Shown here: positions 1 to 64,000 of the stretch, piece after piece
How positions within the stretch are numbered: position 1 is the first letter of the stretch
How the letters are laid out: the number at the start of each line of letters is the position of its first letter
Assembly: GCA_949948745.1 (NCBI GenBank)
Contig: CATLHA010000006.1
Coordinates: 1-64,000, forward strand
Origin: an uncultured Caryophanales bacterium
GTDB taxonomy: Bacteria > Bacillota_I > Bacilli_A > RF39 > UBA660
Reading direction: 5' to 3'
DNA: 64,000 bases
Position numbers and translations under genes: made by a program
Notes under the pieces: model-generated
Database searches by the model: none
What the model saw: only the letters and a program-made list of their open reading frames with translations
What the model was told of the DNA's origin: nothing

Positions 1-57
1 TATGCAGGCGTAAATCGTAAAGCGCTGGGAAGCGCTGCCAGAAAGAGAGCCTTATAG
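1..57 (+). other. 3' end of an unidentified structured RNA (or C-terminus of a small basic protein)
   Basis: This stretch is about half G+C, far above the surrounding DNA. It contains AGCGCT-GGGA-AGCGCT (positions 20-35), a perfect 6-bp hairpin capped by a GNRA tetraloop, and is followed directly by a strong terminator, so a noncoding RNA 3' end is my preferred reading. A reading frame is also open through it and ends at TAG 55-57 with an Arg/Lys-rich tail, so the end of a small basic protein is not excluded. The 5' part lies outside the window and I do not recognise the family. Confidence 0.35.
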
Positions 58-70
58 GCGATAGAGAAAA

Positions 71-99
71 ACCACTAGCTTAGCTAGTGGATATTTTTT
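71..99 (+). terminator. Rho-independent terminator upstream of rny
   Basis: CCACTAGC / GCTAGTGG form a perfect 8-bp stem with a TTA loop, followed by a T-rich tract. It ends whatever transcript enters from the left edge of the window. Confidence 0.8.
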
Positions 100-139
100 G
101 CTTTTTTGATTTTATATTTCCATTTTGAAATAAGATTTC

Positions 140-168
140 TTGACTTATTTTCGTATTAAATTTACAAT
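140..168 (+). promoter_or_regulatory. Sigma-A type promoter of rny
   Basis: TTGACT (140-145) and TACAAT (163-168) are separated by exactly 17 bases. They lie downstream of a terminator and about 55 bases before the rny start codon, so rny probably has its own promoter. Confidence 0.65.
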
Positions 169-224
169 AGAAATAGATGTAAATGATTTAAATGATTATA
201 TACATAGATAAATGGAGGTAGGAT

Positions 225-1778
225 ATGAATCAAATTATACTCTCCATTTTACTAGTCGTTATTGGATTAATTTCAGGATTTGGATTATCTATACTTTTTA
301 ATTATTATAGAGAAAATGGAACTTCTAAGAAAATTGAGGCTATGCTTGAAAAAGCAAAAAAAGATGCTGAAAAAACAAAAAGAGAGTCTATTTTAGAAAC
401 AAAAGAAGAGATACATAAATTAAAGTTAGAAAATGAAAAAGATTTGAAAGAGAAAAAAAATGAGGTAAAGCTTTCTGAGGAACGCTTGATTCAGCGTGAG
501 AAAAACATGGATAAACGTGATGAACTTTACCAAAAAAGAGAATCTATTTTAGATGATAGAGAAAACAAACTATTTGAAAAACAAAAAGAAATCCAAGACG
601 AACAGGTGAAAGTGGAGGAAATTAAACAACAACAATTAGATTTACTACATGAAATCTCAGGGATTGGGATTGATAAAGCTAAAGAAATGGTTATGAGCAA
701 AGTAAAAGAGGCAATGTCTAAGGAAATTACTGCTTATATCAGAGAGTCAGAAAATGAAGCAAAATTGGAAGTGGATAGAAAAGCAAAGGAATTATTAGTT
801 AGTTCTATGCAAAAATTTGCATCTGATGTTGCGAATGAACAAACTGTTACAGTATTAAATCTTGCGAATGATGATATGAAGGGTAGAATCATTGGTCGTG
901 AAGGAAGAAATATTCGTACCATTGAAGCAATTACGGGAGTCGATTTAATTATTGATGATACTCCTGAAGCTGTTGTATTATCAAGTTTTGATCCATTGCG
1001 TCGTGAAATCGCTAGAGTTACACTTGAGACTTTACTAAAAGATGGAAGAATTCATCCAACTAGAATTGAAGAATTGTATGATAAAGTTACAAAGGATATG
1101 CGAGGAAAAATTATCGAATACGGTAATGATGCCTTGTTTGAACTTGGTTTAACGAAAGTAGATCCTGAACTTGTAGAATTAATTGGTAAATTACATTTCC
1201 GTACAAGTTATGGACAAAATGCTCTACAACATTCTATTGAAGTGGCACATTTGGCTGGAGTTTTGGCTGGAGAACTTGGAGAGAATGTTGCTTTGGCAAA
1301 ACGTGCAGGGCTTTTACATGACATTGGAAAAGCAATAGATCATGAAGTAGAAGGAAGTCATGTTGCAATTGGTGTTGATTTGGTTAAAAAATATCATGAA
1401 CATGATGTTGTAATTGACTCGATTGCATCTCATCATGGGGATGCTGCACCTAAAAGTGTTATTGCAGTTATTATAGCAATTGCAGATGCACTTAGTGCTT
1501 CACGTCCAGGGGCTAGAAATGATTCTTTAGAAAACTATATTAAACGTTTGGAACAATTAGAGTCTATCGGTAATGATATTCCAGGTGTTGAAAAAACATT
1601 CGCAGTACAAGCTGGTCGTGAATTACGTGTTATAGTAAAACCTGAGGAAGTAGATGATTTGGCTTCTCATCAGATAGCTCGTGATATTAAGGAGCAAATT
1701 GAAACTACAATGCAGTATCCTGGTACAATTAAGGTTACAGTAGTTCGAGAAACGAGAGCACAAGAAGAGGCAAAATAG
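225..1778 (+). CDS. rny: Ribonuclease Y
   Basis: Membrane-anchored endoribonuclease that initiates mRNA decay in Firmicutes and works with RNase J, which is also encoded nearby. The 517-residue length matches the family. An N-terminal membrane segment (about 4-25) is followed by a long charged coiled coil (about 35-190), a KH RNA-binding domain with [12 protein letters not shown] at 220-231, and an HD domain with the catalytic His-Asp pair in LLHDIGKA (H365, D366). The start has a GGAGG site eight bases upstream. The gene appears monocistronic, with its own promoter and a terminator overlapping the stop codon. Identity is clear from domain order and motif conservation. Confidence 0.97.
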
Positions 1779-1790
1779 ACCTCTTTTTTT
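1762..1790 (+). terminator. Terminator overlapping the rny stop codon
   Basis: AGAGG / CCTCT form the core of a hairpin that A/T pairs can extend. It spans the TAG of rny and runs into a T7 tract. Confidence 0.6.
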
Positions 1791-1849
1791 CTTGTAACTT
1801 TATTTTAAATTTGTTATATTTAATATAGAGTAGAAAGGAAGAATTTAAC

Positions 1850-2728
1850 ATGTATAATGAGGAACAAGTTTTACAAAAAGTTTCTAATAAAAAACAAAAA
1901 GAAATGCTAATACTGACAATTGCTGTTTGTGTATTCTTGATTATTGTTCTAGCAATCTGTATGTATTTTTATTCTGATAATTTACCACTAGTTGATTTGC
2001 CAACATATACGGTTTCTCCAGAAGATTGGACTACTGATAATGTTGTTGTTACAATTACAAATAATCCAAATCATATTCAATCTTATTCATTTGATGGGGG
2101 ACTAACATGGCAAGCTAATAGTAGTTATACCGTGACTGATAATAAAGAAATAACGATTCAAGTATTAGATACAAAAAATAAATATAGTAGACAACAAACT
2201 GTTACGATTTCCAATATTGATCGTACTGCACCAGAAATTAATTTTACAGATAATCCAACTACAATTCAAATGGGTCAAAATTGGACTGTTGGTATTGGTG
2301 CCCAAGTAACAGATAAAGAGTCTGGTTTAAGTAATAATTATACAACAATTCCAGCTACTATTGATACTAGTCGTGAAGGTGTATTTGAAATTACTTATTC
2401 TGCATTTGACAGGGCTGGGAATTTTGCAGAAAAGAAAAGAACTGTTATTGTGAAAGATACAAAAGGTAGGACTTATTATAGATATCGTGATGGAAGAATT
2501 GAATCCTATGAGTGTGAACCATATTTATGTAAATGTGTAACCTCTTCACAGGCTTCTTCTACTGGTACTTGTCCTACTGGATATACTTTAAATAGTGAGG
2601 GTCAATGTTGTAATACGTGTTATAAGATGTGTTCCCGTACAGTTTGGGGCGAATGGAGTGAGTGGAGTCAAAAAGAAGTAACTCCGACTGCAACAAGAGA
2701 AGTTGAAACAATGATTCGAGAGGATTAG
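1850..2728 (+). CDS. Membrane-anchored Ig-like protein with Cys-rich C-terminus (copy 1)
   Basis: Unrecognised 292-residue surface protein. A short cytoplasmic head of about 22 residues is followed by one membrane segment (about 23-43), an extracellular beta-rich domain containing the signature SFDGGLTWQ (about 80-90), and a second Ig-like domain beginning NIDRTAPEI (about 123) that resembles the DUF5011-type surface folds. The C-terminal part (about 205-280) has some nine cysteines and ends in WGEWSEWS, a WxxW pattern recalling thrombospondin type-1 repeats. It is followed directly by a paralogue of the same architecture, so the two are probably co-expressed. An adhesive or envelope role is inferred only from topology; the start has a GGAAG site. 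Confidence 0.75.
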   Translation: MYNEEQVLQKVSNKKQKEMLILTIAVCVFLIIVLAICMYFYSDNLPLVDLPTYTVSPEDWTTDNVVVTITNNPNHIQSYSFDGGLTWQANSSYTVTDNKEITIQVLDTKNKYSRQQTVTISNIDRTAPEINFTDNPTTIQMGQNWTVGIGAQVTDKESGLSNNYTTIPATIDTSREGVFEITYSAFDRAGNFAEKKRTVIVKDTKGRTYYRYRDGRIESYECEPYLCKCVTSSQASSTGTCPTGYTLNSEGQCCNTCYKMCSRTVWGEWSEWSQKEVTPTATREVETMIRED

Positions 2729-2737
2729 GTGAAAAAA

Positions 2738-3685
2738 ATGTTTGGAAAAAAAGAAGAATATACTGGTCCTGTAGATCAATATGGTCGTCCTTTAGATGTG
2801 GAGGAACCAAAAAGAAGTGCAGAGGATGATAGGCATTTACTTAAGGTGATTTTTACTTCATTAGCAGTTGTTACTATTGTTATTGTATTTATTATATTTG
2901 GTTTCAATTATTTTCATCAAAATAGTTTAAAAATTCCAACTGCTAAATTATCTACGACAGAGTGGACTAAGGATGATGTTATTGTTACTGTTGATACATC
3001 TAGAGGCAGTGCAGAAGAATTTTCCTTTGATGGTGGATTAACTTGGCAAGAAAGCAATCAATTTGTCGTTACGAAAAATCAGGAGTTGTCTATTCAAGTG
3101 AGAACTTCTTCTGGTAAGGTTAGCAAACCTGCTACTTTGGTTATTTCTAATATTGACAAGGAGAAACCAGATCTTTACTTTATTGATTCTTATATTGTGG
3201 CAGTAGGTAGTAATTTTGATCCTAGGGAAAATGTAACTGCTATTGATAATGGTTCTGGAATTGATGAATATAATATTGATACTTCTGTTTTGGATTTATC
3301 TACTCCTGGCGAATATGCTATTTCTTACTATATAAGTGATATGGTAGGAAATGAGGTGTTGAAAACTAGAAAAATCATTGTAGAACCGACATTAAGTGAA
3401 TATAGGTATCGTTCTAGAAGTGTTTCAGTTGTAGAATCAGAGTGTAGAGTTGCTTGTCGTTGTGATAATACAGATGCAGAGGGTAATTGTCCGGCTGGTA
3501 CGTATTTAGATAAGGAGAGTGGTGCTTGTTGTGCGTCTTGCTTAGAACCTTGTTTAGAAACTGAATATGGAGAATGGTCTAACTGGCAAGAAAAAAGAAT
3601 TCTTCCTACTAAAGAATTGGAAGTTCAAATGATTACAAAACAAGCTTTAGAACAATTGATTTTGGACGAACAACAGGCTAAATAA
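2738..3685 (+). CDS. Membrane-anchored Ig-like protein with Cys-rich C-terminus (copy 2)
   Basis: Tandem paralogue of the preceding gene: cytoplasmic head (about 35 residues), one membrane segment, a domain with SFDGGLTWQE, a NIDKEKPDL Ig-like domain, then a Cys-rich tail with CRCDN, CCASC and YGEWSNWQ. ATG 2738 is chosen because AGGTG lies six bases upstream; an in-frame GTG at 2729, directly after the previous stop, is an alternative. Cysteine spacing and the WxxW element are conserved between the copies although the rest has diverged, so the Cys-rich module is probably the functional part. Its ligand is unknown. Confidence 0.72.
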   Translation: MFGKKEEYTGPVDQYGRPLDVEEPKRSAEDDRHLLKVIFTSLAVVTIVIVFIIFGFNYFHQNSLKIPTAKLSTTEWTKDDVIVTVDTSRGSAEEFSFDGGLTWQESNQFVVTKNQELSIQVRTSSGKVSKPATLVISNIDKEKPDLYFIDSYIVAVGSNFDPRENVTAIDNGSGIDEYNIDTSVLDLSTPGEYAISYYISDMVGNEVLKTRKIIVEPTLSEYRYRSRSVSVVESECRVACRCDNTDAEGNCPAGTYLDKESGACCASCLEPCLETEYGEWSNWQEKRILPTKELEVQMITKQALEQLILDEQQAK

Positions 3686-3703
3686 AAGAAGAAAATCTAT
3701 TAG

Positions 3704-3994
3704 ATGGAATTAGAATCAAAGGAACTAGGAAATACTGAGTTTCTAAATTGTTTTTTAATAACACACTATTCAAAATACCAGATGTTTGAGGAATTAGAAG
3801 ATGATTCAAGAGTTTTATCATTGATGGATAATACAAAAAATATTTTAAAAAATAAGTGGTTAAAAACAGTAGATTAATTGTATAGTGAAATGTTAGAAGA
3901 AGTAAATCGTCGGGGATTAGAAGTTCAAAGTTTAGATATAGATTTAATATATAGTGATAACTTTTTTTTCTTTTCAAGATTTGATGAGAAATAA
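3704..3994 (+). pseudogene. Short hypothetical gene interrupted by an in-frame TAA
   Basis: A 57-codon reading frame starts at ATG 3704 and meets TAA at 3875-3877. The same frame then stays open for 38 more codons to TAA 3992-3994, with protein-like composition on both sides. The whole 96-codon frame has no frameshift, so a single nonsense change would explain it. No family is recognised and no good ribosome binding site is seen, which fits decay. Confidence 0.4.
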
Positions 3995-4026
3995 TTCGAC
4001 TTATATTAGAAAAAGATAATATAAAA

Positions 4027-4086
4027 AAATTTCAGATTTATGAACTATATTTTAAAGTGGAAAGTTCATTTCTGAAATTTTTATTT
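4027..4086 (+). terminator. Large terminator-like hairpin
   Basis: AAATTTCAGA (4027-4036) pairs perfectly with TCTGAAATTT (4071-4080). An inner ATGAAC/GTTCAT stem adds six pairs, and a T-rich stretch follows. It sits between convergent degraded genes and probably ends transcription from the left. Confidence 0.6.
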
Positions 4087-4138
4087 TGAGTAAATATTAG
4101 TTTTAATAGTTTATCATTTTTGTTTATTAAGATTTTAT

Positions 4139-4908
4139 TTAGTTTCGCTTGAAAAATTGCTTTATTTTTTGAATTCCAGTTTTTTTAGGTTCTTGTTTTT
4201 CCTCCTCAGGATTTTCAAAGGGATTAGAATATAAAAATTCTTGAATATAAGGAGGCAAATTTTTAAATTCTATCAATACGTTATCAATAAAGTTTGGATC
4301 AGTTGCAAATAAAGACTTTAATTTATATACATCTTCCCATTCCCAATTATGTATAGTATTACATTGTTCTGATATTGAGCATTTATCTAAATTCATAGAA
4401 TATTTAATTTGGTAATTGGTGTCACCTATAGCAATAGAACCTTGATTTAATCTTATTTTAGGAATTTTTGATAATCTTCCATCTTCTCCATATATGAGAT
4501 CTACTTCTGTAATAGTGGCATCAGGACTATGCCACCCTTTTAAATCATATTCTTCTGTGAAAAATTCATTTTCTATAATAGTATTATATAAATTAGTAAA
4601 GTCGATTCTATTTAAGATTTTTTGTTGTTCTTCTAAATTAAGTCGCTCTGATAAAATAAAGAATGTATTATTTTTTCTTCCAACTAATAATTCTTTTTGA
4701 TAACTGCCACTATATGACATTTTTATTAGTAAACATTCATTTTCTTTGATTTTTCTTTTAGAAACTTCTATTTTTGTACAATGGCATACAATTCCAAACC
4801 GATCTTTAAATTATTGTATAATTCTGATATTCCTTGATTCCATATATTATGTATATAATTCTTTTTTGTAAAATCAATTAATTCTTTTAATGAAACGTAT
4901 CCCGGCAT
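4139..4908 (-). pseudogene. Hypothetical gene split by a frameshift
   Basis: An unrecognised protein now lies in two frames. The 5' part starts at ATG 4908 behind an excellent AAAGGAGG site and runs 46 codons to a TAG at 4770-4768. The 3' part (193 residues from ATG 4720 to 4139) stays open upstream of that ATG, through a stretch reading RFGIVCHCTKIEV, until it overlaps the 5' frame near position 4800. One indel there would restore a single protein of about 250 residues. The ATG at 4720 has no convincing ribosome site, which argues against the shorter form being the native gene. No domain is recognised; the C-terminus is Lys-rich. Confidence 0.55.
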
Positions 4909-4973
4909 AGGAACCTCCTTTAATTTAATGCTATAAATATTGTATCATTAAATATTCTTTTTTTTAATTATTT

Positions 4974-5000
4974 TATAAAAAAACCACTAATTTTGATTAG
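4974..5000 (-). terminator. Terminator of rnj (minus strand)
   Basis: CTAAT/ATTAG stem with a 4-base loop overlapping the end of rnj, followed on the minus strand by a run of seven T. Confidence 0.5.
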
Positions 5001-6693
5001 CGATTTCTTTCTCTTTATTAATATCAATAATTACAGGTAATATAATTGGTCTTCTTCCAGTAAGTTCTTCAGTATAGGTAATTAATTCACCAATGATTTT
5101 TGCTTTTATTTCATTGATATTATCTTTACTATTTATCAATCGATCATTAATTACATTTTCACTTGTTACTTCTATTTGTTTAATTAGTTCTTCATTTTCA
5201 TTTACTAGAATAAATCCTCGAGTTGTAATATTTGGTTTAATTAGTAGTTTTCTTTTTGCCATATCAATATTTGCGATTACTACTAAGATTCCATCATTAG
5301 ACATCATTTTTCTGTCTCTAATTACAACTCCACCAACTTCACCAATTCTGTTTCCATCTACATAAACATCATCACCAGATACTTTTTCTTTAGCTTTTGT
5401 AATTACGTGATTTGTAAGATTTAAGATATCTCCATTTTCTAAAACAAAAGTGTTTTCTTTTGGAATACCACAATCAATTGCGATATTTGCATGGTGATTT
5501 AGCATTCTATATTCTCCATGGAATGGCATCATATATTTTGGCATAATCAATCGAATCATTAATTTTAATTCTTCTTCATTGGCATGTCCTGATGTATGTA
5601 GGTCTCCATCTGAATTTCCATTTGTGAATACTTGTACACCTTTTAGGTATAGTTTATTAATTGTTTTTGAAATAGCAAGTGCATTTCCTGGAATTGGAGA
5701 TGAAGAGAATATTACAATATCATCTGGTCTTAAGGATACATGTTTATGTGTTCCTTCTGCAATTCTTGAAAGTGCTGCGAGTGGCTCTCCTTGAGATCCA
5801 GTACATAGTACAGCTACTTCGCCAGGTTTTAATGTATTTGCTACTTCTGGAGTGATAAATAGTTCTTTATGATTAATATATCCTCCGTTAATTGATATTT
5901 GAATATTGTTTTCCATGCTTCGTCCAAAGACACATATTTTTCTATTATGTTTGTAGCATGTTTCTACGATATGTTTTAAGCGGTATATATTTGAAGCAAA
6001 TGTCGCAAGAATAATTCTTCTATTTGAATATTTAGTAAAAATGTCCATTAGAGTATCATCTACTTTGGATTCACTAATTGACATACCTTCGTTTAAGGCA
6101 TTTGTTGAATCACTGATTAATAAATCTACTCCACGTTTTCCTAATTCAGCCATTTTATGTAAATCAGCCATAGGACCAATCGGAGTCAAGTCAAATTTAA
6201 AGTCACCAGTTGTTACAATGCTCCCATTTGGTGTTTTTACATAAATTCCATGAGAATCTGGAATTGAGTGTGTTGTTCTAAAAAATTCAATTTCAATGTT
6301 TTTAAGTTTTATTTTTGTAGTATCATCATATGCATATAAATGATCATATCTAATATTTCTATCTTCTAATTTAATCGCAATTAATTCTTTTGCTTGATTA
6401 GGAGCATAGATTGCAGGAATATTTACTGTTTGTAGTAAAAAAGGAATTCCTCCGATATGGTCCTCATGCCCATGAGTTATTACTAAACATTTAATTTTTT
6501 CTTGATTCTCTTTTAAAAATGTGTAATCTGGAAGTACATAGTCAATTCCTAATAAGTCTCCCTCAGGAAAACGTATTCCAGCATCGATGATTACAATTTC
6601 ATCTTTGTACATTACACAGTACATATTCTTTCCGACTTCGCCTAAACCACCTAAAACAATAAGTTTTGTTTCATTTGGTTTGTTTCGTATCAC
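4987..6693 (-). CDS. rnj: Ribonuclease J
   Basis: Metallo-beta-lactamase/beta-CASP ribonuclease with endonuclease and 5'-3' exonuclease activity in mRNA turnover and rRNA maturation. The 568 residues match the RNase J family. The metal-binding motif HGHEDHIGG occurs near residue 75, further metal ligands lie in HSIPDSHG and TGDFKFD, the beta-CASP region carries TGSQGEPLAALSRIA, and PFHGEYRML is the C-terminal histidine motif. The start is GTG at 6693 with AGGAG about nine bases upstream. It is divergent from ftsY and has its own promoter. Whether it corresponds to RNase J1 or J2 cannot be decided here. Confidence 0.95.
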   Translation of the reverse strand: MIRNKPNETKLIVLGGLGEVGKNMYCVMYKDEIVIIDAGIRFPEGDLLGIDYVLPDYTFLKENQEKIKCLVITHGHEDHIGGIPFLLQTVNIPAIYAPNQAKELIAIKLEDRNIRYDHLYAYDDTTKIKLKNIEIEFFRTTHSIPDSHGIYVKTPNGSIVTTGDFKFDLTPIGPMADLHKMAELGKRGVDLLISDSTNALNEGMSISESKVDDTLMDIFTKYSNRRIILATFASNIYRLKHIVETCYKHNRKICVFGRSMENNIQISINGGYINHKELFITPEVANTLKPGEVAVLCTGSQGEPLAALSRIAEGTHKHVSLRPDDIVIFSSSPIPGNALAISKTINKLYLKGVQVFTNGNSDGDLHTSGHANEEELKLMIRLIMPKYMMPFHGEYRMLNHHANIAIDCGIPKENTFVLENGDILNLTNHVITKAKEKVSGDDVYVDGNRIGEVGGVVIRDRKMMSNDGILVVIANIDMAKRKLLIKPNITTRGFILVNENEELIKQIEVTSENVINDRLINSKDNINEIKAKIIGELITYTEELTGRRPIILPVIIDINKEKEIANQN

Positions 6694-6750
6694 TTTTATA
6701 ATACTCCTTTCTTTAAGTTAATTTTTGATATAAAAGAACTAACCGATAAA

Positions 6751-6779
6751 ATTATACTAAAAAATTGTCTTTTTGTCTA
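6751..6779 (-). promoter_or_regulatory. Promoter of rnj
   Basis: On the minus strand, TAGACA (6779-6774) and TATAAT (6756-6751) are separated by 17 bases, about 58 bases upstream of the rnj GTG. The 242-base gap to ftsY otherwise holds a TATAAT at 6895-6900 that probably serves ftsY; no clear -35 was found for that one. Confidence 0.6.
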
Positions 6780-6935
6780 TCTTTTTCGAATTTGTTGACA
6801 TCTCCATTTATTTTATTATTTTCTTAGGAAGAAAACTCGTCATTTAAAATACTTTTTCTTTATTTTATTTATAGTATTTTAAATAATAGTTTGTTATAAT
6901 GGTATTTGTAAAAGAGGGTATCGACAGGAGGATTT

Positions 6936-8120
6936 ATGGGATTATTTAATAAAATTAAAAATATGTTTAAAAATACATCTTCTTCTAACGAATTGGATGA
7001 AAGTGTAAAAGAAGAACAAAATATAGAAGTAAAAAATGATTATGAAGTTAAAAATAATGTCGAAGAGATAATAGATAATAATATTACAGATGATGTTGAT
7101 AATACAGTTGATTTGGAAGAAAAATACTTATCTAATGAATCTACTAAAGGTGTCAATAATGATGTCAATAGAGATGTTAATAATGATAGTCATAAAGATG
7201 TAAAAATTTATGAGAAAGGACTATCAAAGTCAAGAAAAGGATTTGTTTCTAATTTGATTGGGTTAACCAATCGATATCAAAAAATTACAGATGAATATTT
7301 TGATGAGTTAGAAGAAATTTTGATTATGGCAGATATTGGTGTTCATACAGTGATGGATTTTATGGATAGACTAAGGGATCGTGTTCGTAAAGAAAAAATT
7401 GAAAATCCTTCGGAGTTAAAAGAAATTATTGTAGATGAATTATTTATTATTTATGTAGATGATAATATTTTGACAAATAAAATCCATTATACAGAGGAAG
7501 GACCAACTGTACTTCTATTTGTTGGTGTTAATGGTGTGGGAAAAACAACTACTATTGGAAAACTTGCTTGGAAATTAAAAAATGAAGGTAAGAAAGTGCT
7601 TCTTGTAGCTGGTGACACATTTCGTGCAGGGGCTACAAAGCAATTAAAAGAGTGGAGTGAAAGGGTTTCTGTTTCCTTTGTTGGAAAAGAGGAGGGAGTT
7701 GATCCTGCTTCCGTTGTTTTTGATGGGCTTAAAAAGGCGAAAGAAGAAAACTTTGATGTAGTATTAATTGATACAGCTGGACGTTTACAAAATAGGGTTA
7801 ATTTAATGAATGAACTTGAAAAAGTAAACAGAATTATTGGTAGAGAAATTCCAGATGCACCTCATGAAACATTGCTAATTATTGACGCGACTACTGGGCA
7901 AAATGGGATTAGTCAAGCACAAAAATTTAAAGAAATTACCAATATCACAGGAATCGTTTTAACAAAGTTGGATGGTACAGCTAAAGGTGGTATTGTACTT
8001 GCAATAAAAGAAGAAGTAAATCTGCCAGTGAAATATATTGGTTTGGGAGAAGCTAAAGAAGACTTACAGTCGTTTGATATTGAAAAATATATTTATGGAT
8101 TATTTAAAGATATAATGTAG
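6936..8120 (+). CDS. ftsY: Signal recognition particle receptor FtsY
   Basis: SRP receptor GTPase that docks ribosome-SRP complexes at the membrane. The N-terminal 95 residues are acidic and Asn/Asp-rich (A domain). The NG domain follows, with G1 motif GVNGVGKTTT at 198-207, DTFRAGA near 227, DTAGR at 279-283 and TKLDG at 342-346. AGGAGG precedes the ATG. It begins a co-oriented block ftsY-ylxM-HerA-HerA-membrane protein-ffh, so both SRP GTPases are encoded within 8 kb. Identity is certain. Confidence 0.97.
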   Translation: MGLFNKIKNMFKNTSSSNELDESVKEEQNIEVKNDYEVKNNVEEIIDNNITDDVDNTVDLEEKYLSNESTKGVNNDVNRDVNNDSHKDVKIYEKGLSKSRKGFVSNLIGLTNRYQKITDEYFDELEEILIMADIGVHTVMDFMDRLRDRVRKEKIENPSELKEIIVDELFIIYVDDNILTNKIHYTEEGPTVLLFVGVNGVGKTTTIGKLAWKLKNEGKKVLLVAGDTFRAGATKQLKEWSERVSVSFVGKEEGVDPASVVFDGLKKAKEENFDVVLIDTAGRLQNRVNLMNELEKVNRIIGREIPDAPHETLLIIDATTGQNGISQAQKFKEITNITGIVLTKLDGTAKGGIVLAIKEEVNLPVKYIGLGEAKEDLQSFDIEKYIYGLFKDIM

Positions 8121-8128
8121 GTGAAAAT

Positions 8129-8419
8129 ATGGATAAAAAAATATATTTGAATAGTTTATATGATTACTATTCTCTCCTTTTTACTGAAAAGCAAAGAGAA
8201 TATTTTGAAGAATACTATTTTAATGATTTATCTTTAAGTGAAATTGCAGAAAATAGTGGGGTTAGTAGGAATGCAGTTCATGGACAAATCAAGATTGTAG
8301 AAGAAAAGCTAGAATTTTATGAAAAAACTTTAAAATTATACGAAAAAGCTAATAAAATTCGACAACTAATAAAGAACCTTGATGATGATTTAAAAGAAAA
8401 AATAGAAGAATTAATATAA
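8129..8419 (+). CDS. ylxM: YlxM-family SRP-associated DNA-binding-like protein
   Basis: A 96-residue protein with a sigma-70 region 4-like helix-turn-helix (LSEIAENSGVSRNAVHGQIK, about 34-53). The family is almost always next to ffh/ftsY and is thought to modulate SRP. Here it lies eight bases after ftsY with a GGTGA site, so it is translationally linked. In most Firmicutes ylxM immediately precedes ffh; here two HerA genes and a membrane protein intervene. Confidence 0.88.
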   Translation: MDKKIYLNSLYDYYSLLFTEKQREYFEEYYFNDLSLSEIAENSGVSRNAVHGQIKIVEEKLEFYEKTLKLYEKANKIRQLIKNLDDDLKEKIEELI

Positions 8420-8449
8420 AAAGAATAAAAAAGGAAAAGGGGCAAAATC

Positions 8450-10294
8450 ATGTTTGATAGAATTACTTATATCACGGATAGTGGAGCAAATGTCCGTATA
8501 AAAAATGAGGGGGAAATTGTAGAAGATTTAATGAATCTACATGTCCTTTTTGAAGATAGTGAAAAAAAGGTAGTAGCGGAAATTGAAAATGTTAATGATA
8601 ATGTTATTGGTACTAAATTTTTAGGAGAAGTAGTAAATGGAAAGTTTGTGACTGGTATCATTCGTAAACCTGGATTGAATTCAAAGGTTAGAATTATTAA
8701 TAGGGATGAATTCGCAATGCTTGTTATGCAAGATAGTAATGATGCTATTATGCTTGGTTATAGTCCTCTTTATAATGATTATCCAATTCGTGTTAATGTA
8801 AATGATATTTTTAGTGCACATTTGGCTATTTTTGGAAATACTGGTAGTGGTAAAAGTTGTGGAGTTGCTAGTATTTTACAAAACTTGTTTAATTGCCCTG
8901 GTTTTTTACCTTATAATGCAAACTTTATTATTTTTGATTCCACTGGTGAATATAAAAATGCCTTTTCAAAAATTAATACAATTGATCCAAATTACAGATA
9001 TAATTTATATTCTACTTCGGATGAAATTACGGATAAAGCAGAGAAATTAAGAATTCCTTTATGGTTATTAACAGTAGATGATTTTGCTTTGTTATTATCA
9101 GCTACGAGCCCTACACAAATTCCTATTATTGAGAGAATGATTCAATTAGTAAATATTTTTCAGTCTCCAGATATTAACGTAGAAGCATATAAAGATCATT
9201 TGATTGCCAAAGCAATTATGAGTATTTTATATTCTAATGAGACATCAGCTAAGAAAAGAGATGATATTTTCTCTATTTTAACCTCTTGTTCTACACATAA
9301 TTTTAGCTTAGAAACAGAGGTTATGGGTGTTGGATATAGTAGGAAATTTCGTGAATGTTTTATTATCGATTCTCTTGGTCAATTTGCAGAAAGTGTTTTG
9401 ATTACAAAATATGTTGCAGATTTTATTAATGATGATTTTGATCGTATGGTTATGACTAAGACTAATTATTTTACTCTAGAAGATTTAGAGACTGCTTTAA
9501 ACTTTACATTAATTAGTGAAGGTTGGTTAAAAAATGATAAGACATATGGAGATGCGGTTACTTTAAAAGTAAGACTACATACTTTAATTATTGGTGGATA
9601 TTCAAGATTCTTTAAACTTGATAAGTTCATTGATAAGACCACTTATTTGCATGATTTATTGTTTGATAATAATGGTAGAAAATATCAAGTAGTTAACTTT
9701 AACTTAGAAGATGTTGATGATTCTTTTGCTAAAGTACTTGCGAAGATTTTTTCAAGGATTGTTTTTGATTTTGCGAAAAAGTTGGATCAAAGAGCTTCTG
9801 TTCCATTCAATATTATTTTGGAAGAGGCTCACCGTTATATTCAAAATGATAATGATCAATTTTTACTTGGGTATAATATTTTCGATAGGATTTCTAAAGA
9901 AGGAAGAAAATATGGGGTTATGTTGACATTAATTTCACAACGTCCTGTTGAAATTAGTGATACAGTTATTTCTCAATGTAGTAATTTCTTGATTTTTAAG
10001 ATGAACCATCCAAGAGATGTGGAATATATTAAGAAAATGGTACCTAATATTAATTCTGAGATTGTGGATAAACAAAAAGTTTTACAAGTTGGACATTGTG
10101 TTGGATTTGGACAAGCCTTTAAGGTTCCAACAATTATACGTATGAAGTTGCCTGATCCTATGCCACAAAGTAATAGTGCAGATGTTTATGCTAGATGGAC
10201 ATATTCTCATCAACAAGCTCAACAACAGCAACCTGTACAACAACAGCAGCCATCAATTCAACAACAACAATTTGATAACAATACAATTTATTAA
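8450..10294 (+). CDS. HerA/FtsK-like ATPase (DUF87), copy 1
   Basis: A 614-residue ATPase of the HerA-FtsK superfamily, hexameric motors that translocate DNA. An N-terminal barrel-like domain of about 110 residues (HAS-barrel-like) precedes Walker A GNTGSGKS at 129-136. IIFDSTGEY follows, the Walker B glutamates lie in ILEEAHRY (about 465), an arginine-finger-like region contains ISKEGRKYG, and ISQRPVEISD is the sensor-like segment. The C-terminal 35 residues are Gln-rich. HerA usually partners with the NurA nuclease or a SIR2 protein, but no such gene is adjacent. The next gene is a close paralogue with Walker A at the same residue number, suggesting a two-subunit ring. Its location within the SRP block is unexplained. 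Confidence 0.85.
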   Translation: MFDRITYITDSGANVRIKNEGEIVEDLMNLHVLFEDSEKKVVAEIENVNDNVIGTKFLGEVVNGKFVTGIIRKPGLNSKVRIINRDEFAMLVMQDSNDAIMLGYSPLYNDYPIRVNVNDIFSAHLAIFGNTGSGKSCGVASILQNLFNCPGFLPYNANFIIFDSTGEYKNAFSKINTIDPNYRYNLYSTSDEITDKAEKLRIPLWLLTVDDFALLLSATSPTQIPIIERMIQLVNIFQSPDINVEAYKDHLIAKAIMSILYSNETSAKKRDDIFSILTSCSTHNFSLETEVMGVGYSRKFRECFIIDSLGQFAESVLITKYVADFINDDFDRMVMTKTNYFTLEDLETALNFTLISEGWLKNDKTYGDAVTLKVRLHTLIIGGYSRFFKLDKFIDKTTYLHDLLFDNNGRKYQVVNFNLEDVDDSFAKVLAKIFSRIVFDFAKKLDQRASVPFNIILEEAHRYIQNDNDQFLLGYNIFDRISKEGRKYGVMLTLISQRPVEISDTVISQCSNFLIFKMNHPRDVEYIKKMVPNINSEIVDKQKVLQVGHCVGFGQAFKVPTIIRMKLPDPMPQSNSADVYARWTYSHQQAQQQQPVQQQQPSIQQQQFDNNTIY

Positions 10295-10335
10295 TGGATA
10301 GAAAATAATATTTGACTAATTTTAGGAGGATTACT

Positions 10336-12090
10336 ATGTTTGAAAAGATTATGTTTATAGGAGATCAAGATGTTCAGATAAAGCTAAAGGATACATCAGC
10401 TTTAGAGTCTGATATTATGAATATGCCTTTAATTTTACAAGATAATGAAAAAACGATTTTAGGAGAAGTAAAGGAATTATTAGATGGTTCAGTTAAAGTT
10501 AAATTATTAGGGGAAATAGAAAGTGGAAAGTTTATTGGTGGTGTTCTTAGAAAACCGAGTTTAAATGCCTCTATCCGTGCTTTAACTGTGGATGAACTTT
10601 CTTTAATTGTAGGAAATCCTGGATTCGGATATATGGAGCTTGGAATTAGTCCATTTTATTCTTCCAAAAAGGTTTATGCAGATATCAATGAAATGTTTAG
10701 TACACATACTTGTTACTTTGGAAATACAGGTAGTGGAAAAAGTTGTGGTGTTGCTAGAATTATACAAAATGTATTTTATAATCCTCAATTTGTTCCTTTT
10801 AAATCTAATTTTTTAATTTTTGATTCTTCTGGGGAATATTACACAGCATTTTCTAAAATTAATGAAATAAATCCAAATTATCATTATCGCTTTTTTACAA
10901 CAAATGTGAACAGTTCTCATAGTGGGGAATTACTTAGTATACCGATTTGGCTATTAAGTGTTGAAGATATTGCATTACTATTATCAGCAACGACACATAC
11001 ACAATTATCGATTATTGAAAAAATGATGAAATTAGTAAAAATATTTTCACAATCTGATGCAGAAGCTACAAGATATAAAAATCATTTAATTGCTAATGCA
11101 ATTATGACAATTATGTATTCTAATCAAGGTTCAGCAAGCAAACGTGATGAAATTTTTTCTATCTTTAATACATGTCCTACAAATGAATTTAATTTGAATT
11201 CTACTGTACAGGGTGTTGGTTATACTAGAAAATTGCAAGAATGTTTCTTAATTGATTCTTCTGATCAATTTTCTGAAAGAGTTTTGTTAACTGAGTATGT
11301 AAATAAATTTATTGATCCTGCTCTAAATCAGTATGAGCCTGATAAAACACATTATTTTACTTTAAATGATATGGAAAATGCTTTAAACTTTGCTTTAATT
11401 AGTGAAGGTTGGTTAAGAAATGAAAATGTGTACGCAGATGCTATTACTTTAAAAGTTAAGCTTCATGATTTGGTTATTGGACCTAATGCAAAATTTTTCG
11501 ATTATAAAGAATTTGTTAGATTAGATCAATATTTAAGTAGTTTAATTATTAAGGATAATCAGAAGTTTCAAATTATTAATATCAATTTAGAAGATGTAGA
11601 TGATGCTTTTGCGAAATCTATTGTAAAAATTTTTACACGTTTAATTTTTGAATTTTCTAGAAAAGTTCAAAGAGGTAGTATTCCATTTAATATTATGTTA
11701 GAGGAGGCTCACCGTTATGTTCAAAGAGATCAGGATGATTTCTTATTTGGATATAATATTTTTGATCGTGTTGCAAAAGAGGGTAGAAAATATGGAGTTG
11801 TTATGGCTCTTATTTCTCAAAGACCTGTTGATTTAAGTGAAACAGTAATTTCACAATGTAGCAATTTTGTAATTTTTAAGATGAGTCATCCACGTGATAT
11901 TGAGTATATTACAAAAATGATTCCTAATATTACTGAAGATACGATTGAAAAACAGAAGTCATTACAAGTAGGTAATTGCCTTGCTTTCGGTAGTGCATTT
12001 AAAATACCTATGATTGTAAAACTAGAAATGCCAAATCCTATGCCACAAAGTAGTAGTTGTAATGTGGTTACGAATTGGACAAGTAGATAG
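10336..12090 (+). CDS. HerA/FtsK-like ATPase (DUF87), copy 2
   Basis: Tandem paralogue of the preceding ATPase, 584 residues from ATG 10336, chosen because AGGAGG lies seven bases upstream; an in-frame TTG at 10312 is unlikely. Walker A GNTGSGKS is again at 129-136, and MLEEAHRYVQ, VAKEGRKYG and ISQRPVDLSE match the first copy almost exactly. The Gln-rich tail is absent. Both copies retain all ATPase motifs, so neither looks like an inactive partner. Adjacent order and 41-base spacing suggest one transcript and a hetero-oligomer, but this is inference. Confidence 0.85.
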   Translation: MFEKIMFIGDQDVQIKLKDTSALESDIMNMPLILQDNEKTILGEVKELLDGSVKVKLLGEIESGKFIGGVLRKPSLNASIRALTVDELSLIVGNPGFGYMELGISPFYSSKKVYADINEMFSTHTCYFGNTGSGKSCGVARIIQNVFYNPQFVPFKSNFLIFDSSGEYYTAFSKINEINPNYHYRFFTTNVNSSHSGELLSIPIWLLSVEDIALLLSATTHTQLSIIEKMMKLVKIFSQSDAEATRYKNHLIANAIMTIMYSNQGSASKRDEIFSIFNTCPTNEFNLNSTVQGVGYTRKLQECFLIDSSDQFSERVLLTEYVNKFIDPALNQYEPDKTHYFTLNDMENALNFALISEGWLRNENVYADAITLKVKLHDLVIGPNAKFFDYKEFVRLDQYLSSLIIKDNQKFQIININLEDVDDAFAKSIVKIFTRLIFEFSRKVQRGSIPFNIMLEEAHRYVQRDQDDFLFGYNIFDRVAKEGRKYGVVMALISQRPVDLSETVISQCSNFVIFKMSHPRDIEYITKMIPNITEDTIEKQKSLQVGNCLAFGSAFKIPMIVKLEMPNPMPQSSSCNVVTNWTSR

Positions 12091-12102
12091 GAGATGTTTT
12101 TT

Positions 12103-13554
12103 ATGCCTTTCAAATGGTCGATTAATTATTATTTTTCTGCAACTGATATTACAAAGTTTTTGGTTGTTTCATTAGTTTTACTAGTTATTTATATGATGGG
12201 ATTATGCAAAATTTATAAAAAGGCTGGAAAGCCTGCGTGGGGTGTTTTTATTCCATTCTATAATTTTTACTTATTGTTTGATATTCTTTATAAAAAAGGT
12301 TGGAAATTTTTATTGTTATTTGTTCCATTTTACAATGTTTATTTACTAATAAAACTTCCTTTCCGTTTGGCAGGTATGTTTGGTAGAGGTGTACTTTTTG
12401 GATTTGGTTTATTATTTCTTCCTTTTTTGTTTTATCCAATATTAGGATTTGGAAAGTTTGAATACATTTATCATACAGTTCCTGTTGATATGATGAATTC
12501 TATCAATTCAGGCGATTTTAATAATAATGACATAAATCCAAACGAGAAGAAGGATGAATATGTGAATCCTATGTTAGATACTTTGTTAAAAACGTCACAT
12601 ACAAAAGAGGAAATTAGTACTGTAAATTCAGAAATAACTCCAGTGGATGATGAGAAAAAGGAATCTGCGATACAGACTTCTTTTATGACTATTTCAGGTG
12701 TAGATGAGGAGGAAGATGTTCCAGTAAAAAATACTCCTCAAATGGTGGGAGGAAATCCTATTAATTCTGAACTTTCTAATGCGGTTAATTTTGTAGAATT
12801 TCTTCCTAATTCGAGTGATAAAGAAAATCAATTTAAAACAAATGACTTATTAGCTGTAGCGACTAATGTTCCAGTTATGGAAAACGTACAACCAGTAGGT
12901 GTTTCTATGCCAGAAGTAGTACCAACGGTTGAAGCAACACCACAAAACTTCAGTACAAATGTAATTCAAACACCAGTATCTGTGGAAAACGTACAACCAG
13001 TAAGCGTTTCTACTCAAGAAGTAGTACCAACAGTTGAAGCAACACCACAAAACTTCAGTGCAAATGTAGTTCAAACACCGGTATCTGTGGAAAACGTACA
13101 ACCAGTAAGTGTTTCTACGCCAGAAGTAGTACCAACGGTTGAAGCAACGCCACAAAACTTCAGTGCAAATGTAGTTCAAACACCAGTATCTGTGGAAAAC
13201 GTACAACCAGTAGGCGTTTCTACGCCAGAAGTAGGATTCAATTCAGCTTCTGTACCTGTCCAAAGTATAAATCCAGTAAACATTGTTGGATTAGAACAGA
13301 CAACCTCTTCTTTTACTGGTGTAAATGAATCTTCTCAACAATTTGATTTTGCGATTCCTGTTCTACCGCCTATGGTAGACACCATTCCCAATTCAAATAC
13401 TATGAATCAAGAATTTCCTTCTTCTACTGAAAATTTTGTTACCGATTCTTCTATGCAAACTGGAGTATCTAATCTTGGAACTTCTACACCTATTGATATT
13501 CCTAGTTTAAATTCTATGAATTCTACACCAATAGATAATGTTAATAATCAATAA
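12103..13554 (+). CDS. Multi-pass membrane protein with repeat-rich C-terminal tail
   Basis: A 483-residue protein. The first about 125 residues hold three or four membrane segments, with aromatic repeats such as FIPFYNFYLLF and FVPFYNVYLLI typical of the DUF5684-type membrane domain. The remaining 350 residues are hydrophilic, low in aromatics and rich in Val, Pro, Ser, Thr, Gln and Asn, with a 35-residue tandem repeat at about 260-378. ATG 12103 is preferred because AGGAG is nine bases upstream; ATG 12094 overlaps that site. It is tightly linked to the HerA pair (12-base gap). Function is unknown; the tail looks disordered and length-variable. Confidence 0.75.
   Translation: MPFKWSINYYFSATDITKFLVVSLVLLVIYMMGLCKIYKKAGKPAWGVFIPFYNFYLLFDILYKKGWKFLLLFVPFYNVYLLIKLPFRLAGMFGRGVLFGFGLLFLPFLFYPILGFGKFEYIYHTVPVDMMNSINSGDFNNNDINPNEKKDEYVNPMLDTLLKTSHTKEEISTVNSEITPVDDEKKESAIQTSFMTISGVDEEEDVPVKNTPQMVGGNPINSELSNAVNFVEFLPNSSDKENQFKTNDLLAVATNVPVMENVQPVGVSMPEVVPTVEATPQNFSTNVIQTPVSVENVQPVSVSTQEVVPTVEATPQNFSANVVQTPVSVENVQPVSVSTPEVVPTVEATPQNFSANVVQTPVSVENVQPVGVSTPEVGFNSASVPVQSINPVNIVGLEQTTSSFTGVNESSQQFDFAIPVLPPMVDTIPNSNTMNQEFPSSTENFVTDSSMQTGVSNLGTSTPIDIPSLNSMNSTPIDNVNNQ
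12880..13233 (+). repeat. 105-bp in-frame tandem repeat, three full copies plus a partial
   Basis: Units begin at 12880, 12985, 13090 and 13195 (spacing exactly 105), each opening with GAAAACGTACAACCAGTA. They encode 35-residue repeats starting ENVQPV and containing VVPTVEATPQNFS. Copies differ by only a few bases, so copy number may vary by recombination or slippage without changing the frame. Confidence 0.95.
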
Positions 13555-13562
13555 ATACATAT

Positions 13563-13594
13563 ATAGTATGAGAATTTTTCTTATACTATTTTTC
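13563..13594 (+). terminator. Terminator between the membrane protein and ffh
   Basis: ATAGTATGAGAA pairs with TTCTTATACTAT (12 pairs, one G-T) across a TTT loop and is followed by a T-rich run. It separates the HerA block from ffh. Confidence 0.75.
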
Positions 13595-13611
13595 TTTTCT
13601 AACTAAAAATG

Positions 13612-13641
13612 TTTTCTTCTATTTCGTATTTATAGTATAAT
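13612..13641 (+). promoter_or_regulatory. Promoter of ffh
   Basis: A perfect TATAAT at 13636-13641 with a weak TTTTCT-like -35 about 18 bases upstream, directly after a terminator and 25 bases before the ffh ATG. Confidence 0.5.
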
Positions 13642-13666
13642 GTTAAATATACAAGGAGGGACTAAG

Positions 13667-14974
13667 ATGTTTGAATCACTAGGAGATCGATTGCAAAATG
13701 CAATGCATAAGATTAAGGGTTATGGAAAAATTACAGAAGATAATATTAGTGAAATGATGAGAGAAATTCGTCTTGCTTTATTGGAGGCGGATGTTAATTA
13801 TAAAGTTGTAAAGGAATTTACAAATACGGTTAAGGAAAAGGCTCTTGGAGAAGAAGTGCAAAAGAGTATTAAACCAGGAGACTTATTTGTAAAAATTGTA
13901 AAGGATGAGCTTACTGAACTACTTGGTGGAGAAAGTGTGCCATTAAATACGAATGGTAATCCAGCAATATTAATGTTGGTTGGGCTACAAGGTTCAGGAA
14001 AAACAACAACGATTGGAAAATTATCTAACTTTTTAAGAAAAAAACATGCCAAAAAGCCATTACTTGTTGCTTGCGATGTTTATCGTCCAGCAGCGATTGA
14101 TCAGTTGAAACAAATTGGAAAGCAATTAGGTATTGAAGTTTATGAAGAGGGTAAAAAAGATCCAGTAGAAATTTCAAAAAATGCATGTTTATATGCAAAA
14201 GAAAATCATTTTGATTATGTTTTGATTGATACAGCTGGTCGTCTTCATATTGATGAAGAATTGATGGAAGAATTGCAAAATATTAATAAAGAAGTTCATC
14301 CACAAGAAGTGCTATTAGTAATCGATTCTATGATGGGGCAAGATGCAATTAATGTTATTGAAGGATTTAATGATGCTTTGCAATTGACAGGTGTAATATT
14401 AACTAAACTTGATGGAGATACTAGGGGTGGAGTTGCCTTGTCAGTTCGTCATTTAACACATGTCCCTATTAAATTTGTTGGTGTTAGTGAAAAATTAGAT
14501 GGCCTAGATCAATTTGATCCAGAACGCATGGCAGGACGTATTCTTGGTATGGGTGATATTATTTCTTTGGTTGAAAAAGCGACTGAGACGATTGATGAAA
14601 AAGAAGCTATGAATGCTGCTAAGAAGATGCAATCTGGTAAATTTGATTTGGATGATTTTTTAAAACAAATGAAGCAAATTAAAAAGTTAGGTCCTTTAGA
14701 GAATTTGTTAAAATTATTGCCTGGTGCTAAAAAAATGAATTTAGATCAAGTGAAAATAGATCCTAAACAAATGGCACATGTGGAGGCTATTGTATTATCT
14801 ATGACGCCAAAAGAAAGAAAGAATCCAGAAATTATTAAAGCTAGTCGTAAAACTAGAATTGCTAAAGGATGTGGACTTTCTGTTCAAGAGGTAAATAAAT
14901 TATTATCTCAATTTGATCAGATGAAAAAAATGATGAAGCAAATGATGAATGGGAATATGAAATTACCATTTTAA
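13667..14974 (+). CDS. ffh: Signal recognition particle protein Ffh
   Basis: SRP54 GTPase that binds signal sequences and 4.5S/scRNA and delivers nascent chains to FtsY. It has 435 residues from ATG 13667, chosen because AAGGAGG is seven bases upstream. The N domain (1-90) is followed by G1 motif GLQGSGKTTT at about 106-115, DTAGR, and TKLDGDTRGG. The Met-rich M domain ends with a run of methionines and lysines (KKMMKQMMNGNMK). It has its own promoter although it belongs to the ftsY-ylxM neighbourhood. Confidence 0.97.
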   Translation: MFESLGDRLQNAMHKIKGYGKITEDNISEMMREIRLALLEADVNYKVVKEFTNTVKEKALGEEVQKSIKPGDLFVKIVKDELTELLGGESVPLNTNGNPAILMLVGLQGSGKTTTIGKLSNFLRKKHAKKPLLVACDVYRPAAIDQLKQIGKQLGIEVYEEGKKDPVEISKNACLYAKENHFDYVLIDTAGRLHIDEELMEELQNINKEVHPQEVLLVIDSMMGQDAINVIEGFNDALQLTGVILTKLDGDTRGGVALSVRHLTHVPIKFVGVSEKLDGLDQFDPERMAGRILGMGDIISLVEKATETIDEKEAMNAAKKMQSGKFDLDDFLKQMKQIKKLGPLENLLKLLPGAKKMNLDQVKIDPKQMAHVEAIVLSMTPKERKNPEIIKASRKTRIAKGCGLSVQEVNKLLSQFDQMKKMMKQMMNGNMKLPF

Positions 14975-15063
14975 AAAAAATAAAAAAATTTCATTTTTCT
15001 GGGCGAATGCACCGGTTCATATTTTTCTTCCTGAATATTATAAAGTAGATAGGAGGAAAAAAT

Positions 15064-15396
15064 ATGTTTAGAAATTCTTGTTATGATAGGCAAAATCAAA
15101 TGAATAATGAATTTAATGCAGAAAATATGAACGTTGATATTGATGTTGAAATGAACAATAATAACATGATGGGTAATATGGCTTCACCTGCTACTACACA
15201 AGGACCTGTTATGGAACCAATGAGAGAACGTCAAGTACACCGTACAATTATGCATGATGTTCAACACGTTTGCCCAATTCGTACTAGAGTAATTAATCAC
15301 CATGTATTCCGTCATACATATCGTCCAGCATATTCTTGTTGTGAAGAAAATGTATGTAGCGAAATTCAATGTGGTTCTTGCTGTAATTTTAGATAA
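15064..15396 (+). CDS. CotD-like spore coat protein
   Basis: A 110-residue protein: an Asn/Met-rich head, then a His-rich core with VINHHVFRHTYRPAYSCCEE, and a Cys-rich end (six Cys within the last 20 residues). The HVCPIRTRVINHH...F.H.Y pattern with terminal CC resembles the CotD inner spore coat family of Bacillus. AGGAGG precedes the ATG and a compact terminator follows, so it is a single-gene unit. If correct, the organism, or a recent ancestor, makes a spore coat. A small His/Cys metal-binding protein of other function is the alternative. Confidence 0.6.
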   Translation: MFRNSCYDRQNQMNNEFNAENMNVDIDVEMNNNNMMGNMASPATTQGPVMEPMRERQVHRTIMHDVQHVCPIRTRVINHHVFRHTYRPAYSCCEENVCSEIQCGSCCNFR

Positions 15397-15420
15397 AAGT
15401 CGAAAGACTTTTTTCTTTTT
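15395..15420 (+). terminator. Terminator after the CotD-like gene
   Basis: AAAAGTC-GAAA-GACTTTT hairpin with a GNRA-type loop followed by a T-rich run. Confidence 0.75.
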
Positions 15421-15484
15421 GATTAAAGTGGTGTTAATTTTATTTTCTCTATGATAAAATAATTTTACATTTTGAAGGTTTTTT

Positions 15485-16255
15485 ATGAAGATTATTAAAG
15501 TGGACAACGAAAATAATGAGTCAAAGTATGAAGTTTATAACATGTTTTTGGATGATAAAAAAATAAAAATATATAGAGAAGAGCAAGCAAGAAGAATAAA
15601 ATTTTATAGATTAAGTATTACATCTCAACAAGAATTAACAGATTTTGTAAAGTTAATTAATTCTTTCCAAAAGGGGAAAACGATTTTTGAAACTGTCGAA
15701 TTACCAGTCGGTGTAGCAAGAGTAATCTGTGGGGATGAATTTAATCCTTATCCTTTTTCCTCTTCTACTATTGAGTTATCGCCATATAGTGATGAAAAGC
15801 CCAATCCTTTGACAGAATCTATTATAAAAGGATATGATTAGCAAGAAAAATTTTTAGAACGATTTATAGATTATGGTTTAAAAGATTATATTTTTGAACC
15901 AAGTCAAAGATGGGATATTAGTTCTTATATTTTTTTAAATCCTTATGTAGAGTGTGGTACTTTTGGAACTTATGGTTATTTAGATAATGTGGTTTCATTG
16001 CCATATGAAATTATGGCATTACATCTATTGGAATGTTTAGAGGAGGGAAAACCATTTGATGAATCTATATGGTATTATACAGATTATGTTTAACCTGATA
16101 GTCAAAAACTTCTTTTTGATAATTTTCAGTTTTCTAAAGATAGAGTCATATCTAGTGAGGAAATGGAAAAATTCATAAAAGATGGATTAGTAGAGGAAAA
16201 ATCTTTGATAAAGAGGATTTCTTTAAGTAGTATAGTTATGCCATATCTAAAGTAA
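15485..16255 (+). pseudogene. Hypothetical gene interrupted by two in-frame stop codons
   Basis: One frame runs 256 codons from ATG 15485 to TAA 16253-16255, broken only by TAG at 15839-15841 and TAA at 16091-16093. All three segments (118, 83 and 53 codons) have normal protein composition for this genome, for example EPSQRWDISSYIF in the middle part, and no frameshift separates them. This looks like a recently inactivated gene with two nonsense mutations; stop-codon readthrough is a less likely alternative. The start has only a weak GAAGG site. No family is recognised. Confidence 0.6.
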
Positions 16256-16365
16256 TATAATTAATATTTTAGTAAAATAATAGATTATTAGTAATTTAAA
16301 TTTTAGGTTTTAAAAATCATATTTTTTTCATAAAAATGATATTTAAATTGTAAAATTTTTGATTC

Positions 16366-16394
16366 TTGTGTAAATTTGTAAACTTTTGTATAAT
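16366..16394 (+). promoter_or_regulatory. Promoter of rpoZ
   Basis: TTGTGT (16366-16371) and TATAAT (16389-16394) are 17 bases apart. The 200-base gap 16256-16458 is otherwise AT-rich; an imperfect ATCAT...ATGAT hairpin near 16318-16340 is the only other structure seen. Confidence 0.55.
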
Positions 16395-16458
16395 TTCGCG
16401 TAAATTTCTTGTATTATTTCTTATTTGTTTTTATTATTAAGATAGGGAAGGTGATACA

Positions 16459-16659
16459 GTGATTTATCCATCAATCGATAAAATTTTAAACGTTATTGAT
16501 TCAAAGTATGAATTGGTTCATATTATTAGTAAACGTAGTAAACAAATGACTGCAACGAAGCATTACCAAATGCCTGAATATAAGTATGTTTCGAAGAAAA
16601 ATTTGGGGAGAGCTTTAGAGGAAATTTCTGAAGATTTAATTACTGTAAAAAAGGATTGA
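16459..16659 (+). CDS. rpoZ: RNA polymerase omega subunit
   Basis: A 66-residue omega subunit, which helps RNA polymerase assembly. The family pattern is visible: a PSIDKIL opening, then SKYELVHIISKRSKQM, and K-N-L-G-RALEEI towards the end. It starts at GTG 16459 with a GGGAAGG site. In many Firmicutes rpoZ sits with gmk and priA; here it stands alone with its own promoter and a terminator overlapping the stop codon. Confidence 0.88.
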   Translation: MIYPSIDKILNVIDSKYELVHIISKRSKQMTATKHYQMPEYKYVSKKNLGRALEEISEDLITVKKD

Positions 16660-16678
16660 CATTCAATTCTTTTTTTTG
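16652..16678 (+). terminator. Terminator overlapping the rpoZ stop
   Basis: AGGATTGA and TCAATTCT form an 8-bp stem (one G-T) with a CAT loop, followed by T7. Confidence 0.65.
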
Positions 16679-16764
16679 TGTAAAATTTAAAAATTCTCTT
16701 ATAATGTGTAACAAATACACATATAATATAATTGTAAAGAAAATATTATTATATGGAGGTTTTT

Positions 16765-17331
16765 ATGGAGTGGAAGAATAGTTTAGAGTATAATGATTTG
16801 ATTCCCATGGCTTTAGCGCATGGGTTTATTACTGATATATCTGAAATTCATTATATTGACAATTTAAAACTTTATCAGAGTTTGGGTAATATGTCTGGCA
16901 GTTTTTTTCTATACAGTTCACCAAATGCTATTTTGAATAGGTATTTTAATGTTGGAGCATTAGAATTTGGTTTGAATCAGCTTTGTTATTTACGACAAGG
17001 ATTAAGAGAAGAAATGGATCATTATGTTAAAAGACATAGTCAATATTTTAATCATGGTTATCGTGTTTTTGATGAGGATAGTGGTCCACTTTATCTGGTT
17101 TCTTTTCCTGATAATTGCTCTAATAATTGTCAATATTTGTTAGATGTGATTCATGAATTAGCAAGTAAAATGAGATGGAATAGGCCGAGTGATTTTTTAG
17201 ATATTAGTGGAATTTATTCTTTATGTCAATATGATAAAATTTATTATGATGAAGAACAAATGGCAATTGTCTTAAAATCGCCTACGAAGACAAAAATATA
17301 TCAACAGAAAAAGATGCCAGAAAAAAGTTAA
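16765..17331 (+). CDS. Hypothetical protein
   Basis: An unrecognised 188-residue soluble protein. ATG 16765 is chosen because GGAGG lies five bases upstream; ATG 16753 overlaps the ribosome site. It has no signal peptide or membrane segment. It contains a CSNNCQYLLDVIHEL helix in the second half and a Lys-rich end. A GTGTA/TACAC dyad lies in its leader near 16707-16721. It is a single-gene unit with its own terminator, between rpoZ and recX. Confidence 0.65.
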   Translation: MEWKNSLEYNDLIPMALAHGFITDISEIHYIDNLKLYQSLGNMSGSFFLYSSPNAILNRYFNVGALEFGLNQLCYLRQGLREEMDHYVKRHSQYFNHGYRVFDEDSGPLYLVSFPDNCSNNCQYLLDVIHELASKMRWNRPSDFLDISGIYSLCQYDKIYYDEEQMAIVLKSPTKTKIYQQKKMPEKS

Positions 17332-17340
17332 GATTGACTT

Positions 17341-17374
17341 GAGTAAAGAAGAAAATCTTTTTTACTCTTTTTTT
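17341..17374 (+). terminator. Terminator
   Basis: GAGTAAA / TTTACTC stem (7 bp or more) followed by T7, just after the preceding stop codon. Confidence 0.7.
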
Positions 17375-17382
17375 AATTTCTT

Positions 17383-17412
17383 TTGCCGAACAAATGTACA
17401 CTGTTGTATAAT
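17383..17412 (+). promoter_or_regulatory. Promoter of recX
   Basis: TTGCCG (17383-17388) and TATAAT (17407-17412) with an 18-base spacer, 29 bases before the recX ATG. Confidence 0.6.
17387..17400 (+). promoter_or_regulatory. Candidate LexA (SOS) operator in the recX promoter
   Basis: CGAACAAATGTACA matches the Bacillus LexA consensus CGAACRNRYGTTYC at 12 of 14 positions and overlaps the -35 element and spacer. Repressor binding there would block polymerase. Repression by LexA is inferred. Confidence 0.5.
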
Positions 17413-17441
17413 ATAATTAGTAAAGAGTATGGAGGATAAGT

Positions 17442-18191
17442 ATGAAAATTATAAAGTATCAAAAGAAAAAACAAGGAAAATATTTAATTAAGCTTGAAGA
17501 TGGAACGGAAATAGAAACTTATGAAGATATTATTTTAAAGTATAATCTTTTAATAAAAAAGAGAATAACATCTGATTTACTTCAATCTATTGAAGAAGAA
17601 AATGTTATTTATGAGATTTATTTTGATGCTTTAAAATATTTGAAAATTCGTATGAGGAGTACACAGCAATTAAAGAAATATCTTTTGAAAAAGGGATATT
17701 CTAATGATTTTGTTTATTCTACAATATCTCGTTTAAAAGAACAAGGATATTTAAATGATGAAGTTTATGGTCGTGCTTTGGTTCATGATGCGATTTTCCT
17801 TGGTACTAATGGTCCATTGAAACTAAAGGAAGAACTTAGTAATTTAGATGTAACATCAGAACAGGTCAATCAGATTATGCTAGAGTACACAGAAGAAATT
17901 GAACTTTCTAAGATTGAAAAATTAATTTTAAAACAGGTTCGTTCTAATCACTCTAAAAGTAATTATTTATTAAAACAAAAAATTAAAAATTACTTAACTT
18001 CACTTGGATATCATTCCTATTTAATTGATCAAGGACTGCTGGGTATGAAACAGGATGAGTCAAAGAATGAAGAAATCTATCAAAAAGAATATCAAAAATT
18101 ATATAGGAAATTAAGTCGCAAATATGATGGGAAAGAATTAGAGTATCAAATTAAACAAAGATTATATAGACAAGGATTTCCTATTAATTAA
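17442..18191 (+). CDS. recX: Regulatory protein RecX
   Basis: RecX modulates RecA filaments during recombination and repair. It has 249 residues with the family's tandem three-helix repeats: YLKIRMRSTQQLKKYLLKKG and a following RLKEQGYLNDEVYGRALVHD are the diagnostic segments (about 70-112), with further repeats through the C-terminus (KLSRKYDGKELEYQIKQRLY). A GGAGG site precedes the ATG. The stop codon shares one base with the next start, so the two genes are translationally coupled. A LexA-like box in the promoter fits an SOS role. Confidence 0.9.
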   Translation: MKIIKYQKKKQGKYLIKLEDGTEIETYEDIILKYNLLIKKRITSDLLQSIEEENVIYEIYFDALKYLKIRMRSTQQLKKYLLKKGYSNDFVYSTISRLKEQGYLNDEVYGRALVHDAIFLGTNGPLKLKEELSNLDVTSEQVNQIMLEYTEEIELSKIEKLILKQVRSNHSKSNYLLKQKIKNYLTSLGYHSYLIDQGLLGMKQDESKNEEIYQKEYQKLYRKLSRKYDGKELEYQIKQRLYRQGFPIN

Positions 18192-18502
18192 TGTTAGATC
18201 AAACAAAACTTTTTCAATTGCTTAGTGCAAAAAAAATTGATACAGTTAGTAAACTAGCTTCTTTGCTAGGTGTAAATTATTATGCACTTAGGAATCAATT
18301 GAATAGTGGAAATTTACGTTTAGATTTGGCAGTGAAAATATCTAATTTTTTGGATGTTCCTGTCAATTCTTTTTGTTCCTATCATAGCTTTAGATATATA
18401 AAATGTGTTTCTCGTGGAAAAAAAGATGTCTTTTTTGATGTTTCTGACCTTCAGACAATTTCCTACATCATGTTTTGTATTTTATCTCAAGAAGAACTTT
18501 AA
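18191..18502 (+). CDS. Small helix-turn-helix protein
   Basis: A 103-residue protein whose N-terminal half reads as a Cro/C1-type helix-turn-helix (TVSKLASLLGVNYYALRNQL, about 18-37, then LDLAVKISNFLDVPVNSF). The C-terminal 45 residues are unrecognised, with three Cys. It overlaps the recX stop by one base, so it is probably made with RecX. It may be a regulator, but no target is evident. Confidence 0.7.
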   Translation: MLDQTKLFQLLSAKKIDTVSKLASLLGVNYYALRNQLNSGNLRLDLAVKISNFLDVPVNSFCSYHSFRYIKCVSRGKKDVFFDVSDLQTISYIMFCILSQEEL

Positions 18503-18573
18503 GAAAATTTGTCAATTTCGTTGGAGTATATAGTTTATTATAGTATAATTGTTATAGGAAGTAGGTAGAAATA

Positions 18574-20667
18574 ATGAATATAGATAACTTAAATGAACAA
18601 CAAAAGGAAGCAGTGGTATCAACAGAGGGACCTCTACTTATTTTAGCAGGAGCAGGAAGTGGAAAAACTAAAGTATTAACAACTAGAATTGCTTATTTAA
18701 TTGAGGAAAAAAAGGTGAATCCTTTTCATATTTTAGCGATAACATTTACAAATAAAGCTGCCAAGGAGATGCAGTCTAGATTAATTAAATTAATAGGGGA
18801 TGTGGCAAATGGAATTCAAGTATCTACATTCCATTCTTTTGGATTAAAAATCTTAAGAGAGAATTACGAGTTATTAGGATATGATCGTAATTTTGTAATT
18901 ATGGATAGTGATGATTCCTTAACTGTCATTAAAAGAATTTTAAAAAGTATGGATTTGGATCCAAAACAATATAATCCAACTGCCATAAAAAATAAAATTA
19001 GTGGTTGTAAAAATGAACTTATGACCCCAGAAATGTATGAAAGATATGCAACTACTGAGTTTGAAAAAATTGTGTTACAGGTTTTTGAGGCATATGAAAG
19101 AAAATTACGTGAAAATAATTCTATTGATTTTGATGATTTACTAATATTACCAATTCGTTTATTTCAAAAATATCCATATATACTAGAAAAGTATCAAGAT
19201 CGTTTTCGTTATGTTTTAATCGATGAGTATCAAGATACAAATGAAGCACAATATATTTTAACTAAGATGTTAAGTGCGAAGTATAGGAATATTTGTGTGG
19301 TTGGTGATGAAAATCAAAGTATTTATGCATTCCGTGGAGCAAATTACAGGAATATTTTAAATTTTGAGAAGGATTATAAAGAAACAAAGACAATTAAACT
19401 AGAGCAAAATTATCGTTCTACACAAAATATTTTGAATGCAGCAAATCAGGTCATTCGAAATAATCAAAGTAGAAAAGATAAAAATCTTTGGAGTAATCAG
19501 GGGGACGGAGAAAAAATCACTTATTATCGTTCTTATGATGAAAAAGATGAATCTCACTTTGTTGCATCAAGTATAAAAAAACTTCTTGATCAAGGAGTAG
19601 AGGCTGATGAAGTAGCTGTTTTATATCGTACCAATGCTCAATCACGTACTTTAGAAGAAGAAATGTTAAAAGAAAATATTCCTTATCGTGTTGTTGGAAG
19701 TTTTTACTTTTATTCTAGAAAAGAAATTAAAGATTTAATGGCATACCTAAGATTAATTCACAATGAAAAGGATAATGTTTCTTTGCTTAGAGTAATTAAT
19801 ACTCCAAAAAGAGGAATTGGATTAAAGACAATTCAAAATTTATCTACTCTTTCAGAGATTGAGGGAAAAAGTATCTATGAAGTGATTCAATCTGGAAAGG
19901 AATTAGAATTTAAAAAGATTATCGAAGATTTAAAAAGAGTTTCTGAAGATTTAACTTTAACAGAACTTGTAGATAAAATTTTAGATACTACTGGAATGCG
20001 TCGTGAACTAGAGGGAGAAAAAACTTTAGAAGCAGATATTCGATTAGAAAACTTAGAAGAATTTAAATCTATTACAAAAGCATTTGAAGAACGAGATGGA
20101 CTAATTTCTTTAGAGGACTTTTTATTCGAGGTTAGTTTAGTTAGTGATCGTGAAGACTATAAAGATAGTAGTAATAAGGTTAGCCTAATGACAGTTCATT
20201 CTGTTAAAGGTCTAGAATTCAAACAGGTTTTTGTTGTTGGTATGGAAGAAGGTATTTTTCCACATATGAATAGTTTGATGGATAATCAAGAACTTGAGGA
20301 AGAAAGAAGACTTGCTTATGTAGCAATAACACGAGCAAAGGAAAAGTTATATCTAATTAATGCTAGAAGAAGGATGCTTTTTGGAAGGGATCAGATTAAT
20401 CCACCAAGCAGATTCATTTCTGAAATAGAGGATGATTTATTAGAAAAAACACATGTAGAAAAAGAAGAGGTAAAAGTTCCAATACAAAAAGAAGAGAAAT
20501 TCTATTCTGAAGATGTCGAATGGAATGTAGGAGATTATGTTTATCATGATGTGTTTGGTGCTGGAAGAATTGTAGAAGTTTCTAATACACTAGTTAGTAT
20601 TGCATTTAAGAGTCCGCATGGAATTAGGAAATTAATGAAAAATCATAAGAGTTTAAAGAAGGTATAG
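18574..20667 (+). CDS. pcrA: ATP-dependent DNA helicase PcrA (UvrD family)
   Basis: An SF1A 3'-5' helicase used in repair and in clearing RecA and transcription complexes. It has 697 residues; motifs in order are Q motif (LNEQQKEAV), I (AGAGSGKT, about 27-34), Ia (TFTNKAAKEM), II (LIDEYQDTN), III (VGDENQSIYAFRGA), IV (VLYRTNAQSR), V (LMTVHSVKGLEF) and VI (VAITRAKEKL). The C-terminal about 60 residues form the PcrA-type RNA polymerase-binding Tudor-like domain (DYVYHDVFGAGRIVEV). pcrA and ligA lie 4 kb apart here, whereas in Bacillus they are adjacent. Confidence 0.97.
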   Translation: MNIDNLNEQQKEAVVSTEGPLLILAGAGSGKTKVLTTRIAYLIEEKKVNPFHILAITFTNKAAKEMQSRLIKLIGDVANGIQVSTFHSFGLKILRENYELLGYDRNFVIMDSDDSLTVIKRILKSMDLDPKQYNPTAIKNKISGCKNELMTPEMYERYATTEFEKIVLQVFEAYERKLRENNSIDFDDLLILPIRLFQKYPYILEKYQDRFRYVLIDEYQDTNEAQYILTKMLSAKYRNICVVGDENQSIYAFRGANYRNILNFEKDYKETKTIKLEQNYRSTQNILNAANQVIRNNQSRKDKNLWSNQGDGEKITYYRSYDEKDESHFVASSIKKLLDQGVEADEVAVLYRTNAQSRTLEEEMLKENIPYRVVGSFYFYSRKEIKDLMAYLRLIHNEKDNVSLLRVINTPKRGIGLKTIQNLSTLSEIEGKSIYEVIQSGKELEFKKIIEDLKRVSEDLTLTELVDKILDTTGMRRELEGEKTLEADIRLENLEEFKSITKAFEERDGLISLEDFLFEVSLVSDREDYKDSSNKVSLMTVHSVKGLEFKQVFVVGMEEGIFPHMNSLMDNQELEEERRLAYVAITRAKEKLYLINARRRMLFGRDQINPPSRFISEIEDDLLEKTHVEKEEVKVPIQKEEKFYSEDVEWNVGDYVYHDVFGAGRIVEVSNTLVSIAFKSPHGIRKLMKNHKSLKKV

Positions 20668-20671
20668 TAGT

Positions 20672-21094
20672 ATGATTAGTTTTGATGAAATAGAAAAACA
20701 GATAGAAAATGGTTTTATTTTCAGATTGAATCAGTTTAACCGTCAAGATTTTTATGGGATTTGTTATAGTGTTCAACTTTTTAAAGATGAAAAGTCTGTT
20801 TTTATTCAAACTTTAGATTCTACATTTGGAGAAAGATTAGGTTCTATTTTTCCAAATACGAAAGATTGTATAGGGTTTCATGCTTTTTATTTTCAATCAA
20901 TGTATGATTCTAATAATAAAACTTTTTCTAGTTCAGTTATGAGAAAAAATTTTGATGATGAAGATTCTGTTTTTGCATCTCTTACGGGAAATTCATCTTC
21001 CTTTATAGGAAGTCTTTTTGAATTAGAAAGAAAAGCAGCAGATTATAGGCATATTCAAAGAGAAAAGTTATTTGAGAAGAGAAAGGCTTGTTAA
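20672..21094 (+). CDS. Hypothetical protein downstream of pcrA
   Basis: An unrecognised 140-residue soluble protein starting four bases after pcrA, so almost certainly co-transcribed. It has no signal or membrane segment; the core is Phe/Ser-rich and a basic helix (ADYRHIQREKLFEKRK) ends the protein. The following 155 bases (21095-21249) are AT-rich and hold no gene that I can see. Confidence 0.65.
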   Translation: MISFDEIEKQIENGFIFRLNQFNRQDFYGICYSVQLFKDEKSVFIQTLDSTFGERLGSIFPNTKDCIGFHAFYFQSMYDSNNKTFSSSVMRKNFDDEDSVFASLTGNSSSFIGSLFELERKAADYRHIQREKLFEKRKAC

Positions 21095-21249
21095 AATAGT
21101 AAAATTGTGAGATATTTAGCTTAGTAGTATGAATAAAAAAAGTAAAATAATTAGTTACAAAATTGTAAAATATGAATTTCATATTAGTAAGTTGTGATAA
21201 TTTTATCTTATTTCTTTATATAAATAAATTTTAAATTAAAGGAGATTTT

Positions 21250-22176
21250 ATGGAAAAAGAAAATTTAACATTATTGATTATGGCAGCAGGCATGGGAAGT
21301 CGTTTTGGAGGTCTTAAACAAATTGAACCTTTTGGTCCAAATGGGGAATTTTTAACAGATTATTCTATTCATGATGCGATTGATGCTGGGGTTACGAAAA
21401 TTGTCTTTATTATTAAAGAGGAAAATTTACAAGATTTTAAGGATACGATTGGTAAGAGAATAGAACCATTTATTAAAGTAGAATATGTATTCCAAAAAAT
21501 GGATTTTATACCTGAAGGTGTAGTGATGCCTGAAGATAGGAAAAAACCTTGGGGAACTGCTCATGCTATTTATTGTGCCAAAGATGTTATTCATGAAAAC
21601 TTTATTGTAATTAATGCGGATGACTTCTATGGGAGAGATGCCTATTTTCAAATTGCTGAGTTTTTAAAGAATGTTAAGAAGGAATCCAATAAAGAAAAAT
21701 TTGGAATGGTCGGTTATTATGTAAAAAACACTTTAACAGAGCATGGTTCTGTTAAACGTGGTGTATGTAGAGTAGATGGAGAGAATTTAGACTTATTGAT
21801 TGAAAGTAATATTGAACGAAAAGAAAATGGAGAGATTATTGCTTCTCCATTAGACGGATCAGCTAATTTTGAAGTTTTAGAAAATGAAATGGTCGCTATG
21901 AACTTATTTGGATTCACACCAGCAATATTTTCTTATATTGAAGAAAAAATGGTAGAATTTTTTAAAAATCATAGTGAGTCTTTGGCTACCTGTGAATTTT
22001 TAATTCCAGATGTATTAACAGATATGATTCATGAAAATAGAGCAGATGTTTTAGTAATCCCAACAAGTTCTAAATGGATGGGAGTTACTTATAAAGAGGA
22101 TAAGGATTATGTTGTTTCTAGCCTTGAAAAACTGATTGATGAAGGAGTATATAATAGAGAATTATGGAAAAAATAA
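21250..22176 (+). CDS. Sugar-phosphate nucleotidyltransferase-like protein
   Basis: GT-A fold nucleotidyltransferase of the NDP-sugar pyrophosphorylase type, 308 residues. The nucleotide-binding signature LIMAAGMGSRFGGLKQ is at 8-23, and the metal-binding VINADDFYGRDAY near residue 120. It probably activates a sugar or polyol phosphate with NTP; the substrate cannot be read from sequence. AAGGAG precedes the ATG. Its last 13 bases overlap the next gene. Confidence 0.85.
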   Translation: MEKENLTLLIMAAGMGSRFGGLKQIEPFGPNGEFLTDYSIHDAIDAGVTKIVFIIKEENLQDFKDTIGKRIEPFIKVEYVFQKMDFIPEGVVMPEDRKKPWGTAHAIYCAKDVIHENFIVINADDFYGRDAYFQIAEFLKNVKKESNKEKFGMVGYYVKNTLTEHGSVKRGVCRVDGENLDLLIESNIERKENGEIIASPLDGSANFEVLENEMVAMNLFGFTPAIFSYIEEKMVEFFKNHSESLATCEFLIPDVLTDMIHENRADVLVIPTSSKWMGVTYKEDKDYVVSSLEKLIDEGVYNRELWKK

Positions 22177-22586
22177 AGAAAGTTTTTGTAGTAATTTTAT
22201 TTCTTTTTGTTATCACTGGGTGTAGTTTATTTACAGACACTTGGACTTATGATGATCTTCCTCACGAGTATGCTATTCAAAAGACTGGGGAAACGACGAT
22301 GGTCGTTGGTAAATATATAGATGATTTGTTTGAAATTAAAAACGGAAAAAAGCAAATTGGATTTGAGGCATATGTTACAGAGTTTCAAAGTGGCGAACGT
22401 TATGTAGGGTTTAAATGTGCAAAATCAGCGAATGAAAGTGTAGAGCTTTTCTTTTATATTATCGATACTGAAAAGGAAGACTTATATGGTCCCTATGATA
22501 TGGAATCAACCTATGAAGCAGTAAAATCAAGAATTGTAGATGAGGATTTAGGAGAATGGATTAAGACTTCTACAATTAATGAATAA
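22164..22586 (+). CDS. Small lipoprotein
   Basis: A 140-residue exported lipoprotein: a basic N-terminus (MEKIKK), hydrophobic stretch, and lipobox VITGC with Cys at about 20. The mature part is soluble and unrecognised. The start overlaps the previous gene by 13 bases; there is no strong ribosome site, which suggests translational coupling. Confidence 0.75.
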   Translation: MEKIKKVFVVILFLFVITGCSLFTDTWTYDDLPHEYAIQKTGETTMVVGKYIDDLFEIKNGKKQIGFEAYVTEFQSGERYVGFKCAKSANESVELFFYIIDTEKEDLYGPYDMESTYEAVKSRIVDEDLGEWIKTSTINE

Positions 22587-22600
22587 TTGGAGAAATTATT

Positions 22601-23539
22601 ATGACTAGAATAGATGGATTTATAGATATCAATCAGATGTTAGAAGAAATTGGGGTTGATACTAGTAGTTGGAAAAGTATTATTCAAGATCCCAATGTAC
22701 ATAAAGTAGAACATAGTAATTCTGACAGATCAATTTCTTTTATTTATCAAAGTAAAAAATATTTTTATAAAGGAAATGTTAGGAGTTGGTACAATCCATA
22801 TAATGAACTCATAGTTTCTGAACTAGCTAAAGATTTTGGGATTCCTTGTGTAGATTATGATCTTGCGATTTTAGACACTGTTCCTGGAACAATTTCTTTA
22901 AATTATAAAGAGGATGATAAAAGTTATATTTCAGGGGAAGACATTTTTAAAGAAACCTGGGGAATTGGAACTCGGGATACAGAACAGTTTAATAATTTAG
23001 AAAATATTTGGGATGTTTTAGAGTGTAAATATCAAGATTATCCCAATAAAAGAAGTATAATTCGTTCTTTGATGAGTCAAATTATTTCTATTTACTTTTT
23101 TGATATTCTTACTTATCAATTGGATAGACAATCTTTTAATTGGGAAATTGTAGAGTCAAGTAAGGGGATTTCTGTTGCTCCTTTATTTGATAATGAAAGA
23201 ATTTATCCTGATTCTTCTCGTTTAGTTTCTTTAAGAGTAGATAGTGATGTTGCACCTACTTATTTAGATTCTTGGGATACTTTAGATGATGACTTAGAAA
23301 ATGCGTATCAATCAATTCTTAGATTTTTATTTACCAGTAGTGAAGAGTTTTCTAATCTTATTTTTGATAAATTGTGGATAATAGGAGAAGAAAATTTAAA
23401 TAAAGTATTTGATCGAATTGAGACAAAAACAGGATATCCTATGCCAGAAGAAAAGAAAAAATATTATTTAGATGGATACCAGAAACATCGGAAAAAATTA
23501 GAACAAATATTAAATAACGAAAATATAAAAAGGATATGA
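22601..23539 (+). CDS. HipA/CtkA-like kinase-fold protein, copy 1 (catalytic His replaced)
   Basis: A 312-residue protein with the layout of HipA-like protein kinases: a probable ATP-binding Lys in YFYKG (K57), a helix with NELIVSELAKDFGIP, the catalytic-loop equivalent DRQSFN at 175-180 and a metal-binding PLFDNER at 194-200. The catalytic loop has Gln where the neighbour and most family members have His (DRHxxN), so activity may differ. It is followed five bases later by a paralogue. No HipB-like antitoxin is next to it. HipA-like assignment rests on motif order, not on a search. Confidence 0.65.
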   Translation: MTRIDGFIDINQMLEEIGVDTSSWKSIIQDPNVHKVEHSNSDRSISFIYQSKKYFYKGNVRSWYNPYNELIVSELAKDFGIPCVDYDLAILDTVPGTISLNYKEDDKSYISGEDIFKETWGIGTRDTEQFNNLENIWDVLECKYQDYPNKRSIIRSLMSQIISIYFFDILTYQLDRQSFNWEIVESSKGISVAPLFDNERIYPDSSRLVSLRVDSDVAPTYLDSWDTLDDDLENAYQSILRFLFTSSEEFSNLIFDKLWIIGEENLNKVFDRIETKTGYPMPEEKKKYYLDGYQKHRKKLEQILNNENIKRI

Positions 23540-23543
23540 TATC

Positions 23544-26463
<2,920 letters not shown>

Positions 26464-26467
26464 TAAT

Positions 26468-26980
26468 ATGGATTCCTATAAGATAGCTTTTATTTATGGA
26501 AGAGATGATGAAAAGAATAATTTTGAAGATGGACAAGTTCATTTTTATGGTGAAGTAGAGGAAGGGTTTTTGCATAGTAAAATATTATTAGACTATGCAA
26601 AAGAACATTATCCAGATATGCCAATCTTTCAACAACTAAATCCGAGACATCAACCAGAAGTCATTGCGTACTTTTTGGTGAGAATGGGGCATATTGTATT
26701 TTTTAATACTACAAAATATGATGAAGAGAACATAAACAAATATGGACGTCTTGGATTTTTCATGATGCCAGATGAAATTACTAAAAAGCAAGCATCTGCT
26801 TTAGTTCGTTTTTCAAAGAGTATTGAAGACTTTAATGTTTTTATTACACATCATATTGTAATGCAAGATGGACTTCTTGATTCTATGACTTGTCATAGTC
26901 CTGAAAAGGTAGAACCAAAGGAACTAGTTCGACAATATTTGGATTCCTATGCAACAATTATAGAAGAAAAAGAAAAATGA
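26468..26980 (+). CDS. Hypothetical protein downstream of ligA
   Basis: An unrecognised 170-residue soluble protein starting four bases after ligA. ATG 26468 is preferred (GGGTG five bases upstream) over an in-frame TTG at 26456. It has no signal peptide. Dense acidic/aromatic N-terminal part (IAFIYGRDDEKNNFEDG) and a His-rich middle (NPRHQPEV, ITHHIVMQ). Confidence 0.65.
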   Translation: MDSYKIAFIYGRDDEKNNFEDGQVHFYGEVEEGFLHSKILLDYAKEHYPDMPIFQQLNPRHQPEVIAYFLVRMGHIVFFNTTKYDEENINKYGRLGFFMMPDEITKKQASALVRFSKSIEDFNVFITHHIVMQDGLLDSMTCHSPEKVEPKELVRQYLDSYATIIEEKEK

Positions 26981-27063
26981 TAAATTTGTTTCAAAATGTG
27001 ATATAATTATACGTAGTTATTTGTTATAATACTATGTATAATTTTTTTATTCTGGAGGTTATT

Positions 27064-27357
27064 ATGGATAAGTTAACGAAAGAAGAAGTATTGCATGTTG
27101 CACATCTAGCTCGTATTGAAGTTACAGATGATGAAATAGAAACATATCAGATAAACTTAAAGAAGCTTTTATCTGATGTAGAAAAGATTAAAGATATTGA
27201 AGTAGAATCTTCTAGTCTTTTGGTTACTCCTGTAGAACATGAATCTGTTTTAAGGGATGATCAAGATACAAGAGAAGTAGAATTTACAGAGATTAAGAAA
27301 AATGTTCCAGTAACTACTGGTAATTTTGTAGAGGTTCCGGTGATGGTAAATGAATAA
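27064..27357 (+). CDS. gatC: Aspartyl/glutamyl-tRNA amidotransferase subunit C
   Basis: A 97-residue GatC, the small subunit that stabilises GatAB, which converts Glu-tRNA(Gln) and Asp-tRNA(Asn) to the amidated forms. Recognised by VLHVAHLARIEVTDDEI and the LLSDVEKIKDI helix. ATG 27064 lies behind CTGGAGG. The stop overlaps the gatA start. Confidence 0.93.
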   Translation: MDKLTKEEVLHVAHLARIEVTDDEIETYQINLKKLLSDVEKIKDIEVESSSLLVTPVEHESVLRDDQDTREVEFTEIKKNVPVTTGNFVEVPVMVNE

Positions 27358-28777
27358 ATATTTAGATTTAAGTATAGAAGAAATTCATGCATTATTAGTT
27401 GATAGGAAGATTACTCCTGTTGATTTAGTAGAAGAATGTTATGTAAGAATAGAAGAAAATAAGGATTTAAATAGTTTTATTACTTTGTGTCGTGAAGAGG
27501 CATTAGAAGAAGCTAAAAAATTAGTGGAACAGGGAGTAGAAGAAGATAATTTATTATGGGGGATTCCTATTGCGATAAAAGATAATATTTCTACAAAAGG
27601 AATTCGAACTACTTGTGCATCAAAGATGTTAGAAAACTATATTCCTATTTACGATGCTACTGTAATTGAAAAAGTAAAAAGTGCTAAAATGATTATCATT
27701 GGAAAGACTAATATGGATGAGTTTGCGATGGGGTCTACTAGTAGAACTAGTTATTTTGGAGCTCCTAAGAATCCTATAGATAAAACTAAGATTACAGGGG
27801 GATCTTCTGGTGGTAGTGCTAGTGCAGTTGCAGGTAATTTAGTTTTCTTTGCTTTAGGTAGTGATACTGGTGGTTCTATTCGTCAGCCTGCTAGTTATAC
27901 TGGAATTGTTGGAATGAAGCCTACGTATGGCAGAATTTCTAGATATGGACTTATTGCATTTGGATCAAGTTTGGATCAAATTGGACCTATGACTAGAAGT
28001 GTTTATGAGAATGCAGTATTATTAAATTCTTTGGTGGGAAAAGATAATAAAGATTTAACTAGTGCAGATAGAGAAACAGAAGATTTTACAAGATATATTG
28101 GTCAGGATATTGCTGGTATGAAGATTGCTATTCCGAATTACTTTGTTAGTGATATTGTATCGCCAGTTATATTAGAAAAACTAAATCGTGTAGTAGATAT
28201 CTTAAAAGAAAATGGTGCAATTGTTGACTATGTTGATATGAAATATCTAGATCAAGCAGTTACCTTATATCAGATTATTGCCATGGGTGAAGCTAGTAGC
28301 AATTTAGCTCGATTTGATGGAGTAAAATTTGGTTATAGAACAAGTAATCCAGAATCAGTTGAAGATATGTATGCTAGAACTAGAAAAGAAGGATTTGGTA
28401 ATGAGGTAAAACGTAGAATTATGGTTGGTAGTTATTTGTTAAGTGGAGATAATGCGAAAACTTATTATGATAAAGCACTCATGATTCGAAATGCAATGAA
28501 AGAAGAATTTGATAAAGTATTTAAGGATTATGATTTTGTATTTGGTCCAACTACTACAACAGTAGCTTATGGATTGGATGAAAATCTTGATGATCCAATA
28601 AAGTCATTTATGGATGACGTATTAGTAATTCCTGTCAATATGGCGGGACTTCCAGGATTAAATATTAAAATGGGAGAAGACAATCGTATGCCAATTGGGC
28701 TTCATATTATTGGAAATCGTTTTGAAGAAGCGAAGATGTATGGTGTTGCTTCTTTCTTAGAAGAGAAATTAAAGTAG
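27350..28777 (+). CDS. gatA: Glutamyl-tRNA(Gln) amidotransferase subunit A
   Basis: The amidase that releases ammonia from glutamine for GatB. It has 475 residues. The Ser-cisSer-Lys triad is visible: Lys in IPIAIKDNIS (about 76), Ser in GGSSGGSASAVA, and the nucleophilic region GSDTGGSIRQPA (about 173). It overlaps gatC by eight bases, a standard coupled arrangement. Confidence 0.97.
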   Translation: MNKYLDLSIEEIHALLVDRKITPVDLVEECYVRIEENKDLNSFITLCREEALEEAKKLVEQGVEEDNLLWGIPIAIKDNISTKGIRTTCASKMLENYIPIYDATVIEKVKSAKMIIIGKTNMDEFAMGSTSRTSYFGAPKNPIDKTKITGGSSGGSASAVAGNLVFFALGSDTGGSIRQPASYTGIVGMKPTYGRISRYGLIAFGSSLDQIGPMTRSVYENAVLLNSLVGKDNKDLTSADRETEDFTRYIGQDIAGMKIAIPNYFVSDIVSPVILEKLNRVVDILKENGAIVDYVDMKYLDQAVTLYQIIAMGEASSNLARFDGVKFGYRTSNPESVEDMYARTRKEGFGNEVKRRIMVGSYLLSGDNAKTYYDKALMIRNAMKEEFDKVFKDYDFVFGPTTTTVAYGLDENLDDPIKSFMDDVLVIPVNMAGLPGLNIKMGEDNRMPIGLHIIGNRFEEAKMYGVASFLEEKLK

Positions 28778-28785
28778 TGATATTT

Positions 28786-29103
28786 ATGTTAAGAAGAGAA
28801 GAAAGTAATAAAATATTAAAATATACAAAGGCTATTTTCTTTGCAAGTGCGCTTTTCTTATTAAATCCACTTTCTGTTTCAGCAAATGAGAATATTTCAA
28901 ATGAACAGGAAACTTTGGATATCAATAAAGAAAATATGGATGACTGTATCGTTCTATGTGGAGCTGTACTTATGATTAGAGGATGGATGTATTTATCTGA
29001 TAGAGAAAAAAAGCAAAAAGAAGAAGAAACTTGTGAACGTATTTCTTCTAAAAAATATGTAAAGAAAATAGAAAAAAACGGAGGTAGTTATGAGCGAATA
29101 TAA
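28786..29103 (+). CDS. Small secreted or membrane protein between gatA and gatB
   Basis: A 105-residue protein with a basic N-terminus, hydrophobic segment and a plausible signal peptidase site (SVSA before NEN, about residue 36). A second short hydrophobic stretch (CIVLCGAVLMIRGWMYL) precedes a highly charged C-terminus. ATG 28786 has a poor ribosome site, so coupling to gatA (stop at 28777) is likely; GTG 28777 is an alternative. The 3' end overlaps the gatB start by 14 bases. No known amidotransferase component has this form. Confidence 0.6.
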   Translation: MLRREESNKILKYTKAIFFASALFLLNPLSVSANENISNEQETLDINKENMDDCIVLCGAVLMIRGWMYLSDREKKQKEEETCERISSKKYVKKIEKNGGSYERI

Positions 29104-30505
29104 AACAACTGCTGGAGTTGAGGTTCACTGTGAATTAAAAACAAATTCGAAGATGTTTTCAGATTCTATCAACAATTATGGTGGAATGGCTAATGTAAAT
29201 ATTAGTGAAATTGATTTTGCATTACCCGGAATTTTACCTTGTGTGAACGAATATGGAATTCGTTTAGGATTAAAAGCTGCTATGGTTTTAAATTGTACGA
29301 TAAACAAAACTGTTGTTTTTGATAGAAAAAATTATTTTTATCCAGATTTACCAAAAGGGTACCAAATTACTCAAGCTAGAAATCCAATTGGTATCAATGG
29401 ATATGTAGAAATTGAAGTAGATGGGAAAACGAAAAAAATTGGAATTCATGATATTCATATTGAAGAAGATACTTGTAAGAGTTCTCATTATAAAGATACT
29501 TCTTATTTAGATTTTAATCGTAATGGGGTTCCATTAATTGAAATTGTTTCAGAGCCAGACTTAAATTCCGCAGAAGAAACAAGATTATATCTTGAAAAAT
29601 TAAGAGAAATACTTCTTTATGCTAATATTTCAGATTGTAAGATTGAAGAAGGTAGTATGAGATGTGATGTCAATGTTTCTGTGTCTAAAACGGAAGAGCT
29701 TGGAACACGTACAGAGACTAAAAACGTTGGTTCTATTAGTAATGCAGGTACTGTTGTTGAGGTAGAAGCAAAAAGACAAATTGAAGAGTTAGAAAAAGGA
29801 AATAAAATTCAAGAAGAAACAAGAAGATATGATGAAAAAGAAAATAAAACTGTCTTGATGCGTGTCAAGGAAACTGGAAATGATTATCGCTATTTTCCAG
29901 AACCAGATATTCCTTCTTTTGAACTTGATGATGAATTACTTGAAGAAGTACGTCATAGTATTGAAGTGTTACCAGATGATAGAAGAAAAATTTATATAGA
30001 AAAGGGAATTTCTAAAATTAATGCAGATAAATTGATTCAAAACAAACAATTAAGTGATTATTTGCTTGGTTTAGAAGATATTGATTTGGTAATTGCTAGT
30101 AATTTGTTACTTGGGGATATTTCTGCATATTTAAATAAAAAGGAAATCTTATTAAAAGAGACAAGATTAACTCATGATAAATTCAGAGAATTAGTTGAAA
30201 AATTATCAAAACAGGAGATTACAAATAAAGTATTTAAAGATATTCTTGCTGATTTAATGGAAACTGAAAAAAATGTTTCTGAGATTATTTCTTCTAAAGG
30301 AATTGAAACAATTAGTGATGAGAATGCCCTTTTAGAAATTGTGAATAAAATAATTGAAGAAAATGAAGAAAGTGTTCATGATTATAAATCAGGCCATGAT
30401 CGCGCTATTAAATATTTGATGGGTCAGATTATGAAAGAAACAAAAGGAAAAGCAAATCCTGCTTTGGTAAATCAATTGTTGATTTCTAAGTTACAAAATA
30501 GATAA
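29090..30505 (+). CDS. gatB: Aspartyl/glutamyl-tRNA amidotransferase subunit B
   Basis: The kinase/transamidase subunit that activates Glu/Asp on tRNA and amidates it. It has 471 residues; TAGVEVHCELKTNSKMFS at the start, DFNRNGVPLIEIVSEPD and MRCDVNVSV are family signatures, and a YqeY-like C-terminal tRNA-binding tail is present. A GGAGG site lies before the ATG. It completes GatCAB, implying that the organism makes Gln-tRNA or Asn-tRNA indirectly. Confidence 0.97.
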   Translation: MSEYKTTAGVEVHCELKTNSKMFSDSINNYGGMANVNISEIDFALPGILPCVNEYGIRLGLKAAMVLNCTINKTVVFDRKNYFYPDLPKGYQITQARNPIGINGYVEIEVDGKTKKIGIHDIHIEEDTCKSSHYKDTSYLDFNRNGVPLIEIVSEPDLNSAEETRLYLEKLREILLYANISDCKIEEGSMRCDVNVSVSKTEELGTRTETKNVGSISNAGTVVEVEAKRQIEELEKGNKIQEETRRYDEKENKTVLMRVKETGNDYRYFPEPDIPSFELDDELLEEVRHSIEVLPDDRRKIYIEKGISKINADKLIQNKQLSDYLLGLEDIDLVIASNLLLGDISAYLNKKEILLKETRLTHDKFRELVEKLSKQEITNKVFKDILADLMETEKNVSEIISSKGIETISDENALLEIVNKIIEENEESVHDYKSGHDRAIKYLMGQIMKETKGKANPALVNQLLISKLQNR

Positions 30506-30510
30506 TTCAT

Positions 30511-30539
30511 TTGCGTAAGTAAAAAACTTATTGTATAAT
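30511..30539 (+). promoter_or_regulatory. Promoter upstream of the sensor gene pair
   Basis: TTGCGT (30511-30516) and TATAAT (30534-30539) with a 17-base spacer, between gatB and the next gene. Confidence 0.6.
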
Positions 30540-30569
30540 TTTACTATAATCAAAGGAGTTGGATGGAAT

Positions 30570-31043
30570 ATGATAAAACTATTAAAAAAGAATAAGTTTA
30601 CAATTATTGTCGTTGTTCTTTTTGTAGGTTGTATGTTTGGTGTTTCTGTTTTAAAAGACTTGTTTTTTCCAAATGAAGGAAAGGCAATTTATGGGGAACG
30701 TTTGGTTGGAAAAGTCGAAGTAAAAAAGGAAACTTATGATCAGTTAAAAGAAAAAGTACAAAGTAATGAAAAAGTCGAAAGTGTTGATGTTAGAGAAAGT
30801 GGTAGACTTATTAATATTACAGTTACTGTTTTGAATGATACCTCATTAGAAGATGCAAAAGCAGTGACTAATGGAATAACCGATTTATTTACAGATAGTC
30901 AAAAAGGATATTATGACTTTCAAGTATTTGTAAAGAAAACAGATGCAAATGAAAATAATTTTCCGATTATTGGATATAAGCATCATAATAATTCTGATTT
31001 TGTTTGGACTCATGATAGAGAAAAAACAGATATTAGTAGTTAG
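30570..31043 (+). CDS. Single-pass membrane protein with extracytoplasmic domain
   Basis: An unrecognised 157-residue protein: a basic head (MIKLLKKNK), a membrane segment (about 9-30), and a 120-residue external domain. ATG 30570 is in frame with AAAGGAG 11 bases upstream. The stop is 12 bases before the GGDEF sensor start, so it may act with that sensor. Confidence 0.65.
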   Translation: MIKLLKKNKFTIIVVVLFVGCMFGVSVLKDLFFPNEGKAIYGERLVGKVEVKKETYDQLKEKVQSNEKVESVDVRESGRLINITVTVLNDTSLEDAKAVTNGITDLFTDSQKGYYDFQVFVKKTDANENNFPIIGYKHHNNSDFVWTHDREKTDISS

Positions 31044-31055
31044 AAGGTGTACTTT

Positions 31056-33089
31056 GTGAAAAAAAAGTTAATTTTTATTTTACCTATAGTAATTGCAATT
31101 ATAGTTTTTGTTGGTGTTTATTATTATTTTAATTATAAAGATGACAAAACAAATCTTACTATTAGTGAAAAAAATTGGATTAATTCTCATAGTGAAATAA
31201 AATATGATTTAGATATTGTTAATGATATTCCAGTTTATTCTATGGATGGATCTGGAGTTGTATTTGAATTTATTAAGAGTTTTGAAGCGAATACTGAACT
31301 AAAATTTACAAAAATTCCATATCCTAAAAGTCAACAATCTACTGGAACAGGATTGCGTTTTAGAATCTTAGATAATGATACAAAGTTAACAAATAAAGAT
31401 TTACTTGTATTTGAGGATGGTTATGTTGCTCTTAGTACAGGCAAAGTTCGTTATAACAGTATTTTAGACTTTAAGGGAAAAGTAATTGGAGTTTTTTCAT
31501 CAGACGTTGGAGAACTTAGTTATTACTTAAAAACAGCTACTGGTACTACTTATAAAACATATGATAGTGTTGAAACTATGATGGCTGATTTGGATAATGG
31601 TACAGTAGAGCTAATTATTTTACCACAAATTATTTATTTAGATCAGACAGTTTTAAGTAATCAATATCATATTAATTATTATTTTACAGAAATATCTAAA
31701 AAATTAGTTTTAACATTATCTGATGATAATCAAGAATTAAATCGTATAGTTCGTAAATATTATGAAAAATGGAGAAAAGACAATTATATTATTTCTTATA
31801 ATAAGGAATATTTAGATTACTATGCTTCTAAGAATGGACTTAATGATAAAACAAAGGCAGATTTGGTATCTAAGTCTTATGTATATGGTTATGTAGAAAA
31901 TGCTCCATATGAAGTTAATATTGATAATGTTCCAAAAGGAATTGCTAGTGAATATGTTGCTAGGATGCAACGTCTAACTGGAATTGACTTTACATATAAA
32001 AAATATAAGACAGTAGAAGAATTAAAGAGAGCTATTGGTCTTGGCGAAGTAGATATTTACTTTAATTCATTCGGATATAATAGTAGTGAATATACAGCTA
32101 CAGTTTCTCCTATGATAGAAGAATATGTAGTTTTGGGTACAGTTAAAGATGGTACTATTATTAAAACTTTTGAAAGTTTGAAAAATAGAGATGTACGTAT
32201 GTTAAAAGATAGTTTACTTACGAAGTATTTCGTTGAAAACAGTAAAGCGAATATTAAGGAAGTTTCGTCTATTGATCAATTAACAAAAGATAATGAATTA
32301 ATTATTGTTGATAAAGAAATTTATAATTATTATAAAAATAATAAGTTTTCTAAATATGAGGTTTTATATTCAGATATGATGAATAATGATTATTCTTTTA
32401 TGATTAGTAATCAAGATTCCGAATTTTACGATTTATTTAATTATATTATTTCAACAAATTCATATTATAATTATAGAATTAATGGTTTAAATTCTTTAGA
32501 TTTATCCCTTGTTGAAAGAACAAGTTTTGAAGAATTATATTTAATAGTATTAGGTGTTGTATTATTACCAATTCTAATTATTTTTGCAGTGTGCATTTTC
32601 TTTAAACGTAAGAAAAAGATTACAGAAGTGAAAAAAGAAGATCGTCGTAAATATACTGATATGTTAACTTCTTTGAAGAATCGTAATTATTTGAATCATA
32701 ATATGGAATTATGGGAAGAAAGTCAGGTATATCCACAAACTGTGATTATTGTTGATTTGAATAATGTTAAATACGTTAATGATAATTATGGTCATGAGGC
32801 AGGAGATCAATTGATTATTTCTGCAGCATCTATTTTAGTAAATACTCAACTTGAAAATAGTGAAATCATTCGTACTGATGGAAATGAGTTTTTAATTTAT
32901 TTAGTTGGTTATAGTGAAAAACAAGTAGAGACTTATTGTAAGAAATTAACAAAGGAAATGAAAAATTTGCCACATGAATTTGGTGCGGCAGTTGGATATA
33001 GTATGATTGTTGATGATATTAAAACCATCGACGATGCGATTAATGAGGCAACACTTGATATGATGACAACAAAGGAAAAGACAAAATAG
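31056..33089 (+). CDS. Venus-flytrap sensor with GGDEF-like output domain
   Basis: A 677-residue membrane sensor. After an N-terminal membrane anchor come two tandem periplasmic-binding-protein-like modules (about 35-240 and 265-470; the first opens LTISEKNWINSH, as in BvgS-type sensors), a second membrane segment (about 490-512) and a GGDEF-fold domain (LTSLKNRNYLNH ... DLNNVKYVNDNYGHEAGD). The signature GGDEF is changed to DGNEF (in RTDGNEF), losing the first Gly and the metal-binding Asp, so cyclic-di-GMP synthesis is doubtful. It starts at GTG 31056 behind AAGGTG. It probably senses a small ligand outside the cell; the output may be regulatory rather than enzymatic. Confidence 0.82.
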   Translation: MKKKLIFILPIVIAIIVFVGVYYYFNYKDDKTNLTISEKNWINSHSEIKYDLDIVNDIPVYSMDGSGVVFEFIKSFEANTELKFTKIPYPKSQQSTGTGLRFRILDNDTKLTNKDLLVFEDGYVALSTGKVRYNSILDFKGKVIGVFSSDVGELSYYLKTATGTTYKTYDSVETMMADLDNGTVELIILPQIIYLDQTVLSNQYHINYYFTEISKKLVLTLSDDNQELNRIVRKYYEKWRKDNYIISYNKEYLDYYASKNGLNDKTKADLVSKSYVYGYVENAPYEVNIDNVPKGIASEYVARMQRLTGIDFTYKKYKTVEELKRAIGLGEVDIYFNSFGYNSSEYTATVSPMIEEYVVLGTVKDGTIIKTFESLKNRDVRMLKDSLLTKYFVENSKANIKEVSSIDQLTKDNELIIVDKEIYNYYKNNKFSKYEVLYSDMMNNDYSFMISNQDSEFYDLFNYIISTNSYYNYRINGLNSLDLSLVERTSFEELYLIVLGVVLLPILIIFAVCIFFKRKKKITEVKKEDRRKYTDMLTSLKNRNYLNHNMELWEESQVYPQTVIIVDLNNVKYVNDNYGHEAGDQLIISAASILVNTQLENSEIIRTDGNEFLIYLVGYSEKQVETYCKKLTKEMKNLPHEFGAAVGYSMIVDDIKTIDDAINEATLDMMTTKEKTK

Positions 33090-33103
33090 GAAATGTGATA
33101 TTC

Positions 33104-33976
33104 ATGAAAAAAAAGATAAAAAGATTTTTTCGAAAACTTATGAAAGTTGTTAAAAAGCCAGAAATGAGAATATTACCAGGTCAACTGGCTTTTTTTCTTG
33201 TTTTATCTATTATTCCATTGGCAGCTTTAATTGCGGTAATTGCTGCACAGTTTTCTATTTCAATTGATTCTTTAATTGAACTAGTAAATAAGACAGTGCC
33301 TAGTGATGCTGCAGAGATTATTTCACAGGCAATTGGTGGAAAAAATTTAAATTTTAACATTACAATTTTCTATATTTCAGCTTTTATTCTTGCATCTAAC
33401 GGTCCATATTCTATGATTATTGGTTCTAATATGTTATATAAGGTTGATGATGCGGAATATTTTGTTGGTAGAATTAAAGCATTATTTATGACTGTTATAT
33501 TAGTATTTTTGTTTTGCTTTATGCTACTCGTTCCAGTTTTTGGAGATAGTATTGTCGGTATTATTTCTCAATATATAGAAATAGGTTATATTAATAAGGT
33601 TGTTCGTATTTCATACTCTATTTTAAAATATCCAATTACTTTGTTTTTTATATTTTTTTGTATTAAAATTCTTTATACGATTGCTCCTGATAAGAAAATA
33701 TCTTCAAAATCTACGACATCAGGTGCTTTGTTTACGACAATCGTTTGGGTAATATCAACAGAAATATATTCCTTTTATGTAGAGGTTTTTGCACAATATA
33801 ACTTACTTTATGGAAGTATTGCTAATTTGATTATTTTATTACTATGGGTTTATTTGCTTTCTTATATATTTGTTCTTGGGATGGCAATAAATTCTAGTAG
33901 TGAAATAAAGCCTAATCGTATTGAAGATACTCTTACAGAGTTAGATAAAATTAGTGAAATCGCAGATAAAATTTAA
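33104..33976 (+). CDS. YihY/UPF0761 family membrane protein
   Basis: A 290-residue inner-membrane protein with about six membrane segments. The family's conserved opening GQLAFFLVLSIIPLAAL (about residue 25) and the internal SNGPYSMIIGSNMLYKV match the YihY/BrkB (formerly RNase BN) family, whose function is not settled. The start codon follows the GGDEF gene by 14 bases. Confidence 0.82.
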   Translation: MKKKIKRFFRKLMKVVKKPEMRILPGQLAFFLVLSIIPLAALIAVIAAQFSISIDSLIELVNKTVPSDAAEIISQAIGGKNLNFNITIFYISAFILASNGPYSMIIGSNMLYKVDDAEYFVGRIKALFMTVILVFLFCFMLLVPVFGDSIVGIISQYIEIGYINKVVRISYSILKYPITLFFIFFCIKILYTIAPDKKISSKSTTSGALFTTIVWVISTEIYSFYVEVFAQYNLLYGSIANLIILLLWVYLLSYIFVLGMAINSSSEIKPNRIEDTLTELDKISEIADKI

Positions 33977-34014
33977 AATAGGAACTAAAATGGGCTTGGA
34001 ATATAATTTATTTG

Positions 34015-34043
34015 TTGACTGGGTCTATTTTTATCTTTATAAT
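34015..34043 (+). promoter_or_regulatory. Sigma-A promoter of the TPR gene
   Basis: TTGACT (34015-34020), a 17-base spacer, and a perfect TATAAT (34038-34043), 22 bases before the ATG. Confidence 0.75.
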
Positions 34044-34065
34044 AGGGAGACAAAGGAGAAGAAGT

Positions 34066-34959
34066 ATGAATAATAAACTAAATAATATGATTCAAAGGTT
34101 TTTATCAAATACAGATGCAAAAGATGAAGATGAATTAAATGAAAAACTACAGGAATTTTTGGAAAAGTATAATAATGGTGAAGTTGAGTATGAAAATACA
34201 GAATTAGATGATGCTTATGAACTATTAGAAAAGGCAGAAAATGCAAGAAGTAAAAAACAAGCAATTAAGTATGCAAAAGAAGCATATGAACTTTGTCCTG
34301 CTTGCTTTGAATCTATTTTATTTCAACAAAATCTGGAAGAGAATTCTTTAAAGAGAGATGAGCTTCTTGATGAGGGTTTAAAAATAGAAAAGGAAAGATT
34401 GGAAAAAGAAGGCTTTTTTAGTAAAAAGAATATTGGACAGTTTTATAGTATTTTTGAAACACGTCCTTATATTAGGGGGTTATATACCAAAGTTTGCAAT
34501 TTGGTAAATGCAGGTAAATTAACTCAAGCAAGAGATTTATGTAAGGAAATTTTGAGACTTAATGAACTTGATAATATTGGTTCTAGATATATGTTAATGG
34601 CAATTTATGCAATGCTTGAAGATGAACAAGAAACATTAAAATTATCTAGAAAATACCCAGAAAATAATCTAGAAATGTTATTCCCATTATTTGCTTTATA
34701 TTATAAATTGGGTAAAGAAGAAAAGGCTATTTTATATTTACATCGAATCAATGAGCAAAATCCATATTTTTTAAAGTTTTTCAATCATACGATAAAAGAA
34801 AAAGAATTGGAAGAGGCTTCTCGTGGTTATTATAGTCATGGGGATGTATCAGAAATTGTTATGTATGTTACAAATTATAATTTCTTATTATTTTCTATGA
34901 GAGATATTGAAGATTTTGTATTAGAACATAGTAAAAAAGTTAAAAAGGGGAAAAAATAA
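34066..34959 (+). CDS. TPR-repeat protein
   Basis: A 297-residue soluble, helical protein with tetratricopeptide-like repeats: AIKYAKEAYELCPACFESIL (about 66-85), a central pair with ARDLCKEILRLNELDNIGSR, and ALYYKLGKEEKAILYLHRI. The overall arrangement resembles the ST7-type TPR family. It probably mediates protein-protein contact. AAGGAGAAG precedes the ATG and it has its own promoter and terminator. Confidence 0.75.
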   Translation: MNNKLNNMIQRFLSNTDAKDEDELNEKLQEFLEKYNNGEVEYENTELDDAYELLEKAENARSKKQAIKYAKEAYELCPACFESILFQQNLEENSLKRDELLDEGLKIEKERLEKEGFFSKKNIGQFYSIFETRPYIRGLYTKVCNLVNAGKLTQARDLCKEILRLNELDNIGSRYMLMAIYAMLEDEQETLKLSRKYPENNLEMLFPLFALYYKLGKEEKAILYLHRINEQNPYFLKFFNHTIKEKELEEASRGYYSHGDVSEIVMYVTNYNFLLFSMRDIEDFVLEHSKKVKKGKK

Positions 34960-34987
34960 GATACGAGTAAAATTTTATCAGTACATA

Positions 34988-35016
34988 GTACATGTTTTTA
35001 TAACATGTACTTTTTT
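34988..35016 (+). terminator. Terminator after the TPR gene
   Basis: GTACATGTT / AACATGTAC form a perfect 9-bp stem followed by T6. Confidence 0.8.
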
Positions 35017-35036
35017 GAGTTTACAAGAAGTTAATA

Positions 35037-35067
35037 TTGCAAAATTCGCCTGGGGGGGGGGTATAAT
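35037..35067 (+). promoter_or_regulatory. Promoter with homopolymeric G tract, upstream of the LPXTG gene
   Basis: A TTGCAA -35 (35037-35042) and perfect TATAAT -10 (35062-35067) are separated by 19 bases, of which the last ten are all G and abut the -10. Loss of two G would give the optimal 17-base spacer. The arrangement is that of slipped-strand phase-variable promoters. The -35 is a modest match (4 of 6). Confidence 0.7.
35052..35061 (+). repeat. G10 homopolymer
   Basis: Ten consecutive G in a genome of about 30 % GC. I saw no other G or C run of comparable length in the window. It lies within the promoter spacer of the giant surface-protein gene. Confidence 0.95.
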
Positions 35068-35102
35068 ATTAATTATAAGGTAGGATGGGAGACTAGAAAA
35101 GG

Positions 35103-38100
35103 ATGGATAGTATTTTGAAAAACTCAAAAACAATACTAAAAGAACATCGTGAAATATTTTTAGTGTGTATTGGAATTTTAATGATAGGAACAGGACTATT
35201 ATTCTATCCATCAAGAGCAGATCCATCTTCTACATTAGCCTTAGGAAATATTAAAGAAACTTTAGAATCTGATGAAGCTTATATAGAACAAGCAAGTATG
35301 GTAGATGATCTTGAAACAGAATCTAAAACAAAGATTACTACAGGAAGTGCTCCATTTGATACAGAATATGGGGAGGAAATAGGAGTAGAATTAAATCCAG
35401 GTGATGATAACAGTCCTAAAAATAGTATTGTTCGTACTTTTGATATTGTAGATTATACAGTAAATTTTACGACAAAGACACAAAGTAATAGTGAAGCAGT
35501 AGCTTTCAAAAATGGGAAAATCTATTTTGAATTTGTTTTACCTTATAGTAGTGAAGAAGCTATTTTTGAAACAGATAAAATGGGATGGTTAGAGAGTAAA
35601 ACAGAAGTAACTTATAAAATACAGGAATTTGATCATGCAAATAGTGATGGAAGTATCTCTAAATGGCAAGTATTAAAGGGAAGTTTTAGAATTGTACCAA
35701 CCGTAGGAGAAGAGACATCAATAGGAAATCATTATAGAGAATTGAATGTATGTATTCGGGTATTAGCATTAAAGAATGGGGAAGAGGTACAACCATACTT
35801 TACTTTCTGGTTACAAGGAAATGATGTATTTCAAGGACAAGATTTTTCTTCTTCAGTAGAAACATGGTACAATGATACATCTTTAATTACATTTAGTAAT
35901 AATAAATGTCAGACACATAAAGATGAAAATGGAGAAGGAATCAAAGAATATAAAACAATTATTCCACCAGAAGTAACAGTAACAGGGGCTCCTAGGTATA
36001 ATATTGATGTGATTAACGGACATTCCTCAGTTAATCAAAAATTAGGAATCTTTGATTTCTCTACAGGAAATGAGGATGCAGCAAATAAAGATAAAGGACT
36101 AGTTACAGGAAGAATGGCAGCTTTTGGAATTCGAATTGAACTTATTGGCAAGACGAAAGAACATGGATTAAGAGGAGTAGAATTACCAAGTGGTGAAATT
36201 ACTTTTGATTTAGAACTATCGACTACCTATAATGGAAAGGATGTATCTAATGATTATAAGACTTTATTATATAGTTTAGATAGTAATAATAACAATAATA
36301 CAAAACAAGATGGTAGGCGTATCAGTACGCAGCATTTATCACTTCCTAATCTTCCACATAATAAAACAACTTCCTTATCATATGAGTATACGAAATGTTA
36401 TGATAGTGGAAATTGGAGTTATGCTATAGAAGAAAATGTTATTCATGTTCAAATTAAAGATTATAAAATAAATCTGAAGCAATTACCGTATGGATTAGCT
36501 GTGAATGGCTCTCCTAATATATATACTTATTATAATCCGAATGAAATATTTAATTATTGGGATATTCAACAAGCTGTATTTTCAACGGGACAGATGTGGA
36601 TAGTACAGGACTTTTTTAATTCAAATGTGAATTCTCAATACTATAATCAAAAAATAGATGAACAATATGGTGAATCAGGATTTAAAGTAACTCTAAAACA
36701 AAAGAATTTTAAATTTTCTAATTCTAATAAAGATATTATTTTTAATAATCAAGTAGTTCAAGATTTATCCTTAGAAAGAAAAGGAAAATTTGAATCAACT
36801 TTGAATTTTACTAAATATAACGCAAACAGTTATAAAGATTTGCTAATAGAAAATGCTGGTGATAACGGTAAAGATGTTCAAATTGCTGGAGAAAAGTTAG
36901 GATTCTATGTGTCATCTTCTCATAATCAAGCAGAAGGACTAAATACTGGTGTTGCCGTAGATTATTTGTCTAAGTGGGATGATATTTTTTTTGATCCAGA
37001 GCGTGTCGTTTCTAATAGTTATATTGTAAAATATTTGTGGGGTGCAAAATCTGATAAAACAGGATGGAATCATTATGGGTTGAAACCAGATGAAGATGGG
37101 TATGATCAGGAGATGAAAAATGCCACAGCTGATGATTTAATTTATTTTGAGTCGTTAGAACAATTAAAGAATGAAGGATATATTCCAGTAGCATTATTAG
37201 AAGAAAGACGTTTTTTGATGTCTACATCATTTAATCTTTTTACTAGTTATATTTATGGAACAGTAAAAAAAGATTGTCCTACTGGGTATACTTATATGAT
37301 CACTTATACAACTCGGGGATGGAATAAAGATAATGTTAAAGATTTAGTGGCTGAGGCAAATGGAATAGAAATTACTAGTCCAGCTGATTATGGAAAAATT
37401 ACTGATGTTATGTATGATACTTATGCTAAAAATAATATACCTTCTCGAAGTGATTCTAGTGTTACAAGTTATGATTCTTATCCTGACTCTTTTAGTGTCC
37501 GTGATGCTATTACATATTCTAGTATAAAAAATTATCAAAAGGCAAAATATAACGAAAGTGGATATGTTTCTGGTAGTACTGGAACAGATGGCGGTGACTC
37601 CTGTTATGTAGCTGATCACTTTATGAATGTTTCAATGTCTACTTCTCAATCAGGATCTAATTCAGATGGTTCTAAAAGAGTTTATGATATGGATGAAAGT
37701 CAAAGAATTGTTGACTATGTAATTCGCCCTTCCATTGTAACTGGATATACCAAGGATGAAAATAAGAAAGACATTACGACTGTAACTGTAGAAGCTACTT
37801 TAGTAAAAGGACTAACTTATATTGAAGGAAGTTCTTATCTAGGAGGAACTTATACAGAATCTAATCGTGGACAAGGTAATATTACTGGTGGAAAAAGTGT
37901 ACAGCCAATTCTTATTTCTAATAGTGATGGAACAACAACTTTAAGGTGGGTATTAGAAAATATAGAATATGTGATGGATAAAGAAGTATTGTTAGATAAT
38001 ATCTATTATTCATGTCAGATAGGAAACTTAAGTAGTGAAGAATTAGATGTTAAGAACGGACAGTTAATTGATACCGTTGTAAAAATTAAGAGTACTTCTG

Positions 38101-39770
38101 ATTATGTAAGAGAATATATTCCAAGTAATAAGAATATTTCAACAACTACAATCCAAATACAAAAGAGTAATTCTTTATCTTTATTTAATTCAGCAGATAA
38201 AGTCTCTAATGAAGTAGAAGATGGGATAGGATTTTTAACATCCTATAAGAATAATTCGAATAGTCCAACATCTACAATTTTAGTGAATGGACTTCCATAT
38301 CATGGAGATGGAGTATCTTCTTTTCATGGAGATTTGTATGTAACAGAACTTAGTGTAGGAAGTCCAAAGGAAGAAGAACATAGTTTGGTAGTTAATCAAT
38401 TTAACTTTTACTATACAACGAATACAGCTTATCGAGGAAAGACAAGTAGTGAATTAGAAAGTGAAAACTTTTTAGATACTAATCTATGGAAGAAATTAGA
38501 ATTAGAAGATATGAATGGAAATAGTAGTAATCCAAAGTTACCAAATGCAAAAGTAAAGATACCAGATAAATTTTCACCAGTATTAATTGTTGCGGTAGGA
38601 GATTTACCAGGACAAGGGACGATTGAAATGCATGTAACCTTAGGATTATCAGAAACTTCCCCAGGAGATTATTTAGCGAACTTTTCATCTCAAGGAAAAT
38701 TATCTTCTTATTCTTATGCTTACTTTATCAGTAGAATGTTAGAAGGAAAAGTATGGATAGATAGGAATCGAAACGGATTACAAGGAAGTAATGAAGAAGA
38801 ATTATCAGGAGTTAATGTTATTTTAATGAAATTAAAAGATGGTGGAGATAAGAGTAAGAAAAGTGACTATGAAGAATATTTACTTAACTCCAAGAAAGTA
38901 GTAGTAGAAACAGGAAAACAGATGGATGTGGCAAGTGGAAGTATTTCTAGTTATGAAAGAAGTTTTCCATCAACAGGAGAGGAAGTATTTTCTGATAGTG
39001 GATCTTATCGATTCTATAACTTACCAGTAGGAGTATATGGAGTAAGAATAGAAAGTAGTGATAGGATATCTTTATTAGATTATGAACTGTCTCCTAAGAA
39101 GCAAGGAAGTAATGAAGAAATAGATTCTGATGGAAATGGAACTTATGATACAAATAAAGAATTAGAACATATTTTTATTGAAGGGATTATTATTGATAGT
39201 ATAGAAAATTCCTCTGTTCGCTATTATGAATCAAGATATCATGATGTAGGAGTTTATCCAGTATATCGATTGAGTTTCCAAAAAGTAAAGAAAGAAAACT
39301 TAAAGAGAAGTGTATCAGGAGTAGAATTTTCTCTATACAAACTAAATTGTACCAATCCAAGTCATAATCATGATGAGACAATGATATCAACTAACAAAAA
39401 TCAAGAATGTTTTCAATTTATAAGTGCGGTAGTAAGTAATAAGAATGGAGAAGTGTTATTTAGAAAATTATTAGATGATAGTGAATATCGATTAGTAGAA
39501 ACAAAAGTTCCATTTGATAGAAAGAAACCAGAGGGAGAATGGAGAGTATCTATTAAGGAAGGAGAATATCAAATTCTTACTGTTGGAGATACTTCTACAC
39601 CAGATTTTATTTTAGAAGATGGAGTATGGTTATTACCAAATCAACCAATTACTTTACCAAGTACAGGAGGAATAGGAATTACTATTTTCTATACGATTGG
39701 AATTCTTTTAATACTTAGTTCTACTTTCTTTATTGGATATTTCCTTTATAAGAAAAGAAAAAAATATTGA
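35103..39770 (+). CDS. Giant LPXTG cell-wall-anchored surface protein
   Basis: A 1555-residue exported protein. The N-terminal hydrophobic segment (about 17-38) serves as signal. A long beta-rich body (about 60-1200) has no recognised domain. At about 1214 a SdrD-type B repeat begins (GKVWIDRNRNGLQGSNEEEL), and at about 1389 a Cna-B/SpaA-like prealbumin domain (LSFQKVKKENLKRSVSGVEF). The C-terminus has a sortase signal: LPSTG at 1518-1522, a hydrophobic stretch, and a KKRKKY tail. Sortase would link it to peptidoglycan; no sortase gene is in this window. Its position behind a G10-containing promoter suggests on/off expression, as for adhesins. Confidence 0.92.
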   Translation: MDSILKNSKTILKEHREIFLVCIGILMIGTGLLFYPSRADPSSTLALGNIKETLESDEAYIEQASMVDDLETESKTKITTGSAPFDTEYGEEIGVELNPGDDNSPKNSIVRTFDIVDYTVNFTTKTQSNSEAVAFKNGKIYFEFVLPYSSEEAIFETDKMGWLESKTEVTYKIQEFDHANSDGSISKWQVLKGSFRIVPTVGEETSIGNHYRELNVCIRVLALKNGEEVQPYFTFWLQGNDVFQGQDFSSSVETWYNDTSLITFSNNKCQTHKDENGEGIKEYKTIIPPEVTVTGAPRYNIDVINGHSSVNQKLGIFDFSTGNEDAANKDKGLVTGRMAAFGIRIELIGKTKEHGLRGVELPSGEITFDLELSTTYNGKDVSNDYKTLLYSLDSNNNNNTKQDGRRISTQHLSLPNLPHNKTTSLSYEYTKCYDSGNWSYAIEENVIHVQIKDYKINLKQLPYGLAVNGSPNIYTYYNPNEIFNYWDIQQAVFSTGQMWIVQDFFNSNVNSQYYNQKIDEQYGESGFKVTLKQKNFKFSNSNKDIIFNNQVVQDLSLERKGKFESTLNFTKYNANSYKDLLIENAGDNGKDVQIAGEKLGFYVSSSHNQAEGLNTGVAVDYLSKWDDIFFDPERVVSNSYIVKYLWGAKSDKTGWNHYGLKPDEDGYDQEMKNATADDLIYFESLEQLKNEGYIPVALLEERRFLMSTSFNLFTSYIYGTVKKDCPTGYTYMITYTTRGWNKDNVKDLVAEANGIEITSPADYGKITDVMYDTYAKNNIPSRSDSSVTSYDSYPDSFSVRDAITYSSIKNYQKAKYNESGYVSGSTGTDGGDSCYVADHFMNVSMSTSQSGSNSDGSKRVYDMDESQRIVDYVIRPSIVTGYTKDENKKDITTVTVEATLVKGLTYIEGSSYLGGTYTESNRGQGNITGGKSVQPILISNSDGTTTLRWVLENIEYVMDKEVLLDNIYYSCQIGNLSSEELDVKNGQLIDTVVKIKSTSDYVREYIPSNKNISTTTIQIQKSNSLSLFNSADKVSNEVEDGIGFLTSYKNNSNSPTSTILVNGLPYHGDGVSSFHGDLYVTELSVGSPKEEEHSLVVNQFNFYYTTNTAYRGKTSSELESENFLDTNLWKKLELEDMNGNSSNPKLPNAKVKIPDKFSPVLIVAVGDLPGQGTIEMHVTLGLSETSPGDYLANFSSQGKLSSYSYAYFISRMLEGKVWIDRNRNGLQGSNEEELSGVNVILMKLKDGGDKSKKSDYEEYLLNSKKVVVETGKQMDVASGSISSYERSFPSTGEEVFSDSGSYRFYNLPVGVYGVRIESSDRISLLDYELSPKKQGSNEEIDSDGNGTYDTNKELEHIFIEGIIIDSIENSSVRYYESRYHDVGVYPVYRLSFQKVKKENLKRSVSGVEFSLYKLNCTNPSHNHDETMISTNKNQECFQFISAVVSNKNGEVLFRKLLDDSEYRLVETKVPFDRKKPEGEWRVSIKEGEYQILTVGDTSTPDFILEDGVWLLPNQPITLPSTGGIGITIFYTIGILLILSSTFFIGYFLYKKRKKY

Positions 39771-39775
39771 ATTAC

Positions 39776-39795
39776 GAGCTTTGGCTCTTTTTTTC
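39776..39795 (+). terminator. Weak terminator after the LPXTG gene
   Basis: GAGC-TTTG-GCTC hairpin (4 bp) followed by a long T run. Confidence 0.5.
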
Positions 39796-39833
39796 TACAT
39801 TTTTTTACTTGACACTTTTTAAATTCATAGAAA

Positions 39834-39862
39834 TTGCCAATTTACTTTGATAGTGTTATAAT
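39834..39862 (+). promoter_or_regulatory. Promoter of the LTA-synthase-like gene
   Basis: TTGCCA (39834-39839), a 17-base spacer, and TATAAT (39857-39862). A second TTGACA lies at 39809-39814 without an obvious partner. Confidence 0.65.
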
Positions 39863-39884
39863 GTATTCGGAAAGGGTTATGCCA

Positions 39885-42026
39885 ATGAAAAAAATTAAAA
39901 AGAAAGTTGATCAAATTTGGAACCGAATTAAAAAAATTGCATTGCATATTATATTGAATCCTAAACGTTCACTTATATTTGCATTTAATAGTTGTATTGA
40001 GATTATAAGAAATAATATCTTATTTTTTATATTTCTACTTGTCAATTTATTTGCATCTACAATACTTCGTTATTTTACAATACATACTGTTGATAATATA
40101 TTAAATTTTAAACCAATGCTTGCTGATTTAGCAATTATTTTGGCATTGGGTAGCTTTAGCTTTTTTATGAAGAGAAAGAATCGATTTACTTATCTATTTA
40201 CAGTTACTATTATCTTAAGTATTCTTTGTATTATCAATTCATTATATTATACATTCTATACTTCTTATGTTTCTGTATCCTTAATTTCAACGGTACAATA
40301 TTTATTTCAAGTAAAAGATTCTGTAACTGAAAATGTATTTAAGATTCATGATTTTTCATATTTGTTTGCACCAATTGCATTATTACTCGTACATTTACGC
40401 TTAAAGAAAACTCGTAGAATAAAAGATGGAGAGAAAAGGGATAATTCAAAAGCTATTGTGTCTCTTTGTACTTCAGGAGTTTTAGCTATTATCTTTATTA
40501 TGACACTTACATCCTTAGAAATAGGACGTTTTGCGAAACAATGGAATCGTGAATATATTGTTATGCAGTTTGGAATTTATGCTTATCATTTAAATGATTT
40601 AGTAAAAAGTGTAGAACCGAAAGTAACTAGTTTGTTTGGATATGATAATGCATTAAAAAGATTTAATGAATATTATCAAGATGTTCCAAATACGCAAATG
40701 AAGACAAATGAATATACGAATATTTTTGAAGGAAAAAATATTATTTCTATTCACTGTGAAAGTATGCAGCAAGTAAATATGACTTTAAGTTTTAACGGGG
40801 AGGAATTAACTCCAAATTTAAATAAGTTAGCTAGTGATTCTTTGTATTTTAGTAATTTTTATTCACAAGTTAGTGTAGGTACTTCTAGTGATACTGAATT
40901 TACTTTGAATACATCATTAATGCCTACCAATAGTGGTACAGCATTCGTTAGTTATTTTAATAGGGAATATGTTTCTATTCCAAAACTTTTAAAGGAAAAG
41001 GGTTATTATACATTTAGCATGCATGCAAATAATGGTTCTTATTGGAATCGAAATGTTATGCATGAATCCCTTGGATATGATCATTTTTATAGTAAGAAAG
41101 AATATGACATTGATGAAGTAATTGGACTTGGATTATCTGATAAATCTTTTTTTAAACAATCTATTGAAAAAATAAAAGAAATCAATGCTAAAGGAAAACC
41201 ATATTATGGTACTGTAATTATGCTTACTAATCATACACCGTTTGCTGAAGTAGATAAATATGGAGAATTTGATGTTGATATTAAAGAAGATCTTCTTGAT
41301 GAAGAAGGAAATCCAGTAATCAATGAAGAGACTGGTGAGGTTGAAAAGATATCTTATCCATATATGGAAGGAACTAAATTAGGTAATTATTTCAAGTCTG
41401 TACATTATGCAGATGAGGCCTTAGGTGAGTTCTTACAAGGATTAGAAGAAGAAGGGTTAATGGAAAATACTGTTATTGTTCTATATGGAGATCATGATGC
41501 GAGACTTCCAAAAGCAGATTATAATCGTCTTTTCAATTATGATAAAGAAAATGATGCTACATTACCATCTGAAACCGAGGGATTTTATAAAGTAGATTCT
41601 AATCAATATGAATTATTGAGAAGAGTTCCATTCTTAATTTATAGTAAGGAAACAAAGGAGTCATTACATAAAGAAATTACTACTGTCATGGGTATGTATG
41701 ATGTTATGCCTACTTTGGGAAATATGTTTGGATTTTATAATAAATATCAATTAGGAAAAGATATTTTTAATACAACAGATGATAATATTGTCATTTTTCC
41801 AAATGGAAATTGGATGACCAATAAGGTTTATTATAATACTCAAAAAGGAAACTTCCTTTCTCTAAAGGAAGAACCTATCTCTGAAGAATATATTAAATCT
41901 TGTCAGGAGTATTCTGAGAAGTTATTAAATGTTTCAAATTCTTTAATTGTATTTGATTTAATAAAGAAAGATCGTCAAACAATGGAATCTGAATCAGATT
42001 ATATAGAGGAAAAGGTTGCGGAATAA
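39885..42026 (+). CDS. LTA synthase family protein (membrane sulfatase fold)
   Basis: A 713-residue enzyme of the lipoteichoic acid synthase/alkaline phosphatase superfamily, which transfers glycerol-phosphate from phosphatidylglycerol. Five membrane segments fill about residues 40-230. The extracellular domain starts near 285 with NIISIHCESMQQ; the catalytic Thr lies in SDTEFTLNTSLMP; SMHANNGSYWNR and VLYGDHDARLP supply further metal ligands. ATG 39885 is chosen for AAAGGG eight bases upstream. It overlaps the next gene by one base. Whether it makes LTA or another polyol-phosphate polymer is not decidable here. Confidence 0.9.
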   Translation: MKKIKKKVDQIWNRIKKIALHIILNPKRSLIFAFNSCIEIIRNNILFFIFLLVNLFASTILRYFTIHTVDNILNFKPMLADLAIILALGSFSFFMKRKNRFTYLFTVTIILSILCIINSLYYTFYTSYVSVSLISTVQYLFQVKDSVTENVFKIHDFSYLFAPIALLLVHLRLKKTRRIKDGEKRDNSKAIVSLCTSGVLAIIFIMTLTSLEIGRFAKQWNREYIVMQFGIYAYHLNDLVKSVEPKVTSLFGYDNALKRFNEYYQDVPNTQMKTNEYTNIFEGKNIISIHCESMQQVNMTLSFNGEELTPNLNKLASDSLYFSNFYSQVSVGTSSDTEFTLNTSLMPTNSGTAFVSYFNREYVSIPKLLKEKGYYTFSMHANNGSYWNRNVMHESLGYDHFYSKKEYDIDEVIGLGLSDKSFFKQSIEKIKEINAKGKPYYGTVIMLTNHTPFAEVDKYGEFDVDIKEDLLDEEGNPVINEETGEVEKISYPYMEGTKLGNYFKSVHYADEALGEFLQGLEEEGLMENTVIVLYGDHDARLPKADYNRLFNYDKENDATLPSETEGFYKVDSNQYELLRRVPFLIYSKETKESLHKEITTVMGMYDVMPTLGNMFGFYNKYQLGKDIFNTTDDNIVIFPNGNWMTNKVYYNTQKGNFLSLKEEPISEEYIKSCQEYSEKLLNVSNSLIVFDLIKKDRQTMESESDYIEEKVAE

Positions 42027-42667
42027 TGAAAACGAAAACAAAACGAAATGAAAAAAATAGTAGTTTTAGTATTTTGGTTGTATTTCTCTTATTAGGATTA
42101 ATTATTGGTGGATGTTATTGCTTTTATCAAGAATTTTTTAATTCAGATACTGGTTCAGTTACAGTAGTTTCAAAGATGGATGATTATCCATATTATTTGA
42201 ATAGTAATGCAACTAGACTTTATAAAAAATATTATAAACTCTTAGAAGAAGAATTAAAGGATTCTAAGGTTGATGAAAAGGAATATGCAAAGTTAGTTGC
42301 TCAATTGTTTTCTATAGATTTTTATACATTAAGTAATAAATTAACAAATCAAGATATTGGAGGCATTCAGTTTATTTCTCCTTCACTTCAAGAAAAGTTT
42401 TCTAGTGAATCTAAAAATACTGTTTATAAATATATAGAAAATAATATTAGTGGTAAGAGAACTCAGGAACTTCCTGAAGTAAAGAAAGTGGAAGTTTCTA
42501 ATATTGAGACAGTTTCTTATAATAAGAATAATCTGTCTGATTCTAGTGCATTTAAGGTTCTTGTTGAATTAGAGTATGTAGTAGATTTAGGTTATCCAGA
42601 ATCATTAGAATTGTTTTTTATCCATGAGGATAATAAGCTAGTATTAGTAGAATTTGGTGAAAAATAA
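42026..42667 (+). CDS. Membrane-anchored hypothetical protein coupled to the LTA synthase
   Basis: A 213-residue protein with a basic head, one membrane segment (about 13-33, including GGCYCF) and an external domain of about 175 residues with no recognised fold. Start and previous stop overlap (TAATG), so it is translated with the LTA-synthase-like enzyme and may be an accessory factor. Confidence 0.7.
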   Translation: MKTKTKRNEKNSSFSILVVFLLLGLIIGGCYCFYQEFFNSDTGSVTVVSKMDDYPYYLNSNATRLYKKYYKLLEEELKDSKVDEKEYAKLVAQLFSIDFYTLSNKLTNQDIGGIQFISPSLQEKFSSESKNTVYKYIENNISGKRTQELPEVKKVEVSNIETVSYNKNNLSDSSAFKVLVELEYVVDLGYPESLELFFIHEDNKLVLVEFGEK

Positions 42668-42670
42668 TAA

Positions 42671-42698
42671 AAAAGACTAAAAATTTTAGTCTTTTTTT
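42671..42698. terminator. Bidirectional terminator
   Basis: AAAAGACTAAAA / TTTTAGTCTTTT perfect 12-bp inverted repeat with T runs on both strands, between convergent genes. Confidence 0.8.
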
Positions 42699-42745
42699 AC
42701 GTTTTCTTTTTGTTTTGTAAATAATAATAGTAGGGGAGTAATTAA

Positions 42746-44281
42746 TTATGGTTCAAAATGCATTGTTTTAATCATTTCTGGTCTTTCTAATTCAAGATTA
42801 TATTTCATAGTTTTACTTGCATCTTCAATGCTTTGATCATCTAAAATATAATTCCATAATTTTTTCTTTACATTTTTATAATAAATCATTTTTCCTTTAC
42901 CATTTAGTCTTATTTGGTTTATGTTTAATACGTCACCATTTTGATAACTGGTCGATGTTAGAATTTGTTTAAAAATATTATAGAATGATAATATTTCATT
43001 TGTTGTTAGGTTGGTATCTAAGTTATTTGAAACAGTATCTAATATATTTAAAATAGTCTTAATATCTCTTACTGTAGTTAATTTATTAATCATGGCTTTT
43101 ATAATAGTTTGTTGATTATATCCCCTGTCTATATCTCCTTGAGCTAAGTCATATCGATTTCTAGCAAATACTAAGGCATGTTCTCCATCTAGTGTTTGTA
43201 ATCCTTTTTCTATACATAAAGTTCCTTGTCTATTAGAATCATCTGTACATAGCCTTTTAGGAACTTCTACTTCAATACCATTTAATGCATTAACTAAGCC
43301 TACAACACCTTTGAAATTTACTTTTACATAATAATCAATTTTAATATCAAATGTGTTTTCAATTGTTTGCATCATACAATCTGTTCCATACCATCCAGCA
43401 TGAGTTAATTTATTTCTTTGATTATTCTTACAAGCAATAGGAAGGTAACTATCTCTTGGAATTGACATCATTGTTGTATTAAATGTATTAGGATTAAAGG
43501 TTACTAAAATTAAAGAATCTCCGTTTGCATAAGCATTTTTCTTTAAACCATCTTTTTCACTATCTACACCCATTAAAAGTACTGTAAATGGTTTGGTTAC
43601 TGTTGATTCATTATTGACTTGCTCGACTTGGTTTTTCTTTAATTCCTTATCTTTTGATTCAATTACTTTTACATCCGTTGCGATATTTTCATATCCTTCT
43701 GTAGTAGAAAACATCTCTTTATAATTACTTGATATTAGTACAGCATCGAGTTTATTATCGTATAGGTCATGCATCATTACCATAATGTCATCGTAATCTT
43801 CAATTTCATTATCACTATCTAATTTGTTTTCTTCTATTAACTCTTTTGCTAGTATGTAGTTGTCTATAGATAGTGTATCATTTAAAATTCCAATCTTTAA
43901 TTCAGTAACATCATCAATCGTATTTATATTACTGTCATTTTTAACAATTAAGCTGGAAGAATAGGTCATCTTTTCCTTATTTATAGAACTAATAGATCCA
44001 TATGTTTCACTAATTAGATTACTAGCGAATAAGTTAATTCCTATAAAAAGAGTCATTCCTAAAAGGGCAGGAATCTTTTTTAGGTTTTTCTTGTAATAGA
44101 AGAATAAAAAGTCAATGATTAAAAGTACTAATACGATAATTCCTCTTATGATTGGTTCAATTGGTCCTAATTTTCCAATCTGATATATTAGCATCAAGCT
44201 AGTAATAATTGAGAGTAATACAAATATATTATTAAATTTTAATTTTACTTTTTTCTTTTTTTTCATTTTTGTTTTTGTCAT
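42746..44281 (-). CDS. LytR-CpsA-Psr (LCP) family ligase with extra N-terminal domain
   Basis: LCP enzymes attach wall teichoic acid or capsule to peptidoglycan. It has 511 residues; four membrane segments lie in about 20-115. A 100-residue external insert resembling a small-ligand-binding fold (LKIGILNDTLSIDNYILAKE) comes next, then the LCP core: LLMGVDSE, DSLILVTFNP, MMSIPRDSYLPI, a conserved Arg region DIDRGYNQQ and DGEHALVFARNRYD. The insert, absent from compact LCP proteins, could sense a substrate. A TATAAT on the minus strand near 44300 probably serves it. Confidence 0.9.
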   Translation of the reverse strand: MTKTKMKKKKKVKLKFNNIFVLLSIITSLMLIYQIGKLGPIEPIIRGIIVLVLLIIDFLFFYYKKNLKKIPALLGMTLFIGINLFASNLISETYGSISSINKEKMTYSSSLIVKNDSNINTIDDVTELKIGILNDTLSIDNYILAKELIEENKLDSDNEIEDYDDIMVMMHDLYDNKLDAVLISSNYKEMFSTTEGYENIATDVKVIESKDKELKKNQVEQVNNESTVTKPFTVLLMGVDSEKDGLKKNAYANGDSLILVTFNPNTFNTTMMSIPRDSYLPIACKNNQRNKLTHAGWYGTDCMMQTIENTFDIKIDYYVKVNFKGVVGLVNALNGIEVEVPKRLCTDDSNRQGTLCIEKGLQTLDGEHALVFARNRYDLAQGDIDRGYNQQTIIKAMINKLTTVRDIKTILNILDTVSNNLDTNLTTNEILSFYNIFKQILTSTSYQNGDVLNINQIRLNGKGKMIYYKNVKKKLWNYILDDQSIEDASKTMKYNLELERPEMIKTMHFEP

Positions 44282-44470
44282 TCACATCATCCCTATTCTT
44301 ATTATAACCAAAAAAATTTATTTCTAATACAAAAGTGAAAAAATGAAAATAAACTTTACAAAAAATAGAAGGAAAAAATGTCAATTATTCAAAATATATT
44401 ATCATATTATGTCTTATTACATTTTATTTGGTATAATATAGTTGAATAATTAGAGAGTAGGAGGGATTCA

Positions 44471-46543
44471 ATGAAAAAAATATTAAAAACTTTTATCTTT
44501 TTATTTGTTGTTTTCTCTTTTACAGAAGTAAATGCTTTATCGCCTTCAGAGATTAGAACTCGTCAAACGTCTTGTCCAGCTTTTGAACTTGCGAATGCTA
44601 AAGAGGATGGCTCTTTGGATACTGTTGGGTGCTATGATTCATATGAAGCGACAAAACAAGCAATGGATGCTACTCCTGGGGATGGATTATGTATTGTTCA
44701 GGGTGGTATGATTATTGATGCAAAATATGCACTTATTGATTATGATCAAACTACTAGTCTTAAATATATTAATGTTTATGATAGTGTCCTTTTAAATAAA
44801 AGAATAACTTATATTGCGCCAGCTGGAACATATTCTGATGATGCTGCTTATTTAGGAGTAGATCCTAATACACTTAGGATTAAGATTAAAGTAAGTGGTG
44901 TTACAGGATATATTGGAAAATATGAAAATGAGGTAACTAAAACTAATATCTTATATGATATTATTCCAATTTCATGGGTTAAAACTCCAACTTATTATCA
45001 GATTACGAATGATTCTATTATTCATCATTTTCCAGCGAACATGTCTGGAACGAATGGTGAGGCTGCCATTACAATTGGAAGAAAACCGGATATGGTTAAT
45101 CCAGGAAATTATTATAGTTATGATGGAAATTATTTTTATACAGATATGAAATTGCTTCTTGATGATTATAGGAATGGAGTTACATCTCATGCGGTAAATG
45201 CTAATAATCCGTATTATAATTATTATCAATATTTATCTTTTCGTACAAAAACCAATTATAGTGCAGCAAACCTTAATGCTTTTATTAGTAGTAGAACTTC
45301 TTCAGGTATTATGCTAAATACAGGAGATTCTTTTATTGATGCACAAAACAAATATGGTGTAAATGCAGCATTGATGTTTTCTATTGGGATTAATGAATCA
45401 GCTTTTGGAAATAGTCCTATTGCTTTAGCCAAAAATAATCTTTTTGGGTTGAATGCAACAGATAAAAATCCTTCTGAAAATGCTTCTGTCTTTGCTTCTG
45501 CTGCCGATTGTATTTATAATTATGCTTATGGATGGTTGTCATATAGATTTTTACAACCAGGAGATGCAATGGATCGTTTTCATGGAGCGATGGTTGGAAA
45601 TAAATTAAGTGGTCTTAATATAAAATATGCTTCTGATCCATATTGGGGTGAGAAAGCTGCCGCTTACTATTACCAATTAGATAGATATTTTGGATTTCAG
45701 GATTATAATTCTTATACGATTGCCTTATTAAATAATCAATATCAAAATACTGTTTATGCAAAGAAAACGCCTGGGGGATTAAATGTTTCTACGCAATTTT
45801 ATCAATATTGTGATAAAGACTCTGCAGTTGTAGTAATTGGAGAAACAACTGGACCAGCAGTTAATGGAAATACAACTTGGTATCAGATTATGAGTGATCC
45901 TGATTTAAGAGCTAGTGACCTTGAATATACTGATGCTAGTTCTAAAACGTTCCCACGTCCTGAATATGCATGGGATAAAATGAAAGTGTATGTACCAGCG
46001 GCATATTTTACTAAAATAAATAAAGCAAATACTGATATTCCAGTTGTAGATCCTACTCCAGATAATCCTGTAAAACCAGATCCAACTCCAACTCCGAGTC
46101 CTAGTCCAACGCCAGTTCCGACTCCACCTCCTGCAAAAGCAATCTCTACAATTGTTAGTGAATCTGGTTATAGAGTAGAGAATGGTTATTTCTTTGGTGT
46201 TCAGCCTGGAACTAATGTTTCTTCCTTAAGTGCGAAAATTGTCGCTAATGGAGGTTCTGTTACTTCTAGTTCTTCTACAATTGGAACGGGAGTAGTACTT
46301 ACTATTACATCTGGGGAGTTAAAGCAGACATTTACTGTTGTAATTTATGGTGATGTTGATGGAGATGGTTCTATTTCTGCAGTTGACTATGTTCAAGTTA
46401 AAAATCATATTATGGGAAATGGAAGTTTAAATGGTGCTAAAGCAATTGCTGCTGATGTAAATAAAGATGGTTCAGTTTCAGCTGTTGATTATGTAAATAT
46501 AAAGAATTATATTATGGGAAATGGAAATGTAATCCATAATTAA
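44471..46543 (+). CDS. Secreted glucosaminidase (GH73-like) with dockerin
   Basis: A 690-residue secreted protein: signal peptide (about 1-22), an N-terminal region of about 230 residues, a glucosaminidase-type domain (about 270-410) with AALMFSIGINESAFGNSPIA and KNNLFGLNATD, then SH3-like sequence, a Pro/Thr linker (about 530-555) and a C-terminal dockerin made of two calcium loops (GDVDGDGSISAVDYVQVK and ADVNKDGSVSAVDYVNIK). It probably cuts peptidoglycan. The dockerin implies docking to a cohesin elsewhere. GGAGG precedes the ATG. Confidence 0.9.
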   Translation: MKKILKTFIFLFVVFSFTEVNALSPSEIRTRQTSCPAFELANAKEDGSLDTVGCYDSYEATKQAMDATPGDGLCIVQGGMIIDAKYALIDYDQTTSLKYINVYDSVLLNKRITYIAPAGTYSDDAAYLGVDPNTLRIKIKVSGVTGYIGKYENEVTKTNILYDIIPISWVKTPTYYQITNDSIIHHFPANMSGTNGEAAITIGRKPDMVNPGNYYSYDGNYFYTDMKLLLDDYRNGVTSHAVNANNPYYNYYQYLSFRTKTNYSAANLNAFISSRTSSGIMLNTGDSFIDAQNKYGVNAALMFSIGINESAFGNSPIALAKNNLFGLNATDKNPSENASVFASAADCIYNYAYGWLSYRFLQPGDAMDRFHGAMVGNKLSGLNIKYASDPYWGEKAAAYYYQLDRYFGFQDYNSYTIALLNNQYQNTVYAKKTPGGLNVSTQFYQYCDKDSAVVVIGETTGPAVNGNTTWYQIMSDPDLRASDLEYTDASSKTFPRPEYAWDKMKVYVPAAYFTKINKANTDIPVVDPTPDNPVKPDPTPTPSPSPTPVPTPPPAKAISTIVSESGYRVENGYFFGVQPGTNVSSLSAKIVANGGSVTSSSSTIGTGVVLTITSGELKQTFTVVIYGDVDGDGSISAVDYVQVKNHIMGNGSLNGAKAIAADVNKDGSVSAVDYVNIKNYIMGNGNVIHN

Positions 46544-46554
46544 GGGGTGTAGTG

Positions 46555-48069
46555 ATGAAAAAAAGAATTAGTTTAATATTAATAGCATTATTCTTAATGC
46601 TTTTTTCTCCTAAGGTATATGCTGGAAGTTTAAATGTTTGGTCATCTTCCTCTTCTGTTGTAGAAGGTGGAAGTGTGACTGTTACAGTAAAGGCAAATGG
46701 TCTTGCTGGTAAATTCTCTATTACTAGTTCTAATGGTAACGTATTATCTGGTGGTACTTCTAGTGTTTGGATAGAAAACGGTTCTGTAAGTTATAAATTT
46801 CAGGCTAAGTCAACAGGAAGTGCTACTATTACAGTAAATCCAATTGATGTTGGAGATCTTTCAACCAATGGAAAATATACTGGAAGTAAATCAGTTACTA
46901 TTAAAGTTGTAAAACCAAGAGAAAAATCTAATAATAATGATTTATCAAGTTTATCTGTAGAAGGTTTTTCCCTTACACCTGATTTTTCCAAAAATCAATT
47001 AGAATATAGTGTAGAGGTACCTGCAGAAACTGAGAAAGTCAAGATTAATGCTTCTAAAGCTGATGGTTATTCTTCTATGGATGGGATAGGAGAAAAAGAG
47101 GTTAGTGAAGGGGATAATCGTTTTGAGATTAAGGTTACTTCTGAAACAGGTAAAGAAAAGATTTACGTTGTTAATGTAAATGTAAAGGATAATAATCCAA
47201 TCGAGGTAAAAATTAATGATAAGCAATATACGGTTGTGAAAAAAGCAAGTTCTTTAACAAAGCCAGAATTATTTGAAGAAAAGAAATCCACTATTGGAGA
47301 TGTTGAGGTTCCTAGTTTTTATAATGAATCCTCTAACTTAACTTTAGTTGGTCTTCGGGATGAAGATGGTAAGATTTCTTTATATATTTACGATTCTAAA
47401 AATAATTCTTATACGAAGTATCAACCTTTAACTTCTTCTAGTATTTCAATTATTTCTCTTCCAAATCAGGAAGAATTTAAAAAATATTCAAAAATCTCTG
47501 TGAAGATTGATAATGAGACTTATGAAGGATATCAAATTAATTCAAAAAGTAATTATATTTATTTATATGGTCAAAGGTTAGATAATGGAAAAAAATCTTG
47601 GTATGTTTATGATAAAGAAGAAAATACAATTCAACTTTATCAGGATGAAGAGGCAAAAAAGGTTCAAGAAGAATATGAAGAAAAATTAGAAGAAAGTAAG
47701 TTTGTTATTTTCTGTTTAGGCGGAATCTCAATTACATTACTGCTAATTATATTGATTTTGGTGCTTACTAGAAAAAGTAGTAAGAAAAAAATTAAATCTG
47801 GAAGGAAAAACAGTGAAAGAATCAAAGAGGAGATTCATAATCAAAGTACCGAAGTTAGTTCTAAAGTTCCTGAAGAAAAATTAGAATTAGAAGAAGCAAA
47901 AAAAATTGAAGATACTTTATCTGAAATTGAGGGATTACTAAATGAGGGTAAACTAGAGGTTAAGGAGGAGGATACTTCCTTTTTAGATAATACTCGAGAA
48001 AATGTAAAAAAATCTACAAAGAATAAAAAAACTAATACTTCTACAAATGAAAAAAAGAAGAAAAAATAG
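46555..48069 (+). CDS. Membrane-anchored Ig-like protein with cadherin-like beta-sandwich
   Basis: A 504-residue type I membrane protein: signal peptide ending KVYA-G (about 23), an Ig/cohesin-like domain rich in Ser, Val and Gly (24-120), a cadherin-like beta-sandwich (LSSLSVEGFSLTPDFSKNQL, about 130-215), a further unassigned domain, a membrane segment (about 382-405) and a Lys/Glu-rich cytoplasmic tail. It is only 12 bases from the dockerin gene, so the two are co-transcribed. Its first domain might receive the dockerin, though it is shorter than classical cohesins. Confidence 0.8.
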   Translation: MKKRISLILIALFLMLFSPKVYAGSLNVWSSSSSVVEGGSVTVTVKANGLAGKFSITSSNGNVLSGGTSSVWIENGSVSYKFQAKSTGSATITVNPIDVGDLSTNGKYTGSKSVTIKVVKPREKSNNNDLSSLSVEGFSLTPDFSKNQLEYSVEVPAETEKVKINASKADGYSSMDGIGEKEVSEGDNRFEIKVTSETGKEKIYVVNVNVKDNNPIEVKINDKQYTVVKKASSLTKPELFEEKKSTIGDVEVPSFYNESSNLTLVGLRDEDGKISLYIYDSKNNSYTKYQPLTSSSISIISLPNQEEFKKYSKISVKIDNETYEGYQINSKSNYIYLYGQRLDNGKKSWYVYDKEENTIQLYQDEEAKKVQEEYEEKLEESKFVIFCLGGISITLLLIILILVLTRKSSKKKIKSGRKNSERIKEEIHNQSTEVSSKVPEEKLELEEAKKIEDTLSEIEGLLNEGKLEVKEEDTSFLDNTRENVKKSTKNKKTNTSTNEKKKKK

Positions 48070-48075
48070 AAAAAT

Positions 48076-48118
48076 GAAAAAGACTTATAGGATTTTATCA
48101 TTCCTATGAGTCTTTTTT
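48076..48118. terminator. Bidirectional terminator
   Basis: AAAAAGACTTATAGGA pairs with TCCTATGAGTCTTTTT (16 pairs with one G-T type mismatch) and T runs extend on both strands. It overlaps the 3' end of the minus-strand gene. Confidence 0.8.
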
Positions 48119-48489
48119 TCGTTAAAATATTCTTTAATATTTTTATCTGTAATTTCTTTTAATCTTTCTCTTTTTGACTTAAATATCCATAAGCTTACTG
48201 TTGTTGTGATATTTAATATAAGCCAGGAAATCATATCAAGGTGAATGAAAATACGTATTCCAGTATTGATTATAATTGTTGTTATTATGAGTGGTAGCTT
48301 TACTTTTTTATATTCTATTTCTTTCTTTGTTTCTATTTGATGTAGTATTCCATATCGTATGGCTAAAAATCCAAAAGGGATTAGTACAATTTTTGGGAGA
48401 CTATAAATACTTGGAATGCCTATTATTCTGATATATTCTCCAATCATCATAATTAATATATATTTTATAATATAGGGTAGTAATTTCAT
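48085..48489 (-). CDS. Small multi-pass membrane protein
   Basis: An unrecognised 134-residue protein with about four membrane segments (residues 5-20, 30-48, 65-85, 88-105) and a basic C-terminal tail. A GGGGGA ribosome site precedes it on the minus strand. It lies 14 bases after the next minus-strand gene, so they form a pair. Confidence 0.65.
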   Translation of the reverse strand: MKLLPYIIKYILIMMIGEYIRIIGIPSIYSLPKIVLIPFGFLAIRYGILHQIETKKEIEYKKVKLPLIITTIIINTGIRIFIHLDMISWLILNITTTVSLWIFKSKRERLKEITDKNIKEYFNEKKTHRNDKIL

Positions 48490-48503
48490 ACATTTTTCCC
48501 CCT

Positions 48504-49289
48504 CTAATTTATATTAATTATACTTTTTACTTTATTTTTCTCTTTATTACTTTGTTTACTTAATAAATTTTCTTCTAATAATAAAGTAACTGCAGTATTA
48601 ATATCATCTATTGAGGATTCTCTTGTTAACATTTCTTGAAGTAATTGTGCATTTTCATTATCTTTAAAATGGAATAAAAAGTTTTTAAGTAAAATAAGAG
48701 TTGCATAATCACAGGCATTGTTAGTTGGAAGTTGCTTATTTTCTACTAGTTTTAGTTTTCCATCTTGCACTTCTTCAATATATTTTAGGTAACGAGGAAA
48801 CATTTTAGAATAATTCTTAAATTTTACTGTTTTTCCAATAAACAATGGTGGTTCTTCACTAAATGCTAGTATAGCAAATATTTCCCATACTTCGAAGTTT
48901 GAAGTGCACGTCTCAAAATTTTCATAGATAAAAGTTGATGTAGAATATGGATCTTCATTTAGTAAAAGTATTTTTAGTAATGCTTTGTTTATTGGGGTCC
49001 ATTTTGCTTTTTTTAAAAGTTTTCTTCTATTTTTTAATTTTTTCTTTTCTCTACATTCATTAATTATCGATTCGTCCATTTTTGTGATGTCTTCATTTTT
49101 CTCGTTACAATGATTATAGAATCGGTAATCACATTTTTTGCATTTTGAAGGGTAGTGTGGTTTTTCAATTTTTTCCTCGTTTTCATCTTTTAATATGGCT
49201 CTGTTTTTCTGTTTTTTCATTTTTTCTTCATCATTTTCCTGTCTACGAAGTGGTAGAGTCATCAAATATGGTGATGGGATAAATGGCAT
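48504..49289 (-). CDS. Hypothetical protein with Cys-rich zinc-like motif
   Basis: An unrecognised 261-residue soluble protein. Residues 50-66 hold CKKCDYRFYNHC, a C-x2-C-x8-C metal-binding-like cluster, with a fourth Cys at about 79. The remainder is helical and Leu/Glu/Lys-rich. AAGGAGATG is well placed upstream of ATG 49289. Confidence 0.65.
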   Translation of the reverse strand: MPFIPSPYLMTLPLRRQENDEEKMKKQKNRAILKDENEEKIEKPHYPSKCKKCDYRFYNHCNEKNEDITKMDESIINECREKKKLKNRRKLLKKAKWTPINKALLKILLLNEDPYSTSTFIYENFETCTSNFEVWEIFAILAFSEEPPLFIGKTVKFKNYSKMFPRYLKYIEEVQDGKLKLVENKQLPTNNACDYATLILLKNFLFHFKDNENAQLLQEMLTRESSIDDINTAVTLLLEENLLSKQSNKEKNKVKSIININ

Positions 49290-49340
49290 AATATCATCTC
49301 CTTCTTATTTTTATTTTATCACTTTTTGAATATAAAAAGA

Positions 49341-49360
49341 ATAAAACTCCGAATTGGAGA
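49341..49360 (-). terminator. Weak terminator (minus strand)
   Basis: CTCC-AATTC-GGAG hairpin on the minus strand followed by TTTTATTCTTTTT, just past the stop of the PASTA gene. Confidence 0.4.
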
Positions 49361-49366
49361 ATTATT

Positions 49367-50977
49367 CTATTTTCCACTACTAAGAGTAATTGTTACAGTT
49401 GTATTTTCTGGTACAGTACTGTTAGGACGCATAGATTGTCTGATTATAATATCTTTTTTTATTGTATTGCTTGCTTCATATTTATATTCACAAATTAAAT
49501 TTGCAGATTTACATTTTCTATCAATCTCTGCTTTACTCATATCCGAAAAATCTGGAACTTTAGTTGTACTTCCTTCTGAAATCGTTAGTTTTATTGTATC
49601 TGTGTTTTTAATTAATTGGTTTTCTTGATGAGAGTAAGAAATTAGTTCACCAGCCTTAAATTCAGCACTAAACTCATAATCTATCGTATATGATATTTCA
49701 TTTTCATCCGCCCATTTTCTAAAATTATCTACCGTTGTAAATTTTGGCATATAAATAGGACCTTTAGAAAGTATTACTTTTATACTATCTCCAACTTCAA
49801 TTGTATCTCCATATTTTCTTGAAGATTCAATTAATTTTCCTTTTTTTATCGTATCATCATATTGTTCAATTAAATTTAATTTAATTTTATTTTCTGATGC
49901 CCAACTATTTATTTCTTTAATTGTCATTTCATTAAAATTGGGAATTGATATTTTTTGATTTCTCGCTAATGTTAATGTTGTTACTGGATTTTTTGTTACA
50001 TCAAATACTTTTCCTTTTTTGTCTTTTTGTTTGATTACAGTTCCTTGTTCAAATTCTTCGCTATATCCATATAAAAATTCATAAGAAATTCTATTTCTTT
50101 TTAACCAAGTTGTTGCATGGAACTCATCCATTCCAACTAAATCAATCATTGTTGCGTATTTAAATTCATTTTCTTTTCCTAGAGAAGCTTTTACTTTTAG
50201 TGGTTCTGTTCTTTTAATTGTACTTTCAATATTTTGTGAGAATACAACATCTCTTTTTACTTCATTATGAAATTCAAAATCAATACTAACATTTAATAAA
50301 CGATTTTCGTCTACATACTCGATAACTTTATCTATATTCCAACCTATCATATTTGGTATACTCATTTCTTTGTTTGGATTAGGACCATCAGATATTGTTA
50401 TGGTGATTTTTTCTACTTTTTTTAACTTAGTTCCAGGTTCTACATCTTGTTTAATTACTTTATATTGTTCTATTGTTTCACTGTTTTCATATACCTGATT
50501 GATTGTTATATCATTATCATTTGCCCAACTCATTACTTCTGAGATATCCTTCTTTGTAAAATCTAACACAACTTCTTCTTTTCCAAAATGTATAATATCA
50601 GCACCTACTAATAAATTCAAACTACTATAAATTGAAAGCAAGATAGATGCGATAATTACAAAAATGCGACTTTTTTTACTATTTGCGAATAGATTCGTGA
50701 AAACAAAGAAGATGGTAAATATAGCGAGGATAAATGTACTAACAATATTTATTAATTGTGTCATTATATTTTCACTATTTAATACCGTTTGAATAGAGTA
50801 TGCTACCATCAGTACTAAGGATAGTGATAAGAAGACATAAGTTACAATTTTTAAAAGATTATTTTTCTTATTGTTTTCTTCCTGTTCTAATTCCTTTAAT
50901 TTTTCTTGTTTCTTTTGTTCAATTTCATCTAGCATCCATTTTTTTTCTTGTTCTTTCAAACCATTTCTATTATCCAC
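49367..50977 (-). CDS. PASTA-repeat membrane protein without kinase domain
   Basis: A 536-residue protein with a charged coiled coil (about 5-42), three membrane segments (about 43-150) and about six external PASTA repeats of 60-70 residues (from about 155; units open MSIPNMIGWNIDK, ISIPNFNEMTIKE, VPDFSDMSKAEID). PASTA repeats bind peptidoglycan or muropeptides and are usually the ectodomain of PknB-type kinases or of penicillin-binding proteins, neither of which is present. It starts at GTG 50977 (GAGGTGAT upstream). It could be a wall sensor whose output is the coiled coil. Confidence 0.85.
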   Translation of the reverse strand: MDNRNGLKEQEKKWMLDEIEQKKQEKLKELEQEENNKKNNLLKIVTYVFLSLSLVLMVAYSIQTVLNSENIMTQLINIVSTFILAIFTIFFVFTNLFANSKKSRIFVIIASILLSIYSSLNLLVGADIIHFGKEEVVLDFTKKDISEVMSWANDNDITINQVYENSETIEQYKVIKQDVEPGTKLKKVEKITITISDGPNPNKEMSIPNMIGWNIDKVIEYVDENRLLNVSIDFEFHNEVKRDVVFSQNIESTIKRTEPLKVKASLGKENEFKYATMIDLVGMDEFHATTWLKRNRISYEFLYGYSEEFEQGTVIKQKDKKGKVFDVTKNPVTTLTLARNQKISIPNFNEMTIKEINSWASENKIKLNLIEQYDDTIKKGKLIESSRKYGDTIEVGDSIKVILSKGPIYMPKFTTVDNFRKWADENEISYTIDYEFSAEFKAGELISYSHQENQLIKNTDTIKLTISEGSTTKVPDFSDMSKAEIDRKCKSANLICEYKYEASNTIKKDIIIRQSMRPNSTVPENTTVTITLSSGK

Positions 50978-51113
50978 AATATCACCTCTATTTTCATTAT
51001 ATAATAAAATAAGAAATAAAAATATGAAGATTTATAATTTATTTATAAAAAGTGTCGAATTCTTAAAAAAAGTTTTCAAATATGGTATACTTATATTATC
51101 GGGGGAAATCATT

Positions 51114-51833
51114 ATGAAACAAAAATCTACTAGAAAAACATTTCAAATGTCTAAAGAAACTCTACAAAAAATTATTTCTTTGATTACTATGTTTTTATCT
51201 TTTTTTGTTTTGAATTCATATTTACAATATATAGCAGGAGTTTCATTGTTTAAGATTCCAAAGCTTTGGATTATAAATACATTTTTTACTATTAGTTGGA
51301 TTTTTCTAATTATTGGGATTATTTATGTTTTTCAAGGAATATTTCAAAGGGTTCTATACATTACTATATTTGTTATATTTTCTATTATTTCTTATTTAGA
51401 ATCTGTATCTTTTTCCATTGCTGGAGAGTTTTTGCCATTTTCTGAAATGAATTTTACATTAAAAGAGATGTTTCAAGTTACAAATGAAAACTTTATATTG
51501 GTAATACTTATTAGTATTTTTCTTTCTTTTGTTACTTGTTATTTATTGAAAAAAGCTGTAGTTAAAAAAAGAAATTTTTATGAGCTTTCATTTTTTCTTT
51601 TATTAATTTTCTTTTATTTTGGAGTATGTCGTTTTGTTGCTTATTATTCTATGGGTCCTAGAATTGTTTATTCTAGTGGGAAAACTTCTGATGATTGGAA
51701 GAGTATTTATCTAAAGAGGAAAGATTTAAATCAAGATTTTAAAATTTCAGGATTGTATGATTTTACTATGAAGGAATGGACTTTTACTATTTTAAAACAA
51801 GTGAATCAAACGATTGACTATTTGAAGGATTAG
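51114..51833 (+). CDS. Multi-pass membrane protein (sulfatase N-domain-like, no catalytic part)
   Basis: A 239-residue protein with about five membrane segments and a short external C-terminus. The start ATG 51114 is set by GGGGGAAA. The tail (GPRIVYSSGKTSDDWKSIYL ... ISGLYDFTMKEWTFT) resembles the linker found before the catalytic domain of LTA-synthase-like sulfatases, but the protein ends there. It may be a natural stand-alone membrane module or a shortened enzyme. It heads the polysaccharide cluster. Confidence 0.6.
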   Translation: MKQKSTRKTFQMSKETLQKIISLITMFLSFFVLNSYLQYIAGVSLFKIPKLWIINTFFTISWIFLIIGIIYVFQGIFQRVLYITIFVIFSIISYLESVSFSIAGEFLPFSEMNFTLKEMFQVTNENFILVILISIFLSFVTCYLLKKAVVKKRNFYELSFFLLLIFFYFGVCRFVAYYSMGPRIVYSSGKTSDDWKSIYLKRKDLNQDFKISGLYDFTMKEWTFTILKQVNQTIDYLKD

Positions 51834-51843
51834 GAGGATTATT

Positions 51844-53511
51844 ATGAATTTAAAGAATGTAAAAGAAAGTGGAATATTAATTTTTATATTTTTAGTTTTC
51901 TTGTTTGTTGGACCTAGTATTTTATTTTTCTTAAAAGTGCCTATCTTAAGTATCAATGTACTTATCTATTTTACTTTGGCATGTCTTTCTTATTATTTTA
52001 TTTGTACTTGTATTAAAAAGGAAAAGGTGGCTTTATTTCATTTTTCTAAATCTATTTGTCTTGCATCCATTGTGATTGTTTTTTCTTTATTTCTATCCTG
52101 TTTTTTGTTTGATAGATCAAGTGATGGAGATACCTATCATAAAGATGCGATTGGTGTATTAAAAGAAGGATTTAATCCAGTTTATTCTTCTAGCTTAGAT
52201 TTTATTAAAGATAGAAAAGATGATAGTAAAAATTTAACAACGTATAGTATTTGGACTGATCATTATGCGAAGGCTAACTGGGTAATTGCCGCTAATTTAT
52301 ATAGTTTTACAGGAAATATTGAATCAGCAAAGGCTATGAATTTTTTAAGCTTATATGTTTTATTTATGTTTATATATTTCGCTTTTTCGGAAAAATGGGG
52401 ATGGAAAAAGGCTTTTGTCTTTGCTTTTATTGTTACGTTTAATCCAATTACTGCTAGTCAGCTATACACTTTTTATAATGACTTTCTAGTTTGTGTATAT
52501 TTATTCCTTACGATATTCTTTTTACTACAACTGGATAAAAAAGAAACAAAGGAATTATGGATATATTATGGACTTTGTTTCTTATTACTTTCAAATTTAA
52601 AATTTAATGGATTAGGATATTTGCTCGTATTTAGTTTCTTCTTTATGTGTAGAAAATTATATTTTGCTTGGAAAGATAAACAATTTCTCTTAGTTTTTCG
52701 TAAACTTGTATGTATTTTTATTCCATTATTTATAACTTCTTTATTAGTTGTAGGATATCCAACTTATGTAAAAAATACAATTGATCATAAGACTCCATTC
52801 TTTCCATTATATGGAGAAGGAAAGCAAGATATTATGACACAACAACAACCTAAGAAATTTAGTAAGATGTTGCCTGTTCAGAAATTATTTTATTCAACGT
52901 TTTCTAAAGTAAATAATCTTAGGGAAAATGATAATTTAGATTTAAAAGTACCATTTAGTATTTCAAAATCGGAAATTGTTCCAGCTACATCTTATGATTT
53001 AAGAATTAGTGGATTTGGTGTATGGTTTAGTGGAATTTTGTGTATCAGTATTTTATTACTTGGATTCTTCTATTCGAAATATAAAAAAGATAGTCGCTTG
53101 ATATTTACCTTAGGTATTACTATTCTACTGCTTCTTTTGATGAATGAAAGCTGGTGGGCTAGATATACTCCACATTTTTACTTATTTATTTTAGCTTCTG
53201 TATATATATTATTTGAATATGGGAACCATAAAAATAAGAAAATTCATTCTGTTTATGTTTTGCTTATTATTTTTAATATGTTGTTACCATTCTTAGGAAA
53301 TAGTTATTATGTTCTTACAAATAGTTTAAAAATCCATAATCAAATGCGCTCTTTAAGAGATAAAGAAATTATGCTTGACGTTCATGGATATCATGGAATT
53401 GTTTACAATTTTAAAGATTATCATATTTCTTATCAATTAAAAGAAGGAATTTCTTCCGATAAAGTTTTTTATGATATGGTAGATTATCAGGTGATTTCTA
53501 ATGACAAATAA
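51844..53511 (+). CDS. GT-C-like integral membrane glycosyltransferase
   Basis: A 555-residue protein with about 11-12 membrane segments and an external loop after the third segment with SSDGDTYHKDAIG, resembling the acidic catalytic loop of GT-C enzymes. Such proteins transfer sugars from lipid donors. It lies 10 bases after the preceding gene and overlaps the next by 11 bases, within the polysaccharide cluster. No exact family was recognised. Confidence 0.68.
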   Translation: MNLKNVKESGILIFIFLVFLFVGPSILFFLKVPILSINVLIYFTLACLSYYFICTCIKKEKVALFHFSKSICLASIVIVFSLFLSCFLFDRSSDGDTYHKDAIGVLKEGFNPVYSSSLDFIKDRKDDSKNLTTYSIWTDHYAKANWVIAANLYSFTGNIESAKAMNFLSLYVLFMFIYFAFSEKWGWKKAFVFAFIVTFNPITASQLYTFYNDFLVCVYLFLTIFFLLQLDKKETKELWIYYGLCFLLLSNLKFNGLGYLLVFSFFFMCRKLYFAWKDKQFLLVFRKLVCIFIPLFITSLLVVGYPTYVKNTIDHKTPFFPLYGEGKQDIMTQQQPKKFSKMLPVQKLFYSTFSKVNNLRENDNLDLKVPFSISKSEIVPATSYDLRISGFGVWFSGILCISILLLGFFYSKYKKDSRLIFTLGITILLLLLMNESWWARYTPHFYLFILASVYILFEYGNHKNKKIHSVYVLLIIFNMLLPFLGNSYYVLTNSLKIHNQMRSLRDKEIMLDVHGYHGIVYNFKDYHISYQLKEGISSDKVFYDMVDYQVISNDK

Positions 53512-54691
53512 AAAAATAAAGAATATTGATTTTTTTAGTATTTTCTTACTACTTGGACCTATTCTTGATGTAATGAGTTTTTTAGAAGTAGGTGGGAAGT
53601 TTTCTGTTAGTATTATTGTTAGGACCTTATTTTTAGGTTTTCTTATCCTTTTATTATTAAGAAAAAAAGAAAGTTATTTAGAACTTGGACTTGTTCTCCT
53701 TGTTAGTGCTTTCCTATTTGGATTTTCTTATTTTATATTAAAACAAGGATTTGTTGTGTGTCTTTCTTCTATCTTAAAACTTATTTATTTACCAATTGTA
53801 CTTCTTTATTTTAAGAATTATACTTGGGATTCTGATAAGATGAAAACGCTTGAAATAGTTTTATTTATGTATTTATCTATATTTTTACTTTCCTATGTTA
53901 CAGGTGTTGGTAGTAATGCTTATTTAGAAACAGATGGAAAAAGTGGTTTTAAGGGATTGTTTTCTTCTATCAATGAATTTAGTGCGATTGTTGTATCTTT
54001 ATTGTTTTTAGTAGGAACTTTTCTTAAGAAAAACAAAAATTATATTCGTTTGAGTATTCTAATATTATTTAGTCTTATTACTAGCTTACTCATCGGTACT
54101 AAGGTATTATTGGGTGGAATTTTATTTACATTGCTTTATTTTATATATTTGGATAGAAAAAAAATGTTTTTTAATCAAAAGGTTCAGGTTAAAGTACTTA
54201 TTTGTATTATCAGTCTTGTTTTCTTAATAGGTGGTGGTTTTTTATTTACTAAGACTAGGACCTATCAAAATATGAAAATTCAACAGAACTTTTTTCATGC
54301 CGATCGTGTGTTTTCTTATGAATTTTTAAATCGAGTAGTATTTAATGATCGTTTGACATTTTTAGAAGAAAATTTTGAGTTTTATAAAGAACAGAATATT
54401 TCCAAGAAACTTTTAGGGATTGGAATAGGAGAATATGAAGTAAAGATGGTAGAAATTGATATTTTTGACTTATTGTTTCGATATGGTATGATAGGAGTAT
54501 CACTTTTTATGTTTATTTTTATATTTAGAATGGGATTTCAGTCTATGAATATTGAAGCACTTATTTCTTCTATATTATTGATTCTTATTTCTTGTACTAG
54601 TGGACATGTGTTATTTTATCCAGCAGTGACTATTTATTTTGGTTGCTTTTCTACAATGAAAAGGGGAGCAAAAGAACAAAGGTTAAAATAA
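53501..54691 (+). CDS. O-antigen polymerase/ligase-like membrane protein (Wzy-like)
   Basis: A 396-residue protein with about ten membrane segments and one large external loop (about 270-320) containing RLTFLEENFEFYKE and LLGIGIGEYEVKMVEIDIFD. The short-loop Leu-Gly-Ile-Gly motif before a conserved acidic region is typical of Wzy/WaaL polymerases that join polysaccharide repeats. It overlaps the upstream gene, so they form one operon. Confidence 0.78.
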   Translation: MTNKKIKNIDFFSIFLLLGPILDVMSFLEVGGKFSVSIIVRTLFLGFLILLLLRKKESYLELGLVLLVSAFLFGFSYFILKQGFVVCLSSILKLIYLPIVLLYFKNYTWDSDKMKTLEIVLFMYLSIFLLSYVTGVGSNAYLETDGKSGFKGLFSSINEFSAIVVSLLFLVGTFLKKNKNYIRLSILILFSLITSLLIGTKVLLGGILFTLLYFIYLDRKKMFFNQKVQVKVLICIISLVFLIGGGFLFTKTRTYQNMKIQQNFFHADRVFSYEFLNRVVFNDRLTFLEENFEFYKEQNISKKLLGIGIGEYEVKMVEIDIFDLLFRYGMIGVSLFMFIFIFRMGFQSMNIEALISSILLILISCTSGHVLFYPAVTIYFGCFSTMKRGAKEQRLK

Positions 54692-54718
54692 AGAAAATGA
54701 TAAGAGTTGGAGGTTTTT

Positions 54719-55582
54719 ATGAAAACAGGAATGTTAATTGTCAATTATAATGATTATTCATCAACGAAGAAGTTATTAGATAATATACGTTCATTTCGAG
54801 TTTTTGATATGGTTGTAGTTGTAGATAATCGTTCTACTGATGATTCCTTGAAAAAACTAAAAAAATTGAAGATTTCTAATTTCTCTGTTTTAGAAATGAA
54901 AGATAATTTAGGATATTCAGCCGCAATTAATTTTGGTAGTAAGTATCTAATTCAAGAACTTGGAGAATGTAATATTGTCGTATCCAACCCAGACGTTTTA
55001 ATCACAAAAGAAAAAGATATTAAGGAACTTCTATCAGTTTTAAGAAATGAAAAAGTGGGAGCTGTTGGTCCTACAATTTTAGAGCATGGAAACTTAAATC
55101 GTGGATGGAAGAATCCCTCTCCATTATTAGATTCCGTACTTAATCTTCCATATCTTCATCGTTTTATTAGAAATAAAAAAATGATGTATTCTCCTACATA
55201 CTATAGTGGAGATATTTCTCAGGTAGATGTTATTTCAGGGTGCTTCTTTTGTATTTCTTCTAAGGTTTTAGAACAAATAGGTTTTCTTGACGAAAATGTT
55301 TTCTTATATTATGAAGAAAATATTCTATCAAAAAAACTAGAAGAGATTGGGCTTTCTTGTTATGTCAATAATCAGACACTAATTGCGCATAATCATTCTG
55401 TGACAATCGATAAAAGTATGAAGAAAATCAAAAAATATAAAGCACAAAAGAAAAGCCAATACTACTTTCACGTTAATTATCAACATGCCAATTCTTTTGA
55501 AAAATTTTGTTTAAAAGGGTCTAGATATATTTCAGAAGTTATTCTATCTATTTATTACTTTGTAATTGATTTATTTAGGTAA
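54719..55582 (+). CDS. Family 2 glycosyltransferase
   Basis: A 287-residue GT-A enzyme of the rhamnosyltransferase type. The N-terminal NYNDYSSTKKLL is followed by VVVDNRSTDDS, DNLGYSAAINFGSKYL and the SNPDVLIT motif near 85. ISGCFFCISSKVLEQIGFLD and FLYYEENILSKKL are further family patterns. It probably adds a sugar during polysaccharide synthesis. ATG 54719 is set by TTGGAGG five bases upstream; it has an N-terminal catalytic domain and one C-terminal hydrophobic stretch. Confidence 0.88.
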   Translation: MKTGMLIVNYNDYSSTKKLLDNIRSFRVFDMVVVVDNRSTDDSLKKLKKLKISNFSVLEMKDNLGYSAAINFGSKYLIQELGECNIVVSNPDVLITKEKDIKELLSVLRNEKVGAVGPTILEHGNLNRGWKNPSPLLDSVLNLPYLHRFIRNKKMMYSPTYYSGDISQVDVISGCFFCISSKVLEQIGFLDENVFLYYEENILSKKLEEIGLSCYVNNQTLIAHNHSVTIDKSMKKIKKYKAQKKSQYYFHVNYQHANSFEKFCLKGSRYISEVILSIYYFVIDLFR

Positions 55583-55666
55583 ATTATATTTTCATTATTT
55601 ACGGTATTTTTTCTACAATTCTCCCATATTATTTTTATATAATTATAAATAGGAGGAGGTGGAAAT

Positions 55667-55912
55667 ATCGAAATTAAACTAATAGGTTCTAATTGTAGTA
55701 ACGGAATGAAGTTAAAAAAAGAATTAGATCGCGTAAAAAAGAACAGTGAATTCAAAATTAATATTGTAGAGATGAATGATGATAATTTTAAGAAAAGATA
55801 TCGTATTCAAAATATTCCAGCATTAGTAATTGATGGTAAGGTTGTTAGTGAAGGAAAAATTTTGTGTGAACGTGAGTTAAAAAGAATGATTTCTTTATAT
55901 AGCATTTCTTAA
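55667..55912 (+). CDS. Small thioredoxin-like protein with apparent AUC start
   Basis: A 70-80 residue thioredoxin-fold protein (EIKLIGSNCSNGMKLKKEL ... IQNIPALVIDGKVVSEG), resembling the small redox-active MTH895-type family. AGGAGGAGGTGG lies at 55651-55662, and the codon that fits the family's N-terminus and the ribosome site is ATC at 55667. The next in-frame ATG is 55706, which would delete the first beta strand and the Cys. Only one Cys of the usual CxxC is kept (NCSNG). Either AUC is used as a rare start, or this is an ATG-to-ATC mutation. Confidence 0.6.
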   Translation: MEIKLIGSNCSNGMKLKKELDRVKKNSEFKINIVEMNDDNFKKRYRIQNIPALVIDGKVVSEGKILCERELKRMISLYSIS

Positions 55913-55998
55913 ATTATATAAGATACAAATTTTATAGAAACAGTTTTATTTTAAATCTGTTTCTTTTTTTGGTATAATTAGTATAGAGGTGTTAGAAT

Positions 55999-56628
55999 AT
56001 GATAACTATCAATGAACAAAGTAGTGTTCGTCTATCTTTTCATAAAAATATTTATATTGACCCCTTTCATTTAGAAGAGGAATTACACGATGCAGATATT
56101 ATTTTTATTACACATTCTCATTATGATCATTTTAGTTTAGAAGATATAGAAAAATGTAGAAATAAAAATACAGTTATTGTGAGTGTTGGCGATACTTATG
56201 GAAAATTATCACAAATTTTTGACTCTAGTCATATTATACTTGTAAAACCAGAGGAAGAATTTAATGTTTTAGGAATTCCTGTTAAGACAACTCCTGCATA
56301 TAATTTAGATAAACAATATCATTTAAAAGAATATGAATGGGTTGGGTATATTTTAATCATCGAAGATCAAACTTATTATTTTATGGGAGATACAGATAGC
56401 TTAGATTTTATGAAAGAAATTCATCCAGATTATCTATTTATTCCAATAGGTGGAAAATTTACTATGACAATGGAAGAGGCAGTTATTCTTGTAAATGAAA
56501 TGAAACCTAAAGTAGTAATACCAATTCATTATGGGACAATTATTGGAGAACCCTCTTTAGGTAGTGACTTTTCTAAAAGAATTGATTCTAATATTGATTG
56601 TCGACTTTTATTAAGATTTTCAAAATAA
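55999..56628 (+). CDS. Metallo-beta-lactamase fold hydrolase (UlaG-like)
   Basis: A 209-residue hydrolase. The metal-binding motif THSHYDHF is at about 35-42, with FMGDTDSL near 129 and PIHYGTI near 175 as downstream ligands. Similar small proteins hydrolyse lactones or phosphodiesters; the substrate is unknown. GAGGTG lies before the ATG. Confidence 0.82.
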   Translation: MITINEQSSVRLSFHKNIYIDPFHLEEELHDADIIFITHSHYDHFSLEDIEKCRNKNTVIVSVGDTYGKLSQIFDSSHIILVKPEEEFNVLGIPVKTTPAYNLDKQYHLKEYEWVGYILIIEDQTYYFMGDTDSLDFMKEIHPDYLFIPIGGKFTMTMEEAVILVNEMKPKVVIPIHYGTIIGEPSLGSDFSKRIDSNIDCRLLLRFSK

Positions 56629-56642
56629 CTGTAAAATATTTT

Positions 56643-56683
56643 GTCTAATTGTGTCGATATCTTGTCAATTGATATAATTAGAC
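56643..56683 (+). promoter_or_regulatory. NUDIX gene promoter with inverted repeat
   Basis: TTGTGT (56649-56654) and TATAAT (56673-56678) have an 18-base spacer. GTCTAATT (56643-56650) and AATTAGAC (56676-56683) form a perfect 8-base inverted repeat flanking the promoter, possibly an operator. Confidence 0.5.
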
Positions 56684-56731
56684 ATATTCAAAGCATTTTT
56701 AATATGATACTATGTTATAGTAGGTGATAGC

Positions 56732-57298
56732 ATGAGCGATGTAATGGATGAATTAATTGATATTTTAAATGAAGATGGTACTAGTACTGGAAAATCTGCA
56801 ACTAAAGCAGAGATTTATCAAAATGGGTATTGGCATAAGTCTGTTCATATTTGGATTATTAACGATAATCAAGAGTTATTGGTTCAAAAGAGAAATCCAT
56901 ATAAGAAAACTTTTGCGAATTTGTGGGCCATTTCTTCGGCTGGTCATGTGTTAACTGGCGAGTCTAGTTTGGAAGCTGGTATCCGTGAATTGAAAGAGGA
57001 ATTAAATGTTGATGCGACCGAGGGAGATTTAGAGTATTTATTTTCCATTCGTAGAGAACAACCATATAAGGACCATTTCTTACGTGTAATAGATGATGTC
57101 TATCTTTTACATTGTAATTTAGATGTTGACCATACAAAATTGCAAGTGGAAGAATTAACGGATATTAAATATGTCTATTATCAATATTTAGAGACTATTT
57201 TTAAGAGTGGGGATTCTAGTTATGTTCCATATACAGAAGAACATGAAAAACTATTTAAATTATTACAAGAACGTTATGACCCAATTGATATTATATAG
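56732..57298 (+). CDS. NUDIX hydrolase of the isopentenyl-diphosphate isomerase-like type
   Basis: A 188-residue NUDIX protein. The NUDIX box GHVLTGESSLEAGIRELKEE (71-90) is complete, with the RELKEE metal-binding residues. The opening MDELIDILNEDG and the VHIWIINDNQELLVQKR strand resemble the NUDIX branch that includes type 1 isopentenyl-diphosphate isomerase. The gene directly precedes the large RNA. In other bacteria OLE RNA lies among isoprenoid genes, so an isoprenoid role is possible but not shown. Confidence 0.85.
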   Translation: MSDVMDELIDILNEDGTSTGKSATKAEIYQNGYWHKSVHIWIINDNQELLVQKRNPYKKTFANLWAISSAGHVLTGESSLEAGIRELKEELNVDATEGDLEYLFSIRREQPYKDHFLRVIDDVYLLHCNLDVDHTKLQVEELTDIKYVYYQYLETIFKSGDSSYVPYTEEHEKLFKLLQERYDPIDII

Positions 57299-57304
57299 AT
57301 TATA

Positions 57305-57334
57305 AATCATCCTTATTTGGGTGATTTTTCTTTT
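57305..57334 (+). terminator. Terminator after the NUDIX gene
   Basis: AATCATCC / GGGTGATT 8-bp stem (one G-T) with a T-rich tail. It separates the NUDIX gene from the RNA promoter. Confidence 0.7.
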
Positions 57335-57346
57335 AAAATTCTAATA

Positions 57347-57375
57347 TTGAAAAACAATTATGAATATATTATAAT
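57347..57375 (+). promoter_or_regulatory. Promoter of the large structured RNA
   Basis: TTGAAA (57347-57352), a 17-base spacer and TATAAT (57370-57375) predict a start near 57382, exactly where the RNA's end-closing stem begins. Confidence 0.78.
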
Positions 57376-57382
57376 GATAAAT

Positions 57383-57957
57383 AAGAAGTGGTGCATTATT
57401 CTAGTCGATTGCAATTATTATGAGGACGAGGGTAAAATATCGTTAAAGAGCATATCTGTGAAACTTTTGGTGCTTGCTTAGTACGCCCAGTATTGGGTGG
57501 GTGCTGGAAGGGAAGAATCTATGGGCGCCCATAATGGCATATGGACCCGACCCATAAATTCGTGGAGACCTATACTTGTGGAATCGAAAAGATTTTACGA
57601 CTTAGGCTAGAACCTATTTTGTGGCGAATAGCTATGAATAGCGTAGCTTGACTTGAGTGATTGTTGGGGATAGAGACAGCTTATCCTTAGGTGTACATCT
57701 AAAGATAAGTATTGCTACTTGAAACATCAGTTGCAAAAAAGTATAGTAATATTTATGGTCGTTCGAGGAAAACTCCTAGGGTGTAATCGATATAGGATTG
57801 CAGTGTATACTAAGTGGCAATCAAGTCATAGAATTGGTGACAATCTATTGCTTTCTTTCAAGGGGAACCGCTTACTGGTAACGGTAAGTAGGAAGTAGGG
57901 AAATCCAACTTGACCTAAGATACAAAGTTTACTATATTGATGACCATTTCTTTTTTT
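57383..57957 (+). ncRNA. ole: OLE RNA (ornate, large, extremophilic RNA)
   Basis: About 575 bases of G+C-enriched sequence with no sensible reading frame. Its 5' end AAGAAGTGGT (57383-57392) pairs with ACCATTTCTT (57943-57952), closing the molecule before a T7 run. Internal hairpins are visible at 57484-57499, 57680-57709 (CTTATC/GATAAG plus TTAGGT/ATCTAA), 57796-57822 (GATTGC/GCAATC) and 57871-57888. The downstream gene encodes what I recognise as OapA, the membrane protein partner of OLE RNA. Assignment to OLE therefore rests on size, structure and this neighbour, not on alignment. OLE forms a membrane-bound ribonucleoprotein that helps tolerate alcohol, cold and metal stress in Bacillus halodurans. 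A different giant RNA (ROOL, GOLLD) is the main alternative. Confidence 0.78.
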
Positions 57958-57972
57958 ATTGAGGTTTTGTTT

Positions 57973-58560
57973 ATGAAAATAAAAAAATATAAAGAAAAAT
58001 ATTCTAAAAAGGCAAAGAAGAGAAAAAGTTTTCCAGAAAAATTAAATGATTATTCATGGATTATTACAGTTACTATTTTGGCATTCTTTATTTCATTGTT
58101 GTTTTCCTTTGTATCGGAGTTAACAATTCCTAATGCAAGCAGTATTGTAGCTACATTCATTATTATTTTATTTATAGGAATTGGTATTATTTTTGATATG
58201 ATTGGAATTAGTGTTACAGTTGCTGATATAAAAACGTTTAACTCTATGGCAACGAAAAGAATAAAAGGTGCTAGTTTAGCAGTAAAACTAATTCATAATG
58301 CATCTAGAACTTCTAGTTTTTGTAATGATGTTATAGGAGATATTTGTGGAATTATTAGTGGTTCTGCTGGAGTTGCTTTGGCTAATATTTTATCAAATGC
58401 ATTTCACCTTAATCTGTTTATTACAACCTTATTCATTACTGCTATAATCGCAGCTTTTACAATTGGTGGAAAGGCTTTAGGAAAGACTACTGCGATGAAT
58501 CGAAGCACTTATATCTTGTATCAATTTTGTAAAGTTTTGTCATTTTTTTACAAAAAATAA
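57973..58560 (+). CDS. oapA: OLE-associated membrane protein OapA
   Basis: A 195-residue protein with a very basic N-terminus (MKIKKYKEKYSKKAKKRK) and four likely membrane segments (about 32-52, 58-80, 116-138, 143-165). Between the second and third is a conserved-looking block with GIIFDMIGISVTVADIK, then RIKGA, and CNDVIGDICGIISGSAG, which contains a DxxxD motif (DVIGD) as I recall for OapA. OapA binds OLE RNA and anchors it to the membrane. ATG 57973 is set by GAGG eight bases upstream; ATG 57937 would fall inside the RNA. Length fits the known family. Confidence 0.8.
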   Translation: MKIKKYKEKYSKKAKKRKSFPEKLNDYSWIITVTILAFFISLLFSFVSELTIPNASSIVATFIIILFIGIGIIFDMIGISVTVADIKTFNSMATKRIKGASLAVKLIHNASRTSSFCNDVIGDICGIISGSAGVALANILSNAFHLNLFITTLFITAIIAAFTIGGKALGKTTAMNRSTYILYQFCKVLSFFYKK

Positions 58561-58690
58561 GAAAATGTTTACGTAAATTTCTTTATTTTAATTGTAAAAA
58601 CTAGTAATTTTGATGGTTTTCTTCAAGATGCTTTCTACTTTACTTCTTTCTTTTTTTTTGCTATAATTTTTGATAGTTAGGAGAATAGAT

Positions 58691-59263
58691 ATGGGTAAAA
58701 ATAAAAAAATAGCAGTATTTCTTGTGATTATTGGTATTGTTCTTCTTGTTGCTGGTGGTACATATACTATAGTTACCAAGATGAATAAAGAGAAAAAAGA
58801 AATAGAAGATGCACAAAATAATGTTGTGGATAAATATAAAAAATTTAAAGAAGAGGCAGATAAGTTTTTGGATGCTAGAAAAGAATATCAGAATATTGTA
58901 GTTGAAGATTTATTTGTAGAATCTGTAGAAGAAGATTATGAAGAATGGATGAAATCATTTGATAAATATCAAAAAGTAGTAGATGCTGTAATAGAAAAAG
59001 CAAAGGATTTAAGTAAACTTTGTATTGATAAGACTTATCCTGATAAAGCTGTGATGACTAATTGTCAATCTTATATGATTAATTATGAGACAGTTATGAA
59101 TTATTTTGTAAAAGACGTGGAAGAATTTAATGAATTTATGAATGAATATTATGAAGACTATAAAGGAAATAAGACTCTTTATCCACAATATAGATTAGAT
59201 GAAAATGTGTATCATTATGTAGATATTAATGATGATGGCGAATATATTGGAAAAGATAAATAG
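58691..59263 (+). CDS. Membrane-anchored hypothetical protein
   Basis: A 190-residue protein with a basic head (GKNKK), one membrane segment (about 7-27) and a highly charged helical external domain with many Glu/Asp/Lys and two Cys. ATG 58691 follows AGGAGA. It is followed 11 bases later by the phosphodiester glycosidase-like gene. The function is not recognised. Confidence 0.65.
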   Translation: MGKNKKIAVFLVIIGIVLLVAGGTYTIVTKMNKEKKEIEDAQNNVVDKYKKFKEEADKFLDARKEYQNIVVEDLFVESVEEDYEEWMKSFDKYQKVVDAVIEKAKDLSKLCIDKTYPDKAVMTNCQSYMINYETVMNYFVKDVEEFNEFMNEYYEDYKGNKTLYPQYRLDENVYHYVDINDDGEYIGKDK

Positions 59264-59274
59264 AGGAGAATGCT

Positions 59275-60339
59275 ATGGAAGAGAGTACAAAAAAAGTAAA
59301 GAAAAAAATGAAAGTTAGTATACAAGTAAAAAGAGTTTTTTTGCTTCTTTTTTCACTTGGAGTTATGGGACTTTCTGTATCTGCTTTTATTTTATATGGT
59401 CCTTGGTCTTGGGTACGTGAGAGATTAATTACGACTGCAATGACTACCATGTCACATCAATATTTAGCACAAATTTTCTTTGATGAGGATACAATTAATG
59501 AAGTTTTAGCAAATAATCATGTGATTGAAATTGATGAAGATACTAATCCAGATTTGATTAAGATTGATGATGATAATAATGATAAAAAATATAGTTCTAA
59601 ATATGAAAAAGATATTCTTGAAAAAGAAGATGGTAATGATTTATATAAAGTAATTCGTATTAATGAACTTAGTTATAAAGGTTATTTAGTGGCCATTTAT
59701 AAACCAGAAAATGTTAAGATTGGAACAACTACAAGGCTTGGAACAACAGGACAATCTGTTCGTGTTATTGCTAGAAATACGAATGCACGTATTGCGATGA
59801 ATGCTAGTGGTTTCTTTGATCCAGATTGGAATAGTAATGGTGCAATTCCACACGGTACTGTTATTAAGGATGGTAAAGTTGTTTGGGATTATGAAGACGC
59901 TAGAGTAGGTGGAGGATTCGTTGGTTTCAATGAGGACAATGTTTTAGTACTTGCCCGTACCGATAAATACTCAGCAATTAATAAGTATCATTTACGTGAT
60001 GCTATTGAATTTGGTCCATTCTTAATTGTTAATGGAAAGGCATCTTTTGTTAAAGGTGACGGTGGTTGGGGTATTGCTCCTCGTACTGCCATTGGACAAA
60101 GAGCAGATGGTATTGTATTATTCTTAGTTATTGATGGACGTGGACACGGTGGAAGTGTTGGTTGTGGAATGGTTGAGTTAACTGAAATTATGCAACGTTA
60201 TGGAGCTGTCAATGCTGCTAATATGGATGGTGGTTCTTCTAGTGGCTTAGTTATCAATGATGAAATTATTAATCATCCAACGGCTGGGGGAGATAATGGG
60301 CTTAGAAATATTCCAACAGCATGGATTGTAACAGATTAG
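59275..60339 (+). CDS. Phosphodiester glycosidase-like protein (NAGPA domain)
   Basis: A 354-residue membrane-anchored protein: basic head, a membrane segment (about 20-42), then the NAGPA-type domain (about 125-354) with MNASGFFDPDWNSNG, GPFLIVNGKAS, RTAIGQRADG, DGRGHGGSVG and MDGGSSSGLV. Family enzymes uncover sugar phosphodiesters; in Firmicutes they are exopolysaccharide- or wall-linked. GAGGAG precedes the ATG and a strong terminator follows. Confidence 0.88.
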   Translation: MEESTKKVKKKMKVSIQVKRVFLLLFSLGVMGLSVSAFILYGPWSWVRERLITTAMTTMSHQYLAQIFFDEDTINEVLANNHVIEIDEDTNPDLIKIDDDNNDKKYSSKYEKDILEKEDGNDLYKVIRINELSYKGYLVAIYKPENVKIGTTTRLGTTGQSVRVIARNTNARIAMNASGFFDPDWNSNGAIPHGTVIKDGKVVWDYEDARVGGGFVGFNEDNVLVLARTDKYSAINKYHLRDAIEFGPFLIVNGKASFVKGDGGWGIAPRTAIGQRADGIVLFLVIDGRGHGGSVGCGMVELTEIMQRYGAVNAANMDGGSSSGLVINDEIINHPTAGGDNGLRNIPTAWIVTD

Positions 60340-60352
60340 TCGAAATTTATTT

Positions 60353-60381
60353 AGAAAAAGGGTATCCTTTTTCTTTTTTTT
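60353..60381 (+). terminator. Terminator before the pyruvate oxidoreductase gene
   Basis: AGAAAAAGG / CCTTTTTCT form a 9-bp stem, 4-base loop and a long T run. Confidence 0.8.
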
Positions 60382-60424
60382 TGATGTTAACTAGGATATA
60401 ATGGATTTAGAGGATAGTGATATT

Positions 60425-63400
60425 ATGACATATAAAATTATGGATGGAAATGAGGCATGTGCTACAGTTTCTTATCAATTTACTGAAGTAGCTGGAATTT
60501 ACCCAATTACCCCTGCATCTCCTATGGCTGAATTGACTGATACTTGGAGTGGAGAGGGAAGAGTTAATTATTTTGGTAGTCCAGTTAAAGTAGTAGAGAT
60601 GCAGTCAGAAGCAGGTGCTGCTGGAATGGTTCATGGTTCTTTGCAGGCTGGATGTTTAACAACAACCTATACAGCAAGTCAGGGACTTCTACTAATGATT
60701 CCTAATATGTATAAAATTGCAGGTGAGTTACTACCCGCTGTTATTCATGTGGCTGCAAGAAGTTTAGCAAGTCATGCATTGTCTATTTTAGGAGATCATC
60801 AGGATATCTATGCAACTAGAATGACTGGTTTTGCCATGCTTGCTACTAGTTCTGTTCAACAGATTATGGATTTAACTGCAGTTGCCCATTTGTCTGCGAT
60901 TAAAGGAAGAGTTCCTTTTCTTCACTTTTTTGATGGCTTTCGTACAAGTCATGAATTACAAAAGATTCGTGTAATTGATACAGATAAACTAAAAGATTTA
61001 ATTGATTATAAAGCATTAGACGAATTTAGAAAGCGTAGCTTGAATCCAAATCATCCTGTGACTCGTGGAACTACTCAGAATGATGATATTTATTTTCAAT
61101 CTGTAGAAGTTCGTAATAAGTATTATGACTCTTTACCAGATATTGTCAATTCTTATATGCAGGAGATTAATCAAATTACAGGTGAAGATTATCATCCATT
61201 CAATTACTATGGCGATGAAAATGCTGATCGTGTGATTGTTGCGATGGGGTCAGTTTGTGAAACAATTAAAGAAACGATTGATGCACTTATAGAAGAAGGA
61301 GAAAGAGTTGGATTAATTGAAGTTCATCTTTATCGCCCATTTTCTATGAAATATTTTGTAGATGTTCTCCCAGAATCAGTGAAAAAAATTGCAGTATTAG
61401 ATCGTACAAAAGAATCTGGTAGTGCAGGGGAACCATTATATTTAGATGTTGTTGGTGTTTTGAATCAAGCTTCTAGAAATATTGAAGTTATTGGTGGAAG
61501 ATATGGTTTATCTAGTAAAAATACAACACCTCAGGATATTGCAGGTGTCTATGACTTTTTGAATAGTAAAGACAACTTTCATAACTTTACTATTGGTATT
61601 TTAGATGATGTTACTAATCGTAGTATTCCACCTAAGGATATTCGAGTTAATGGAGTGAGCGCTGAATTTTTAATTTATGGATATGGTTCTGATGGGATGG
61701 TTAGTGCTTGTAAAGATTTAATGAAAATTACTGGTAGTTCAAGTAATGCTTATGTTCAAGGATATTTTCAATATGATTCTAAGAAAAGTGGTGGGGTTAC
61801 AAAATCACATTTACGTTTTTCTAAAGAGCCCATTCGAAGTACTTATTATGTAGAATATCCTAGTTTGGTTATGTGTACAAAAGAATCTTATTTATCTAAG
61901 TTCCGAATGTTAGATGGAATTCGTAAAAATGGTACTTTTGTACTAGTTACTTCAAAACCTAAAGAAGAAGTGGCTTCTATCTTGTCTAGTCATGATAAAA
62001 AAATATTAGTTGAAAAAAATATTAAATTTTATATTATTGATGCACTTCAAATTGCAGAATCTGTTGGATTAAAAAATAAAATTAGTGCAATTATGGAAAC
62101 GATTTTATTTAAAGTAGGAAGAATTATTGATTTTGATTTTGCGGTTAAGAATATTAAGAAGTCTATTGAAAAGAAATTTTCTAATAAAGGAGGAGATATT
62201 GTATCTAAAAATTTAGAAGCTTTAGATCAAGCAGTTTCTAATTTAGTAGAGGTTACATTAGATGAGGATATCACTTCAGAAGAACAAAAAGATTTTGATT
62301 ATTCTATTTTTGAAATTATTTCTTCTGGTAGGGGAGATTCATTGAAAGTAAGTGATTTTGAGAAATTTGCTGATGGTACTTATACTCCAGGGTTATCAAG
62401 ACTAGAGAAACGTAGTATTTCTGATCATGGCCCACTTCATATAAAGGAAAATTGTATTCAGTGTAATATGTGTTCTTTTGTTTGTCCACATGCGGTCATT
62501 CGACCATTCTTATTAGATGAAGAGGAAGTAGAAAATGCTCCAGAGTCTTTAAAGGAAGAATTAATGGATGCCAATATTAAAGGATATAATTATAAATATG
62601 CGATAGGTATTTCTTTACCAGATTGTACTGGTTGTAAATTATGTGTTAATATTTGTCCGGGAAAAAAGGGAAAGAAAGCACTTGTTATGGAAGATATTAC
62701 TGAGCTTAAGAAGACAAAAGGAGAAGCTTATCAGTATTTGTTTAACCATGTTAGTGAAAAGAAAGTATTACCACTTACTACAATCAAGGGTAGTCAGTTT
62801 GCACGACCTAGATTTGAATTTTCTGGTGCTTGTGCTGGATGTGGTGAAACTCCATATCTTCGCTTATTAACACAATTATTTGGTGAAGAGTTAATGATTG
62901 CAAATGCTACAGGATGTTCTTCTATTTATAGTGCATCTTTACCTACAACAGCCTATTCTGTTCCTTGGGCCAATTCTTTATTTGAAGATAATGCCGAGTT
63001 TGGATATGGTATGGCAATCGCTGATAAAGCTGTGAAATCAAAAATTGTTTCGTTAATTGAAGAAAATATTTCAAAACTTTCTGATGATGAAATTGAAGTT
63101 TATACTTCTTATTTAGATGATTTTAATTATGAAAATTCAAAATCATTATATGATATTATTGATTCTTCTCCAATTGAGGAATTAAAAGAATTAAAGGATT
63201 CTATTTTGAAAAAGTCTATTTGGTGTGTTGGAGGAGATGGATGGGCTTATGACATTGGATTTAGTGGTATCGACCATGTTTTAGCAAGTCGTGAAAATAT
63301 TAATATTTTAGTTCTTGATACGGAAGTTTATTCTAATACTGGTGGTCAATCTTCTAAATCATCTAAAATTGGAAGTGTTGCGAAGTTTACTTCAAAAGGA

Positions 63401-63868
63401 AAAGAAGTTGCTAAAAAAGACTTGGCTAGAATTGCTTTGACATATCCACATGTTTATGTTGGAAGTATTTCTTTGGGCGGAAATATGCAGCAGGCGATTA
63501 CTGTATTAAATGAAGCGGAGAAGTATGATGGTCCATCAATTGTTTTTGCCTATGCTCCTTGTATTGCACAAGGTATTTTAACAGGAATGGAATCTACGAT
63601 TGATGAAGAGAAAAAGGCAGTACAGACTGGATATTATCCATTATTCCATTATCACCCCGAAACAGGAATATTTAAATTGGATGCAAAACCTGATTTTAGC
63701 CGTTATTTTGAATTTGTAGCGGGGGAAGATCGTTATCGTATGCTAAAGAAAATTAATCCAGAACGCTATCGTGAGCTTTTGGAACAAAACAAAATTAATG
63801 CAGAAGAGAGATATCATTATTACGAATCTTTAGAAGAACAATCCTTGAAAAATTCTAATAAGGAATAA
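60425..63868 (+). CDS. nifJ: Pyruvate:ferredoxin (flavodoxin) oxidoreductase
   Basis: A single-chain, 1147-residue PFOR that oxidises pyruvate with CoA to acetyl-CoA, CO2 and reduced ferredoxin. The N-terminal EVAGIYPITPASPMAELTD and the central gamma domain are followed by two 4Fe-4S motifs (CIQCNMCSFVCPH and CTGCKLCVNICPG, about 680-750) and a thiamine diphosphate domain beginning GACAGCGETPYLRLL. Start ATG 60425 is set by AGAGGATAG; ATG 60401 is less likely. A TATAAT (60397-60402) is present upstream. The enzyme shows an anaerobic, ferredoxin-dependent metabolism. Confidence 0.98.
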   Translation: MTYKIMDGNEACATVSYQFTEVAGIYPITPASPMAELTDTWSGEGRVNYFGSPVKVVEMQSEAGAAGMVHGSLQAGCLTTTYTASQGLLLMIPNMYKIAGELLPAVIHVAARSLASHALSILGDHQDIYATRMTGFAMLATSSVQQIMDLTAVAHLSAIKGRVPFLHFFDGFRTSHELQKIRVIDTDKLKDLIDYKALDEFRKRSLNPNHPVTRGTTQNDDIYFQSVEVRNKYYDSLPDIVNSYMQEINQITGEDYHPFNYYGDENADRVIVAMGSVCETIKETIDALIEEGERVGLIEVHLYRPFSMKYFVDVLPESVKKIAVLDRTKESGSAGEPLYLDVVGVLNQASRNIEVIGGRYGLSSKNTTPQDIAGVYDFLNSKDNFHNFTIGILDDVTNRSIPPKDIRVNGVSAEFLIYGYGSDGMVSACKDLMKITGSSSNAYVQGYFQYDSKKSGGVTKSHLRFSKEPIRSTYYVEYPSLVMCTKESYLSKFRMLDGIRKNGTFVLVTSKPKEEVASILSSHDKKILVEKNIKFYIIDALQIAESVGLKNKISAIMETILFKVGRIIDFDFAVKNIKKSIEKKFSNKGGDIVSKNLEALDQAVSNLVEVTLDEDITSEEQKDFDYSIFEIISSGRGDSLKVSDFEKFADGTYTPGLSRLEKRSISDHGPLHIKENCIQCNMCSFVCPHAVIRPFLLDEEEVENAPESLKEELMDANIKGYNYKYAIGISLPDCTGCKLCVNICPGKKGKKALVMEDITELKKTKGEAYQYLFNHVSEKKVLPLTTIKGSQFARPRFEFSGACAGCGETPYLRLLTQLFGEELMIANATGCSSIYSASLPTTAYSVPWANSLFEDNAEFGYGMAIADKAVKSKIVSLIEENISKLSDDEIEVYTSYLDDFNYENSKSLYDIIDSSPIEELKELKDSILKKSIWCVGGDGWAYDIGFSGIDHVLASRENINILVLDTEVYSNTGGQSSKSSKIGSVAKFTSKGKEVAKKDLARIALTYPHVYVGSISLGGNMQQAITVLNEAEKYDGPSIVFAYAPCIAQGILTGMESTIDEEKKAVQTGYYPLFHYHPETGIFKLDAKPDFSRYFEFVAGEDRYRMLKKINPERYRELLEQNKINAEERYHYYESLEEQSLKNSNKE

Positions 63869-63880
63869 TATAATCAATGA

Positions 63881-63914
63881 AAAAAGAAATGTTATTTAAA
63901 CATCTCTTTTTGTT
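63881..63914. terminator. Probable bidirectional terminator
   Basis: ATGTT/AACAT with outer AAAGA/TCTTT pairs around one mismatch, between convergent genes. Confidence 0.5.
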
Positions 63915-64000
63915 TTTGGAATGGTTCTTCTATATTATATACAGGCAGTTCCATTGTATTTAAATTACTATATTTTATTAACCATGTTTGAAATAATCTT
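63892..64000 (-). CDS. C-terminal end of a protein truncated by the window edge
   Basis: On the minus strand a frame is open from the window edge to TAA at 63894-63892, giving 35 residues (including WLIKYSNLNTMELPVYNIEE) before the stop. Nothing identifies the protein. Confidence 0.5.
   Translation of the reverse strand, partial: RLFQTWLIKYSNLNTMELPVYNIEEPFQKQKEMFK

Follow-up and report, generated by a model that had tools for sequence, protein, structure and literature searches.

OLE is a large structured bacterial RNA, among the largest whose biochemical function is still unsolved. The locus described here raises the question of whether a structured RNA and the small membrane protein encoded behind it, at positions 57347-58560 of a 64-kb stretch of DNA from an uncultured gut bacterium (the window), are OLE and its partner OapA, and what kind of complex the two could form in this lineage. 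The original prediction proposed this identity and presented the pair as novel because it lies in a probable non-extremophile. The claim of novelty has to be given up. OLE-OapA was reported in 2024 from 2,822 genomes of Bacillota, the gut MAG clades RF39 and TANB77 among them (PMC11332333), and since OLE in gut anaerobes has thus been published, the window locus is not novel in kind.

Identity of the RNA and its protein partner

A genuine OLE RNA lies beside oapA in the window. The Rfam search (cmscan) matched the complete OLE model on the forward strand with an E-value of 1.1e-112, against a gathering score of 50 bits for this family (Table 1), and OLE was the only family to reach gathering level anywhere in the 64 kb. 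No gathering-level match to ROOL or GOLLD, the other large ornate RNAs named in the original prediction, was returned from the window. Because OLE alone reaches its gathering score, and does so over the full model at 395.5 bits, we rejected the alternative that a ROOL or GOLLD RNA lies here beside an unrelated membrane protein, and its probability is practically nil. The genome of 1.8 Mb holds one copy of OLE, the one in the window. The minimum free energy of the ole strand is -172.7 kcal/mol, which beats all of 100 shuffled sequences (z = -4.6), and the predicted length of about 575 nucleotides, counted from a putative start near 57382, agrees with the 592 bases that the Rfam match covers with its flanks.

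Table 1. Positions of features in and around the ole-oapA locus, numbered within the window.
Feature	Position	Strand	Basis or remark
Upstream Nudix hydrolase gene (flank, outside the ribonucleoprotein)	56732-57298	+	best NCBIfam match IPP isomerase, below cut-off
Terminator-like hairpin, 3' of the Nudix gene	57304-57327	+	consensus scan only
Candidate ole promoter, TTGAAA-17-TATAAT; predicted transcript start near 57382	57347-57375	+	fits 5' end of Rfam match
OLE RNA gene (ole), RF01071 positions 1-616 of 616	57372-57963	+	395.5 bits; covariation
L4 UAAAA, adenines of the putative intermolecular A-A bridge B1 of the OLE dimer	57433-57437	+	conserved; role from PMC12286853
J4a/5 k-turn strand, OapC site in Halalkalibacterium halodurans	57456-57464	+	7 of 9 columns invariant in 38 RNAs; PMC9723947, PMC12286853
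L6 region AUAAUGGCAUAU with a nearly invariant core; CCUCC anti-Shine-Dalgarno mimic absent from P6	57531-57542	+	
J6/7 k-turn strand GGAGAC	57564-57569	+	invariant in 38 of 38 RNAs
P9.3 hairpin with loop UGUACA (57692-57697), putative palindromic kissing loop of the RNA dimer	57677-57712	+	role from PMC12286853
P13 tip GGUAAC, region of the OapB site in H. halodurans	57877-57882	+	36-38 of 38 RNAs share each base
Probable oapA ribosome-binding site GAGG	57961-57964	+	sequence
oapA, 195 aa, basic N-terminus, predicted CNNM-like helical membrane protein	57973-58560	+	
DVIGD, OapA-specific DxxxD motif (residues 119-123)	58327-58341	+	alignment
190-aa orf downstream, bounding the site on its other side in OLE-less relatives	58691-59263	+	

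The candidate promoter of ole is of the sigma-70 type and has 11 of the 12 consensus bases. Together with the terminator-like hairpin upstream, it makes ole-oapA look like a transcription unit of its own, although this is an argument from consensus. Promoter-like sites in the region are not clearly more numerous than chance would give, and this one is good only in its position and its score. The neighbouring Nudix hydrolase has type-1 IPP isomerases as its top models, all of them below the cut-off, and the gene stays at the site in several members of the genus, with or without OLE.

The start of oapA (an ATG at 57973), the end of its stop codon (58560) and its length of 195 residues are those originally given. 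That the protein is OapA is supported by its tandem arrangement with ole, its DxxxD motif, its basic N-terminus, its predicted CNNM-like fold and its co-occurrence with OLE. The DxxxD motif is the criterion that separates OapA from CNNM proteins, whose domains lack it, and among 16 aligned OapA relatives D119 is invariant and D123 nearly so (at least 90%). The N-terminal tail is basic in nearly all members. The few with a short tail include those of G028, which also has a short OLE, and of G021; a link between tail length and the form of OLE was dropped, as the short-tailed members are too few.

In a Pfam search OapA matched CNNM weakly and stayed under the cut-off (E 0.002), which fits the distant relationship of OapA and CNNM proteins described in PMC11332333. 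NCBIfam returned nothing useful for it, and a search of PDB sequences with an OapA profile gave no chain up to E = 1. The AlphaFold2 model, which was built on the alignment of 16 sequences, has a pLDDT of 86, with the N-terminal tail at about 49-66. When this model was compared to the PDB with Foldseek, the best matches were to the CNNM protein MtCorB (7m1t, 7m1u), and the transmembrane domain of CorC (7cff) came at rank 8; the matches to CNNM/CorB and CorC have a Foldseek probability of 0.95-1.00, yet weak E-values of 0.04 to 1.2. An OapA is expected to be of about 21 kDa, and the 195 residues and the multi-helix, CNNM-like model agree with this, with the same weakness of the Foldseek E-values.

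RNA structure and helper proteins

In 38 RNAs of the lineage, 88.2% of the cells at pairs derived from Rfam hold standard pairs, the covariation score is 0.425, and compensatory change with both sides altered is found in 103 of the 154 pairs. Controls in which the pairs were slid by 1-3 columns were 38-46% paired, with 40-60 pairs changed and a covariation of at most 0.12. Of 85 RNAs, 80 have an L9.3 loop with a palindrome four or more bases long, built on the cores GUAC, GGCC, AGCU and GCGC (UGUACA in the window), and P9.3 is deleted in two of the five exceptions. Given the compensatory pairs and the loop palindrome that is kept, comparison of these RNAs indicates that the OLE structure is under selection. 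OLE has been described as an RNA dimer in which the self-complementary kissing loop L9.3 switches among the palindromes GGCC, GAUC and AGCU, and covariation of this palindrome served as evidence for the dimer (PMC12286853). The short OLE RNAs of G028 and G034 (L020 and L019), of about 495 nucleotides, lack P9.3 and with it the kissing loop, and the OapA of G028 is without the long basic tail.

OapB (YbzG, a KOW protein) and OapC (YbxF, of the L7Ae family) are helper proteins that are needed in the model species Halalkalibacterium halodurans. The original prediction had pointed to their genes as something to look for, and neither is detectable in the window's genome. The Pfam family of OapC (L7Ae, PF01248) has no match in any of 35 genomes from the window's family and has matches in 21 of 23 from other families. 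Pfam KOW matches two frames in the window's genome, of 122 and 179 aa, which are the sizes of L24 and NusG, in a search that had no OapB positive control. Since the frames matched are mostly of L24 or NusG size and an OapB control is lacking, Pfam KOW was rejected as a detector of OapB, and OapB could be present in a form that it misses. The ribosomal-protein operon of the window's genome, the neighbourhood that we take to be that of oapB, has infA straight after adk, with no KOW gene in between; map is likewise absent at this point (G000:C1:26995-28152; L199). The published location of oapB is in an operon of translation genes (PMC9723947). The gene for bS21 is present in the window's genome. 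In H. halodurans the binding of bS21 has been attributed to a CCUCC anti-Shine-Dalgarno mimic (PMC12054373), and none of the 85 RNAs carries this mimic.

The sites at which the two helper proteins dock on the RNA are kept. The UGAA of the k-turn in J4a/5, leaving its neighbours aside, is invariant in 38 of 38 RNAs, and the other strand of the k-turn and the P13 tip are listed in Table 1. A lineage in which OapB and OapC are not recognisable, yet in which their docking sites are near-invariant, is a modest addition to the published observation that both proteins are largely missing in gut clades, where variant RNAs often lose the OapB site (PMC11332333). The k-turn has been seen in OLE free of protein (PMC12286853), which makes it plausible that it is kept here for a role of the RNA only.

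Inheritance and apparent loss of the locus

Within the window's family, OLE was found in 20 of 35 genomes and OapA also in 20, with both in 19. The two mismatches are best read as assembly gaps because both loci sit at contig ends: in G007, which has OapA and no OLE, oapA starts at the first base of a contig, and in G034, which has OLE and no OapA, OLE ends 118 bases from the contig end. Judged by gene content, OLE and OapA are tightly co-inherited across the family. Named genomes, many of them from rabbit and ruminant gut metagenomes, have OLE just upstream in 75 of 80 oapA loci; four of the remaining five have OLE elsewhere in the genome (361-415 bits) and one is at a contig end. OLE was found at all nine of the newly fetched oapA loci that were scanned. 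Strong OapA matches in 392 evenly sampled genomes of the phylum were restricted to the window's family, where 14 of 19 sampled genomes had one. In G019 ole and oapA are on different contigs, with OLE upstream of a recG-like gene (L012). Besides an intact ole-oapA, G014 has a further, broken copy of the C-terminal part of OapA, interrupted by a stop (G014:C17:27326-27466; L122).

The locus is cleanly absent from the syntenic site, between the same flanks, in G001, G004, G006 and G012. The gap between the Nudix gene and the 190-aa orf is 94 bases in G004 and 354 bases in G006, and an unrelated 539-aa frame lies there in G001 and G012. This frame is of unknown function (L144:3149-4768 and L145:4662-6281). 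Searches of the empty sites with nhmmer, blastn and cmscan gave no convincing remnants of OLE or oapA. In four relatives (L144, L145, L147 and L148), T-box leaders that stay below threshold (66-72 bits against a cut-off of 93) occur a few kb from the empty site. Mapped on an rpoB tree, the presence of OLE switches at least three to four times among the sampled rows, and these changes and the shared site fit repeated joint loss of ole-oapA, with horizontal transfer as a possible alternative.

A phylum-wide anticorrelation of OLE and MpfA has led to the proposal that MpfA is a replacement for OLE (PMC11332333). Among the 35 genomes of the family, MpfA-type CNNM proteins exceed the cut-off in G031 alone, a genome without OLE. 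TerC/MeeY was rejected as a replacement in the OLE-less relatives after none of the 58 genomes searched gave a match over the cut-off. For these reasons the OLE complex appears to have been lost in this family without the proposed replacement by MpfA. The genomes are drafts, in which single absences are weak; the pattern is stronger over the eight that are at least 90% complete (G001, G006, G012, G016, G017, G022, G023 and G030).

Two other explanations of the locus have to be weighed against this background. OLE might mainly be a cis-acting leader that controls translation of oapA in the manner of a riboswitch, and not a free RNA partner. Its place directly upstream in 75 of the 80 loci would suit this, as would the window, where ole ends about 10 bases before the start of oapA and a scan of the sequence found no terminator between them. 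However, G019 and the four named genomes retain both genes although the two have come apart, and this favours partners acting in trans over a leader. The palindromic L9.3 loop implies that one OLE RNA pairs with another, and in H. halodurans OLE is stable, abundant and associated with OapA at the membrane (PMC12265935, PMC9723947). We consider a leader very improbable. The system might instead be a decaying remnant that is disappearing after the loss of the essential OapB and OapC, as the failure to detect these proteins, the clean absence of the whole locus in the four relatives named above and the short forms in G028 and G034 could suggest. Against this, the ole of the window is full length, with a candidate promoter, an invariant core and strong covariation; its oapA is an intact frame with motifs conserved in relatives; and no half-decayed copies are seen at the site in OLE-less relatives. 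Decay of this kind seems unlikely.

A probable two-part complex and its relation to known systems

The explanation that we prefer, and consider quite probable, is a two-part OLE ribonucleoprotein in which an RNA dimer docked on OapA would regulate a CNNM-like cation path under stress, without OapB and OapC. The sequences compared here show the identity of the RNA, its selected structure and palindromic loop, the OapA partner, their co-inheritance and the lack of detectable OapB and OapC. Dimerisation, docking at the membrane, ion transport and a role in stress are inferred from the literature, the last three from work on H. halodurans (PMC12265935, PMC9723947, PMC12054373). OLE would be transcribed from its own promoter and fold into the standard ornate structure, and two of these RNAs would pair through the L4 adenines and the palindromic L9.3 loop. 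The RNA would dock on the CNNM-like membrane protein OapA, probably a transporter or exporter of divalent cations (Mg2+), with the basic tail of OapA as a likely contact. OLE may then be the regulatory part that OapA lacks, where MpfA and CorC carry CBS and CorC domains instead, and it would couple stress and Mg2+ state to ion flux. As OapB and OapC were not detected, the k-turn and the P13 tip would have to be held in this lineage by contacts between RNAs or by other proteins.

A more specific version is tentative, and we give it somewhat less than an even chance. Here the complex would be a minimal one of RNA and OapA, its k-turn and P13 tip would serve the RNA architecture or unknown partners, and it could be lost without MpfA or TerC/MeeY, with the idea of MpfA as a replacement failing in this family. 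The lineage would separate the core of the OLE machine from its accessories, so that reconstitution from two components becomes possible. The window locus can be seen as a useful natural reduction of the complex, and close relatives that carry the locus at one syntenic site, or lack it there, offer a natural comparison for studying the function of the complex and any replacement.

Compared with the OLE ribonucleoprotein of H. halodurans (OLE, OapA, OapB, OapC and bS21), the window has in common a full-length OLE followed by oapA, the DxxxD motif, both k-turn strands, the L4 adenines, the L9.3 palindrome, the P13 tip and the gene for bS21. It differs in having no OapC-family protein, no recognisable OapB and no CCUCC in P6, and in being an apparently stand-alone locus beside a Nudix gene. 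With the MpfA/CorC/CorB (CNNM) Mg2+ transporters, OapA shares a predicted transmembrane fold, as its model matches 7m1t, 7m1u and 7cff, but unlike them it is without a CBS or CorC domain, carries DxxxD and falls below the cut-off for Pfam CNNM. Close parallels are OLE variants 1 (TANB77) and 2 (RF39) of PMC11332333, which are likewise from uncultured gut lineages with OLE and OapA, with OapB and OapC missing and P7 shortened. The 395.5 bits of the window with the Rfam model are near the full-length class of that paper, whose cut-off of 390 uses another model. In the family, only the RNAs of G028 and G034 resemble the short variants; the RNA of the window, unlike variants 1 and 2, keeps P8, P9.3 and the P13 tip.
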